This document shows positions 1 through 40,703 of a stretch of DNA of 40,703 bases, in pieces. Made by a program: the position numbers and the translations under genes. The notes under the pieces were generated by a model that made no database searches, had not been told where the DNA came from, and saw nothing but the letters and a program-made list of their open reading frames with translations. Location: positions 1-40,703 of IMG/VR virus record IMGVR_UViG_3300030616_000011; one strand, written 5' to 3'. Within the stretch, counting starts at the first letter, position 1. Each line of letters starts with the position of its first letter. Source of the DNA: a virus.

Positions 1-95
1 CCCATGTTTACACTACTATCGCTGAAGTTTCCATATATCATAACACTAGCATTTGTTACTGAGGATATATCGTCTCCATCCCCATTGAGTCCGCT
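1..95. repeat. Terminal direct repeat, left copy
   Basis: Bases 1-95 are identical to bases 40609-40703. One open reading frame crosses the joint in phase (40,608 is divisible by 3). The repeat is therefore assembly redundancy of a circular or circularly permuted molecule and not a biological element inside a gene. Confidence 0.97.
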
Positions 96-2432
96 GGTTA
101 TATTATAATCCTGGTCATCTGGGTCTATAAGAGCAAAACTACAGCTGTTGGTGTCGTTTACATCTGCATAGAAATATTCCCAGGATTCCTGTGTTTTAAA
201 AATCTCATCAGATAGTATCCATGCATTTACTATATTATCATTACTTGTTACTATAAAATTACTGATAGCATTATCCGCAGTTAAATCTTCATTTCCATCT
301 CCATAAAAAGCACCACCACCCCATGCACAATAATAACTAGCTGGGTCAACAATATTATTGTCACTAGTAGCAACTTGTACCCAATTTTTATAAACTGTTT
401 TAGCACTATCACTGCAGATAACTGTTATAATATCGTCATCTGTTGCAGCAAGAAAATTTGAATCAAGTTGTGTTTCAGAACCATCTGATACCACTGAGAG
501 TTCACTCTCGCTTTGAGTAGATGAAAATTTAAGGAAATATGTATTATCAGTATCAACATATCTAAAACAAAGAACTTGTACATCATCACCACTATCTACA
601 TCACTAGCTGTTATAGTTAAATTAATCTCATTTGCTGTAAAACTGTCACCTGTTATAATCAACCCATAATCATTAGTATCTGTACTAAATTGTGCTTCAT
701 GATTAACAGCATCGATGGAACATGTACCAGTAGCACTCGCTGTTTCTGTCCATGCAACATCCCCAACCGTATCAGGAGTTCTACCATCCACACTACCAGA
801 ACCAGTAAAAGTATCATGGTATACTATACCAACTAAACCATATGAAAAATTCTCCCATCCTGTTTCAAATGTCATATTTACTTCTGAGTCTATCCAGTTC
901 TCATTTGGGAATGTATCATTAAAAAAAGTATTCCTGTAGGGTGTTGTTTCAAAATTATAAATATCACTTGTCTCATTATTTCCATCTGTATCATTTGCTG
1001 TTACCTTCCAGTAATAAGTAGTCTGATAACTTGTTGTTGTATATTTATAACTATAACTCCCGTTACTAACAGATGTATTGGTTTGCTGACTTGTATAACT
1101 CTCACCATCGCTACTAGTATAGAATGTAATATTCATATTCTGCCCATTACCATCTTCAACAGTTACATTTATAGTTACAACTCCAATACTTTCATTATAT
1201 GATTCATTAGAAGGATTAGGATTACTAAACTGAGGTATGTTTTCTGTATAAGTACAATATATAAGGTTACTATATGTTGCTTGTCCAGTATCCCAAGAAT
1301 CTATCGGGTTTTCAATAGAACCATATGTCATAGATTCTACATAGTTCCCGCCATTATCATCTGATTCATCATCAGTACTCTGCCGTATAAATGCATAACT
1401 ATCTGAGATTATGCCAAAATAATAAACAGTATCTGCTATAACACCTGTACCAGCATCGAAATTAAAAGTAAAATATGCATCAATGCTTGTACCATCTGTT
1501 TTTTCTTCAGAAGTAGCAAGAAGATTTAAATTTGAATCATAAAACAGTCCTTTAGCTTTTTCACCATTATCCCATGTATCTGACATTTTTGCAGTGATAC
1601 TATCAAGTGTACCACTTGTAGCAGGTTTGCCTTTACAAGCTACTAATATATTTTGAATACTTGTATCAGAATATTCACCTGTTTCTGCCGTATTTCCAAA
1701 TGTCGGGTCAACAACGAACACCACACCAGGAACTATCTTATTCACAGTCTGCACACCAAAAAAGAAACTATCATCCAACACACCACGCTTATACCACACC
1801 TTACCACTACTAACCAAGTTTTTAATATCAGACCAGTTAAAAAACACAGTATAATCCTCAGACTCATTCGCAGGCAACGTCAAAATCCACTCATAACCAT
1901 TAACCTCAGCATAACTTTTAAGAGTCTTATTACAAAGGATATAAAACTGATAATACAAATCACGAGGAGCACCCGTAGTATCCAACGTAAGCGTCACCTT
2001 AGCAGACTGACTTGTTTCATTGAAATCCACACCAATATCCAACAACTGACGAGCATTATACCAAGTAACATTATCAGGACTAGCACGAAGATTCCAGTCG
2101 AACATATCATGCAACCAAGGTTTCCAATAAGACCAATTAACCGTCTTAGTCTCACTTATACCAAAAGAGTTCTCAGGTGCATACCAATAATTAAAAGCCT
2201 CACCATCAACAACAGGCAGGTCACCAGTCTCAGTCGGAATCAACAAAACAACACCAGACGTAACCGAACCAACCGCAATACCCACCACACAAATCTTACG
2301 CCAATAACGTTTAAAAAAAAGTATAATCCTATCACGATAATGAACCAGGATAAAACTAATACAAAGTAACAACAATAAAACTAATACAAAATAATGAATA
2401 GGTTGTAAATTAGCAATAGCGGAAAGAAACAT
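1..2432 (-). CDS. Large membrane-anchored surface/fibre protein, N-terminal 810 residues (continues at 39636-40703)
   Basis: The frame starts with ATG at 2430-2432 and runs leftward without a stop through base 1. Across the circle junction it continues from 40608 to a TGA at 39636, giving 1134 residues. Two hydrophobic segments lie near the N terminus (about residues 13-31 and 46-63), separated by a basic stretch. The rest is predicted extracellular beta structure: an NWSYWKPW-containing domain (about 70-190), a beta-rich region, an FnIII/Ig-like module ending with YYWKVTANDTDG, and a jelly-roll-like region. It is very rich in Asn, Ser, Thr and Asp with many N-x-S/T sequons, as in archaeal secreted glycoproteins. 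It sits between a fibre-like gene and a repeat protein in the structural operon. A virion fibre or a protein displayed on the host membrane are both possible; twin membrane segments are odd for a plain tail fibre. Confidence 0.85.
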   Translation of the reverse strand, partial: MFLSAIANLQPIHYFVLVLLLLLCISFILVHYRDRIILFFKRYWRKICVVGIAVGSVTSGVVLLIPTETGDLPVVDGEAFNYWYAPENSFGISETKTVNWSYWKPWLHDMFDWNLRASPDNVTWYNARQLLDIGVDFNETSQSAKVTLTLDTTGAPRDLYYQFYILCNKTLKSYAEVNGYEWILTLPANESEDYTVFFNWSDIKNLVSSGKVWYKRGVLDDSFFFGVQTVNKIVPGVVFVVDPTFGNTAETGEYSDTSIQNILVACKGKPATSGTLDSITAKMSDTWDNGEKAKGLFYDSNLNLLATSEEKTDGTSIDAYFTFNFDAGTGVIADTVYYFGIISDSYAFIRQSTDDESDDNGGNYVESMTYGSIENPIDSWDTGQATYSNLIYCTYTENIPQFSNPNPSNESYNESIGVVTINVTVEDGNGQNMNITFYTSSDGESYTSQQTNTSVSNGSYSYKYTTTSYQTTYYWKVTANDTDGNNETSDIYNFETTPYRNTFFNDTFPNENWIDSEVNMTFETGWENFSYGLVGIVYHDTFTGSGSVDGRTPDTVGDVAWTETASATGTCSIDAVNHEAQFSTDTNDYGLIITGDSFTANEINLTITASDVDSGDDVQVLCFRYVDTDNTYFLKFSSTQSESELSVVSDGSETQLDSNFLAATDDDIITVICSDSAKTVYKNWVQVATSDNNIVDPASYYCAWGGGAFYGDGNEDLTADNAISNFIVTSNDNIVNAWILSDEIFKTQESWEYFYADVNDTNSCSFALIDPDDQDYNITSGLNGDGDDISSVTNASVMIYGNFSDSSVNM

Positions 2433-2451
2433 TCAAAACCCTAAAAAGAGT

Positions 2452-2928
2452 TTAAGAAACAGTAATCGTCCAAGTCACCTGAAGACTATCAGAAGCAGTA
2501 AGAGCCTGACTAATAGTTCCATCCCAAAAGCATAGACCACTTGTCACCGGTGCAACCTTGTTGAATAAACCAGCCTCAGAAACAGTACCAGCCCAACCAG
2601 TAAAAGTCGCAACTATTTGAAGTTGATTAGCACTTGGCTGTGAATCAGCCCAATGAGTACCAGAGCTATCCTCCCATGTTCCAAGAGAAGACAACGCTGT
2701 TCCTGCAACCCCTGGGTTTGCACCAGTACCAATTGCCATCGCATGAATAGATGCTGAAGAACCAACCTCACGGTCAAGAGCATTAATTACTTCTCCAACA
2801 ATCGTATCCTGTGTCTGATTATGCTGCAAAGCAGTATGACCCTCATCATAGAAAACTGTTCCATCCTTATGCCATGCAAGGTAATGAACTCTTCCAACTA
2901 AACCCAATTTATCTTTCTTATCTTTCAT
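2452..2928 (-). CDS. Putative virion protein, fibre/decoration-like
   Basis: A 158-residue protein. The middle carries AIGTGANPG followed by small-residue-rich segments, and the end has WAGTVSEAGLFN and LQVTWTITVS. This pattern (a GTG turn, then an EAGLFN-type strand, then a final beta strand) is common in small phage structural proteins linked to tails or fibres. The N terminus is basic (MKDKKDK). Its ATG overlaps the stop of the preceding 39-residue gene as ATGA, and the large surface protein starts 20 bases downstream, so the three are probably co-translated. The exact role is not known. A head decoration protein is an alternative, because the gene follows the major capsid gene. Confidence 0.75.
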   Translation of the reverse strand: MKDKKDKLGLVGRVHYLAWHKDGTVFYDEGHTALQHNQTQDTIVGEVINALDREVGSSASIHAMAIGTGANPGVAGTALSSLGTWEDSSGTHWADSQPSANQLQIVATFTGWAGTVSEAGLFNKVAPVTSGLCFWDGTISQALTASDSLQVTWTITVS

Positions 2929-3044
2929 GTATATATCATCTCTTTATAAAAAGGACTCTTCTCAAGTTTCTCTATTTCTTCCTTATGAATCACTTCATCA
3001 AGTATTTTTATGCTTTTCGTAACTTTATGTTTAAATTTACGCAT
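2925..3044 (-). CDS. Small basic protein (39 aa)
   Basis: The frame starts MRKFKHKVTK and ends with FYKEMIYT. Its stop overlaps the ATG of the next gene (ATGA). It fills the gap between the major capsid gene and the fibre-like gene and is charged and probably helical (LDEVIHKEEIEKLEK). I do not recognise it. Support is position, coupling and absence of other coding content here. Confidence 0.55.
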   Translation of the reverse strand: MRKFKHKVTKSIKILDEVIHKEEIEKLEKSPFYKEMIYT

Positions 3045-3112
3045 AAATTACCACATCTTATTTAGAAAGAAAATAAGAGAAAGAAAAAATCTTTCTCGAA
3101 GTATCTCTATGT

Positions 3113-4027
3113 TTATGGATTAGATACCCATCCAACAGCATCCGAATCGAGAGCAGCACTACCCCAGTATTGCCATAACACAAGACGGGTTCTATCACAG
3201 TAGTTCTCATAGAACTCAGTAAAAGTCGGTCTTTTACCCCATGCTTCTCCAACTGCACGCCTACTGTCTATAATTACTGCCTGTACCTCACCTGCATTAT
3301 CACTACAATCATTTGCATTGCAACATTCTATTACTTTAAGCCCTGCAAGAGTCTGTAGTTTTCCATCTTCGCTATAGCTTGTTCCTGGTATCTGAGAATA
3401 GAAATATCCTGTTCCATCCTTGAAATACAGATACTTTGCAACATCTGGATGTAAGATTACATAATCAGGTTCATAACTGTCACCTTGCATATGTTTCATA
3501 ACTGTTACTATCGAGTTGTAAAGCTCATATGTAAAAGTACAACAACTTCCGGCTATAACCCCATCTGCACATGATACTTTTGATTCTTTATCAATATTTG
3601 GTGTACCTATATTTGTTACCAGATTATTGTAGATTTCCTCATCACGACATTCAGCCATCCTTTTTGCCATCTCATTCATTATAAGTGGCATAATATCACC
3701 ATCGGCTTTCCATTCTGAATATCCACAGACTACATCATAATCTCCCCATGCATTGATTTTTATATCATATGTTCCAAAAGTGGTACTTGTATCACTGAGA
3801 CATAGACAACTACCTGTCATCGATGTACAACTATTGGTTCTTTTCTCTACATACTTTACCTGTACAGTATCTCCACCACCAGCTGTAAGATCATATTCAA
3901 GTGCCGTTATCTTCCCAGAAAGTTGTCCATAACAGACAAGCCCCTCTAAAATCGTATCAGCAAATATATCTGCCTTAACCCAACTTGCTATCTCTGAATT
4001 GCTTGTAAGTTCTTCTAAACTTTTCAT
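3113..4027 (-). CDS. Major capsid protein, HK97-fold type
   Basis: A 304-residue protein placed directly after the protease and scaffold genes, as expected for the main capsid subunit. The N-terminal helix, a beta-rich middle (TAGGGDTVQVKYVEKR, resembling the E-loop/P-domain entry), a long helix (MPLIMNEMAKRMAECRDEEIYNNLV) and the late PDYVILHPDVAKYLYFKDG and LAGLKVIE segments match the layout of HK97-like capsid proteins of this length. The identification rests on context and general pattern; no motif is diagnostic. It is unusual in having 13 cysteines, including CC pairs and the cluster ECCNANDC, which suggests disulfide cross-links or bound metal in the shell. Only two bases separate it from the scaffold gene. 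Confidence 0.85.
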   Translation of the reverse strand: MKSLEELTSNSEIASWVKADIFADTILEGLVCYGQLSGKITALEYDLTAGGGDTVQVKYVEKRTNSCTSMTGSCLCLSDTSTTFGTYDIKINAWGDYDVVCGYSEWKADGDIMPLIMNEMAKRMAECRDEEIYNNLVTNIGTPNIDKESKVSCADGVIAGSCCTFTYELYNSIVTVMKHMQGDSYEPDYVILHPDVAKYLYFKDGTGYFYSQIPGTSYSEDGKLQTLAGLKVIECCNANDCSDNAGEVQAVIIDSRRAVGEAWGKRPTFTEFYENYCDRTRLVLWQYWGSAALDSDAVGWVSNP

Positions 4028-4029
4028 TT

Positions 4030-4428
4030 TTAGAAACCCCCGTACCTTCTCTTATATTTAAGATCCTTCAGCATCTCCTCATATGATTTTCCGACTACCT
4101 TGTTTTCTTCTGAATATCTACCTCTTTTTTTAAGATCGTTGTTCATGAGTGCTATCGCATTTTTCACGATTTCACCTTTGAACTCTTGTTTTTCTCCTTC
4201 CTCTGATTTTGGTTTTGCAATATTGGATTTTTCACCCATTTCTTCCATGATTTTTGATCGTTCCTCTTCTCTTAGTTGCTCTCGGAGTTTGTCCTCTTCC
4301 TCTTTCTTTTTCTTAGCTTCCTCGGCTTCTATTTTGGCTTTTTCTAATGAAATCTCTCTTTCAAGATTCTCCTTTTTTAAAGCCTCAAGTTCCTTTTGAA
4401 GCTGTTCAATTGTCTTTTCTTCAGACAT
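4030..4428 (-). CDS. Scaffolding protein-like coiled coil
   Basis: A 132-residue, highly charged protein. Residues 1-75 form one long Glu/Lys-rich coiled coil (EQLQKELEALKKENLE and following), then a flexible acidic linker, then a basic C-terminal end (LKDLKYKRRYGGF). This is the typical build of a capsid scaffold, which guides shell assembly and is removed by the prohead protease. It lies between the protease and the major capsid gene, the standard position. No sequence motif proves the role. Confidence 0.75.
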   Translation of the reverse strand: MSEEKTIEQLQKELEALKKENLEREISLEKAKIEAEEAKKKKEEEDKLREQLREEERSKIMEEMGEKSNIAKPKSEEGEKQEFKGEIVKNAIALMNNDLKKRGRYSEENKVVGKSYEEMLKDLKYKRRYGGF

Positions 4429-4429
4429 T

Positions 4430-5257
4430 TTACTTTTTACCTCCTTTTAATTTTTCATGTTTAATTTTTTCTTTAAGTAAATCTATTTCTACTTTGTTGT
4501 ATTCATCAGCGAGATCATAATAACTATTATCCACGCTGATGTGTTCTGATATCGTTATCGTGTCATTTTTTGATAAGCCGATACCACATCCTTCTTCTGG
4601 ACTACACGCACCTCGTGTAACCAGTGAATAGTGATCTCCTTGAAGATTCCTTGCGGTAAGTCTTTTTTCATCAAGTCCCTCAACATCTTCAAAAAATCTA
4701 TCTATCCATACACCGACTGAACCCTCTGGATATTTTTCAGCATCAAAACGATTTTTCATATACCCTTTAGCTACATTTGCCTTCGGCATATAATCATTTA
4801 TAACTGGCTGTCCTGTTACCCTTTTTGTTAATGGGTCATATCGGATGTCTTTAATGAATCCTACCTCATCTTCTATTTTTTCTGAATGGTCAATATTTAT
4901 TGGTTGTCTTTCCCATGTATGGTATGCCCTTTCCAGTTCTTCAGCTGGAAAAAACATTCCATTATATGTTCCATCCCCGATAATCAATGTCGCCCTTTCA
5001 AAATCCATATTATTATCTGAAAGATTTTGTTTACCTTTAAGTTTGAATAAATCAGCACAAAGTTCTAAATGTACTCTCTCCGGTTTTATCATGTTCTTGC
5101 TTTTTTTCCATTCATCATAAATTGAATAGCAGTGTCCTGCTGCTTGTTTTCTCCCTTCCTCAGTATTTGGGTATTCTTTATTATCTATCATATATTTAAT
5201 ACAAAATGAAGTATAATCATCTCTTGATTCTCCAGGATTAGGTTTCCTTGGAATCAT
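4430..5257 (-). CDS. Prohead maturation protease (DUF2213-like)
   Basis: About 275 residues. The N-terminal 50 residues (MIPRKPNPGESRDDYTSFC...AAGHCYSIYDEW) match a small module often found before phage prohead proteases. The main domain has ERATLIIGDGTYNG, then INIDHSE (candidate catalytic His), VGFIKDIRYDP, GSVGVW (candidate nucleophile Ser) and GDHYSLVTRGACSPEEGCGI, the order seen in DUF2213-type proteases. The role is cleavage of scaffold and capsid N termini during head maturation. The strong AAGGAGGTG best fits the ATG at 5257; a GTG (5263) and another ATG (5260) lie just upstream. It overlaps the preceding gene by about 20 bases and is followed by scaffold and capsid genes. Confidence 0.85.
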   Translation of the reverse strand: MIPRKPNPGESRDDYTSFCIKYMIDNKEYPNTEEGRKQAAGHCYSIYDEWKKSKNMIKPERVHLELCADLFKLKGKQNLSDNNMDFERATLIIGDGTYNGMFFPAEELERAYHTWERQPINIDHSEKIEDEVGFIKDIRYDPLTKRVTGQPVINDYMPKANVAKGYMKNRFDAEKYPEGSVGVWIDRFFEDVEGLDEKRLTARNLQGDHYSLVTRGACSPEEGCGIGLSKNDTITISEHISVDNSYYDLADEYNKVEIDLLKEKIKHEKLKGGKK

Positions 5258-5837
5258 CATCACCTCCTTTTTTCATGTTTGGCTTCCATTTAAGAACCTT
5301 TTTTTCTGCTTCTTTTTCAAGTTGCTCATATTCTTTTGAAAGCATACTTATTTTTTTCTCCTGATATTGAGGCACAAAAATCTGTTCATCAACACTCATT
5401 ATACCCTCTATATCAGGTATTTTTCCATCTTTTTTACCTTGATTTGTGTGTTCTTTTGAATCAGACCATGCATTAACATATAAATCTTTTATATCTACAT
5501 AATATTTTTCCGCTATTGGAAGTATCTCATTTGCATTTCTAAGCATTGGAACAATAATATACATAAATAACGGTCCATATGCAGTATCTTTATATATCAT
5601 CCAGAGACCTATCGCTGAAAATTCATATACTATTTTCCGTTGATATTCCTCTTTTATCTGTCCACACATTTTTTTAATATCATTCCATATTTTTCCAATA
5701 ACCGGATTTCCACAATTATCCATATCCTCAATGATATTATCCAGTGTTATCTTGTATTTCTTTTTGAGTTTTCTTCTAAGTATCCAAAGAAACAAACGGA
5801 GTTCTTTTTTCATTCCGTCTGTAAAAACGATATCCAT
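5238..5837 (-). CDS. Hypothetical protein in head module
   Basis: A 199-residue protein with a basic N-terminal helix (LWILRRKLKKKYK), a hydrophobic middle (FSAIGLWMIYK...LFMYIIVPMLRN) that could be buried helix or weak membrane contact, and a charged Lys/Glu C terminus. GGAGAAATAAAA precedes the ATG. It lies between the portal/closure genes and the protease. I do not recognise the family; an accessory head or capsid-assembly factor is likely from position only. Confidence 0.75.
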   Translation of the reverse strand: MDIVFTDGMKKELRLFLWILRRKLKKKYKITLDNIIEDMDNCGNPVIGKIWNDIKKMCGQIKEEYQRKIVYEFSAIGLWMIYKDTAYGPLFMYIIVPMLRNANEILPIAEKYYVDIKDLYVNAWSDSKEHTNQGKKDGKIPDIEGIMSVDEQIFVPQYQEKKISMLSKEYEQLEKEAEKKVLKWKPNMKKGGDDDSKET

Positions 5838-5839
5838 TT

Positions 5840-6286
5840 TTATTTCTCCTCTGATTTTGTTATCTCTGGTAAAATAAATCCTTTCTTTATAAGATATGTA
5901 CCTAATTGTCTATATGCTTTCATCGCTGTTTCATCAAATGACTCAACACGATGTGTTATTTGCCCTTTTATTCCTTTTAATGCTGTCTCAAATTGTTCTT
6001 TTCTTTGTTTAAGTAGTTTTTTGAATTCTTCATCACCTGCATCTTTTCTTACATAAAGCGGTGGATTTCCAAGCGATGGAACAAAAATTGTTTTTATCTT
6101 CCGGTTTTTTGAGTCAATTATTAACTTATCAATTTCTTTATTTATAGCCTCGTGTTGATATTTCTGTTTAAGAAAGCCTATAAGATCATTATCTAATTTA
6201 AGTAGTTGTTCTATTATTTTCCTATTGTATATCGTCAATGGTCTATCTTTACCTATTGATTGATCGACAATTGGCAACTCAACCAT
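5840..6286 (-). CDS. Hypothetical protein in head module
   Basis: A 148-residue, mainly helical, Lys-rich protein without Cys. It contains KTIFVPSLGNPPLYVRKDAGDEEFKKLLKQRKEQFE and ends with LPEITKSEEK. It starts inside the end of the 50-residue gene before it (8-base overlap) and ends two bases before the next gene. The family is not recognised. Position between the gp10-like gene and the protease suggests a head or neck component. Confidence 0.75.
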   Translation of the reverse strand: MVELPIVDQSIGKDRPLTIYNRKIIEQLLKLDNDLIGFLKQKYQHEAINKEIDKLIIDSKNRKIKTIFVPSLGNPPLYVRKDAGDEEFKKLLKQRKEQFETALKGIKGQITHRVESFDETAMKAYRQLGTYLIKKGFILPEITKSEEK

Positions 6287-6431
6287 GTTTAAACATTTTC
6301 TCCTTAAAAACTTTCATTTCCTCTTTTGTAAATTTTACTTCTCCACCATAGTCGTCTTTTATTACAAAACCATCATTTGTAGTTTCAACAGTTGGACAAC
6401 AGCGTTTGCCTCCACAAATAACTATTTTCAT
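6279..6431 (-). CDS. Small CCP-motif protein (50 aa)
   Basis: The product starts MKIVICGGKRCCPTVE and continues GFVIKDDYGGEVKFTKEEMKVFKEK. Small phage proteins with this N-terminal GGKRCCP pattern followed by a DDYGG turn recur in head modules, but their function is unknown to me. The ribosome-binding site is strong (GGAGGTAG), the start overlaps the previous stop (ATGA), and the stop overlaps the next gene. Confidence 0.75.
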   Translation of the reverse strand: MKIVICGGKRCCPTVETTNDGFVIKDDYGGEVKFTKEEMKVFKEKMFKHG

Positions 6432-6565
6432 TTTTTTTCTACCTCCATTCTGCTTTTTATATCACTATTAATCTCCTCGATAACATCCCAATCACACTTA
6501 ATACATAAGGGTGTATCAAGGACAATAACCATATTTTTTTTACAAAATGGACATTTTATTTCCAT
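6428..6565 (-). CDS. Zinc-ribbon microprotein (45 aa)
   Basis: The product has two CxxC knuckles (KCPFCKK and LCIKCDW) spaced by 13 residues, then a charged helix ending MEVEKK. This is a four-cysteine zinc ribbon. It overlaps the end of the gp10-like gene by 10 bases and the next gene by ATGA coupling. No specific function can be given. Confidence 0.75.
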   Translation of the reverse strand: MEIKCPFCKKNMVIVLDTPLCIKCDWDVIEEINSDIKSRMEVEKK

Positions 6566-6951
6566 ATTTTCATTACTTTTTTTCCAAAAATTTCAGACAT
6601 CTCATCCATAGCTCGGTAAGTAGCAGGTCTCATAAATGGACGGAAAGCATATTTTCCTGATGAACTTATAACTGCTTTTGGACTATTCGGTCTACCCACA
6701 GGCATAAAAATAGTACCATATTCATTGTAGACAGCCCAAGGAACTAAACATTCAAGAATAAATCCCTTTCCTCTCATTCTTGCTTGTATATCATCTGCCA
6801 TTATTCCTGTATCCTCTGGTGCATATTGTTTTGCATACTGTACTGCATTTTCAGCTGTCTGTCTCATAACATCATTATACATGCTTTCTTTTCCCATTTC
6901 TTTAAATGATTTTGCAACATCATTAAGTCCTTCTACTTTGAAGCTTATCAT
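6556..6951 (-). CDS. Head-closure / tail component, HK97 gp10-like
   Basis: A 131-residue protein with the gp10-family layout: N-terminal KVEGLNDVAKSFKEMG helix, ENAVQYAKQYAPEDTGIMADDIQ (the AP-x-DTG turn typical of the family), ECLVPWAVYNEYGT, and the FRPFMRPAT motif near the C terminus. The family caps the head-tail interface in siphoviruses. The start overlaps the preceding zinc-ribbon gene's stop (ATGA). It is separated from the connector and tail terminator, which lie across the circle junction, so the neck genes are split into two groups. Confidence 0.85.
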   Translation of the reverse strand: MISFKVEGLNDVAKSFKEMGKESMYNDVMRQTAENAVQYAKQYAPEDTGIMADDIQARMRGKGFILECLVPWAVYNEYGTIFMPVGRPNSPKAVISSSGKYAFRPFMRPATYRAMDEMSEIFGKKVMKIWK

Positions 6952-7049
6952 TCTTCACTCCATTTGTACCCGCAGTGTACACAACAGAAAGATTTTGAGT
7001 TTAGGTAAAGCTCTGTTGTTGAACATCTTGGACATCTTTTGTAAATCAT
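6948..7049 (-). CDS. Zinc-ribbon microprotein (33 aa)
   Basis: The product is a minimal zinc ribbon: RCPRCS near the N terminus and CVHCGYKW near the C terminus, linked by a short beta hairpin. The stop overlaps the start of the gp10-like gene (ATGA), so translation is coupled. It resembles free-standing TFIIS/RPB9-type ribbons; role unknown. Confidence 0.7.
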   Translation of the reverse strand: MIYKRCPRCSTTELYLNSKSFCCVHCGYKWSEE

Positions 7050-7051
7050 TT

Positions 7052-7198
7052 TTATTTCCTGAATATTTCTTTCAACTTAGAAATACAACCTTTTTTGGAT
7101 TTTTTTTCCTCAAAGACCTCTTCTAGTAACAAACCATTTCTTTTATCATGTCTAAGTTTACGCCATTTAATTGTTTCTTTCATTTTTTGATTTGGCAT
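7052..7198 (-). CDS. Small basic protein (48 aa)
   Basis: The product starts MPNQKMKETIKWRKLR and is Lys/Arg-rich. The start was chosen because GGAGG lies nine bases upstream of the ATG at 7198; an in-frame start further upstream would lengthen the overlap with the portal gene to 74 bases. It overlaps the portal C terminus by 32 bases. Family not recognised. Confidence 0.6.
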   Translation of the reverse strand: MPNQKMKETIKWRKLRHDKRNGLLLEEVFEEKKSKKGCISKLKEIFRK

Positions 7199-8612
7199 AT
7201 GTTTTTTCCTCCGCTTCCTTAAGTCTTTTTTCCTGTTCAATCGTTTCTCTTATGCCAGCTCTTTTAATCATTATTTTTTGTTCTTCTGTGAGAGGAATAA
7301 CTTTTTGTTTAACTGTTGGTTTTTTTACTGTTGGTTGTGGTTCAACATTTGGTTCTGAAACATCTTTTGGCGGTTCAACTTCTGGTTTTGATTTTTCTGG
7401 AACCTTCTCAATATCAAGATCAACAACCCCATCATTATAAATACGTCTACCCTCTGGAATACTAAGAATACCATTAACAACACCCTGCACCGCTGGGTAA
7501 GACCGTGTCTGAAGGATTTTAGCCTCAGAAAGTTCATCTACAAATATCGGATTCCATACTATGTCATATTTCCATTTATGACCATTTGACTCAAGAAGCT
7601 GTGTATATATCTTCCGAATTATCGGTGTGAAAATAATTTTCTGAATATTTTCTATATCATGATAATAATCAGATACCCCTATTTCGCTTCCTGTAACATT
7701 ACCAAGTGACTCACCTGTAAGTATATGAACAGGCATTTCAAGAGCTGCTGCAATATTTGTATAAAAATAATCATAAAATGGTTTAGGATCTATCCTATTC
7801 GGGTTAACAACATTAAGTTTATAATCTTGATCATGAGCATAATAGTTAGGGTGCTGTTTGAAAAGCTTAATCATCTCTTTCTCTTGTTCTGGTTGCATAT
7901 TTTCTATTGTCATATCAAGTATTCCATGTCCAAACCATGAAAGTATTTCACCGGATGTCACATCTGCATCCATCTTTGATTGAAGAACATTTATAAGAAC
8001 ATCTATTTTTGAAATACCAAAAGAACTATATGGAAGTTTATCTATTGCTATATCAATTATCCTATCCGGATGGATAAATACTTCTTCTCCTCGTTTTTCT
8101 TTATAAATAAAATAAGAAATGTTATCTTTGCCTTTCTCTTTTTTCTTTCGTCTTGTTATAAACTCAGAGTTAAGATTAAAAAGATTTAATGGTTTATTAT
8201 TAAAATCAACAGGTGAGTCATTCTCTTTATTTTTTGACTCGATAAAGGTTCTCTCTAAAAATCCTGTTCCATAAATATTTGCACAAACACCAGATGTATA
8301 AAGCTTATAAGGGAAATTAGTTCGTTTGTCAAAATCTTTTATAAGTCTTAAAATATTTTTATCTATGTTTCCCGTCCCCTCAGTTGGTTTAATTTTAAAC
8401 CAGTTTCTAAATGTATCCTTGTTTTTTTTATGTATTGCTTTAAGAATCAGAGGTTCACGCAAAGCAATTTTACGCAACATCGTAGGTTTAGCACCTTTTA
8501 ATGCTTCACTCTGTCGACTAGCTATAACAGACTGATGAACAGTCTTATGAACTTTGCTTTCTTCTTCACCCCATGAAAAAACTTTTTTTCCAAAAATTTC
8601 AAAATGTCTCAT
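7167..8612 (-). CDS. Portal protein (DUF1073/SPP1-like)
   Basis: About 481 residues. It has the features of the phage portal family: an N-terminal helical part, the LYTSGVCANIYGTGFLE strand-helix region, HPDRIIDIAID, the stem-like SKMDADVTSGEILSWFGHGILDM, and the conserved ALEMPVHILTGESLGNVTGSEIG segment followed by a helix with YYHDIENIQK. Portals form the dodecameric DNA gate at one capsid vertex and bind the terminase. The C-terminal 90 residues add a Pro/Val/Lys linker (EVEPPKDVSEPNVEPQPTV) and a charged helix, possibly a scaffold-contact tail. The start MRHFEIF was chosen because GGAAG lies nine bases upstream; in-frame starts further up overlap terminase by 22 bases. Confidence 0.9.
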   Translation of the reverse strand: MRHFEIFGKKVFSWGEEESKVHKTVHQSVIASRQSEALKGAKPTMLRKIALREPLILKAIHKKNKDTFRNWFKIKPTEGTGNIDKNILRLIKDFDKRTNFPYKLYTSGVCANIYGTGFLERTFIESKNKENDSPVDFNNKPLNLFNLNSEFITRRKKKEKGKDNISYFIYKEKRGEEVFIHPDRIIDIAIDKLPYSSFGISKIDVLINVLQSKMDADVTSGEILSWFGHGILDMTIENMQPEQEKEMIKLFKQHPNYYAHDQDYKLNVVNPNRIDPKPFYDYFYTNIAAALEMPVHILTGESLGNVTGSEIGVSDYYHDIENIQKIIFTPIIRKIYTQLLESNGHKWKYDIVWNPIFVDELSEAKILQTRSYPAVQGVVNGILSIPEGRRIYNDGVVDLDIEKVPEKSKPEVEPPKDVSEPNVEPQPTVKKPTVKQKVIPLTEEQKIMIKRAGIRETIEQEKRLKEAEEKTYAKSKNERNN

Positions 8613-8614
8613 AA

Positions 8615-9910
8615 TTACCATCTTCCGCCTGCACACATGCTTGCTTTACGGAAAGGATTAAAATCAGTAAAAGCATAACGCAATGCATCCACACTATGGT
8701 CATTTTTCTTAAATGGTTTCTCAGTTAGATTCCTATTGAATTTATCTCTCTCATAACGATAACTTTCAATTTCTTTTATAAGATTAACACAACTTGAGTC
8801 TATTTTAAGCAAATCATTATACAACAATGCTTTAACCTTTGATATCCCATTTTCAATATTATTATCTGCTTCTTTCACATTCAAATGTTTTTCTCTTGCC
8901 ATTCCAATCCAGTTAGCAGCAGATGGATCAGCATATATCTTTTTATAATGATAAATACCATCCAACGCCAGTATATATTTCAATATATGATCTACAGTCT
9001 TCTCACTTTGATAATATTCATTTACAACATACACATTATTATCAGAATCAACTCCTATTGTAAGGAAACATGCTGGATTCCTGTAACCATCATCATATCC
9101 GCCGATGTAATACTTAAATTTCTGATCTTTGAATTCACCGATATGTTTTTCATAATTGAATTCTTTGTAAATTTGACCCTCGAAACTCCCCCATTCACCC
9201 TGAAGATACCGTTTTGCATAATCAGAATCAAAGTTTGCTTCACAACTTTTTATATAATCCCTTGGAAGATACTTATTATCATATGTAGTTGTCTGAACAA
9301 CATAATATTCATCATATTGTTTTTCAAAGAATGTTTGATATACCCAGTTAGCCCTTCCTGAAGGATTACCGGCAAGAACGCCTATACGATGTTTAGTATG
9401 ATTACCTCGAAGACGACCCTGAAGCATGAGAAATACCTGTTCATCTATATCAACAGGTTCATCAATTGCAAAACCATCAAGATTAAGGCTTTTATACTTA
9501 GATGGTTCATCACAAGACCGGAAAAGAACCTCAGAATCATTGAAAAATTTGAAAGTCATCGTGTTCATCTTGTAATCTTTCTGAAGTCGGAAGTCAAGAA
9601 GGTATTGTTCGTTTTTTGGAAGAGATTTTTTTGTCTGATTAATTTTTTGCTGATAAAGGTCTATTTCCTCAAGGAATGTTCGTAATATTGTATCACGAAG
9701 CATTGGAATGGTTTGAGAACCAAAAAACCATAGGCTTCTCGGATGTTTCAAACACTGCATGATTATAATATGACACATCAACAGTGTTTTCCCTGCACCA
9801 TAAGCACCACTGTAAAGAATATATTTCTTTTTCTTTTTTTTTATTGAATCAAGCACTTCTTGTTGTTTAGGAAGAAATTCTCTAGGATAAGGAATTTGGA
9901 TATTGGTCAT
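8615..9910 (-). CDS. terL: Terminase large subunit (packaging ATPase-nuclease)
   Basis: A 431-residue protein with all expected elements: Walker A SGAYGAGKT (about residues 34-42), Walker B-type LDGFAIDEP (about 144-152), coupling motif LAGNPSG (about 180), and the RNase H-like nuclease with acidic centres in GGYDDGYRNP (about 267-276), YADPSA and the final DHSVDALRYAF. It pumps DNA into the prohead and cuts it. Length and motifs are complete. It is preceded by a 42-residue helical gene with ATGA overlap and followed immediately by the portal gene, the classical order. Confidence 0.96.
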   Translation of the reverse strand: MTNIQIPYPREFLPKQQEVLDSIKKKKKKYILYSGAYGAGKTLLMCHIIIMQCLKHPRSLWFFGSQTIPMLRDTILRTFLEEIDLYQQKINQTKKSLPKNEQYLLDFRLQKDYKMNTMTFKFFNDSEVLFRSCDEPSKYKSLNLDGFAIDEPVDIDEQVFLMLQGRLRGNHTKHRIGVLAGNPSGRANWVYQTFFEKQYDEYYVVQTTTYDNKYLPRDYIKSCEANFDSDYAKRYLQGEWGSFEGQIYKEFNYEKHIGEFKDQKFKYYIGGYDDGYRNPACFLTIGVDSDNNVYVVNEYYQSEKTVDHILKYILALDGIYHYKKIYADPSAANWIGMAREKHLNVKEADNNIENGISKVKALLYNDLLKIDSSCVNLIKEIESYRYERDKFNRNLTEKPFKKNDHSVDALRYAFTDFNPFRKASMCAGGRW

Positions 9911-10035
9911 CTCAAGTTAAGAGTCTCCCTTAAAAGCTTGATTTCTTTTGTCATCTTTTCTAATTTTTTATCTACCTTATCCAAAATTTTAACAACATCA
10001 CTCATATCATTACGTCTATCTATCCATTTTAGCAT
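9907..10035 (-). CDS. Small coiled-coil protein before TerL (42 aa)
   Basis: The product starts MLKWIDRRNDMSDVV and continues as one amphipathic helix (KILDKVDKKLEKMTKEIKLLRETL). Its stop overlaps the terminase ATG (ATGA), so the two are coupled. It is far too short for a usual small terminase with an HTH. It could be an oligomerising cofactor or an accessory packaging factor; function is unproven. Confidence 0.6.
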   Translation of the reverse strand: MLKWIDRRNDMSDVVKILDKVDKKLEKMTKEIKLLRETLNLR

Positions 10036-10128
10036 TATGCATCATAAGAAATTAATAAGAATTAACAATGGTTTTGTTTTCACCAGGTAAATTTTCCATA
10101 TTTTTCACCTATTTTTAGGATTGTGCCG

Positions 10129-10196
10129 CATTATATGACATGGAATTCATTGAAAAAAATGCTAGCTGTTGGCACACGTTAACATGTCATATAATG
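10129..10196. repeat. Perfect 14-bp inverted repeat with 40-bp spacer
   Basis: CATTATATGACATG at 10129-10142 is the exact reverse complement of CATGTCATATAATG at 10183-10196. A second short pair, TGTGCC (10122-10127) and GGCACA (10171-10176), lies in the same region. In RNA this would be a long hairpin; in DNA it could be paired protein-binding sites. Confidence 0.85.
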
Positions 10197-10276
10197 TTTC
10201 AGCATCCTATTTAACAGCAAAAACCCGCCATGTTTCCCGTCTCTAGCAATCGACTCTCCTGTAATTCACTGCTATG

Positions 10277-10308
10277 ATAGAGAAATTAACAATTGTTAGT
10301 CTCTCTAT
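10277..10308. repeat. 32-bp near-perfect palindrome
   Basis: The dyad is centred on AACAATTGTT and 14 of 16 base pairs match, ending in ATAGAGA/TCTCTAT arms. Such a symmetric element next to a possible TATA box on the minus strand is the shape of an operator for a dimeric regulator. Confidence 0.8.
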
Positions 10309-10353
10309 TATATGTAGGTAGCATTTTGAAAAAAAGATGTCGCATTTTAAGAA

Positions 10354-10494
10354 TTATTTTTTAAAATTATGTACGTCTTCAACTTCGTTTTCATAATACC
10401 ATTTAAAAAAACAGTTATCACAATCACAGATATGCCTTTGAACAAATATCTGTATTCTTTGAAGAATTCTCTGGAAGATATTAGGTCTTTTCAT
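10354..10494 (-). CDS. Small Cys-containing protein (46 aa)
   Basis: The product starts MKRPNIFQRILQRIQ and contains CDCDNCFFKWYYENE. Its ATG overlaps the stop of the preceding zinc-finger gene (ATGA). It is the last gene before the non-coding gap. Three closely spaced cysteines suggest metal binding, but a fourth ligand is not evident. Confidence 0.6.
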   Translation of the reverse strand: MKRPNIFQRILQRIQIFVQRHICDCDNCFFKWYYENEVEDVHNFKK

Positions 10495-10889
10495 GATAGT
10501 TTAACAACCTCAAAAGCTTCTTCAAAAAAAACATAAACAGGATTATCAGCTGTTCCTTTTATACTACCAATAACAAGACCACATTTTTTACAAGACATTT
10601 CTCCCATGACATAGTCACAGTTGATATATTTCCAGGCGGAAATAAAACAATCACAGTTTTTGCATTTCCGGATAATATTTTTTTGTTTCTTCACCTCATT
10701 TTGAATATCATTATACTCTCGCTGAATTTCTTTATGTTTATGAGAAGAAATATTACTTGTTCCAAGATTCCTTTGTCTTTGGATGCGTTCTCTATCTTTT
10801 TTTAATTTTATTTCATATGCACATTTTTTGCAATATTTCTGACGAGGGGACATCCTCTGAATTTCAATACCACAACTCTCACATTTCAT
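10491..10889 (-). CDS. Two-zinc-knuckle protein
   Basis: A 132-residue protein. The N-terminal treble-clef-like module has KCESCGIEI and QKYCKKCAYE followed by a very basic helix (KLKKDRERIQRQR), a pattern common in small phage DNA- or RNA-binding proteins. The C-terminal ribbon has CKNCDC and SCKKCGLVIG. The two are joined by a coiled coil (KEIQREYNDIQNEVKKQ). AGGTGG lies just upstream of the ATG. A regulator or nucleic-acid-binding function is likely; no specific family is assigned. Confidence 0.75.
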   Translation of the reverse strand: MKCESCGIEIQRMSPRQKYCKKCAYEIKLKKDRERIQRQRNLGTSNISSHKHKEIQREYNDIQNEVKKQKNIIRKCKNCDCFISAWKYINCDYVMGEMSCKKCGLVIGSIKGTADNPVYVFFEEAFEVVKLS

Positions 10890-10932
10890 TTTTTACCACC
10901 TTTTTAATTATCCAAAGCACTATATCATCTCC

Positions 10933-10955
10933 ATAGCATATGCTATAAAAAAATA
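10933..10955 (-). promoter_or_regulatory. Candidate TATA box overlapping a 14-bp palindrome
   Basis: On the minus strand TTTTTTTATAG sits about 55 bases upstream of the two-knuckle gene start and runs directly into the perfect palindrome ATAGCATATGCTAT (10933-10946). A TATA box overlapped by a dyad would be a repressible promoter. Evidence is sequence pattern only. Confidence 0.4.
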
Positions 10956-11071
10956 ATGCATACATCATGTATACTGAAATTAGTTTCAATATGTACATCA
11001 TATTTTTCACTATTGTTTTTTATTTTTGCACATTTTTTACAGATTTCTGAACATTTGAATGTTTTTCACAT
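10943..11071 (-). pseudogene. Possible broken small Cys-rich gene
   Basis: On the minus strand GGAGAGGA precedes an ATG that is followed at once by TGA, after which the same frame stays open for about 40 codons with the knuckle-like CSEICKKC. No other start precedes this frame. The gap 10890-11103 has no other gene. This may be a gene inactivated by one point mutation, or chance. Confidence 0.25.
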
Positions 11072-11103
11072 TCCTCTCCATATATTAAACCTTTAATTCA
11101 TAT

Positions 11104-11889
11104 TCACATAGGAACAGGCATTACATGTGTAATAACACCATCATTGATGATAACTTTTACATAACCCATCGGCAAAGGACGATAAGCATAACGTTCACCA
11201 TAAGTAGTAATACCATCAAGATAATTAGGAAGAAAACTCCCAGTAGCACAATGATACTGAATTTTTTGTTTAACATCACCATTACTAACTTCCATAGGAG
11301 CAATCATAATGTTAACACCAAGTTTATGTGTATGCCCATTAGCAACAACATCCATATCAGCAAAGATACGGCTATCCTCATCAATTTTATTGTAAGCATG
11401 ACCAGCCATGCGTCCTGCTCCTATACCGTGACGTGTTTGCATCTTGATAACCTTATCATTGTATCTTATTTCATGAAGTGTTACACCATCACCAAGATAA
11501 CCCACATTAAGACGTTTACAAATGCTACTCAAGCAGTTATTTGCATATCGTCTCATAATATTACCACCATGATTACCAAGATGAAGCCCAATGATTTTAT
11601 CCTTGATGCATTGTATATCATCCTCGAACATATCCCATTGTTCATTAATCATATTAAGCTTTTTATCTGTCTGTTGCACTATTGACATTGTTTCCTCAGG
11701 ATTATAACGAGGATCATTATGTGAAATACTTTCTGTGTAGTCTCCCATCCCTATCATCATGGCATCTTTATTGTTTTCTATCTCTTCTATGACAGATAGA
11801 AACTTGTTACGGTTGCCTCGTGGGTAATGTGTATCACCCACTAGATATATTTCCTTATGACCATCAATGGTCAATACATTCTGTTTCAT
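11104..11889 (-). CDS. Calcineurin-like metallophosphoesterase
   Basis: A 261-residue protein with the full metallophosphoesterase motif set in order: LVGDTHYPRG (Asp19, His21), GMGDYTE (Asp50), LGNHGG (Asn-His), TRHGIGAG (His) and NGHTHKLG near residue 190. These residues bind two metal ions and hydrolyse phosphate esters. Phage members act on nucleotides, nucleic-acid ends or 2',3'-cyclic phosphates; the substrate here cannot be told. The start overlaps the preceding gene by 26 bases. Lone viral phosphoesterases may process DNA/RNA ends or signalling nucleotides. The latter is speculation. Confidence 0.9.
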   Translation of the reverse strand: MKQNVLTIDGHKEIYLVGDTHYPRGNRNKFLSVIEEIENNKDAMMIGMGDYTESISHNDPRYNPEETMSIVQQTDKKLNMINEQWDMFEDDIQCIKDKIIGLHLGNHGGNIMRRYANNCLSSICKRLNVGYLGDGVTLHEIRYNDKVIKMQTRHGIGAGRMAGHAYNKIDEDSRIFADMDVVANGHTHKLGVNIMIAPMEVSNGDVKQKIQYHCATGSFLPNYLDGITTYGERYAYRPLPMGYVKVIINDGVITHVMPVPM

Positions 11890-12421
11890 ATTTTATTACC
11901 TCTCTTTTATTCTTATTATAATTCTTGTGTTTATCTAAACAAACAGTACAACTATAAAATGAACGAGAATAATCAATAGGACGACAACTACACTGAGCAC
12001 AAATACCATTAAGAATACTTTTTTCTCTCAGTGTTTTCATATACAAGGGATGTTTTTCTTTCCATTGTCTACTATATTCATTGTCATAGAAAGGATGCTT
12101 CTTTCTATAATTCCTAATATACTCCTTTCTTTCCTCTTTATGGCTCTGACGATACTCCCTGCTTTCTTTTTTATGACTCTGATAATAATCCCTACTATAC
12201 TTCTTTATTTCCTCTTTATGACTCTGACAATACTTCTTTTGATATTTCTTTCTTTCCTCTTTATGGCTCTGATAATACTTCTTATCCTCCTTCTTCCTAC
12301 AATCCATACACATCTCATTTAGTCCATCAGAATTATATTTATTTTTATAAAAAAATACAACAGGATAAATACAACCACAACGAGAGCAGAACTTATAATC
12401 AGCTTCCTCGAACTTCCTCAT
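11864..12421 (-). CDS. Zinc-finger protein with QSHKEE repeats
   Basis: A 185-residue protein. The N-terminal knuckle has FCSRCGCIYP and MCMDCRKKE. The middle holds four or five degenerate repeats of YYQSHKEExxKY (about residues 47-100), visible at DNA level as repeated blocks in 12110-12295. The C-terminal knuckle has CAQCSCRP and CTVCLDKHK. The layout recalls phage endonuclease VII/HNH-type zinc proteins with KKYY-HKEE spacers, but no His/Asn catalytic site is seen, so I call it only a zinc-binding, very basic protein. Confidence 0.7.
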   Translation of the reverse strand: MRKFEEADYKFCSRCGCIYPVVFFYKNKYNSDGLNEMCMDCRKKEDKKYYQSHKEERKKYQKKYCQSHKEEIKKYSRDYYQSHKKESREYRQSHKEERKEYIRNYRKKHPFYDNEYSRQWKEKHPLYMKTLREKSILNGICAQCSCRPIDYSRSFYSCTVCLDKHKNYNKNKREVIKYETECIDH

Positions 12422-12605
12422 TTAATTTTCCACCTTCTTTTTTCTCCTCACAACCAAGACAACCATCCTCAATACTACCAAAAATCAGCTTCTTAATCTT
12501 CCCATCCTCAAAAACAAGCCAGATTTCATTATTCCTTCCACGTACGAATTTTAATTTCTGACCTATAACATCGGAAAGATTTTTTATTTCTTCCTCAAGA
12601 TTCAT
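12399..12605 (-). CDS. Hypothetical protein (68 aa)
   Basis: A small acidic protein with a helix (MNLEEEIKNLSDVIGQKLKF), a beta hairpin (IWLVFEDGKIKKLIFG) and CLGCEEKK near the end. It overlaps its downstream neighbour by 23 bases and its upstream neighbour by 4. Not recognised. Confidence 0.65.
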   Translation of the reverse strand: MNLEEEIKNLSDVIGQKLKFVRGRNNEIWLVFEDGKIKKLIFGSIEDGCLGCEEKKEGGKLNEEVRGS

Positions 12606-12844
12606 TTTTTATTCCTCCTAATCTGTTTCAAAATAGAAAAAATAGATTGAGAACCTAAAAAAATAATAACTGTGAATACAAACCCTTCAATTATCCCCTC
12701 GTTTAAAAAATTGAAATCCAAAGACACCTTGAAATCAAAAAAAATAGAATAAATATAGGAGATATAAAGCAATAAACCCATGCTGAAACAACCAAATAAT
12801 CCTGCTAACTGAAAACTATTCAGATTTATCTCCATATTTCTCAT
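12602..12844 (-). CDS. Small membrane protein, two helices
   Basis: An 80-residue protein with two hydrophobic segments (about residues 13-35, LAGLFGCFSMGLLLYISYIYSIF, and 52-72) and a basic C terminus (KQIRRNKK), predicted as a hairpin in the membrane with both ends inside. It could be a holin-like or superinfection-related protein, but nothing specific supports either. The start may be the internal ATG at 12835. Confidence 0.65.
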   Translation of the reverse strand: MRNMEINLNSFQLAGLFGCFSMGLLLYISYIYSIFFDFKVSLDFNFLNEGIIEGFVFTVIIFLGSQSIFSILKQIRRNKK

Positions 12845-12974
12845 CTAAACCAACCTTTTTAAGGAAACAATTCACACATTTCCCACCATGTAATATCTTA
12901 TCAACAACCATAATCTCACGATTACATACTTTGCAACGATGCTTTACATCATAACGTTTTTTAGTACGACCCAT
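12816..12974 (-). CDS. Zinc-ribbon microprotein (52 aa)
   Basis: The product starts MGRTKKRYDVKHRC and has CKVCNRE and GKCVNCFLKK knuckles. The start at 12974 was chosen because GGTGG is just upstream; the longer frame to 13004 lacks such a site. It overlaps the membrane-protein gene by 29 bases. A basic N terminus suggests nucleic-acid binding. Confidence 0.65.
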   Translation of the reverse strand: MGRTKKRYDVKHRCKVCNREIMVVDKILHGGKCVNCFLKKVGLDEKYGDKSE

Positions 12975-13044
12975 TAAAATACCACCATTTGCCTGAAAAG
13001 CCACAGAAACGCCTCTCTCGCATCAAAACATTTCTCTAATATAA

Positions 13045-13254
13045 TCATTCGTTATCACCATGCCTTTTGATTACAACACCCTCTTCCTTCATTTTATGAA
13101 TAAAAGTAATCCAACTCTCATAAACCTTATCCCAATCAACATCAATATCCTTAAAACATGAAAAAGGAAAAGTTCTCTCACCCTTTTTTAAAGCCAAAGT
13201 AGAAACATCAGAATAAATACTTTTTTTACTCTTCTTTTTTTGTTTTCCAACCAT
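13045..13254 (-). CDS. Hypothetical protein (69 aa)
   Basis: The product starts MVGKQKKKSKKSIYSD and contains FSCFKDIDVDWDKVYESWITFIHKMKEEG. It overlaps its upstream neighbour by 29 bases. The start is the ATG at 13254; an upstream alternative at 13281 lies deeper in the neighbour. Not recognised. Confidence 0.6.
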   Translation of the reverse strand: MVGKQKKKSKKSIYSDVSTLALKKGERTFPFSCFKDIDVDWDKVYESWITFIHKMKEEGVVIKRHGDNE

Positions 13255-13729
13255 GTTTAACAACCATATCCTTTTCAACATTCTTCATAGTCTTCCACAT
13301 ACCAGGAACATAAGTATCAATAACAAGACGACTACATTTAGGGCAATAACGATAATAACCATCACTACCAGCACCCTCAATATCCATAGGCTCAAAACCA
13401 CAATGAGAACATTTCTTCTGAGCAATCTTAATCTTATCACCAACAAGCTGTTTCAAAAACAACTGCATCATAACATTACGTTTACGCCTCCGGATTAACA
13501 TCTCATCCTCAACAGCCTTAGACTCAGGATTATCCCCCATTAAATCCTGACAATCAGTAAAGAAAAAAAGTTCATCATTCTTCCAATCACATTTTTCAAC
13601 ACTACCCGTTTCACCATTAGCCCTTTCAATAAAAACATCACGCCATTTACGAAGCTCACGCTTAACAACAGATTTAGCTTTAAAACCAAGATTCCATTCA
13701 TCAACAAATCTAGGTTTCTTGCTTTCCAT
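13226..13729 (-). CDS. Zinc-ribbon protein
   Basis: A 167-residue protein starting MESKKPRFVDEW, chosen for the GAGGTTGAGAAGG just upstream. It has an acidic/aromatic region (NDELFFFTDCQDLMGDN), a basic helix (LIRRRKRNVMMQLFLKQL) and a C-terminal ribbon KKCSHCGFEP...YRYCPKCSRLVID. The ribbon resembles those of transcription-related or primase accessory proteins. Specific function unknown. Confidence 0.7.
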   Translation of the reverse strand: MESKKPRFVDEWNLGFKAKSVVKRELRKWRDVFIERANGETGSVEKCDWKNDELFFFTDCQDLMGDNPESKAVEDEMLIRRRKRNVMMQLFLKQLVGDKIKIAQKKCSHCGFEPMDIEGAGSDGYYRYCPKCSRLVIDTYVPGMWKTMKNVEKDMVVKHGWKTKKEE

Positions 13730-14024
13730 CCTTCTCAACCTCCTTACGAATCTTCCTAAAAGTATCAAAAGCAAGCTTACTGCTCTTATCAGAAACAGTA
13801 ATAAATGTCTGTTCAGCCCTAGTCATATCAAAACGTTTCTCAAAACTATAATAAATACTAGGAAGCTTTTTATCAATATATTCAGTCTTATGCACTTCCT
13901 TCTCAAAAGGAATCTTCATAAGATAATAATTCTTATCCTTCTTACCAGCATTCTTTAAATAATTATCACGTAAAACATTCTGTTCAACAACAGCCTCTTT
14001 CTCCTCATTTTTATTTCCCGACAT
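13710..14024 (-). CDS. Hypothetical protein (104 aa)
   Basis: A charged protein starting MSGNKNEEKEAVVEQN. The start at 14024 was preferred because GGTGGAAAG lies right before it; another ATG is at 14036. The C-terminal half (FDMTRAEQTFITVSDKSSKLAFDTFRKIRKEVEK) is helical. It overlaps the next gene by 20 bases. Not recognised. Confidence 0.65.
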   Translation of the reverse strand: MSGNKNEEKEAVVEQNVLRDNYLKNAGKKDKNYYLMKIPFEKEVHKTEYIDKKLPSIYYSFEKRFDMTRAEQTFITVSDKSSKLAFDTFRKIRKEVEKDGKQET

Positions 14025-14154
14025 CTTTCCACCCATGTAAAACTTTTTTACAATTCATAATCTCATCATAAAGAGCATCAAACTCCTCACGAGAAAGAAA
14101 ATCCAAATCAATAAAACCATTATCCTCACCAAGATTAGGACGATAAAACCACAT
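14011..14154 (-). CDS. Small protein (47 aa)
   Basis: The product starts MWFYRPNLGEDNGFIDLDFLSREEFDALYDE and ends HGWKDVGK. It lies between two genes in the same direction and overlaps its downstream neighbour by 14 bases. Acidic and helical; not recognised. Confidence 0.55.
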   Translation of the reverse strand: MWFYRPNLGEDNGFIDLDFLSREEFDALYDEIMNCKKVLHGWKDVGK

Positions 14155-14156
14155 AA

Positions 14157-14438
14157 TCACTGATAAACACCCCTCTCAAAAGACTCCTGATTCTTCTGCT
14201 TATCCAAATGAAGGATTTCAGCAACACACTTATTAAACTCAGTCTGAGACCTTGCAAACTTATCAACACCCTTCAAAATATTATCAAGTTGCTTTAACTC
14301 CCTATCCAAATCATAACAAAGATTACTGAACTCATTATATGACACAACATTCAACCGATCACACCACCAATAATGAAAACGTTCCCTTAAAGAAAATTTC
14401 TTCCTGATTTCTTTTAATTTTTTTTCCGCTTCAGATAT
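14157..14438 (-). CDS. Hypothetical protein, candidate AUA start (93 aa)
   Basis: The frame from 14157 stays open upstream to a TGA at 14451, but the only common start codon is a TTG at 14354, which leaves 65 residues. The extra 28 codons look coding (SEAEKKLKEIRKKFSLRE...). They begin with ATA (14436-14438) placed seven bases after a perfect GGAGG, inside the end of the preceding gene. I therefore propose AUA initiation here; the TTG, behind GGTGGT, is the alternative. The protein is helical and charged, with YWWCDRL and a C-terminal ESFERGVYQ. Family unknown. Confidence 0.5.
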   Translation of the reverse strand: MSEAEKKLKEIRKKFSLRERFHYWWCDRLNVVSYNEFSNLCYDLDRELKQLDNILKGVDKFARSQTEFNKCVAEILHLDKQKNQESFERGVYQ

Positions 14439-14656
14439 TTTAATTCCTCCTCACAAACCCTAAAAATCAATGTTAAAAAACTAGCTTTCTCATCAAAACT
14501 TAAAGGAAAACCAAATTTAGTAACCTTCTCAACAGCCCAAACAGCACAAGACTGTGGTGATATCTCTCTATAATGAACCTTATCATAAACATTCACACTG
14601 TTTTTTTCATGCTTCTTCAATTCCTCAATCTTACGAAGATCCGACTCATCCAACAT
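14414..14656 (-). CDS. Hypothetical protein (80 aa)
   Basis: The product starts MLDESDLRKIEELKKHEK and contains YREISPQSCAVWAVEKVTKFGFPLSFDEKASFLTLIFRVCEEE. It is mainly helical. GGAGG lies 13 bases before the ATG, within the preceding membrane-protein gene. Not recognised. Confidence 0.65.
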   Translation of the reverse strand: MLDESDLRKIEELKKHEKNSVNVYDKVHYREISPQSCAVWAVEKVTKFGFPLSFDEKASFLTLIFRVCEEELKYLKRKKN

Positions 14657-14810
14657 GCTTAAAAATTGCCTCCATTGCTATAATTGTTATAATCCAGATT
14701 AATACAGCTATGCATATCCTTATAGCGGTTCGTCGTCCTATTCGTATACGATAAATTATTTCCTGTTGGTCTAATTCTTGTGCTCGTTTCCCTATAATAT
14801 CATCACTCAT
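14646..14810 (-). CDS. Small single-pass membrane protein (54 aa)
   Basis: The product starts MSDDIIGKRAQELDQQE, has an Arg-rich stretch (YRIRIGRRTAIR), then a hydrophobic helix (ICIAVLIWIITIIAMEAIF). Positive charges before the helix suggest the N terminus stays inside the cell. Both ends overlap neighbours (ATGA upstream, 11 bases downstream). Confidence 0.6.
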   Translation of the reverse strand: MSDDIIGKRAQELDQQEIIYRIRIGRRTAIRICIAVLIWIITIIAMEAIFKHVG

Positions 14811-14902
14811 TTTGTTTTTTTCTCCTTATATTTTTTAAAAGATAGTTGCTCACATTCTGTTTCGAGTATTATCTCCCCTATGTTCTTAAAAATCATTCTC
14901 AT
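14807..14902 (-). CDS. Small protein (31 aa)
   Basis: The product starts MRMIFKNIGEIILETECEQ and ends KEKKTK. It follows a copy of the TTTCGACAA leader with GGAGG, and its stop overlaps the next ATG (ATGA). The leader and the coupling are the main support. Confidence 0.5.
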   Translation of the reverse strand: MRMIFKNIGEIILETECEQLSFKKYKEKKTK

Positions 14903-14911
14903 ATTCTCATA

Positions 14912-14931
14912 CCTCCTTGTCGAAACTAAAC
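14912..14931 (-). promoter_or_regulatory. Repeated leader element, left-arm copy
   Basis: On the minus strand the sequence GTTTAGTTTCGACAAGGAGG ends one gene (its TAG) and supplies the ribosome-binding site of the next. It matches three leaders in the right arm (25785, 26693, 26930) that share TTTAGTTTCGACAA plus a GGAG. Confidence 0.6.
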
Positions 14932-15105
14932 TAACAATTCTTTTTTGATAATATAATAATGCTTTCTTTCAGCTTTGAATCTGCCATCTTTGATATTATT
15001 CCAATACTTAATCAGTTTAGTAATTTCTTTTTCCGCAATATCATGTGTGGCACAAACAGATTCAACACCACCAGATACATTATCCATTACCAAATATACA
15101 TTCAT
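14926..15105 (-). CDS. Hypothetical protein (59 aa)
   Basis: The product starts MNVYLVMDNVSGGVESVCATHDIAEKEI and continues as a Lys-rich C-terminal half (FKAERKHYYIIKKELLV). The fold looks like a small alpha/beta unit; similar short phage proteins report as unknown. A TATA-like box lies about 35 bases upstream, so this may be the first gene of a sub-operon. Confidence 0.6.
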   Translation of the reverse strand: MNVYLVMDNVSGGVESVCATHDIAEKEITKLIKYWNNIKDGRFKAERKHYYIIKKELLV

Positions 15106-15133
15106 TTCTTTTCATCTTCCTATATACACAGGT

Positions 15134-15150
15134 AACCTTTAAATAACATG
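15134..15150 (-). promoter_or_regulatory. Candidate internal TATA box
   Basis: The minus strand reads TTATTTAAAGG, about 35 bases before the ATG at 15105 and inside one of the few non-coding gaps of this arm (15106-15218). The same TATTTAAAGG occurs in the right arm at 22971, also just before a gene. Confidence 0.45.
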
Positions 15151-15218
15151 ACATTTACCTACGTATACCCATTTTCATATTATATTACCTAAATCCTTAG
15201 ATATTACGATACAGACAT

Positions 15219-15656
15219 CTACCATTGCACGATTTTAAGCATACCACCATCAACATATAAAGTACCAAAATCCTCAGAGAAAATACCATCCTTAGGCAGA
15301 TACTCCAGCCTATACCCAGTTTTACCAGACGGAAAACCAACAAATACCCAGTCGCAACGATATAACTCACCAGTAGTATGATCTGTGAAACTTATATCCC
15401 ATCCCCCGTGTTCTTCTAATTCCAGCTTTTTACGTAACGTCTTTATACATAATTCAAATTTTTTACATATTTGTTCAGCTTCATGTTTACTAGAAGGCTC
15501 ATAGTAGAAGATACCATATTGATGGTTGAATATCATATCTCGGCATTTTTCTGCTAACTTGTTGTCATGGTCGTAGCATTGCACCTCAGATGGGTATTCC
15601 CAGTGTTGCTTTTTTTTGGTGTACATCCCGATGGTTTCTATATATTGTTGACCCAT
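15219..15656 (-). CDS. Hypothetical protein (145 aa)
   Basis: The product starts MGQQYIETIGMYTKKKQHWEYPSEVQC and contains YGIFYYEPSSKHEAEQICKKFELCIKTLRKK and a C-terminal beta region (GYRLEYLPKDGIFSEDFGTLYVDGG). One base separates it from the gene before. Not recognised; likely alpha/beta soluble. Confidence 0.7.
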   Translation of the reverse strand: MGQQYIETIGMYTKKKQHWEYPSEVQCYDHDNKLAEKCRDMIFNHQYGIFYYEPSSKHEAEQICKKFELCIKTLRKKLELEEHGGWDISFTDHTTGELYRCDWVFVGFPSGKTGYRLEYLPKDGIFSEDFGTLYVDGGMLKIVQW

Positions 15657-15657
15657 A

Positions 15658-15933
15658 TTACAACTCCTTTTTTACACTGGTTGGTGCACTACCTAAATAT
15701 ACCTCTGTTTCAACCCTAGTCCTCTCATATTTTGAAAGATAATATTTCTTGCAGATAACATCAATAATCTCCTGCTGACGTTTCACTGGCATATAATAAT
15801 CCATGAACCAGTCTGGATTTTTTGTAACACCGTTTCTCATTGCTTTACCAAAATTTAATGGTGGAATAGTCTCTTTATACATTGCCTGGTATATTTCCAT
15901 GCAGATACTCCATAGTTTATCGTTTGACCTCAT
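15658..15933 (-). CDS. Hypothetical protein (91 aa)
   Basis: The product starts MRSNDKLWSICMEIYQAMYKE and contains NPDWFMDYYMPVKRQQEIIDVICKKYYLSKYERTRVETEVYLGSAPT. The alternation of helices suggests an HTH-like fold but no family is clear. Its ribosome-binding site GAGGAGGAATAA is formed by the last codons of the preceding gene. Confidence 0.7.
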   Translation of the reverse strand: MRSNDKLWSICMEIYQAMYKETIPPLNFGKAMRNGVTKNPDWFMDYYMPVKRQQEIIDVICKKYYLSKYERTRVETEVYLGSAPTSVKKEL

Positions 15934-15939
15934 AATTGT

Positions 15940-16128
15940 TTATTCCTCCTCAAGGTTAAAATCCGTCTCAAAGTTAAATCGCTTACACTTTATTTTCTTT
16001 TCAATTAATTGTTTAAGCAGATTGTTATAATCAACTATATCTTTTTTCTTGTCAAATATTATTATAATACCGCATTCACTTTTATCTGGTTTATCATAGA
16101 ACCAATCTATTTCTTCATTATCGGACAT
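15940..16128 (-). CDS. Small protein of the MSDN(E/K)EI group (62 aa)
   Basis: The product starts MSDNEEIDWFYDKPDK, has a beta-alpha unit (CGIIIIFDKKKDIVDYNNLLKQLIEK) and ends with FNLEEE. The first seven residues are the same as in its upstream neighbour and near-identical in two more nearby genes, although the rest is unrelated. The last codons double as the ribosome-binding site for the next gene. The start at 16128 overlaps the upstream stop by one base. Confidence 0.7.
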   Translation of the reverse strand: MSDNEEIDWFYDKPDKSECGIIIIFDKKKDIVDYNNLLKQLIEKKIKCKRFNFETDFNLEEE

Positions 16129-16376
16129 CACCAATATCTCTCCTTTCTTATTTTCAATTTATACAATAACCAATCTTTAAATAACTCATATTTTGTTGGA
16201 TGATATTGTGTAAAATTAAGATTTACATCAATCGTTCCACCCTTTTTTGCTGAATAAGATATACTCGTTGGTCTCATATGTTTTAAAAGATATTGTACAT
16301 TTTGTTCTGTTGTAAATGTTAGTTCAACCGGTTGTCTTTTATTAAATATTTCATTTATTTCTTCATTATCGGACAT
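16128..16376 (-). CDS. Protein of the MSDN(E/K)EI group (82 aa)
   Basis: The product starts MSDNEEINEIFNKRQPVELTF and contains NVQYLLKHMRPTSISYSAKKGGTIDVNLNFTQYHPTKYE. It looks alpha/beta and basic. The shared N-terminal peptide comes with a 21-bp identical DNA block (16356-16376 and 16108-16128). Function unknown. Confidence 0.7.
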   Translation of the reverse strand: MSDNEEINEIFNKRQPVELTFTTEQNVQYLLKHMRPTSISYSAKKGGTIDVNLNFTQYHPTKYELFKDWLLYKLKIRKERYW

Positions 16377-16555
16377 CTATCCTCACCCACACACTCCCAA
16401 TATTCATTATTTCCTTTATAACCACGAGAACAATACCTAGTCATCATTAAAGTATCTCTATCATCATCAGGATGTATAGGAATTAACTTTCCTTCACACT
16501 CCTCATCCAAGTCATAGAAACTTGCTTCTATTAATTTAAATGGACAACTCATCAT
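16355..16555 (-). CDS. Small Cys-containing protein (66 aa)
   Basis: The product starts MMSCPFKLIEASFYDLDEECEG and ends YWECVGEDRCPIMKK, with Cys near both ends (CPF, YCSRG, ECVGEDRC), a likely metal site. GGAGGAATA precedes the ATG pair at 16555/16552. It overlaps its neighbour by 22 bases. Confidence 0.7.
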   Translation of the reverse strand: MMSCPFKLIEASFYDLDEECEGKLIPIHPDDDRDTLMMTRYCSRGYKGNNEYWECVGEDRCPIMKK

Positions 16556-16848
16556 TATTCCTCCTCAAGGTTAAAAAAATATTTAAGAATCATAACTGCA
16601 CCAGCATCATCTGTTGCTTCATGATGACATTGAAATTCAAGATTGCCTATTTTGAAATTATATGGGTCATAGGTATCATTACAATATCCTTTTTTGTCTA
16701 ATTCTTCCCAATGTTTGTCACTGGCTTGCTGTATAGCTTTTATCAAATTACGAGCAGCATCACGAAGACTTCTAGCACGAATTAAATCATTTGGCTCACT
16801 ATACATATCTTTCAAAGTTTTCAACTTTATTTCTTTATTATCGGACAT
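16555..16848 (-). CDS. Protein of the MSDN(E/K)EI group (97 aa)
   Basis: The product starts MSDNKEIKLKTLKDMYSEPNDLIRARSLRDAARNLIKAIQQASDKHWEEL and ends KYFFNLEEE. The body is helical with a His-containing C-terminal part (FQCHHEATDDAGAVMILK). Both its N-terminal tag and its FNLEEE end, with the embedded ribosome-binding site, are shared with the gene at 15940, suggesting exchange of gene ends. Function unknown. Confidence 0.7.
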   Translation of the reverse strand: MSDNKEIKLKTLKDMYSEPNDLIRARSLRDAARNLIKAIQQASDKHWEELDKKGYCNDTYDPYNFKIGNLEFQCHHEATDDAGAVMILKYFFNLEEE

Positions 16849-17268
16849 TTAAAATCTACTCCAAACATCACTATGTATCCTTTGTTCACGATACAAGAAC
16901 ATTTTTACTTTATCTTTCAAATCCTTATTTTTAATTTTTTCTATTTCCCTATTTTTAATCTCATCCATAAACATTTTAGAAATGAGAGGATGATACATCC
17001 CCGTACCATGTAATTCTTCAGACACTCTCTTTTCTTCTTTTATCCGTTCACTTCCTTCCTCATCAATATTAGAACGTCTTGCAATATCACAAATTTCATT
17101 ATATTTTTTCTCAGCCTTTCTTAATTTTCTCTTGCAGTTTTTACAACCATATTGAATCCATGTAATCAAATCACAAGCCTTTTTAGCTTTCGCACACACT
17201 TTTTTATGTATTATTTCTTCATTATCGGACACATTATCGGACATCTTATCGGACATATTATCAGATAT
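16849..17268 (-). CDS. Protein of the MSDN(E/K)EI group behind a tandem start array
   Basis: Up to 139 residues. The N terminus reads ISDN-MSDK-MSDN-VSDN-EEII, encoded by four 12-bp units beginning ATA, ATG, ATG and GTG. GGTGGTG is correctly spaced only to the ATA at 17266-17268; the first ATG is at 17256. The body has CKNCKRKLRKAEKKYNEIC and a basic helical C terminus (NREIEKIKNKDLKDKVKMFLYREQR). A longer frame to 17349 overlaps the membrane-protein gene and lacks a ribosome-binding site. Function unknown. Confidence 0.55.
   Translation of the reverse strand: MSDNMSDKMSDNVSDNEEIIHKKVCAKAKKACDLITWIQYGCKNCKRKLRKAEKKYNEICDIARRSNIDEEGSERIKEEKRVSEELHGTGMYHPLISKMFMDEIKNREIEKIKNKDLKDKVKMFLYREQRIHSDVWSRF
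17221..17268 (-). repeat. Four tandem 12-bp units at a gene start
   Basis: Units derived from ATGTCCGATAAT stand head to tail, each starting with a codon of the NTG/ATA type. The same unit begins three neighbouring genes (16128, 16376, 16848) as a single copy. Confidence 0.85.
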
Positions 17269-17273
17269 ATTAT

Positions 17274-17708
17274 TTACACCACCATGTAGATAACCATCAA
17301 TACCAGAACCACCATTACGTACAAAACATAACGACCCACAGTATACCAATGATAACTCAACCTACGAAGCATACGCCATTCAAACACACCATAAAACAAC
17401 TGCACCCACCCAAGCACAAAAAAACACCAGCCAAGCCAAAACCACACATCAACCGTAACAAAAAACATCAGGAAACACAACAACGAGGCATACAAACCAC
17501 CAGAAAGACTAATCAACTCATCATCCTTATAACCAAGATACGTAAAATGCATACTAGGCAAAGGCTCAAAATTTACCCACATATAAGAAGAAGCACAATG
17601 CTGACGCTCACACTCCAAAAGATGACAAATCTCATGCCACAGACCACAAACCGTGAACCAAAGAAAAAGAAAAACAGATATATCAATCAGAAACATATTA
17701 GAGCACAA
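17274..17708 (-). CDS. Membrane HExxH protein, site-2-protease-like
   Basis: A 144-residue, strongly hydrophobic protein. A first transmembrane helix (about residues 6-24) ends with LWHEICHLLEC, an HExxH zinc-protease signature at residues 25-29. After a polar loop (FEPLPSMHFTYLGYKDDE) comes LISLSGGLYASLLCF, which resembles the helix after the active site in M50-like families, then two more helices. A third metal ligand (NPDG/LDG of true site-2 proteases) is not seen. AGGAGG lies eight bases before a TTG start at 17708. It could cleave a host membrane protein or a viral precursor. Activity is inferred only. Confidence 0.6.
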   Translation of the reverse strand: MCSNMFLIDISVFLFLWFTVCGLWHEICHLLECERQHCASSYMWVNFEPLPSMHFTYLGYKDDELISLSGGLYASLLCFLMFFVTVDVWFWLGWCFFVLGWVQLFYGVFEWRMLRRLSYHWYTVGRYVLYVMVVLVLMVIYMVV

Positions 17709-17720
17709 CTAAAAAACCTC

Positions 17721-18329
17721 CTACTCCAAAGCATGTTTAACCCTAGCAATCCAACTACGCTCCTTTTTACATTCATCATCATACTCCTTATCATAACTAC
17801 CATAAAGACCACCATACATACCAGGTCTCTCAATAGTATCCAGCCTATAATCACGATAATGCAATGAATCCTCAATAGCCTTCTTAGAAACAACAACAGC
17901 ATGATCAAAAGGAGTCTCATCATAAAACAACTCATCAAAAAACATAGAATTCTTTTTCTCCAAAACCCTTAATAAATCCTCAGCAAGAACATGCTCAATA
18001 GTATCCCTATACGCCCAATCACGAGGATTATCAACTAAATAATCACGGAGTAAATCACGAAGGCGAACATTAGACAAAGGTTTAAATTTTTTACAGTTAC
18101 CCTTCCTGTTATGTTCATCACAACGAGAAATACTTTCCTGTTTCTCACCAGTAACACAATCCCTTCTTTCATTTGGAATAAAAGCATCACAGATGTCTAC
18201 CCATTCTTTATTAATATATTTAGAATTATGAAAATTGCAATCTGCACAAATAACACGGCAACACAAAGATGCTTTTTTAACAACCTGCTTTTTTTTACTT
18301 TTCTTCTTTTTATCAATCATATATTTCAC
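17721..18329 (-). CDS. Cys-rich zinc-binding protein (202 aa)
   Basis: The N-terminal 90 residues carry eight cysteines (CCRVICADC, DICDAF, RDCVTG, SRCDEHNRKGNCKKF), likely two zinc sites, after a Lys-rich start. The C-terminal half is helical and acidic (LRDLLRDYLVDNPRDWAYRDTIEHVLAEDLLRVLEKK). The GTG start overlaps the preceding stop (GTGA); an ATG lies at 18320. Not recognised; nucleic-acid or protein interaction module likely. Confidence 0.7.
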   Translation of the reverse strand: MKYMIDKKKKSKKKQVVKKASLCCRVICADCNFHNSKYINKEWVDICDAFIPNERRDCVTGEKQESISRCDEHNRKGNCKKFKPLSNVRLRDLLRDYLVDNPRDWAYRDTIEHVLAEDLLRVLEKKNSMFFDELFYDETPFDHAVVVSKKAIEDSLHYRDYRLDTIERPGMYGGLYGSYDKEYDDECKKERSWIARVKHALE

Positions 18330-18706
18330 CGTAAATCTTCCATCTCAGAAATCGTCCCATTAATACGCATACCACACCAAGGACAAAACCTAAAAACCAT
18401 CCAATTAACCATATGCTCGCTAGCATCATAATAATCATCATAACAATGAGTATAACAACCAACATTACCTTCCGATCTATAAACAATTGAATAATAGTCT
18501 GTACCACCCCGATCAGATTTATCACTATATCTATGCTTATTATACTCTGTACAAGCATCTTTCATTTTTTTACAACAAAAATGGATAATCTTGTTTTCTT
18601 CAGATGTTCTTTCTTCCAACCATATTTTCTTTTTTTTGCTAAATGTTAATGGTTGCCCATATTCAATATTTTTTTGATTTTTAATTTTTTTATTTTTATT
18701 CAACAT
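18326..18706 (-). CDS. CPWCG-ending zinc protein (126 aa)
   Basis: The product starts MLNKNKKIKNQKN, contains HFCCKKMKDACTEYNKH, aromatic-rich strands (GTDYYSIVYRSEGNVGCYTHCYDDYYD) and ends FRFCPWCGMRINGTISEMEDLR. This layout (FCC-K-M, then a beta sheet, then FCPxCG) is known from a group of small phage proteins of unknown function. The ATG at 18706 is favoured over an earlier one at 18718. Confidence 0.7.
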   Translation of the reverse strand: MLNKNKKIKNQKNIEYGQPLTFSKKKKIWLEERTSEENKIIHFCCKKMKDACTEYNKHRYSDKSDRGGTDYYSIVYRSEGNVGCYTHCYDDYYDASEHMVNWMVFRFCPWCGMRINGTISEMEDLR

Positions 18707-18750
18707 AATCAACACCAAAAACTCCTTTTACATGATTTTTTCCAAAAAAA

Positions 18751-19191
18751 TTAGTCACCAAACATAATCGTAACATCCCTATCACCCCTAAGACTACCAT
18801 CACTACCACGCAAGACCTTATCCTCACGGCTCTCACGCAACGCAATATTATTCGCAACAGTATGCTTATCCTTAATAATCTGAGACAACGTACGAATAAG
18901 AGAAGCCTTCTTAGAACTAGACATCTCCTTCGCAATCAGAACCTCCAACTCATGAATATACTTCTTAAACAACGCCATGACATCAAGATCAAACTCAGCA
19001 AGCTCCTCATCAGAAAAACTAGCAGCCTTCGCAAAATCCTTATACACAGTCTGACGAGTAACCACAAAACCAGCATCCGCCAGACGACGCTGCATCTCAG
19101 ACCGATTCGTGAGACCCTCCTCCAAGACCCATTTCTTAATCAGACGCCTACGAGCAACCGCATCATCAGATTTACGACCGGCTTTAGCCAT
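18751..19191 (-). CDS. Helix-turn-helix protein (small terminase-like or regulator)
   Basis: A 146-residue protein starting MAKAGRKSDD. Residues 10-60 form an HTH (IKKWVLEEGLTNRSEMQRRLADAGFVVTRQTVYKDFAKA), then an acidic linker, then helices (KKYIHELEVLIAKEMSSSKKASLIRTLSQIIKDKHTVANNIALRES). This resembles small terminase subunits or phage HTH regulators. As the second gene of the leftward arm, far from terL, it is more likely an early regulator, but a packaging role is possible. Its codon use is richer in G/C than most neighbours. An in-frame upstream start at 19230 would add a hydrophobic N terminus and is less likely. Confidence 0.7.
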   Translation of the reverse strand: MAKAGRKSDDAVARRRLIKKWVLEEGLTNRSEMQRRLADAGFVVTRQTVYKDFAKAASFSDEELAEFDLDVMALFKKYIHELEVLIAKEMSSSKKASLIRTLSQIIKDKHTVANNIALRESREDKVLRGSDGSLRGDRDVTIMFGD

Positions 19192-19249
19192 CAGAAAAAC
19201 ACCAATCACAAACAAATACTCTTTTACCATATTTTCTGTATCTTTTCAT

Positions 19250-19453
19250 TTACACCACCTCAATAAGTGAATCAGGAATATAACATTTAATCGTTAAAAC
19301 ATAATTAACCTGAAGAGTAGGAACACGGCTACCAAGTGTATACACATCAATATAATCAGGTTTTATATCATACGTCATATTACCCGCAATACCAATTTCA
19401 TCCATTATTTTATCAAGTCGTTCCTTCAACTCCTTTTTAATAACAATTTCCAT
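19250..19453 (-). CDS. First gene of leftward arm, hypothetical (67 aa)
   Basis: The product starts MEIVIKKELKERLDKIMDEIG and has a beta-rich C-terminal part (YIDVYTLGSRVPTLQVNYVLTIKCYIPDSLIEVV). GGTGGAG lies upstream of the ATG, and a TATA-like box 45 bases upstream. Being first transcribed, it may act early. Family unknown. Confidence 0.7.
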   Translation of the reverse strand: MEIVIKKELKERLDKIMDEIGIAGNMTYDIKPDYIDVYTLGSRVPTLQVNYVLTIKCYIPDSLIEVV

Positions 19454-19497
19454 AATACAATCTCCACCAACCTACAAAACAAAAAACATGACCCACG

Positions 19498-19505
19498 TAT
19501 AAAAA
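19498..19505 (-). promoter_or_regulatory. Leftward promoter TATA box
   Basis: TTTTTATA on the minus strand lies about 45 bases before the first leftward ATG, giving a short leader if transcription starts about 25 bases downstream, as usual in archaea. CGTTAC repeats lie on its upstream side. Confidence 0.5.
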
Positions 19506-19746
19506 CGTTGCTACAAAATGTAACGGTAACGCTATATTCCCACATTACATGTTTTTTTTCCTTACTTGCCAAAGGTTTTTGCCAAAAACAAAAAAAATAT
19601 ACACTAATGTGAGGAATTCCAAAAACGTTACAAAAAAGCCAAATCCCTCCCGTAGACCCAATGTATCACTTTTTAGAGAAAACACAAAAACCACACAAAA
19701 AAATGATTAACACGTGTTAATTTCTTATAGCAAATGCCGAAAAGGG

Positions 19747-20143
19747 TATCGACAATTGCCGATAAAAAAATAGGGGAAAAAACCAAAAAATAAAAAAAAG
19801 CGTTACAAAACCACAAAAAACAATACCAAAAAACGATACCAAAAATTGACAAAATCGAACAGAAAAGCACCTACCCCTTGTTTTTGTTTGTCATGCTATT
19901 TTTTGACGTGTGTGGTGTTAGCATGCTGGTTTTGGTGGTGTTGTGTCGGTGTGGGGTTCGTCAATCGCCGATACCATGCTAGAGTGTGTCAACCATGAGA
20001 AACATTCCCAGGATCGTCAATCGCCGAGGAACCGCAGGTATCTGTTTTCGTTGATTGTCGATAACTGCCCAGGCATGCTAGACAGTATCACACACCACCA
20101 GCCAGCCATGCTAGAGTGTACCAATCATCGACAATTGCCGATA
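19747..20143. repeat. Iteron family A
   Basis: Copies at 19747-19764 (TATCGACAATTGCCGATA), 19958-19973, 20013-20027, 20051-20063 (inverted) and 20127-20143. The first and last share 17 identical bases. The unit is almost self-complementary. Confidence 0.8.
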
Positions 20144-20370
20144 CCTATGCCATGCAATACTGCCATGCAAAGAGACATACAATGACATGACACACAATAC
20201 CATGACACAAAAAACCATGCAAAAATGTGTCAAACACCGAAAAAACACCATGACAAACCCCAACATGACACACAACAACAGGAGAAACAATGTCAAACAA
20301 GGATGCTCATCGTCTATTGTATATTAATTATTAAATAGGTATCGTTGGGGTTTTTGTTGTTTGTTGTTTT

Positions 20371-20445
20371 TTTAGGTATGCCTAAATTTGTTACGTGTAG
20401 TTTGTAATCATTACAGTTTAGATTGATGTGTTAAGTTATGTTAAC
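20371..20445. promoter_or_regulatory. Three dyads upstream of the rightward promoter
   Basis: TTTAGG-TATG-CCTAAA (20371-20386), GTAAT-C-ATTAC (20404-20414) and GTTAA-GTTATG-TTAAC (20430-20445) are perfect inverted repeats packed into 75 bases, 35 to 110 bases before the TATA box. They are candidate operators. Confidence 0.5.
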
Positions 20446-20479
20446 TCATTTTCGGGTTGTTACTTGTTTTTGGGTTGGG

Positions 20480-20507
20480 TTTATATAGTTTGCGAATGGT
20501 TTATAAG
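20480..20507 (+). promoter_or_regulatory. Rightward promoter region
   Basis: TTTATATA (20480-20487) fits an archaeal TATA box for the first rightward gene (ATG at 20546). A second weaker box, TTTATAAG, is at 20500-20507. Confidence 0.5.
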
Positions 20508-20545
20508 CGTTTTGTTGTTGTTTATTTGAGACTGGAGAAATAATT

Positions 20546-20950
20546 ATGCGTATGTGGATGATAGACCCAAAACTCATGTGCAAAGACCATTTACTCGGTG
20601 AACATAACGAAATACATAAAGCAGTAGGTAATCTAAAACATAGTGGTATCTGGGCTAACAACCTAATAAGAACAGGATATCTCGAACCACAGAACTTCAA
20701 ACAACGACATAAAAAACTTGTAAAAGAAATGCTACGGCGGGGATATCAGCATAATAGTCCGTTACAGCTCAATGGAGTAAAATTACTAAATGGAAAGGTA
20801 GATATTGATAAATCTTTTTCAGATCTCATAAACCGGTGTGGATCATGCAGAAAGAATATTGTATCTGAGTTTAAGGATAGTATTTGTAAAGTGTGTAACA
20901 ATAATTGTAAAAAGGAGAAAGAAATTGTAGAGTATATTTATAAGGAGTAA
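20546..20950 (+). CDS. Pyrimidine-dimer-glycosylase-like protein with zinc knuckle
   Basis: A 134-residue protein. The start MRMWMIDPKLMCKDHLLGEHNEIH, followed by KRHKKLVKEMLRRGYQHNSPL, matches the Pyr_excise family (T4 endonuclease V relatives), small DNA-repair proteins seen in archaea and phages. His15, Glu19 and Glu22 line up with the H-L-M-A-E-x-x-E region of T4 endonuclease V, whose Glu23 is catalytic. The C-terminal 35 residues add CGSC...CKVCNNNC, a zinc knuckle not typical of the minimal enzyme. TGGAG precedes the start. As the first gene of the rightward arm it may repair or process viral DNA early. Whether the glycosylase activity is kept is unknown. Confidence 0.75.
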   Translation: MRMWMIDPKLMCKDHLLGEHNEIHKAVGNLKHSGIWANNLIRTGYLEPQNFKQRHKKLVKEMLRRGYQHNSPLQLNGVKLLNGKVDIDKSFSDLINRCGSCRKNIVSEFKDSICKVCNNNCKKEKEIVEYIYKE

Positions 20951-20955
20951 TAAAG

Positions 20956-21081
20956 ATGAATAAGGTTAAGGTTGTAGGATATAAAAATGAGGGGTTTTTT
21001 ATGATCCCTTTGGGTTTGAGTAAGGAGGGTAAGGAGATCGTCCTTTATCGCCCTGAGCGCATTATTAAAAAGGAGGTATAG
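20956..21081 (+). CDS. Small beta protein (41 aa)
   Basis: The product starts MNKVKVVGYKNEGFFMIPLGLSKEGKEIVLYRPERI and ends KKEV. It fits between two genes with a start five bases after the previous stop, and its last codons supply the AGGAGGT of the next gene. Not recognised. Confidence 0.65.
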   Translation: MNKVKVVGYKNEGFFMIPLGLSKEGKEIVLYRPERIIKKEV

Positions 21082-21085
21082 ATAT

Positions 21086-21580
21086 ATGAAAGAAAAAATA
21101 GAAGAAATAAATAAAATAGTTAATCCTGTTAGTAGGAAAATAGGAAAAAAATATGCAAATGTCTTTATTAAAATTGAATATAAAGGCAAAAAATTAAGTA
21201 TTTCTGGAGTTGAGGGCCCTCATATCTCTGGGAATTGTAGAGGCAGTTGTGGACAGATTGACATGGATTATAAAACTCTTGCTGGTATGGGTTTGAAATA
21301 TAAAAAAGGGTGGTCTTTGAATCGTTTTAAAAACTTTTTAAATGTTTGGGATCAGTGGCATCTTAACGATATGAAGGCGGGTTGTATTCATCAAAGAATA
21401 TTATTAAAAGATATTAAAAATCATAATTATGAAAATCTTATTAAATTACCTGAGTTTAAAAAGTGTTCTGTTTGTGGTTATAGTTATGGTTCTAGTTGGT
21501 TGTTTGAAGAGGTTCCTAATGATGTTCTTGTTTTTCTTGATAAGTTGCCTGAAACTAAAATTACTCCTGCATGGGTGTGA
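21086..21580 (+). CDS. Conserved phage protein (NCRGSCGQ / WHLNDM type)
   Basis: A 164-residue protein with LSISGVEGPHISGNCRGSCGQI, FLNVWDQWHLNDMKAGCIHQR and a C-terminal KCSVCGYSYGSSWLFEEVP. I recognise this set of motifs as a family spread in phages and plasmids with no known function. Cys and His residues suggest a structural metal site. AGGAGG precedes the ATG. Confidence 0.8.
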   Translation: MKEKIEEINKIVNPVSRKIGKKYANVFIKIEYKGKKLSISGVEGPHISGNCRGSCGQIDMDYKTLAGMGLKYKKGWSLNRFKNFLNVWDQWHLNDMKAGCIHQRILLKDIKNHNYENLIKLPEFKKCSVCGYSYGSSWLFEEVPNDVLVFLDKLPETKITPAWV

Positions 21581-21584
21581 TTAA

Positions 21585-22010
21585 ATGGGCGAAGCAACAT
21601 ATTATTTTAAAGCAATATTTAAAACAAAAGAAGACGCACAAAAGAGTTTCGACAAAATAAGGGAATATCTCCGACAAAATAATGAAGCATATGATTACTG
21701 GCAAGATAAGAGAAACTCAAAAAACCCACAATTAATATTAAACAATCTTAAAAAGAAATATCCACAGGTTATGAAGTTAATCAATGTCGACAAAGTAACG
21801 ACAAATATGAATGAATTGTCTGGTAATTTTATTGAAATAATGGAAGACATAACCGACAATCTTGAAATAATAGGAAATGAAATACAATTTTCAGGCATGA
21901 CTTGGCACTTTGCTGACTGGCGAACCCTTGAAGTATTTTGTCTTAAATTAGGAGCAGTAAACGCAAAATGGATTTCAGATGAATATACAGATTACTGGCA
22001 GGTGTTTTAA
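21585..22010 (+). CDS. Hypothetical protein (141 aa)
   Basis: The product starts MGEATYYFKAIFKTKEDAQKSFDKIREYLRQ, a ferredoxin-like beta-alpha opening, and ends MTWHFADWRTLEVFCLKLGAVNAKWISDEYTDYWQVF. It is probably a compact alpha/beta domain. Similar phage proteins exist without function. Four bases separate it from the previous gene. Two copies of GACAAAAT lie inside it in different frames. Confidence 0.7.
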   Translation: MGEATYYFKAIFKTKEDAQKSFDKIREYLRQNNEAYDYWQDKRNSKNPQLILNNLKKKYPQVMKLINVDKVTTNMNELSGNFIEIMEDITDNLEIIGNEIQFSGMTWHFADWRTLEVFCLKLGAVNAKWISDEYTDYWQVF

Positions 22011-22065
22011 GTGTCTGACAAAATATTTTTTAATTTTTTTATGTCTTTATCGGAGGTGTCTAATC

Positions 22066-22239
22066 ATGAATGATCCTGAGTCTTTTGATTCAGGCTATTC
22101 CCAGGGATGGGAGGATCGTAAGTCTGAGGCTATTGGTAAGTTGAAGGCTGAGTTTGATAGTTTGGTTGTGTTGGATGAGTCTAGTGTTGAGGTTGCGGAG
22201 GCTTTGCAGCGTGTGATTCGTTTGTTGGAGGAGTTTTAG
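22066..22239 (+). CDS. Small acidic protein (57 aa)
   Basis: The product starts MNDPESFDSGYSQGWEDRKSEAIGKLKAEFDSL and continues as a helix to EEF. CGGAGGTG sits correctly before the ATG at 22066; the frame also extends upstream to 21979 but overlaps the previous gene and has no site. The GYxxGWEDRK motif is common in small phage proteins. Confidence 0.7.
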   Translation: MNDPESFDSGYSQGWEDRKSEAIGKLKAEFDSLVVLDESSVEVAEALQRVIRLLEEF

Positions 22240-22398
22240 GTGGACAAAATGGATTTTGTTTATTGGTGGCGGTCTGGTGGTTTCTGGTATGCCACTACCG
22301 ATAAAGTATTGGCTGATGCTGTGTTACATGGTGGCATCCAGATTTTTCTTAAACCTGTCGATAAAAATGCTGGTTCTGACAAAACATTGGGGTTCTGA
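22240..22398 (+). CDS. Small aromatic protein (52 aa)
   Basis: The frame starts with GTG directly after the previous stop, with GGAGGAG six bases upstream, or with an ATG at 22249. The product contains MDFVYWWRSGGFWYATTDKVLADAVLHGGIQIFLKPVDK. Not recognised. Confidence 0.6.
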   Translation: MDKMDFVYWWRSGGFWYATTDKVLADAVLHGGIQIFLKPVDKNAGSDKTLGF

Positions 22399-22402
22399 CA
22401 AA

Positions 22403-22714
22403 ATGAATGGTGATATTCTGCGTTGTAAGGTTTGTCTTTTGTTTTTCAAAGATGTTTATCCGGATTTCCAGCATAAAGTCCGGCAAAACTGTCCGTGGTG
22501 TGGTCATTCTGGTTATTGGAATATATCCCGTATGGATAAGAAGGAGTTGAAAAAGGTTTATCGTTTTGGTAGTGTTTTTCATCTGGAGTATTTGGATAAG
22601 TTGCGTAGGTTGGGTGTTGGTATTCCTGATAACAGTATGTTTATTTTTTCTTTACGTAGTCTTAGACAAAAGGTTAGGTATGATTTGAAGAGTAATAAAA
22701 AGATTAGGAGGTAA
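22403..22714 (+). CDS. Zinc-ribbon protein (103 aa)
   Basis: The product starts MNGDILRCKVCLLFFKDVYP and has QNCPWCGHSGYWNISRMDKKEL, one clear zinc ribbon, then a basic C terminus. The ATG at 22403 is four bases after the previous stop, which suits translational reinitiation; a longer frame to 22256 runs antagonistically over the 52-residue gene. Function unknown. Confidence 0.7.
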   Translation: MNGDILRCKVCLLFFKDVYPDFQHKVRQNCPWCGHSGYWNISRMDKKELKKVYRFGSVFHLEYLDKLRRLGVGIPDNSMFIFSLRSLRQKVRYDLKSNKKIRR

Positions 22715-22719
22715 ATAAA

Positions 22720-22944
22720 ATGGAAAAGAAACTAGGATCTCGTGAGATTGTGGAATTGGAAGCTGTTGGAGATGTTGAACTTAAGCCTTCTGCTTGGTTT
22801 GAGAAGACAACAACTGGTGTTAAATATGGTTGTAAAAGCCGACAAAATAGTTTGAAACAGGCTGTTGATGATGTTCTCATTGAGATGAAGCGTTTGAAAT
22901 CCGAGGTTGAAAGTCTTTTTCCACCCAAAAACAGTGGTTTCTGA
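22720..22944 (+). CDS. Hypothetical protein (74 aa)
   Basis: The product starts MEKKLGSREIVELEAVGDVELKPSAWFEKTTTGVKYGCKSRQ and ends with a helix (DDVLIEMKRLKSEVESLFPP). AGGAGGT precedes the ATG. Not recognised. Confidence 0.7.
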   Translation: MEKKLGSREIVELEAVGDVELKPSAWFEKTTTGVKYGCKSRQNSLKQAVDDVLIEMKRLKSEVESLFPPKNSGF

Positions 22945-22970
22945 TTTGTGTTAACAGTTGTCACGCAAAG

Positions 22971-22978
22971 TATTTAAA
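22971..22978 (+). promoter_or_regulatory. Candidate internal TATA box
   Basis: TATTTAAA with GG after it lies 38 bases before the ATG at 23016, in a 71-base non-coding gap. The same box occurs in the left arm at about 15140. Confidence 0.45.
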
Positions 22979-23015
22979 GGAGTTGCTGTTTTTTATATTG
23001 GTTTGGAGAGATAGG

Positions 23016-23108
23016 ATGTTTGATTCAGTTCAGATAGATGCCATCGAGGAGTTTGATGCTGAACAACCTGCTTTGAAGAGGGAAAAGGAGTGTGAAATAT
23101 ATTTGTAA
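23016..23108 (+). CDS. Small acidic protein (30 aa)
   Basis: The product is MFDSVQIDAIEEFDAEQPAL followed by KREKECEIYL. GGAGAGATAGG precedes the ATG and it overlaps the next gene's GTG start by 17 bases. The candidate promoter upstream supports it. Not recognised. Confidence 0.5.
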   Translation: MFDSVQIDAIEEFDAEQPALKREKECEIYL

Positions 23109-23895
23109 AGCTTTTAGTTGTCTAATAGGTAAAGACAAAAAGGTAACATGGAGTTTTGGTGTTGACAGTCATACTGAATTAATTGATATAGAAGGTTATA
23201 AAGACAAGGATGATTGTAAAAGGTTTGTACGAATAGAGATAATCCCTAGTAATGCTGATTATCTTAACCCCGACAAATGGGTTTTAAAGGTTGATAACGA
23301 GCATGTTCCTCGTTGGTTTAGTCCATCTCATAAGCAATGTTGTTATGATGCTTTTAAAATATGGGAGGGACAACTTTATAAGATTGTTCAACGTGATAAA
23401 AAGATTGTCCATCCTTTTAATGATATAAAAAAGGTTAAACCGAAAGAAATTACTAGTAAACATGTTTGTTTGTTGAAGAAATGGTCTTCCGTGGGGGATT
23501 CCGTGTGGGATTCCGTGAGGGATTCCGTGGGGGATTCCGTGTGGGATTCCGTGAGGGATTCCGTGAGGGATTCCGTGGGGGATTCCGTGTGGGATTCCGT
23601 GGGGGCTTCCGTGAGGGATTCCGTGAGGGATTCCGTGTGGGATTCCGTGTGGGATTCCGTGGGGGCTTATATTGGTAGTGTTTTCAAACTAAAAAGAAAC
23701 CAATGGAAACATACAACAAAAATCAAAACAACTGGTTACCCTTTTCAATCTTGTGTTGACCTCTGGCATATGGGACTTGTTCCAAGTTTTGACGGAACAT
23801 ACTGGAGGTTGCATTCTGGTAAAAAAGCCAGGGTTGTTTTTAAAATAAAGCAATCTGCTTTAAAAAAATATAAGTTTAAAAAACTGGAGGAATAA
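23092..23895 (+). CDS. Protein with 15 SV-x-D tetrapeptide repeats
   Basis: A 267-residue protein with GTG start. The N-terminal domain (1-132) contains WSFGVDSHTELIDIEGYKD and KQCCYDAFKIWEGQLYK. Residues 133-192 are 15 perfect-length repeats SV(G/W/R)(D/A). The C-terminal domain returns to mixed sequence (PFQSCVDLWHMGLVPSFDGTYWRLHSGKKARVVF). Phage proteins with SVWxSV arrays between two such domains recur in many viruses; the arrays are thought to vary in length. Function unknown. The repeat is far richer in G than the rest of the genome. Confidence 0.75.
   Translation: MKYICKAFSCLIGKDKKVTWSFGVDSHTELIDIEGYKDKDDCKRFVRIEIIPSNADYLNPDKWVLKVDNEHVPRWFSPSHKQCCYDAFKIWEGQLYKIVQRDKKIVHPFNDIKKVKPKEITSKHVCLLKKWSSVGDSVWDSVRDSVGDSVWDSVRDSVRDSVGDSVWDSVGASVRDSVRDSVWDSVWDSVGAYIGSVFKLKRNQWKHTTKIKTTGYPFQSCVDLWHMGLVPSFDGTYWRLHSGKKARVVFKIKQSALKKYKFKKLEE
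23488..23667 (+). repeat. 15 tandem 12-bp repeats
   Basis: Units follow TCCGTG-NGG-GMT with NGG coding Gly, Trp or Arg and the last codon Asp, or Ala in two units. All other frames also stay open over the array. Slippage would change length by whole tetrapeptides. Confidence 0.95.
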
Positions 23896-23898
23896 AGA

Positions 23899-24084
23899 AT
23901 GAAATTTGAGAAAAACATTACATTGAATCTAGGTAATTATCAGAGTTTGAAACTTGGCGTGTCTGATGCACCAAGTTTTGAGGAATGTGACCAATTTCTT
24001 ATTAAAGAGCTTATTAGGCTTGGACAAAATGTTGATGATCGTGTTCATATGGTCTTGAAATGGGAGGAAAATAAGTCTCATTAG
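23899..24084 (+). CDS. Small acidic protein (61 aa)
   Basis: The product starts MKFEKNITLNLGNYQSLKLGVSDAPSFEECDQFLIKELIRLGQNVDD. A beta strand pair then a helix. Similar small phage proteins with IxLNLGNYQSLK are known without function. GGAGGAATAAAGA precedes the ATG. Confidence 0.7.
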   Translation: MKFEKNITLNLGNYQSLKLGVSDAPSFEECDQFLIKELIRLGQNVDDRVHMVLKWEENKSH

Positions 24085-24126
24085 GGGTTTTTAACAAAAA
24101 AAATATGTGGAGGTGTGTGAGAAAAA

Positions 24127-24462
24127 ATGCCACAACATAAAGAAGAAAAAAGAAATGAAGAAATATATAAGGTAGCAGAACGTGAAAGCCTTGAGCGTCC
24201 TTGGGCAAGCAATGATAAGTTGACATATGATAATACATTAACGCATTGTAAAGCACTTATGGCACAGAGCGAGAGAATAATAAGCAATGCAGTCGACTTT
24301 GATAACAGTATACATCATCAGATGATAGAGAGTATACAGCATCATAGAGACAATGATAGAAAAACCATGAGTTATCTATATGACGTGGAGATACCTGAAG
24401 GAGTTGCTAATGCTATCATTGTGAAAGCAGCTGAAATACTGAAATCTAAAAAGGAAGAGTGA
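24127..24462 (+). CDS. Hypothetical His-rich protein (111 aa)
   Basis: The product starts MPQHKEEKRNEEIYKVAERESLERPWASNDK and has a helical centre with HHQMIESIQHHRDNDRK and a C-terminal VANAIIVKAAEILKSKKEE. AGGTGTG lies before the ATG. It is followed by a long T-rich stretch. Not recognised. Confidence 0.65.
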   Translation: MPQHKEEKRNEEIYKVAERESLERPWASNDKLTYDNTLTHCKALMAQSERIISNAVDFDNSIHHQMIESIQHHRDNDRKTMSYLYDVEIPEGVANAIIVKAAEILKSKKEE

Positions 24463-24465
24463 TTT

Positions 24466-24490
24466 TTTCTTCTTTCTTTTTTTCTTTTAT
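24466..24490 (+). terminator. T-rich archaeal-style terminator
   Basis: An uninterrupted pyrimidine stretch dominated by T follows the stop of the 111-residue gene. Such tracts end transcription in archaea without a hairpin. Partial read-through to downstream genes is likely. Confidence 0.4.
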
Positions 24491-24508
24491 GATAAGGAGG
24501 TTAAAAAT

Positions 24509-24715
24509 ATGATAAAAAAAGAGGATAAAAAACTTGTTGAAAAAACATTGAAGGCTCTTAGAGCACTGAGTGTCTCTGTGGACAAAATGGACAAGGCATG
24601 TACGGATGATTTTCCTGTTATTAAGGAAATGATGCCTTTTCTTGTTCATGAGATTCAATCTTTGCAGGGTGTAATTAATATTTATGTTTCTCAGTTTGAG
24701 AAACTTAGGAAGTGA
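24509..24715 (+). CDS. Small helical protein (68 aa)
   Basis: The product starts MIKKEDKKLVEKTLKALRALSVSVDKMDKACTDDFPVIKEMMPFLVHEIQSL. Two or three amphipathic helices. AAGGAGG is well placed. Not recognised. Confidence 0.65.
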   Translation: MIKKEDKKLVEKTLKALRALSVSVDKMDKACTDDFPVIKEMMPFLVHEIQSLQGVINIYVSQFEKLRK

Positions 24716-24723
24716 GATAAAAA

Positions 24724-24906
24724 ATGTTGAAAGAGTATTGTATCGCATATGAAGATAAGAAGAAAAAATTTTTAGGCTGGAAAAAATTTAGTGGTTTCTT
24801 CATGATTGATGCACATAAAATGGAGTCTGCTCGGAAGATGTTCCGACAAAAGCATCCAAATGCAGTAATTGAGAAAGAATTTGTAGAGTATATTAAAGGA
24901 AGGTGA
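24724..24906 (+). CDS. Small protein (60 aa)
   Basis: The product starts MLKEYCIAYEDKKKKFLGWKKFSGFFMIDAHKMESARKMFRQKHPNAVIEKEFVEYIKGR. A beta-beta-alpha-beta arrangement of this sort is frequent in small phage proteins of unknown role. Its last codons provide the AAGGA before the next gene. Confidence 0.65.
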   Translation: MLKEYCIAYEDKKKKFLGWKKFSGFFMIDAHKMESARKMFRQKHPNAVIEKEFVEYIKGR

Positions 24907-24913
24907 AAAAAAT

Positions 24914-25267
24914 ATGGGTTGGATTGAGGAAGAAAAAAATATTAAGATTTTATGCTGGGGTAAACTCAAAGATGGTGTCGACAAAAACGATGCAGTTGTT
25001 GTCAAAGAAGGAGAAAGTATTGAGGGTGTACTCAGTCAGATTACTCCTGTTAAAGATGAGGATGAAGAGGTTTCGCAGTATAAATATCGTCTGAAAATGA
25101 AGGATGAAAAGAAAGAGGTTGTAATCTGGAGTAATGCTAGTATTTTTCGTCAACATGAAAACCTGAAGCTTAAAGAAGGTGAACATATCCGGTTTACTTA
25201 TGATGGTCAGTATTCCACAAGCTTTGGTGGTAAAGGCTTCCGTGTTCGTGTTGCAGTTGATCGTTGA
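24914..25267 (+). CDS. Probable OB-fold (ssDNA-binding-like) protein
   Basis: A 117-residue protein with alternating beta strands: IKILCWGKLKDG, VVVKEGESIEGVLSQITPV, YKYRLKMKDEKKEVVIWSNASIFRQ, LKEGEHIRFTYDGQYSTSFGGKGFRVRVAVDR. The order, with a GEHIRFTY strand and a GGKGF loop near the end, resembles short viral OB-fold proteins that coat ssDNA. It lies in the replication arm. No diagnostic motif; confidence in function is low. Confidence 0.6.
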   Translation: MGWIEEEKNIKILCWGKLKDGVDKNDAVVVKEGESIEGVLSQITPVKDEDEEVSQYKYRLKMKDEKKEVVIWSNASIFRQHENLKLKEGEHIRFTYDGQYSTSFGGKGFRVRVAVDR

Positions 25268-25401
25268 TGATGTGTCGTCATAATCCTGATGTCGAATGTA
25301 ATGTTTTCATTGATACTGTTGATTGTTGGTATAGTGATTTCTATGATTGCAAGCGTTTTAGGTTGAATCGGGAAATGAAACATGGAAAGAGAGGGTTTTG
25401 A
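25267..25401 (+). CDS. Small Cys-rich protein (44 aa)
   Basis: The product starts MMCRHNPDVECNVFIDTVDCWYSDFYDCKRF and ends GKRGF. Four Cys in regular spacing suggest a metal site. The start overlaps the previous stop (TGATG). Confidence 0.65.
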   Translation: MMCRHNPDVECNVFIDTVDCWYSDFYDCKRFRLNREMKHGKRGF

Positions 25402-25402
25402 A

Positions 25403-25460
25403 AATTTTTTCATCTTTTATGCATCCCTTTCCTCCTTTTACCCTCTCTTTCTTTTAATTT
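25403..25460 (+). terminator. Pyrimidine-rich tract
   Basis: The gap after the 44-residue gene is mostly T and C (including TTTTTT and CCCTTTCCTCCTTTTACC). It may be a weak T-rich terminator; no coding frame is seen. Confidence 0.3.
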
Positions 25461-25472
25461 ATTAGGAGGAAT

Positions 25473-25547
25473 ATGGAAAAGAAAAGCATGAAATGTAGGT
25501 TGTGTGAGTTGTTTGATTGGATTGACAAAATGTTTAGGTCTTATTGA
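25473..25547 (+). CDS. Very small protein (24 aa)
   Basis: The product starts MEKKSMKCRLCELFDWIDKM, with AGGAGG before the ATG. Only the single CxxC knuckle and the strong ribosome-binding site support it. Confidence 0.4.
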   Translation: MEKKSMKCRLCELFDWIDKMFRSY

Positions 25548-25551
25548 AAAA

Positions 25552-25659
25552 ATGTTAGATAAACTTATTAGAACCTGCGAGTATTGTTATGATAAAGTGT
25601 TGCATTATGATTATGTGAAGAAACAGGAGAAGTTTAGGAATGGTAGGAGGAGGTTATGA
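25552..25659 (+). CDS. Very small protein with CxxC (35 aa)
   Basis: The product starts MLDKLIRTCEYCYDKVLHYDYVKKQEK and ends with an Arg run whose codons form the AGGAGGAGG site of the next gene. It overlaps the next gene (ATGA). Confidence 0.5.
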   Translation: MLDKLIRTCEYCYDKVLHYDYVKKQEKFRNGRRRL

Positions 25660-25784
25660 TGCCGTTTTGTATGAAGTGTGGTCGGGTTTGTGTTTCTGAT
25701 GAGATGGTTCTTGGTGTTTGTCTGGATTGTTATCGTCTGCATAATCCTGTGAGGCCTGGTTGGGGGTCTTGGGATAAATCTTAG
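25656..25784 (+). CDS. Zinc-ribbon microprotein (42 aa)
   Basis: The product starts MMPFCMKCGRVCVSDEMVLG and has VCLDCYRLHNP, a complete four-Cys ribbon. AGGAGG is six bases upstream. Role unknown. Confidence 0.65.
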   Translation: MMPFCMKCGRVCVSDEMVLGVCLDCYRLHNPVRPGWGSWDKS

Positions 25785-25815
25785 TTTAGTTTCGACAATA
25801 AGGAGTGAGAAAGAA
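25785..25815 (+). promoter_or_regulatory. Repeated leader element, copy 1
   Basis: TTTAGTTTCGACAATAAGG then AGTGAGAAAGAA leads into the ATG of the 27-residue zinc ribbon. Near-identical copies precede two other unrelated genes downstream. Confidence 0.75.
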
Positions 25816-25899
25816 ATGAAATGTAGTTGTAAAAAAGCCGAATTGGAACAATGGTTGATATGTCCTGTATGCGGTAGAAAGGTTCAGCAACCATTCTAA
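25816..25899 (+). CDS. Minimal zinc ribbon (27 aa)
   Basis: The product starts MKCSCKKAELEQWLICPVCG and ends RKVQQPF; CxC plus CxxC ligands. The repeated leader provides its ribosome-binding site. Small size lowers certainty. Confidence 0.5.
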   Translation: MKCSCKKAELEQWLICPVCGRKVQQPF

Positions 25900-25910
25900 A
25901 TTAAAATAAT

Positions 25911-25986
25911 CAGGGAGTTTAGACGACTATGGACTTTAACCACGTGGTAATATACTTTCGTCAGGGCTTCAAAGCCCTTCTCCCTG
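25911..25986 (+). ncRNA. Candidate structured RNA, three-way junction, 76 nt
   Basis: P1 pairs CAGGGAG (25911-25917) with CTCCCTG (25980-25986), 7 bp. P2 pairs GACGA (25922-25926) with TCGTC (25958-25962), 5 bp, with a 31-nt apical region that includes the palindrome ACCACGTGGT. P3 pairs AGGGC (25963-25967) with GCCCT (25974-25978), loop TTCAAA. P2 and P3 abut, so they could stack. The element is about half G/C in an AT-rich stretch. Size and closing stem recall a tRNA, but no D-arm or regular anticodon arm fits. A 23-codon frame also crosses it. Which RNA class it belongs to is unknown. Confidence 0.5.
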
Positions 25987-26017
25987 TCCTAAAATAAATT
26001 GAAAGAGGTATGAAAAA

Positions 26018-26173
26018 ATGAATTTGAAAGTAAGAGGTGAAAATAAAGAAATTGAAATATCTGATTTGATGTGGGAAAGAATAATAAAGATAATAGACGA
26101 TGAAAATTCTTTATATGATTCTTTAGATGATTTCTTTCAGAGTGCATTAAGGAAAGAGATTTTTCTAAATTAA
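26018..26173 (+). CDS. Small ribbon-helix-helix-like protein (51 aa)
   Basis: The product starts MNLKVRGENKEIEISDLMWERIIKIIDDENSLYDSLDDFF and ends QSALRKEIFLN. The strand-helix-helix order with VSD-x-x-W-ERI-like and F-QSALRKEI ends resembles archaeal RHH DNA-binding proteins. It sits right after the candidate RNA. Function is inferred from pattern only. Confidence 0.6.
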   Translation: MNLKVRGENKEIEISDLMWERIIKIIDDENSLYDSLDDFFQSALRKEIFLN

Positions 26174-26195
26174 ATCTTATTGGAAGTGAGAAAGA

Positions 26196-26573
26196 ATGAG
26201 AACAAATAGTGAAATCTGGCTTATTTGCGGTTCAAGAAAAAAGGAACCATATAGAGATTTAGTAAAAAAAGAAATGGATAAAGTTCTATATAATTTTCAA
26301 CATTTTATTGGAATAAATTGGAAACCGAAACTTGTTATTCATGGTGCTTGTAAAGATAGTGCTGATATTTGGGGTAGAAATTGGGCTATTGAAAATAAGA
26401 TTAAGACTAAACCATTCCCTTCTGAGAAAGGCAAATATCTAAAGCGTAATATTGAAATGGTTGATTTTACACATGAGGTTTTTGCTTTCTGGGATGGTTT
26501 TAGTTACGGTACTGCTCAGACTGTTGCACAGGCAATTATGAAAGGTAAGGAAGTAACTGTAATAAAAATCTGA
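26196..26573 (+). CDS. SLOG-family protein (DUF2493-like)
   Basis: A 125-residue protein with IWLICGSRKKEPYRD, VIHGACKDSADIWGRNWAIENKI, KPFPSEKGKYLKRNIEMVDFTHEVFAFWDGFSYGT and a C-terminal KGKEVTVIKI. The GSR-, HGAxxxxD-, RN-x-x-M and WDG-x-S-x-GT motifs define the DUF2493/YspA branch of the SLOG nucleotide-binding superfamily. Members bind or cleave nucleotide-derived ligands, and several are linked to phage-host conflict. The ligand here is unknown. Full-length for the family. Confidence 0.85.
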   Translation: MRTNSEIWLICGSRKKEPYRDLVKKEMDKVLYNFQHFIGINWKPKLVIHGACKDSADIWGRNWAIENKIKTKPFPSEKGKYLKRNIEMVDFTHEVFAFWDGFSYGTAQTVAQAIMKGKEVTVIKI

Positions 26574-26625
26574 TGAAAAAATGGATTGATATGTGTAATA
26601 TTGTAATATCCTGAAAGGAGTGAAC

Positions 26626-26697
26626 ATGCGATTAACGAGGTATATATGTATTCGTGAATTTAAAAGTCACGAGGTAGATATATCTTTCATGGTTTAG
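26626..26697 (+). CDS. Very small protein (23 aa)
   Basis: The product is MRLTRYICIREFKSHEVDIS followed by FMV, with AAAGGAG before the ATG. Its stop lies inside the next leader repeat. Low support because of size. Confidence 0.35.
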   Translation: MRLTRYICIREFKSHEVDISFMV

Positions 26698-26722
26698 TTT
26701 CGGCAATAAGGAGTGAGAAAGA
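26693..26722 (+). promoter_or_regulatory. Repeated leader element, copy 2
   Basis: TTTAGTTTCGGCAATAAGG then AGTGAGAAAGA; one base differs from copy 1 in the core. It precedes the 26-residue gene. Confidence 0.75.
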
Positions 26723-26803
26723 ATGAATGAGTTTAATCCAAATTGGGATAATAGAGATGCTGAACAATTTGTGGAATTGCTTTCTAAAACTAATAGGAAG
26801 TGA
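26723..26803 (+). CDS. Very small protein (26 aa)
   Basis: The product is MNEFNPNWDNRDAEQFVELL followed by SKTNRK. The leader supplies GGAG; its own end forms ATAGGAAGTG before the next gene. Confidence 0.45.
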   Translation: MNEFNPNWDNRDAEQFVELLSKTNRK

Positions 26804-26809
26804 AAAAGA

Positions 26810-26929
26810 ATGATACGATTATTTGATGGAGAAGATGCATTTGAAAACTTTTCAGAATGGACAGATTATGTAAATCTTAATCATGGTGAAATAAAACAAT
26901 TGATTGTTATATATGAAAGGAAGAAATAA
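26810..26929 (+). CDS. Very small protein (39 aa)
   Basis: The product starts MIRLFDGEDAFENFSEWTDY and ends with a strand (IKQLIVIYERKK). It begins seven bases after the previous stop. Not recognised. Confidence 0.5.
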   Translation: MIRLFDGEDAFENFSEWTDYVNLNHGEIKQLIVIYERKK

Positions 26930-26960
26930 TTTAGTTTCGACAATAAGGAGTGAGAAAAGA
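26930..26960 (+). promoter_or_regulatory. Repeated leader element, copy 3
   Basis: TTTAGTTTCGACAATAAGG then AGTGAGAAAAGA, nearly identical to copy 1, placed between the 39- and 59-residue genes. Confidence 0.75.
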
Positions 26961-27140
26961 ATGGAAATAAGAATAAGACCGTTAGATGGTGATTATGGCA
27001 TCATTGCAGAGATTGGAAAGTCAACAGTATTTCATTTTTATGTAAATGACCAAGTTGAAAATGCAATTGATATTATATTTACTAAAGAACAGATGCAAGA
27101 GATTAAAAAAGAAATTAATTCAAGAACTGATATAGATTAA
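26961..27140 (+). CDS. Small protein (59 aa)
   Basis: The product starts MEIRIRPLDGDYGIIAEIGKSTVFHFYVNDQVENAIDIIFTKEQMQEIKKEIN. The start at 26961 was chosen because the repeated leader ends exactly there; an earlier frame start at 26904 lies in the previous gene. Beta-rich N-terminal half then a helix. Not recognised. The following 125 bases hold only a 16-codon frame (27172) before the helicase signal. Confidence 0.65.
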   Translation: MEIRIRPLDGDYGIIAEIGKSTVFHFYVNDQVENAIDIIFTKEQMQEIKKEINSRTDID

Positions 27141-27265
27141 AATAAATTTAATCTTATTGGAAAGAGAAATAATGATATATAAAACAACAGAAAAAACAAA
27201 AAAACAAAGAAATACTAAATAAATTTAATAAAAACAATAAAAAACATATGTGAGGAGAGATAAAA

Positions 27266-28771
27266 ATAGATAAAGAAACCCTTGACAAAATACAAAAAGA
27301 AGAGGAAGAACGTAAAAAAAAAATGAGTTTACTAACAAATTATAATGTAATCCAAGTCAACGAAAAAACAGGGGTAGAACATGTCAACAATATCAACATG
27401 GCACAACTAATAATAAATGAAAGTGAATACAATTTTCATACAATAGAAGATATAGACAGCGGAAAACAAGAGATATTCTATTATAAAGACGGATGCTATC
27501 ATAAAGGAGGAGAAAATAGGATTAAACCTCTTGTAGATACTTATCTTGGGAACAAATCAAATATCAATCGCAAACGAGAAATAATTGATTACATAAAAAA
27601 TCAGAACTATCAGGAATGGGATGATCTTGAACCGCCTCTTAATCTAATTAATTTAAAAAACGGAATCTTTAACATAGATAAAAAAAAACTCATACCGCAC
27701 GATTCAAAATATTTTTTCATCCAACAACTTCCAATAATTTATGATGAAAAAGCAGAGTGCCCAAAGCTTCTAAAGTTTTTCGAAGAAGTAGTCTACCAGA
27801 ATTATATCCCAGTTTTACAAGAAATGTTCGGATTCATCCTATATAGGGATTATTTTCTTCATAAAGCCTTCCTATTTTTGGGAGGTGGACGCAATGGTAA
27901 ATCATCTGTCATAGAAATTATTGCTAATTTAATTGGTAAAAAAAATTGTGCTACCCGAAGTCTTCACGATCTTATCGAGAATCGTTTTGCATCTTCTTCT
28001 CTTTATGGAAAAATGGTTAATCTTGGTGCTGAAATTTCTAATAAAACACTTTTTGATACCAGCACATTTAAACATCTTACAGGTGGGGATTATATCTCAG
28101 CGGAGTTTAAACGCAGAAATGCATTTGTTTTCAAAAATTATGCAAAGCTTGTCTTCAATGCCAATAAAATTCCTTATACAAAATATGATAAATCACTTGC
28201 TTTCTTTCAACGTTGGATTATTATTGTTTTTCCTAATACTTTTGAAATTAACAGCAAAGGAACAGACCCACAGATTGTCAAAAAAATTACAACCAATAAA
28301 GAACTCTCAGGTTTGTTCAACTGGTCATTAATTGGTTTAGAACGTCTTCTAAAAAATTACAGATTTAGCGATGCTATTGAGGAGAACGAAATTGGCGAAT
28401 GGTATGAAACTCTTGTTTCACCTGAAAAATTTTTTATGAAAGAACATCTTGAAGAAATAGAAGATATTTATCTTCCAAATTATGAAGTTTATGATGAATA
28501 TAAAAAATGGGCATTAGAACGTGGTTATCCCGTACTTACTCTTTCTGCTTTTTCCAGGGCTATTAAAAAATATTTTAAAACTTGTGATATTGTTTCTCAT
28601 CGGATTAATGGTAATGTTACCAAGTGTTATAAGAATATTAATTGGCGTCTTGACAAAATGAATATAATTCAAACATCTAATCATAAAATAGATTATTTTA
28701 ATCCTGAGAGTTTTATTCCATCTGAAGAAAAAAGGGAACATATCGAAAAAAAAATAAGTAAAGACCTCTAA
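27266..28771 (+). CDS. SF3 helicase / P4-type primase-helicase, candidate AUA start
   Basis: About 501 residues. The core is D5/P4-like: FLFLGGGRNGKSSVIEII (Walker A, near residue 208), GKMVNLGAEIS (Walker B-like), LTGGDYISAEFKRRNAF and LVFNANKIPYTKYDKSLAFFQRW (sensor region), then a C-terminal winged-helix-like part. No primase active site or Toprim motif is seen at the N terminus, so it is a helicase that probably loads at the origin. An ATG stands at 27323, but the frame continues upstream through IDKETLDKIQKEEEERKKK to ATA (27266-27268), eight bases after GGAG, while the ATG has no well-placed site. Last gene of the arm; the terminator overlaps its stop. Confidence 0.88.
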   Translation: MDKETLDKIQKEEEERKKKMSLLTNYNVIQVNEKTGVEHVNNINMAQLIINESEYNFHTIEDIDSGKQEIFYYKDGCYHKGGENRIKPLVDTYLGNKSNINRKREIIDYIKNQNYQEWDDLEPPLNLINLKNGIFNIDKKKLIPHDSKYFFIQQLPIIYDEKAECPKLLKFFEEVVYQNYIPVLQEMFGFILYRDYFLHKAFLFLGGGRNGKSSVIEIIANLIGKKNCATRSLHDLIENRFASSSLYGKMVNLGAEISNKTLFDTSTFKHLTGGDYISAEFKRRNAFVFKNYAKLVFNANKIPYTKYDKSLAFFQRWIIIVFPNTFEINSKGTDPQIVKKITTNKELSGLFNWSLIGLERLLKNYRFSDAIEENEIGEWYETLVSPEKFFMKEHLEEIEDIYLPNYEVYDEYKKWALERGYPVLTLSAFSRAIKKYFKTCDIVSHRINGNVTKCYKNINWRLDKMNIIQTSNHKIDYFNPESFIPSEEKREHIEKKISKDL

Positions 28772-28795
28772 AAACTAGAGGATTTTTTATTTTTT
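28765..28795. terminator. Terminator between convergent arms
   Basis: CCTCTA-AAAAC-TAGAGG forms a 6-bp hairpin overlapping the helicase stop codon, followed by ATTTTTTATTTTTT. On the minus strand a T run (complement of 28746-28754) follows the same hairpin, so it may work in both directions. It separates the rightward and leftward arms by only 15 bases. Confidence 0.75.
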
Positions 28796-28981
28796 GTTTA
28801 TTGCACTTCTTCCACTGATGATTGTCCATCCGAGGATTATCCATGCGCCATATTCCTCAAAAGGATCAACTGAGATTTGTCCCCTATACCAATCATATAG
28901 GAGTTTTCCTACTCCTACTACAATGGCACTTGTTCCACCGATGTAAGTCTTTTTTCCTTCAAGCCATTCATATAGACTCAT
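28787..28981 (-). CDS. Holin-like small membrane protein (64 aa)
   Basis: The product starts MSLYEWLEGKKTYIGGTSAIVVGVGKLLYDWYRG and ends YGAWIILGWTIISGRSAINKK. A GKKTYIGG start, two hydrophobic segments and a GRSAIxK end are frequent in small phage membrane proteins near lysis or tail-end genes. GGAGGTG precedes the ATG. It is the last leftward gene. A pore-forming role is inferred from position and shape. Confidence 0.65.
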   Translation of the reverse strand: MSLYEWLEGKKTYIGGTSAIVVGVGKLLYDWYRGQISVDPFEEYGAWIILGWTIISGRSAINKK

Positions 28982-29002
28982 TCTTTTTCACCTCCATCTT
29001 TT

Positions 29003-29233
29003 TCATTTAATAGCAATAATAAGACCCAATATTGCTACACCGATAGGGTATGCCCAAAGAAGGATTTTAGTACGAATCCTATTACTTGCAATCATTGTAA
29101 CATGTGCAACACATGGCAACTTATCCAAACGATGAACAATATACATTAAAAGGTCTTTATTGCTAAAACTATCATTACCATTTTTTTCTTTGAAAGCAGA
29201 TACCGCTTGTTTTATCTCCTCCATATTTTTCAT
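29003..29233 (-). CDS. Small membrane-anchored protein (76 aa)
   Basis: The N-terminal two thirds are soluble and helical (EEIKQAVSAFKEKNGNDSFSNKDLLMYIVHRLDKL); the C terminus is a single hydrophobic helix (ILLWAYPIGVAILGLIIAI) with a final Lys. It precedes the holin-like gene. A lysis or virion-exit accessory is possible. A second ATG at 29224 is an alternative start. Confidence 0.65.
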   Translation of the reverse strand: MKNMEEIKQAVSAFKEKNGNDSFSNKDLLMYIVHRLDKLPCVAHVTMIASNRIRTKILLWAYPIGVAILGLIIAIK

Positions 29234-29244
29234 CCCATTTTATC

Positions 29245-29778
29245 TTATTCATGCCAGAAGAATTGTATACTATATGTTCCTGTTGAACCTGATGTGTTTT
29301 GTAACCATAGGACATATGTTGTATCTGATTTCAGATTCCAATGTCCGCTTATATTTGCTAATCCTCCACTTCCAACAATTGTGTCAGCTACCCCTGTATT
29401 TCCATATTCAAGAACAGCTGTTCCAAGGTCTGCTACTGTCGGGTCATAGTAGAGTTTTGTTGTTGGTGTATTATTTGAGCTTCTATTCTGGTTATATACT
29501 GTTATTTCTGTTCCTGGTATTGTTACTCCAGAATGTGATATCACTGATGATGCTGTTGTCTCATAAAGTTTATAGATTCCAGAACCACCGAAGTTTATTG
29601 TAAACATTGCATTTGGTGTATCATCATGTGTTTCTATCACAAGACCTACTGTAGCATTTGATGTAAAGGCTGTCCATGTATGTGAACCAAAAAATATATG
29701 TCCACGATGAACAAGAGCATGTTCATAACCAGCAGCCACTCTCTGGTTTAATTCATCTGCCCACCAATCATAAGTCAT
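29245..29778 (-). CDS. Putative fibre/receptor-binding beta protein
   Basis: A 177-residue protein without Cys. Starts MTYDWWADELNQRVAAGYEHALVHRGHIFFGSHTW and continues as a beta sandwich (VGLVIETHDDTPNAMFTINFGGSGIYKLYE...KSDTTYVLWLQNTSGSTGTYSIQFFWHE). The order (short helix, HRG-HIF, then sandwich) is seen in small virion proteins of environmental phages. GGAGG precedes the start. A trimeric tail-tip or decoration role is likely. Confidence 0.75.
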   Translation of the reverse strand: MTYDWWADELNQRVAAGYEHALVHRGHIFFGSHTWTAFTSNATVGLVIETHDDTPNAMFTINFGGSGIYKLYETTASSVISHSGVTIPGTEITVYNQNRSSNNTPTTKLYYDPTVADLGTAVLEYGNTGVADTIVGSGGLANISGHWNLKSDTTYVLWLQNTSGSTGTYSIQFFWHE

Positions 29779-29799
29779 TTTTTCATCCTCCTATTTTTT

Positions 29800-30663
29800 T
29801 TATGTTTTTTCTAATGTGAGATTCCAGAATACCACGCTTGGTGTTCCTGGTTCTCTGCTATATGTGAAATCCTCGATAAGCCATGTTGTGTCAAGGAAAT
29901 CATTATTAAATCCTGATATTGTTATTTCTTCTCCTTCATCCATCATTTTATCTATTCTTTTCATTGTCCAGAAGATATTTTCCGAGTATCCTTCTATTAT
30001 GAAGGTATTGTCATATTCATAGGATTGGAACCAGTTTATCCCACCATTTGGTGTAAACCATCTTGTTCCACCACCATAAACAGGTGTATTACTATAATAC
30101 CAGTCCAAATCATCGCTAGTTCCTGTTCCATCTGTTTTGAATATAAGATAATATAAACTATTTGAATGTAAAAGCAAAGCTGGTGAAAAAGTAAAAGTAA
30201 TCCATGTAGCAAGACCATCCGGTACTATATTACCATTGATTGTGCTTGAAGCCAAATCTGCACCGGCAAGTAAACTTTTTATAGCAACTGTTCCATGACT
30301 AGGGTTTCCATCTCTTTCAAGTAGCAATCTTGCTTGTGTCATATAAAAATTTTCGTTAAATTGTGTTGTACCTATTGTGAAACCTTGTGCTTTCCAGTTG
30401 TCGCTATAAACACCAATAAATGTATTATATGTCATATTATATTCATATACATCTGTAATACTAGAATTATGTATATCAGCTGTTTTTGAAACACCAGCAA
30501 GTGTTATCTGTTCAATATCTTTCCCAGTATCAATTACAACACTTGTATCCTCCCAGAAATGGATTGTTTTCTGGTTTCTCCCCTCTGTCCAAGAAAGTGT
30601 CTCTGGTATATGTAAAGTTACTTGGCTTGTATCTGTTGTCATAACAAATGTGTCACAGCTCAT
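29800..30663 (-). CDS. Tail-tip protein with inserted beta-sandwich domain
   Basis: A 287-residue protein. Residues 1-80 and 235-287 (ending EEITISGFNNDFLDTTWLIEDFTYSREPGT...FWNLTLEKT) form a discontinuous domain shared with the C terminus of the neighbour gene. Between them is a sandwich with QARLLLERDGNPSHGTVAIKSLL and LATWITFTFSPALLLHSNSLYYLIFKTDG, which resembles choice-of-anchor or carbohydrate-binding modules. I infer a tail-hub-type core carrying a host-binding insert. The start overlaps the neighbour's stop. Confidence 0.7.
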   Translation of the reverse strand: MSCDTFVMTTDTSQVTLHIPETLSWTEGRNQKTIHFWEDTSVVIDTGKDIEQITLAGVSKTADIHNSSITDVYEYNMTYNTFIGVYSDNWKAQGFTIGTTQFNENFYMTQARLLLERDGNPSHGTVAIKSLLAGADLASSTINGNIVPDGLATWITFTFSPALLLHSNSLYYLIFKTDGTGTSDDLDWYYSNTPVYGGGTRWFTPNGGINWFQSYEYDNTFIIEGYSENIFWTMKRIDKMMDEGEEITISGFNNDFLDTTWLIEDFTYSREPGTPSVVFWNLTLEKT

Positions 30664-32069
30664 ATTTTTTCAGCCTCAAGAACCCAATCATAAATATTAG
30701 GATTTGTGTCATTCTGACGATATTCAAAACTCTTTATCTGCCAAGTTGTATTCAGGTTAGGGTCATCCATTCCACTGATTTCTATTTCTGAACCATTTTG
30801 TTCCATGTCTTTTACACATTTAAGCCGGATAGTTGCCTCGCTTGTTGTTCCAATATATTCCATTCCTGTCATTGTAAGGGTTTTATTGTTACGTTGAAGG
30901 TCATATACCGACCTGTCACCATTCCAGAAGTTGAGTTTTTTTATCTCACGATTATGGTTATAGTCATATGTAGATGGTTTTGTCAGATAACAAGATGTTG
31001 TACTTGGTGTATATTTAACTCGTGCATACATTTGTGTTGTTCTTATTTCAGGATTGACAGCCTCATTTGAGTTTACAACAATATAAATTTGTGTGACCCT
31101 GACGCCCTCTGTACTTTTTTCTCCACTGTTTGTACGGATTTTACATCCTGCTTGGAGATTATCTATCTCAGTCCATGTCCAAGGATTACTTGTGCTTGGG
31201 TTGTTTTCCCATTTATAAGAATCAACCTTGTACCCACCCCATTGATAATCATTAAATTGTGTACCTTCATATTCAGTATTATAAGTGTTAACAAGTGGTT
31301 TCATATAACCAACAAGACCACCAGCTGAAATAGACCTGTATGCCTTCCATCTGACAAAAAGAGTCATATGATTTATTACTCCAGCTTGTGTCGTATGATT
31401 CTCCATGACAAACATATCTTTTTGTGATGAGCTTGTATTCCACCATAGATATGTTGAATCATCATCTGGTGTTGTATCATCTACTTTATCATAATGACTT
31501 CCACTGCTTGGAATTTGTCCAAGTTGGGCAAATTCTCCACCATCTTCCGGACGGAATATAAAACTATAATTTCTTGTAATTGTCGGACTGCTACATTTCA
31601 TTCCGATGAGCAGATTATCTACATCTGTCCATGTCCAAGCTTCGGAATTTGTAGGATTGCTTTTCCAAAGACAGGAGTAAAGATTATATCCGGTTGTAAG
31701 TTGAATATTTGTTGGGTAGGTTGCCTCACTTGATTTTGAAACATTTCCAAACCCGTCATCAAGAAGTATATCAAAAGTCCCAGAACTTGACTGTCCATAT
31801 TGATGTGATTTAGCACGAGCAAAAACAGTTATACTATTTATGCTTCCTAATTCTGTTGTATGATTCTCAAGATTATAAAGGTCACTCACTGTTGAAATAT
31901 TTGTGGTGTAAACATATGTATCAGTATCATAATCAAGTCTTGTGTCATCTACTGTTGTATAATTTGTTCCAGCTGGTTCAGCACTCAATTGTGTTGCACT
32001 ATCACCATTTGGGTATAGCCATAGCATTTTAAGACTTGGCGATTGACTAATTGTAAATGTAGCACTCAT
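30660..32069 (-). CDS. Tail-tip protein with two N-terminal jelly-roll repeats
   Basis: A 469-residue protein. Two similar segments of about 150 residues open it, each with a LENHTT or MENHTTQAG helix-like turn, a VFARAKSH or LFVRWKAY strand and a WTWT(D/E)(V/I)DNL strand. The C-terminal 110 residues (REIKKLNFWNGDRSVYDLQ ... NGSEIEISGMDDPNLNTTWQIKSFEYRQND) are homologous to the split core of the neighbour protein, with the same SG-D/N-x-x-L-TTW pattern. Likely a tail-tip subunit with adhesion domains. GAGG precedes the ATG. Confidence 0.7.
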   Translation of the reverse strand: MSATFTISQSPSLKMLWLYPNGDSATQLSAEPAGTNYTTVDDTRLDYDTDTYVYTTNISTVSDLYNLENHTTELGSINSITVFARAKSHQYGQSSSGTFDILLDDGFGNVSKSSEATYPTNIQLTTGYNLYSCLWKSNPTNSEAWTWTDVDNLLIGMKCSSPTITRNYSFIFRPEDGGEFAQLGQIPSSGSHYDKVDDTTPDDDSTYLWWNTSSSQKDMFVMENHTTQAGVINHMTLFVRWKAYRSISAGGLVGYMKPLVNTYNTEYEGTQFNDYQWGGYKVDSYKWENNPSTSNPWTWTEIDNLQAGCKIRTNSGEKSTEGVRVTQIYIVVNSNEAVNPEIRTTQMYARVKYTPSTTSCYLTKPSTYDYNHNREIKKLNFWNGDRSVYDLQRNNKTLTMTGMEYIGTTSEATIRLKCVKDMEQNGSEIEISGMDDPNLNTTWQIKSFEYRQNDTNPNIYDWVLEAEKI

Positions 32070-32076
32070 TTTTTCC

Positions 32077-32646
32077 TCATAATAGGAAGGGTATCGTTAT
32101 TTTAAAATCCTCAAAATCAGCATCATTATCATGCATAATGGTTGCAGTAGTTGACGAACCATTATTTACATCCCATTCTATTTTTACTCCTAGTCTTTCC
32201 TCCTCAGTTATCTCCTGTGGATTATCAAAGACATCTATCCAGAAGGGGTATACTATATCATCGCCAGTATGCCAATCCGAATCATAGTTTATTATATCAT
32301 TTACTTGTATTACTCCTGTTGATGCTAGTTCTATCTCATCTGCTTCGCTTGTCACCTTAACAATTGTTACACGGTAATCAGATACATAAGAGGTTGCCGT
32401 CCGTGCCATAAATGTTATATGTCCTTCAACTACTCCTTCTATAAAATATGTTTTTTTAATATTATGCGGATAAAGGAATATTGTAGTAGTTGAACCCCAA
32501 TCTGATGAAGAAGTTGTACTACACGCCTCACTTATATAATCTTTCACAAGCAGATAATGATTATTTGTTAAGTTTCCCCATGTTATATCCCAGTCATCTG
32601 TATATATTCCATAAAAAGTCTGATAAAATCTTGCATCATCTGTCAT
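32077..32646 (-). CDS. Putative tail-tip beta protein
   Basis: A 189-residue, acidic, beta-rich protein: MTDDARFYQTFYGIYTDDWDITWGN, KTYFIEGVVEGHITFMARTATSYVSDYRVTIVKV, and a late ERLGVKIEWDVNNGSSTTATIMHDND. It lies directly after the tape measure gene, where distal-tail proteins are coded. GAGGTG precedes the ATG. A baseplate or distal-tail role is inferred from place. Confidence 0.7.
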   Translation of the reverse strand: MTDDARFYQTFYGIYTDDWDITWGNLTNNHYLLVKDYISEACSTTSSSDWGSTTTIFLYPHNIKKTYFIEGVVEGHITFMARTATSYVSDYRVTIVKVTSEADEIELASTGVIQVNDIINYDSDWHTGDDIVYPFWIDVFDNPQEITEEERLGVKIEWDVNNGSSTTATIMHDNDADFEDFKITIPFLL

Positions 32647-32653
32647 ATTTTTT

Positions 32654-35392
32654 TCACCTCATATCATATTTACTTGTTCCATCAGCATTAATAAGTTCAG
32701 CTTTTATACCCAAACCAAGCATACTAGCTACCCTATTTATATCAACATCCGTGTTAATATTTCCAACCTTTACCAACATGTTTATTACTGCATTTGTAAG
32801 ACCAGTCTTTGGTACAGTCTTATATGTCATCCCACCTGTTCCACCTGATGGTGCATAACTATAATTCTCATATTTTTTCACATAACTAGCAAGAGCTTTC
32901 TTCATACCTGCTGCATCTATAAACAATGAAAGACCAGGTGCTTCCATTAATATTTTTGTAAGATCCTGCATTTTATCAAAAGCAGTCTTATTTATAGATG
33001 TAAGCGTATCCTCCCATTGTTGTTTCCTGGTATCAAGAAGAACTGCCTCATCAAATATTTCCTGTGACAAATCAGCTATCTGCTGATCATAATTGTATTT
33101 CATCTGGTATGTTACTTCATTTGCATCACGGATTCTTTTATCAATGATTTCTTTTGCCTTCTGATAGGCATCAAGTTCGGATACTGTTTTTCTCTCTGCA
33201 TTATCTTCAGCGGAGATTCTTTCCTGAAGATTCATTATTCGAAGGTTTTTCATCCTTCTTTCTTCAGATCGTGTAAGACCACGCCTTCTCATCATTCCTC
33301 TAAGTTGAAGTTTCATTATCTCCAAATTGTTTTCTTCGATGACTAAGTTTGTTTTTTCCATCTCTTTCCGCTGGCTTTCTTGTGCATGTTCATATTCTCG
33401 GACAGTTGTTACCGCATTTTTTAGTTCTGTATTTTGTGTCTTCCAAAGATAAGTTTCATCCTCTAGTCCCATATTTATATCATGTATAAGGTCAGCATGT
33501 GTTTGTTCTGCTTTAAGAAGTTCAAATTCATATCCTAATGTTCCCTTTATTGTATCTCCATATTGTGATAGTTTTTCTCTTTGTTCTTCTGTTAAGCTAG
33601 TCAATTCTGAAACAGCTATACTTGCTGTTCTCTGAAAAGTTCCCCAAACATGAGTAATATTTTCAGTAATTTCTTCATTGAGGGTATCAAGCGTTCCCCA
33701 ACCATAAGTAATATTTTCAGTAAGTTCTTCATTGAGGTTATCAAGCTCATTTTCTATATCTATAAGGTCTGTTTCAAGTTTTTCGAGTTCTGTGGTGTAA
33801 TCATCAAGTCGCCCTGTTGCCTTATCAAAGGCATTCTGGTTATTATTAATTTCCCATGTTAAATCTTCGAGGTTTTGTGTAAGATCACCAGAGTAATATC
33901 TTATTATATCATGTACTTTTTTCTCCACTTCTTCAGCATCATATCCTTCTTTAACCTTCAGAAAACCTTTTTCTATAGAAAAAGGTGATTCTCCCATTCC
34001 AAATAATTCTCTTTCCACTTTTTTTATTTCTGCACTGATTTTCTCAGCTTCTTTAAAAGCATCTATATAGGCATCAATAGAACCAACATCAAGAAAACCA
34101 CCTTCTCCCTCAAAAGGCTCCATAACCTGATTAATATAACTATCTTTTATTCGCTGGAAAGTATCCTCAACACGTCTAACCGATGCATCAGCATCACCAC
34201 CAGAAAGAAAAGTACCCCACCAAACTTTTGTCTTACGCCACCATAATTCAAAACCAGACCATGCCTCACCAACCTTTCTCTCAGCATATTCAAGCTGTTG
34301 AGTAAGAATCTCAGCCTGACGTTGAGCAGTATTAATCATTTTAGCAAGAGCTTCCTCAGTACGACCAGCTGCATCCTTAACAAGTAGAAGATCTTCCTCA
34401 AAACCCTCAAGTCCCTCATCACCTGCTAAAACCATTGCAACACGAAGGCTACGCATATTTGGGATAAGCTCAGAAATTATCCCTCTTCCGAATTCATGTG
34501 TTGCCTCATTAAGTTTATGGAAGAAACCAACTAAACCATCAATACGAAGACTAAGAGCACTCATATCAATGCCATATTCTTGAGCAACCTTTTTTGCCTT
34601 CTCAGTTGGACTAACAACATTCTGAATAGCAAGAGCAAGACCACGAGCTGTCATATCAAGATGAAGACCATGACGAGTAGCTGTAGACAATGCAGCCATA
34701 AGTTCACTGAAACGTATACCAGCTTGTGCAGCTATTGGTACTACATAACCAAGAGATGATTCCAAGTCACGGAACTGGAATTTACCACGGACAACCGATT
34801 GAAAAAGAATATCAGAAACATTTGCTGCCTGTGCAGCAGTCATCCCATAAGTATTCAGAACCGTCGTAAAAATATCTACAGATTCACGTACCGTTGACAA
34901 TCCAGCTATAGAAGCCTTAGTAGCAGTATTTAGAAGTCCTATGGCATCTTCAGCATCAAAAGCAGCAGACATAATGTCATATAATCCTTTTGCCATATCA
35001 GACGTTGCCTGCCCGAAGTTAATAGAAAGAACCTGTACACCAGCTGAAAGACGATCTATTTGATCATATGTATCTTTTCCGAGGATTGTTCCTACTTCTG
35101 CGATTCTTACTTCAAACTCACGGAATTTATTTATTGAATCCCCAACCCATCCGATGAGAGAACGAATTGCTTGTTCACCATATCTAAAAGCAGCCTGAAG
35201 ACCAACGAAACGCATAGCAAGTCCTTTTAATTCACCACCGAAACGTTTTGTCCGAGTTGAAGATTTTAACATACCATTTTCATATGTTCTAGTGGTTTTA
35301 GAAAGACCTTTCATCTCTGTTGTAACTTCTCTAACTTTGTTAATAAGATTACCCTTATATTGAAATTCAAAACTTACTGTTTTTTCAGCCAT
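32654..35392 (-). CDS. Tail tape measure protein (TP901-type)
   Basis: A 912-residue protein, the largest wholly inside the window. Residues 85-320 contain the TP901 core: FEVRIAEVGTILG, LSINFGQATSDMAKGLYDIMSAAFDA, LSTVRESVDIFTTVLNTYGMTAAQAANVSDILFQSVVRGKF and LESSLGYVVPIAAQAGI. Long coiled coils follow (residues about 500-800, with a repeated ENITYGWGTLDTLNEE-type segment). No lysozyme or peptidase domain is seen. At about 0.15 nm per residue a tail near 135 nm is expected. The start overlaps the end of the frameshifted chaperone extension by eight bases. Confidence 0.92.
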   Translation of the reverse strand: MAEKTVSFEFQYKGNLINKVREVTTEMKGLSKTTRTYENGMLKSSTRTKRFGGELKGLAMRFVGLQAAFRYGEQAIRSLIGWVGDSINKFREFEVRIAEVGTILGKDTYDQIDRLSAGVQVLSINFGQATSDMAKGLYDIMSAAFDAEDAIGLLNTATKASIAGLSTVRESVDIFTTVLNTYGMTAAQAANVSDILFQSVVRGKFQFRDLESSLGYVVPIAAQAGIRFSELMAALSTATRHGLHLDMTARGLALAIQNVVSPTEKAKKVAQEYGIDMSALSLRIDGLVGFFHKLNEATHEFGRGIISELIPNMRSLRVAMVLAGDEGLEGFEEDLLLVKDAAGRTEEALAKMINTAQRQAEILTQQLEYAERKVGEAWSGFELWWRKTKVWWGTFLSGGDADASVRRVEDTFQRIKDSYINQVMEPFEGEGGFLDVGSIDAYIDAFKEAEKISAEIKKVERELFGMGESPFSIEKGFLKVKEGYDAEEVEKKVHDIIRYYSGDLTQNLEDLTWEINNNQNAFDKATGRLDDYTTELEKLETDLIDIENELDNLNEELTENITYGWGTLDTLNEEITENITHVWGTFQRTASIAVSELTSLTEEQREKLSQYGDTIKGTLGYEFELLKAEQTHADLIHDINMGLEDETYLWKTQNTELKNAVTTVREYEHAQESQRKEMEKTNLVIEENNLEIMKLQLRGMMRRRGLTRSEERRMKNLRIMNLQERISAEDNAERKTVSELDAYQKAKEIIDKRIRDANEVTYQMKYNYDQQIADLSQEIFDEAVLLDTRKQQWEDTLTSINKTAFDKMQDLTKILMEAPGLSLFIDAAGMKKALASYVKKYENYSYAPSGGTGGMTYKTVPKTGLTNAVINMLVKVGNINTDVDINRVASMLGLGIKAELINADGTSKYDMR

Positions 35393-35640
35393 GTTTCATT
35401 CTCTCCTGGGCTCTTTTTATCATATCCTTCTGAGATTTTTTCAGAGGAATGGGTTGCCCGTCATTCATCATTTTTTTGATTTTAAGATACTTATGTAAAT
35501 TATTGAAATCTTTCATGCTCATAATATTAATATCTTGAAGATTACCAAGTTGTATATACATCTCAAACTTGATTTCTCGAAGACTATCAAGTTGTTCCGT
35601 AAAGGAAATATCTACATCGTTTTCCGAAAATCCTTCTCTT
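35385..35640 (-). CDS. Tail assembly chaperone extension, -1 frame (GT-like)
   Basis: After the shorter chaperone's TAG (35612-35614) the -1 frame is open to a TGA at 35385. It codes for END-VDISFTEQLDSLREIKFEMY... and ends QERMKHG, and has no own start before residue 25. In the -1 frame a TGA stands just above 35637, so a shift must occur within about 25 bases, which contain TTTTCGG and GGAAAAC as slip sites. This is the G/GT arrangement of lambda-type tails, where the long form recruits the tape measure protein. Confidence 0.65.
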
Positions 35641-35926
35641 CACCCTTTGTAAGTTCACGTCCGGCTTCCCAGATATTATTCGAAAGAAAAACAAAATCAG
35701 CGACATGCATATTTTTTATATCATCAAGAGAAACACTTTCATCAATAATTTGAAGTGTCTTCCAGACAAGTATCTGATTCATTTCTTTCTCAAATTTTCC
35801 CCGATTTTTTTTGTATTTTTCCTCTTTTTCAAGTTTGGCAATTTCCTCAAGCCATTCCTCATGACGACTAACTGTCATCTTTGGAAGGACAAAGGATTCG
35901 CCATCTTTTACAAAGGATAAAGATAT
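35612..35926 (-). CDS. Tail assembly chaperone, short form; start unclear
   Basis: The first ATG (35878) gives 88 residues, MTVSRHEEWLEEIAKLEKEEKYKK. But upstream codons in the same frame give KISLSFVKDGESFVLPK, the beta strand pair that usually opens this family, and no ATG, GTG or TTG occurs before a TGA at 35966. ATA at 35924-35926 lies five bases after GGAG, and another ATA at 35936 follows AGAGG by ten. An AUA start is proposed. It lies between the tail tube and tape measure genes, the standard chaperone position. Confidence 0.65.
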   Translation of the reverse strand: MSLSFVKDGESFVLPKMTVSRHEEWLEEIAKLEKEEKYKKNRGKFEKEMNQILVWKTLQIIDESVSLDDIKNMHVADFVFLSNNIWEAGRELTKGEEKDFRKTM

Positions 35927-36009
35927 TTTTTCTCCTATTTTCTCACAACCTCTTACCCATACAAATCATGGAATAAGCATAAAATAAAGAAAACGTAGGG
36001 ATAAAACCC

Positions 36010-36906
36010 TTACGTTATTGTTAAATTTTTGAAAGTAAATGGTTGACTAACCATCATTCCTTCATCTGTGAGACTTTGGTCTACTGATGTATTATCGAAA
36101 CGCCCGACATTCAATGTGAATGTGTCATCTATACCTGATTGTCCTGTAACAACTGCTATGCTTGATAGAACAGCACCACCGAAGACATCACCCCAGTGAA
36201 CAGCTCCACCATTATTCAGGCTTATATCACACGATCCTATTATATCCTTTGCACCAGGAATAGCACATGTCTTTGTTGATGTATCGCAATCCCAGTAATC
36301 AGTTATATGATTATCAACGTTTATTTCAATACTATTAGTAATATAAGCTGGTTCAGCTATTCCGGTTATTGTAATAGTATTAGCTGTGTGGTTAAATCTT
36401 GCATATTCCTTTCCTAATGCTGTTGGTTTGGTTCTAACTGTCGTTGATGCTGTTGCAACACTTTGTACACTGAAATCAGCGGAACAAATATATTCATTTC
36501 CTTTACTAGCAGAAAGTGTAAAACTCTTTGCTACGCAACCAGTTAGCATGTAATATGATTTTGTACCACCAAGCTTGTTAGCAGAATATTCAAATGCTAA
36601 ACTTTTAACAGTACCTGTTGAACTACGGTCACAACAATATGTTGCAAGTGAACCGATTGTTGCACTTGGTGTTGTTGGTTGAAGTACCCATTCGATATGT
36701 AATACTGGGTCACTTGGTTGACTTATAAAACCACAAATTGTTGGTTCACTAATTCCACGTAAAGTCTTGTGTATATCACCAGAATCCAGTCTGACATTAT
36801 ATACCTTGTCAGATATTAACATGGTTCCGCCGCTGGTTTCACCACCACCGTAAACATTTTCTTCCCAGAACCATATATCTCCTTGATATGGAAGTCCCAT
36901 TGCCAT
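36010..36906 (-). CDS. Major tail tube protein
   Basis: A 298-residue protein: IWFWEENVYGGGETSGGTMLISDKVYNVRLDSGDIHKTLRGISEPTICGF, then strands typical of tail tubes (KSYYMLTGCVAKSFTLSASKGNEYICSADFSVQSV) and a C-terminal Ig-like part with SIEINVDNHITDYWD and TFTLNVGRFDNTSVDQ. The IHKTLRGIxEP and S-x-T-LSASKGNE-x-x-x-x-ADF patterns fit archaeal-virus tube proteins. It has eight Cys including a CC pair. AAGGAGGT precedes the ATG. It forms the hexameric rings of the non-contractile tail. Confidence 0.82.
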   Translation of the reverse strand: MAMGLPYQGDIWFWEENVYGGGETSGGTMLISDKVYNVRLDSGDIHKTLRGISEPTICGFISQPSDPVLHIEWVLQPTTPSATIGSLATYCCDRSSTGTVKSLAFEYSANKLGGTKSYYMLTGCVAKSFTLSASKGNEYICSADFSVQSVATASTTVRTKPTALGKEYARFNHTANTITITGIAEPAYITNSIEINVDNHITDYWDCDTSTKTCAIPGAKDIIGSCDISLNNGGAVHWGDVFGGAVLSSIAVVTGQSGIDDTFTLNVGRFDNTSVDQSLTDEGMMVSQPFTFKNLTIT

Positions 36907-36958
36907 TGTCTTTTCTACCTCCTTAATTTTTTTATTTTTTTATTCTCTAATTATTTTT

Positions 36959-37462
36959 TTATGGTCCTTGATACCTATTCGCATAGGCACTGACCACATA
37001 ATGGAAAACAACTCGTTTCCCATCTGTTTCAATTATCTCCCGTCCAGTATCTTCGGGTTCCACCCATGTACAATCAGATACCGTATGACGGTATGTCATA
37101 ATCCTGTCTATTAGTTCATCTTTAAGGTCTTTAACCCATGTTTTGATTGTTATCTCATCCTTATTTGCAACATAAATATTAAAATCCACATATGCCTTGT
37201 CAAACCTTGTGTCACCTTGAACATTATCAACTCTCCCAGGAGCATCTACAAGAGTAAGCTCTATAAATGGAAAATATGGAAGTTCACCTGTCCGAGCCTC
37301 AGAAGGCATAAACAGTGGAACATAACATGTATCACCCTTAAGCGGTCCATCTGGATATGAAAAACTTATACAGCTTTCATCAACTCCGTCATCATCAACA
37401 TCATAACTATAACCTATAGCATTAATGATGTCGACTCGTGGGTCAAAAGCAGTATAAGTCAT
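36959..37462 (-). CDS. Tail terminator / completion protein
   Basis: About 167 residues. FPFIELTLVDAPGRVDNVQGDTRFDKAYVDFNIYVANKDE and TWVKDLKDELIDRIMTYR fit tail-terminator proteins of siphoviruses (edge strand plus helix capping the tube). Gene order between connector and tail tube supports this. The ATG at 37462 is preceded by GCAGGTG; an in-frame GTG at 37471 is an alternative that overlaps the connector gene. Confidence 0.72.
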   Translation of the reverse strand: MTYTAFDPRVDIINAIGYSYDVDDDGVDESCISFSYPDGPLKGDTCYVPLFMPSEARTGELPYFPFIELTLVDAPGRVDNVQGDTRFDKAYVDFNIYVANKDEITIKTWVKDLKDELIDRIMTYRHTVSDCTWVEPEDTGREIIETDGKRVVFHYVVSAYANRYQGP

Positions 37463-37463
37463 A

Positions 37464-38387
37464 TTATACACCTGCTACCATTGGTTTCCTCACCTGATTA
37501 ATAAGCTGACGGTATTTTCTATAGAACCGTCGACTGTCCTTTTCAATAATTGGAAGATTTGATGCTATATCACCAAGTGTCACCCTGTCAACTTCTTTAA
37601 GTCGTCTCATAACCATATCAGCTGCTAGATGACCAACTGCATTTCTGAAAAGTTCTTCATCGTAGCTTCCGTATTGATGCCAGTAGTCAATGTATACTCC
37701 TTCATTGTTAGCAGGAATAGCTGTACTTCCATCATTCTGATACATTGATATTTCTCCTCTCTGATATTTAGAAACCGTAATTATGGCTCGTTGATAGCTT
37801 CCATTATTATCAACCCACCATGCATTAATATCTGTTGCACATGATGTATTATTACCAGTTATGCTTCCATCACCATTTATATCGGCAATTGGAAAGAAAT
37901 TACTTTGAAAGCTTGTATTTATTCCATCAAATCCTGCTCCTGTATTAGGATTTCCATTTGGTGTTTCCTCATAATGATGGATATAAATATCTCGTAATGC
38001 TTCTTTGTAGGCTTTCCAACAAATGTCAGAAAGTGCATCATCATCTACATCCTTAGTCTCACTAGCTCCTGTTATATCTCTTACATCATCTGTCACACGC
38101 CAAGGCATTACATAGAATTTATCATGTTCAACCGCTACCTGACTTGTTCCTGATGTGCTTTTTACTTCTATTTTGTATTTACCATATGTTGCAGTGGAGG
38201 ACAATGAATCATAGTTATAGTAATAAACACCCGTACTATCTCTTGCCATAGCTTGTGAATTAACAAGAACAAAATCACAGGGGTCTTTAATCGTTATACT
38301 TACTGTGCTTGGATCAACCTTTGTTTTAGTCCGGTCTCTAATTGTTATCCAGTAAGCTATAGAATCTTCTCTTTCGTAGATTGCCAT
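37464..38387 (-). CDS. Head-tail connector with N-terminal Ig-like domain and Ca-loop
   Basis: A 307-residue protein, longer than usual adaptors. Residues 1-95 form an Ig-like sandwich (WITIRDRTKTKVDPSTVSITIKDP...YGKYKIEVKSTSGTSQ). A helical adaptor follows (DVRDITGASE, ALSDICWKAYKEALRDIYIHHYEE) and ends with FRNAVGHLAADMVMRRLKEVDRV and KYRQLINQVRKPM. Inserted between is ADINGDGSITG, a D-x-N-x-D-G-x-I EF-hand/dockerin-type calcium loop. GGAGG precedes the ATG. It probably joins portal to tail; the Ig domain may project outward. Confidence 0.72.
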   Translation of the reverse strand: MAIYEREDSIAYWITIRDRTKTKVDPSTVSITIKDPCDFVLVNSQAMARDSTGVYYYNYDSLSSTATYGKYKIEVKSTSGTSQVAVEHDKFYVMPWRVTDDVRDITGASETKDVDDDALSDICWKAYKEALRDIYIHHYEETPNGNPNTGAGFDGINTSFQSNFFPIADINGDGSITGNNTSCATDINAWWVDNNGSYQRAIITVSKYQRGEISMYQNDGSTAIPANNEGVYIDYWHQYGSYDEELFRNAVGHLAADMVMRRLKEVDRVTLGDIASNLPIIEKDSRRFYRKYRQLINQVRKPMVAGV

Positions 38388-38388
38388 T

Positions 38389-39639
38389 TTAATCCTCCTT
38401 CTTTTTTATTTTATAATATTCATCTTTTGATTTATCAATCTCATATTGTTCTTCTTTTTTCCTTATATGAGTATATTGTTGTTCTTTTGTTTTTACATAA
38501 TCATAAAAATTTTCTAAATCCTTAAGGATTTTGTAGTATTCCTCCTTGGTTTTTTGAAAAGCCAAAGGAAGCCTAAGTAACACTCCAGAAATAACACTAT
38601 CTGTAAGATTAATTGTATCAGAGAGATTCCGGTAGAGGGTTTTTAAAACAGATAGATTATCTGAAAATGTTAAAGTATCTGAGATTTCTCTTTTAAGCGT
38701 GATTTGTTTAGCAAGAGAATCTGATAGTTTGATTGTATCTGAAATTGTTTTGACAATTGATTTAATGGTTGATAAACTATCTGAAACGCTGAGTGTGTCG
38801 TTAATTGTTCTGAAGAAAGATGCTTCTTTTAAAAGAGTATCTGATAAATTAAGCGTATCTGAAATGTTTCGTTGAAGTTTTTTAACTATTGATACGCTGT
38901 CAGTTAGGTTAATGGTATCATTTATTGATTTCAGTATTGCTTTTAGAGAACTAAGGCTGTCTGATAGGTTTATTGTATCTGCTATCGTTCTTATGTAGCT
39001 TGCTTTTTTAGAAAGACTGTCACTAAGGTTAAGCGTATCTCCTAGTGTTTTATGCAAGTCATATGTTTTTGATAGGCTGTCTGAGAGTGATATGGTATCA
39101 TTTATTGATTTCAGTATTGCTTTTAGAGAAATAAGGCTGTCTGATAAATCTATAGTGTCATTAATGCTTTTATGGAGTTCATAATTTTTTGATAGACTAT
39201 CGGATAAATCTATAGTGTCATTAATGCTTTTATGGAGTTCATAATTTTTTGATAGACTATCGGATAAGGTTAAGGTATCTCCAATACTTTCTCGTAAATC
39301 AACTTTTTTAGAAAGGCTATCACTAATATTAATGCTATCATCAATGGTATTCTTAAGTATAAAAATTAAATCAATTTGTTTAGGAGCATGTGTTATATCC
39401 AAAGTATAAGTATCACTAACCATATAGCTACCTGTGGTTGCTTGTACTTGGATTGTATCACCATCTGATACATATTTACTTATTTCAAGCAAATATTTAC
39501 CCCCATTTGATGTCGTTCCTGTTTTTATTCCTTGTCCTTCTGTTGTATCTGTAACTGAAACCGTGAGTCCATCCCATGTCGTACTACCATCCCCATGATA
39601 AACAGTACCACGAACTGTTATCGGAAAAGCAACCGTCAT
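38389..39639 (-). CDS. Repeat fibre protein, 13 x 20 residues
   Basis: A 416-residue protein. Residues 1-95 resemble a carboxypeptidase-regulatory/Ig-like domain (ITVRGTVYHGDGSTTWDGLTVSVTD...GGKYLLEISKYVSDGDTIQVQA). Residues 97-356 are 13 exact-length repeats with the core SINDTIDLSDSLSK. The C-terminal 60 residues are charged and Tyr/Lys-rich (YYKILKDLENFYDYVKTKEQQY), probably a coiled coil. Similar DTINLSDS-type repeats occur in archaeal surface proteins. ATGA coupling links it to the large surface protein. A virion spike or head fibre is likely. Confidence 0.75.
   Translation of the reverse strand: MTVAFPITVRGTVYHGDGSTTWDGLTVSVTDTTEGQGIKTGTTSNGGKYLLEISKYVSDGDTIQVQATTGSYMVSDTYTLDITHAPKQIDLIFILKNTIDDSINISDSLSKKVDLRESIGDTLTLSDSLSKNYELHKSINDTIDLSDSLSKNYELHKSINDTIDLSDSLISLKAILKSINDTISLSDSLSKTYDLHKTLGDTLNLSDSLSKKASYIRTIADTINLSDSLSSLKAILKSINDTINLTDSVSIVKKLQRNISDTLNLSDTLLKEASFFRTINDTLSVSDSLSTIKSIVKTISDTIKLSDSLAKQITLKREISDTLTFSDNLSVLKTLYRNLSDTINLTDSVISGVLLRLPLAFQKTKEEYYKILKDLENFYDYVKTKEQQYTHIRKKEEQYEIDKSKDEYYKIKKKED
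38572..39351 (-). repeat. 13 tandem 60-bp repeats (coding)
   Basis: All units have 60 bases and encode 20 residues with the invariant core D-T-I/L-x-L/V-S/T-D-S/T/N. Two adjacent copies near 39130-39250 are almost identical at DNA level, pointing to recent duplication; others have diverged. Confidence 0.9.
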
Positions 39640-40703
39640 AATGCACTCACCTCAAAATATCGTGTATTTTCTACTTTTGTTTGAAACACATCATATTGAA
39701 CGATCGTTTCATCAAGCATCCATATTTCAAAATCTTTTATCCAGCAATCCCATCCGAAATATGTCCGATTCCATACACAGAGTTGTTCACCTGCTGTAAG
39801 ATTCGTCTTATCATCTGTTATTGATGATAGATTATTATTCGGAGCACTTATTGTAAGCGTAAATCCTGTAAAATTACTTCCCTTGTTCTGAGTCGTATTA
39901 TCAAGTGTTATATTCCGTTCTGCTGTATATTCAATGTTTGTGTTTTCTGTCATGTTGATTGTCTGGTTTCCACTTGTTCCACCATCTGTTATATAAATTC
40001 TAAGTATGTCAAATGTGTGTACTGTAAAATTATCACCAGAAGTATTATGCGGATGATATTGATACCATAATCCATCTGCATACCAGTCTGTATCATATGT
40101 TCCTGTATCATTCCATAGGCTTATGTTTTCATCTGATGACCATGTTATGTTCTCGAAATCAGAGGCAATAATATCCCCGATTGTATCATTATCTCCCATA
40201 TAGATTATGTAGTCTTCCCCGTAGATTCTATATGTATCACTATAAGTTGTTATACCTGATATGGTTGTGAAATGATAAGTCTCGTTACACCAAGAACCAT
40301 TACCATCTGATATGTTTACACTCCAGTAATAAGTCGCAGAACTGTTCGTGAAGTTACTATTCTGTTGTGTAATGTTAGTACCAGATACCACGCTACTGTT
40401 GGTTGCGAAATCATACCATTGACCAGTAATGGTATCATTGTACCGCCAGGTGGCATTGATTGTGTCACCATCAGTATCCGAGACTATAACATACAGGTCA
40501 GGGGTAGTGGATATATCAATACTACTATTCACAGGAGATTCATCAGATTGCGTAGGCGGTGTATTAGATGGTGGTTCACCGCCTGTTGTCCAGCTTATAT
40601 TCCAAGACCCCATGTTTACACTACTATCGCTGAAGTTTCCATATATCATAACACTAGCATTTGTTACTGAGGATATATCGTCTCCATCCCCATTGAGTCC
40701 GCT
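39636..40703 (-). CDS. Large surface/fibre protein, C-terminal part (continues from 1-2432)
   Basis: This is the last 324 residues of the 1134-residue protein plus the repeated 95 bases. It opens near NMGSWNISWTTGGEPPSNTPPTQSDESPVNSSIDIS, followed by an FnIII/Ig-like domain (STTPDLYVIVSDTDGDTINATWRYND...YYWSVNISDGNGSWCNETYHF), the style of archaeal cell-surface proteins. The end domain has RIYITDGGTSGNQTINMTENTNIEYTAE and a CVWNRTYFGWDCWIKDFEIWMLD block. The TGA overlaps the next ATG (ATGA). The second FnIII-like module is closely similar to the first one in the N-terminal part. Confidence 0.85.
   Translation of the reverse strand, partial: SGLNGDGDDISSVTNASVMIYGNFSDSSVNMGSWNISWTTGGEPPSNTPPTQSDESPVNSSIDISTTPDLYVIVSDTDGDTINATWRYNDTITGQWYDFATNSSVVSGTNITQQNSNFTNSSATYYWSVNISDGNGSWCNETYHFTTISGITTYSDTYRIYGEDYIIYMGDNDTIGDIIASDFENITWSSDENISLWNDTGTYDTDWYADGLWYQYHPHNTSGDNFTVHTFDILRIYITDGGTSGNQTINMTENTNIEYTAERNITLDNTTQNKGSNFTGFTLTISAPNNNLSSITDDKTNLTAGEQLCVWNRTYFGWDCWIKDFEIWMLDETIVQYDVFQTKVENTRYFEVSAL
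40609..40703. repeat. Terminal direct repeat, right copy
   Basis: Identical to bases 1-95; see the left copy. Removing one copy gives the 40,608-bp unit. Confidence 0.97.

Follow-up and report, generated by a model that had tools for sequence, protein, structure and literature searches.

Three genes in the virus DNA analysed here, encoding a tail assembly chaperone, an SF3 helicase and a protein of unassigned function (gene 14157), very probably descend from copies with a standard start codon that became ATA, with translation still initiating at that codon. The window, meaning the whole stretch of DNA analysed, is 40,703 bases long and is the whole virus record; it has a G+C content of 34% and carries tailed-virus genes (terminase, portal and tape measure) in addition to the SF3 helicase. 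Alignment with relatives showed that the residues after each of the three ATA codons are homologous coding sequence, and that the relatives start with ATG, GTG or TTG at or near the same position. We infer that translation begins at AUA, that the protein carries an N-terminal methionine and that output is lower than from AUG.

A preliminary description of the window had proposed AUA initiation at four genes. The four ATA codons, their purine-rich ribosome-binding sequences and the spacings were all present as given there. Homologues support AUA initiation in three of these genes; gene 16849 (ATA at 17268) is undecided. The comparison of helicase and chaperone N termini that it had suggested was run; the extra residues were present in the homologues, and none started at the downstream ATG.

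Survey of start sites in the window

Shine-Dalgarno duplex energies against the 16S 3' end were surveyed for the ~60 predicted genes of the window. In nearly all of them an ATG, GTG or TTG was found at normal spacing after a good Shine-Dalgarno sequence. The genes lacking a standard, well-placed start were those named in the preliminary description, ORFs truncated at the window edge, a single short, weak ORF, and ORF 35385, which overlaps the chaperone gene. Because nearly all other genes of the window have a standard start and a Shine-Dalgarno sequence, the ATA starts are not attributed to chance. The chaperone and the helicase clearly have an AUA normally spaced from a Shine-Dalgarno sequence and lack a better standard start; this was also found in gene 14157. 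Codon statistics were indecisive alone, favouring a TTG extension of gene 16849 and giving a low score to the homology-backed chaperone extension. Recoding of TGA was considered as the cause of the missing starts and rejected: a count of stop usage showed that 22 of 61 window genes terminate with TGA, which is therefore a real stop, so that recoding does not explain the absent starts.

Single-protein pattern searches with the helicase, the chaperone, the 14157 protein and the terminase gave no matches, whereas alignment-based searches succeeded. When a collection of named phages was queried with the tape-measure and helicase proteins of the window, only distant matches were obtained.

Tail assembly chaperone

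35612..35938 (-), tail assembly chaperone gene, 108 codons from ATA, 37 homologues by profile search
35936..35938 (-), putative ATA start codon, corrected site, from homologue N-terminus alignment
35942..35953 (-), Shine-Dalgarno sequence AGAGGTTGTGAG for this ATA, duplex with the 16S 3' end -9.9 kcal/mol
35924..35926 (-), ATA proposed earlier as the start, internal codon 5, aligning with internal homologue residues

An alignment search with the tape-measure protein gave 45 loci; among them, a profile derived from four chaperones identified 37 chaperone homologues (E 1e-12 to 1e-50), located just upstream of the tape-measure gene. The N terminus was intact in 36 of the 37, and all 36 contained the residues that precede ATG 35878 of the window. 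The start codon was ATG in 35 of these 36 homologues and TTG in one; AUA was found at the start of none. In 13 of the 36 the start coincides with ATA 35938, and in 35 it is no more than four codons away. Residues K4, F9, G13, F16 and P19, invariant in a four-sequence alignment, all lie upstream of the in-frame ATG.

The preliminary description had read the start from GGAG-AAAAA-ATA at 35926, and those letters are as stated. The nearest relative begins ATG GGC GAA AAA ATA (MGEKISLSFV), where the window reads ATA GGA GAA AAA ATA (IGEKISLSFV); its ATG aligns with ATA 35938, and the chaperone start is therefore placed at the first of the two ATA codons. The AUA start itself was thus supported, at a site four codons from the one proposed (35938-35936), with 35926-35924 becoming codon 5. 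No named Pfam or PHROG match was found for the chaperone. Its gene (35612) lies between the tube gene (36010) and the tape-measure gene (32654), which is the tail-chaperone arrangement.

Near the other end of the gene, GGATTTTCGG (window 35624-35633, minus strand) is a candidate -1 frameshift site leading from the chaperone into the overlapping ORF ending at 35385. From its sequence it is likely a programmed -1 frameshift site, and ORF 35385 is best read as the putative chaperone frameshift product. A T-ending codon followed by TTT occurs within the last 40 codons in 32 of 33 relatives, often as GAT TTT C.

SF3 helicase

27266..28771 (+), SF3 helicase gene, 501 codons from ATA, phrog_864 E 4e-84
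27266..27268 (+), putative ATA start codon of the helicase (D5-like), the only well-placed start candidate, extension coding and homologous
27254..27257 (+), GGAG Shine-Dalgarno core, 8 nt before ATA

The helicase leader reads GGAG-AGATAAAA-ATA at 27266. The Pfam domains DUF5906, D5_N and Pox_D5 scored above cut-off, and the Walker A motif GGGRNGKS is present. The 18-codon extension had an in-frame coding score of 11.8; true N termini averaged 6.9 and out-of-frame stretches -2.2. With the closest relative, G001 (50% identity), the alignment reaches into the extension, beginning at residue 12; G001 starts with TTG, and its N terminus is longer and includes a cysteine-rich, zinc-finger-like stretch. 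Four free-standing helicase relatives begin ~2-8 residues from the ATA, with GTG in G002 and ATG in G833, G837 and G836. None of these five relatives starts at the position of window ATG 27323. Since helicase N termini differ in length, the homologues agree with the proposed start approximately, within a few residues, rather than codon for codon.

Gene 14157

14157..14438 (-), gene 14157, 93 codons, function unassigned, 43% identity over residues 3-91 to G846:C1:34385-34660
14436..14438 (-), putative ATA start codon, the G846 homologue having ATG TCT at the matching end
14446..14450 (-), GGAGG Shine-Dalgarno core, 7 nt before ATA, -12.2 kcal/mol

The leader of this gene reads GGAGG-AATTAAA-ATA at 14438. 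The sole relative, in G846 (E 5e-15), has ATG TCT at its start in place of the ATA TCT of the window, and the alignment pairs MSKVEEEKKKKELYADKHGGYSRRERFHFWLCDRL of the homologue with ISEAEKKLKEIRKKFSLRERFHYWWCDRL of the window. The motif RERFHYWWCDRL, RERFH(Y/F)W(W/L)CDRL, is common to the two proteins and lies upstream of TTG 14354. The TTG and GTG candidates of gene 14157 are also preceded by some Shine-Dalgarno-like sequence. The coding score of the extension was modest (4.5 over 27 codons), and the start consequently leans on the one homologue.

Gene 16849

17266..17268 (-), ATA, possible start of gene 16849, with GGTGGTG 8 nt upstream and ATG 12 nt downstream

The preliminary description had this frame staying open past its last standard start to the ATA (GGTGGTG-TAAATAAT-ATA at 17268). 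The frame also contains a TTG at 17349, 81 nt before the ATA, and an ATG 12 nt after it, and the gene is thus not forced onto ATA. A homologue search for gene 16849 found none. There is an even chance that the downstream ATG, which is in frame within a run of 12-nt repeats (units ATA, ATG, ATG, GTG), is the start, but the only good Shine-Dalgarno sequence fits the ATA (-8.8 kcal/mol, against -1.6 for the ATG).

The repeat run (window 17221-17268, minus strand) consists of four units beginning ATA, ATG, ATG and GTG, each followed by TCT/TCC GAT AAT/AAG. MSDN is the N terminus of the neighbouring genes at 16376 and 16848. Codon statistics favoured an extension of gene 16849 to TTG 17349, although this TTG sits in the hydrophobic end of the upstream gene, 17274, whose own-frame reading gives by inspection a transmembrane-like helix.

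Probable AUA starts in related viruses

The survey of relatives covered 597 predicted genes of the virus group and was seeded by strong Shine-Dalgarno sequences. Five more homology-backed AUA starts were found in four contigs, and four of them align exactly with ATG starts of homologues. The ATA at G846 17477 matches exactly the ATG of window gene 37464-38387 (65% identity) and that of G001; L227 1907 aligns with an ATG in L236 (60%); and G010 12435 aligns with an ATG in G833 (63%) and with position 1 of the PF21840 profile (E 3e-23). In a head-protease-like gene, the ATA at G846 24793 aligns with ATG in G010 and L108, and G002 36135 has an ATA at the same place. With the three of the window, AUA starts total eight in five contigs, ~1% of genes. 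Across the sets of homologues that were compared, copies with AUA tended toward the stronger Shine-Dalgarno sequence; this is a hint only, as the cases were found through that feature and a survey seeded in this way cannot show compensation for AUA.

Other candidates in the relatives proved false: G010 22377 (probably the wrong frame), L187 (a glycine-rich motif within a kinase gene), and L227 3676 with similar cases (frameshift products).

Among 100 genes without a standard start in wider phage loci, ATA (10) and ATT (9) were the commonest codons at the start position, as candidates. Candidate AUA starts occur in the terminase large-subunit genes of L059 (18467), L068 (17706) and L076 (16631), which lack a nearby standard start and have AAAGGAGGCGGC followed by ATA CGN AAA/AGA CTC. 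Possible starts at AUU or AUC were seen at L112 18445, L062 1605, L066 9302 and L143 13503, in portal-like, helicase, primase and zinc-ribbon genes. A candidate ACG start behind GGGGTTGATT lies at ~20576 on the minus strand of G010 (IMGVR_UViG_3300027792_000031). Within the window, gene 4430-5263 carries GGAGGTGATGATGATTCC (5248-5275, minus strand) with GTG, ATG, ATG and ATT as start candidates, and the AUA/ATG start of its relatives aligns near the ATT. A set of ~38 viral contigs (L200-L238) is related through the tape-measure protein, with no close match among named phages.

Proposed explanation and alternatives

The proposed ancestral start is a standard one, as most relatives have ATG, and if the ancestor had ATG a single G-to-A change would give ATA. 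A good Shine-Dalgarno sequence would position the ribosome at the AUA, which the initiator tRNA (anticodon CAU) would read with a third-base mismatch, and the first residue of the protein should remain methionine. AUA is not conserved among relatives: no chaperone homologue of the 36 has it, and in the head-protease-like gene it occurs in G002 and G846, with ATG in G010 and L108. The absence of AUA from the chaperone homologues leaves a conserved regulatory role for it without support, and a lineage-specific, tolerated change is the simpler reading.

If the genes instead started at the first downstream ATG or TTG, where a standard ORF listing puts them, the preceding residues would be untranslated. 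This is very unlikely: conserved residues precede that codon in each of the three genes, no homologue begins there, and the Shine-Dalgarno sequences of the downstream starts are weak or absent (-3.8 kcal/mol in the helicase, -0.5 kcal/mol in the chaperone). An equally improbable reading takes the ATA codons for assembly or sequencing errors for ATG, or the genes for damaged copies in a decaying genome; relatives do have ATG at the same place, but the ATA pattern recurs in five contigs from different samples, with frames intact and Shine-Dalgarno sequences well placed.

Readthrough of an upstream TGA, or frameshifting, could in principle supply the extra residues without new initiation, and TGA is indeed the preceding stop in all three frames, with an in-frame ATG just before it in the helicase and the chaperone. 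However, TGA terminates 22 of 61 genes, it lies within the purine-rich ribosome-binding sequence in two of the genes, and homologues start at the ATA position rather than upstream; we consider this explanation highly improbable, the least probable of those weighed here. Initiation at an ATA derived from a standard start is preferred for the three genes.

It is also possible, though doubtful, that the host, perhaps an archaeon, tolerates AUA starts far above the level of studied organisms through its initiator tRNA or initiation factors; changes from ATG to ATA at starts would then be nearly neutral in its viruses. Among the cellular helicases closest to that of the window, several come from archaea, which is why an archaeal host is suggested. 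Tape-measure searches gave no strong match in 393 genomes sampled from the phylum of L183 (a Methanocellales MAG), nor in 390 sampled from the phylum of L182 (a Thermoplasmata MAG).

What is new is the recurrence of AUA starts within one virus group, in replication and assembly genes; in the literature searched, no homology-backed AUA start was found documented for replication or tail-assembly genes of prokaryotic viruses. Gene callers limited to ATG, GTG and TTG truncate proteins with AUA starts or miss small ones, and comparison of N termini offers a way to find such starts. Homologue pairs with ATG and ATA starts are a natural test of the cost of AUA.

Comparison with known non-AUG starts

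The infC gene of E. coli starts with AUU and is autoregulated by IF3. The pcnB gene of E. coli also has an AUU start (PMC13009471). The window genes resemble these two in having a near-cognate start whose third-base mismatch may limit output, but they use AUA rather than AUU, and IF3 autoregulation is a feature of infC. In E. coli in vitro, non-standard pairs are tolerated better at the third base than at the first or second, and IF3 disfavours weak pairs (PMC10158994).

Starts at AUA behind strong Shine-Dalgarno sequences are known from S. aureus infC, ccpN and citZ, some of them located by ribosome profiling, and reporters with non-canonical starts gave ~10% of the AUG output in poor medium, with ccpN at <=30% in rich medium (PMC13009471). 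By analogy with these data, it is plausible that AUA limits expression of the window genes. Calling AUA starts very rare, as the preliminary description did, is reasonable for genes of cells, but S. aureus provides cellular examples and such starts occur repeatedly in this virus group. The three window genes share with S. aureus infC, ccpN and citZ an AUA preceded by a strong Shine-Dalgarno sequence, and they too are ordinary genes in other respects. Initiation in S. aureus was established by ribosome profiling and/or reporters, whereas in the virus it is deduced from homology; and some AUA starts of S. aureus are conserved, whereas for the window chaperone and gene 14157 the homologues begin with ATG or a different standard codon. 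The putative AUA starts described here are well-supported additions to a known kind of start, with no new mechanism.
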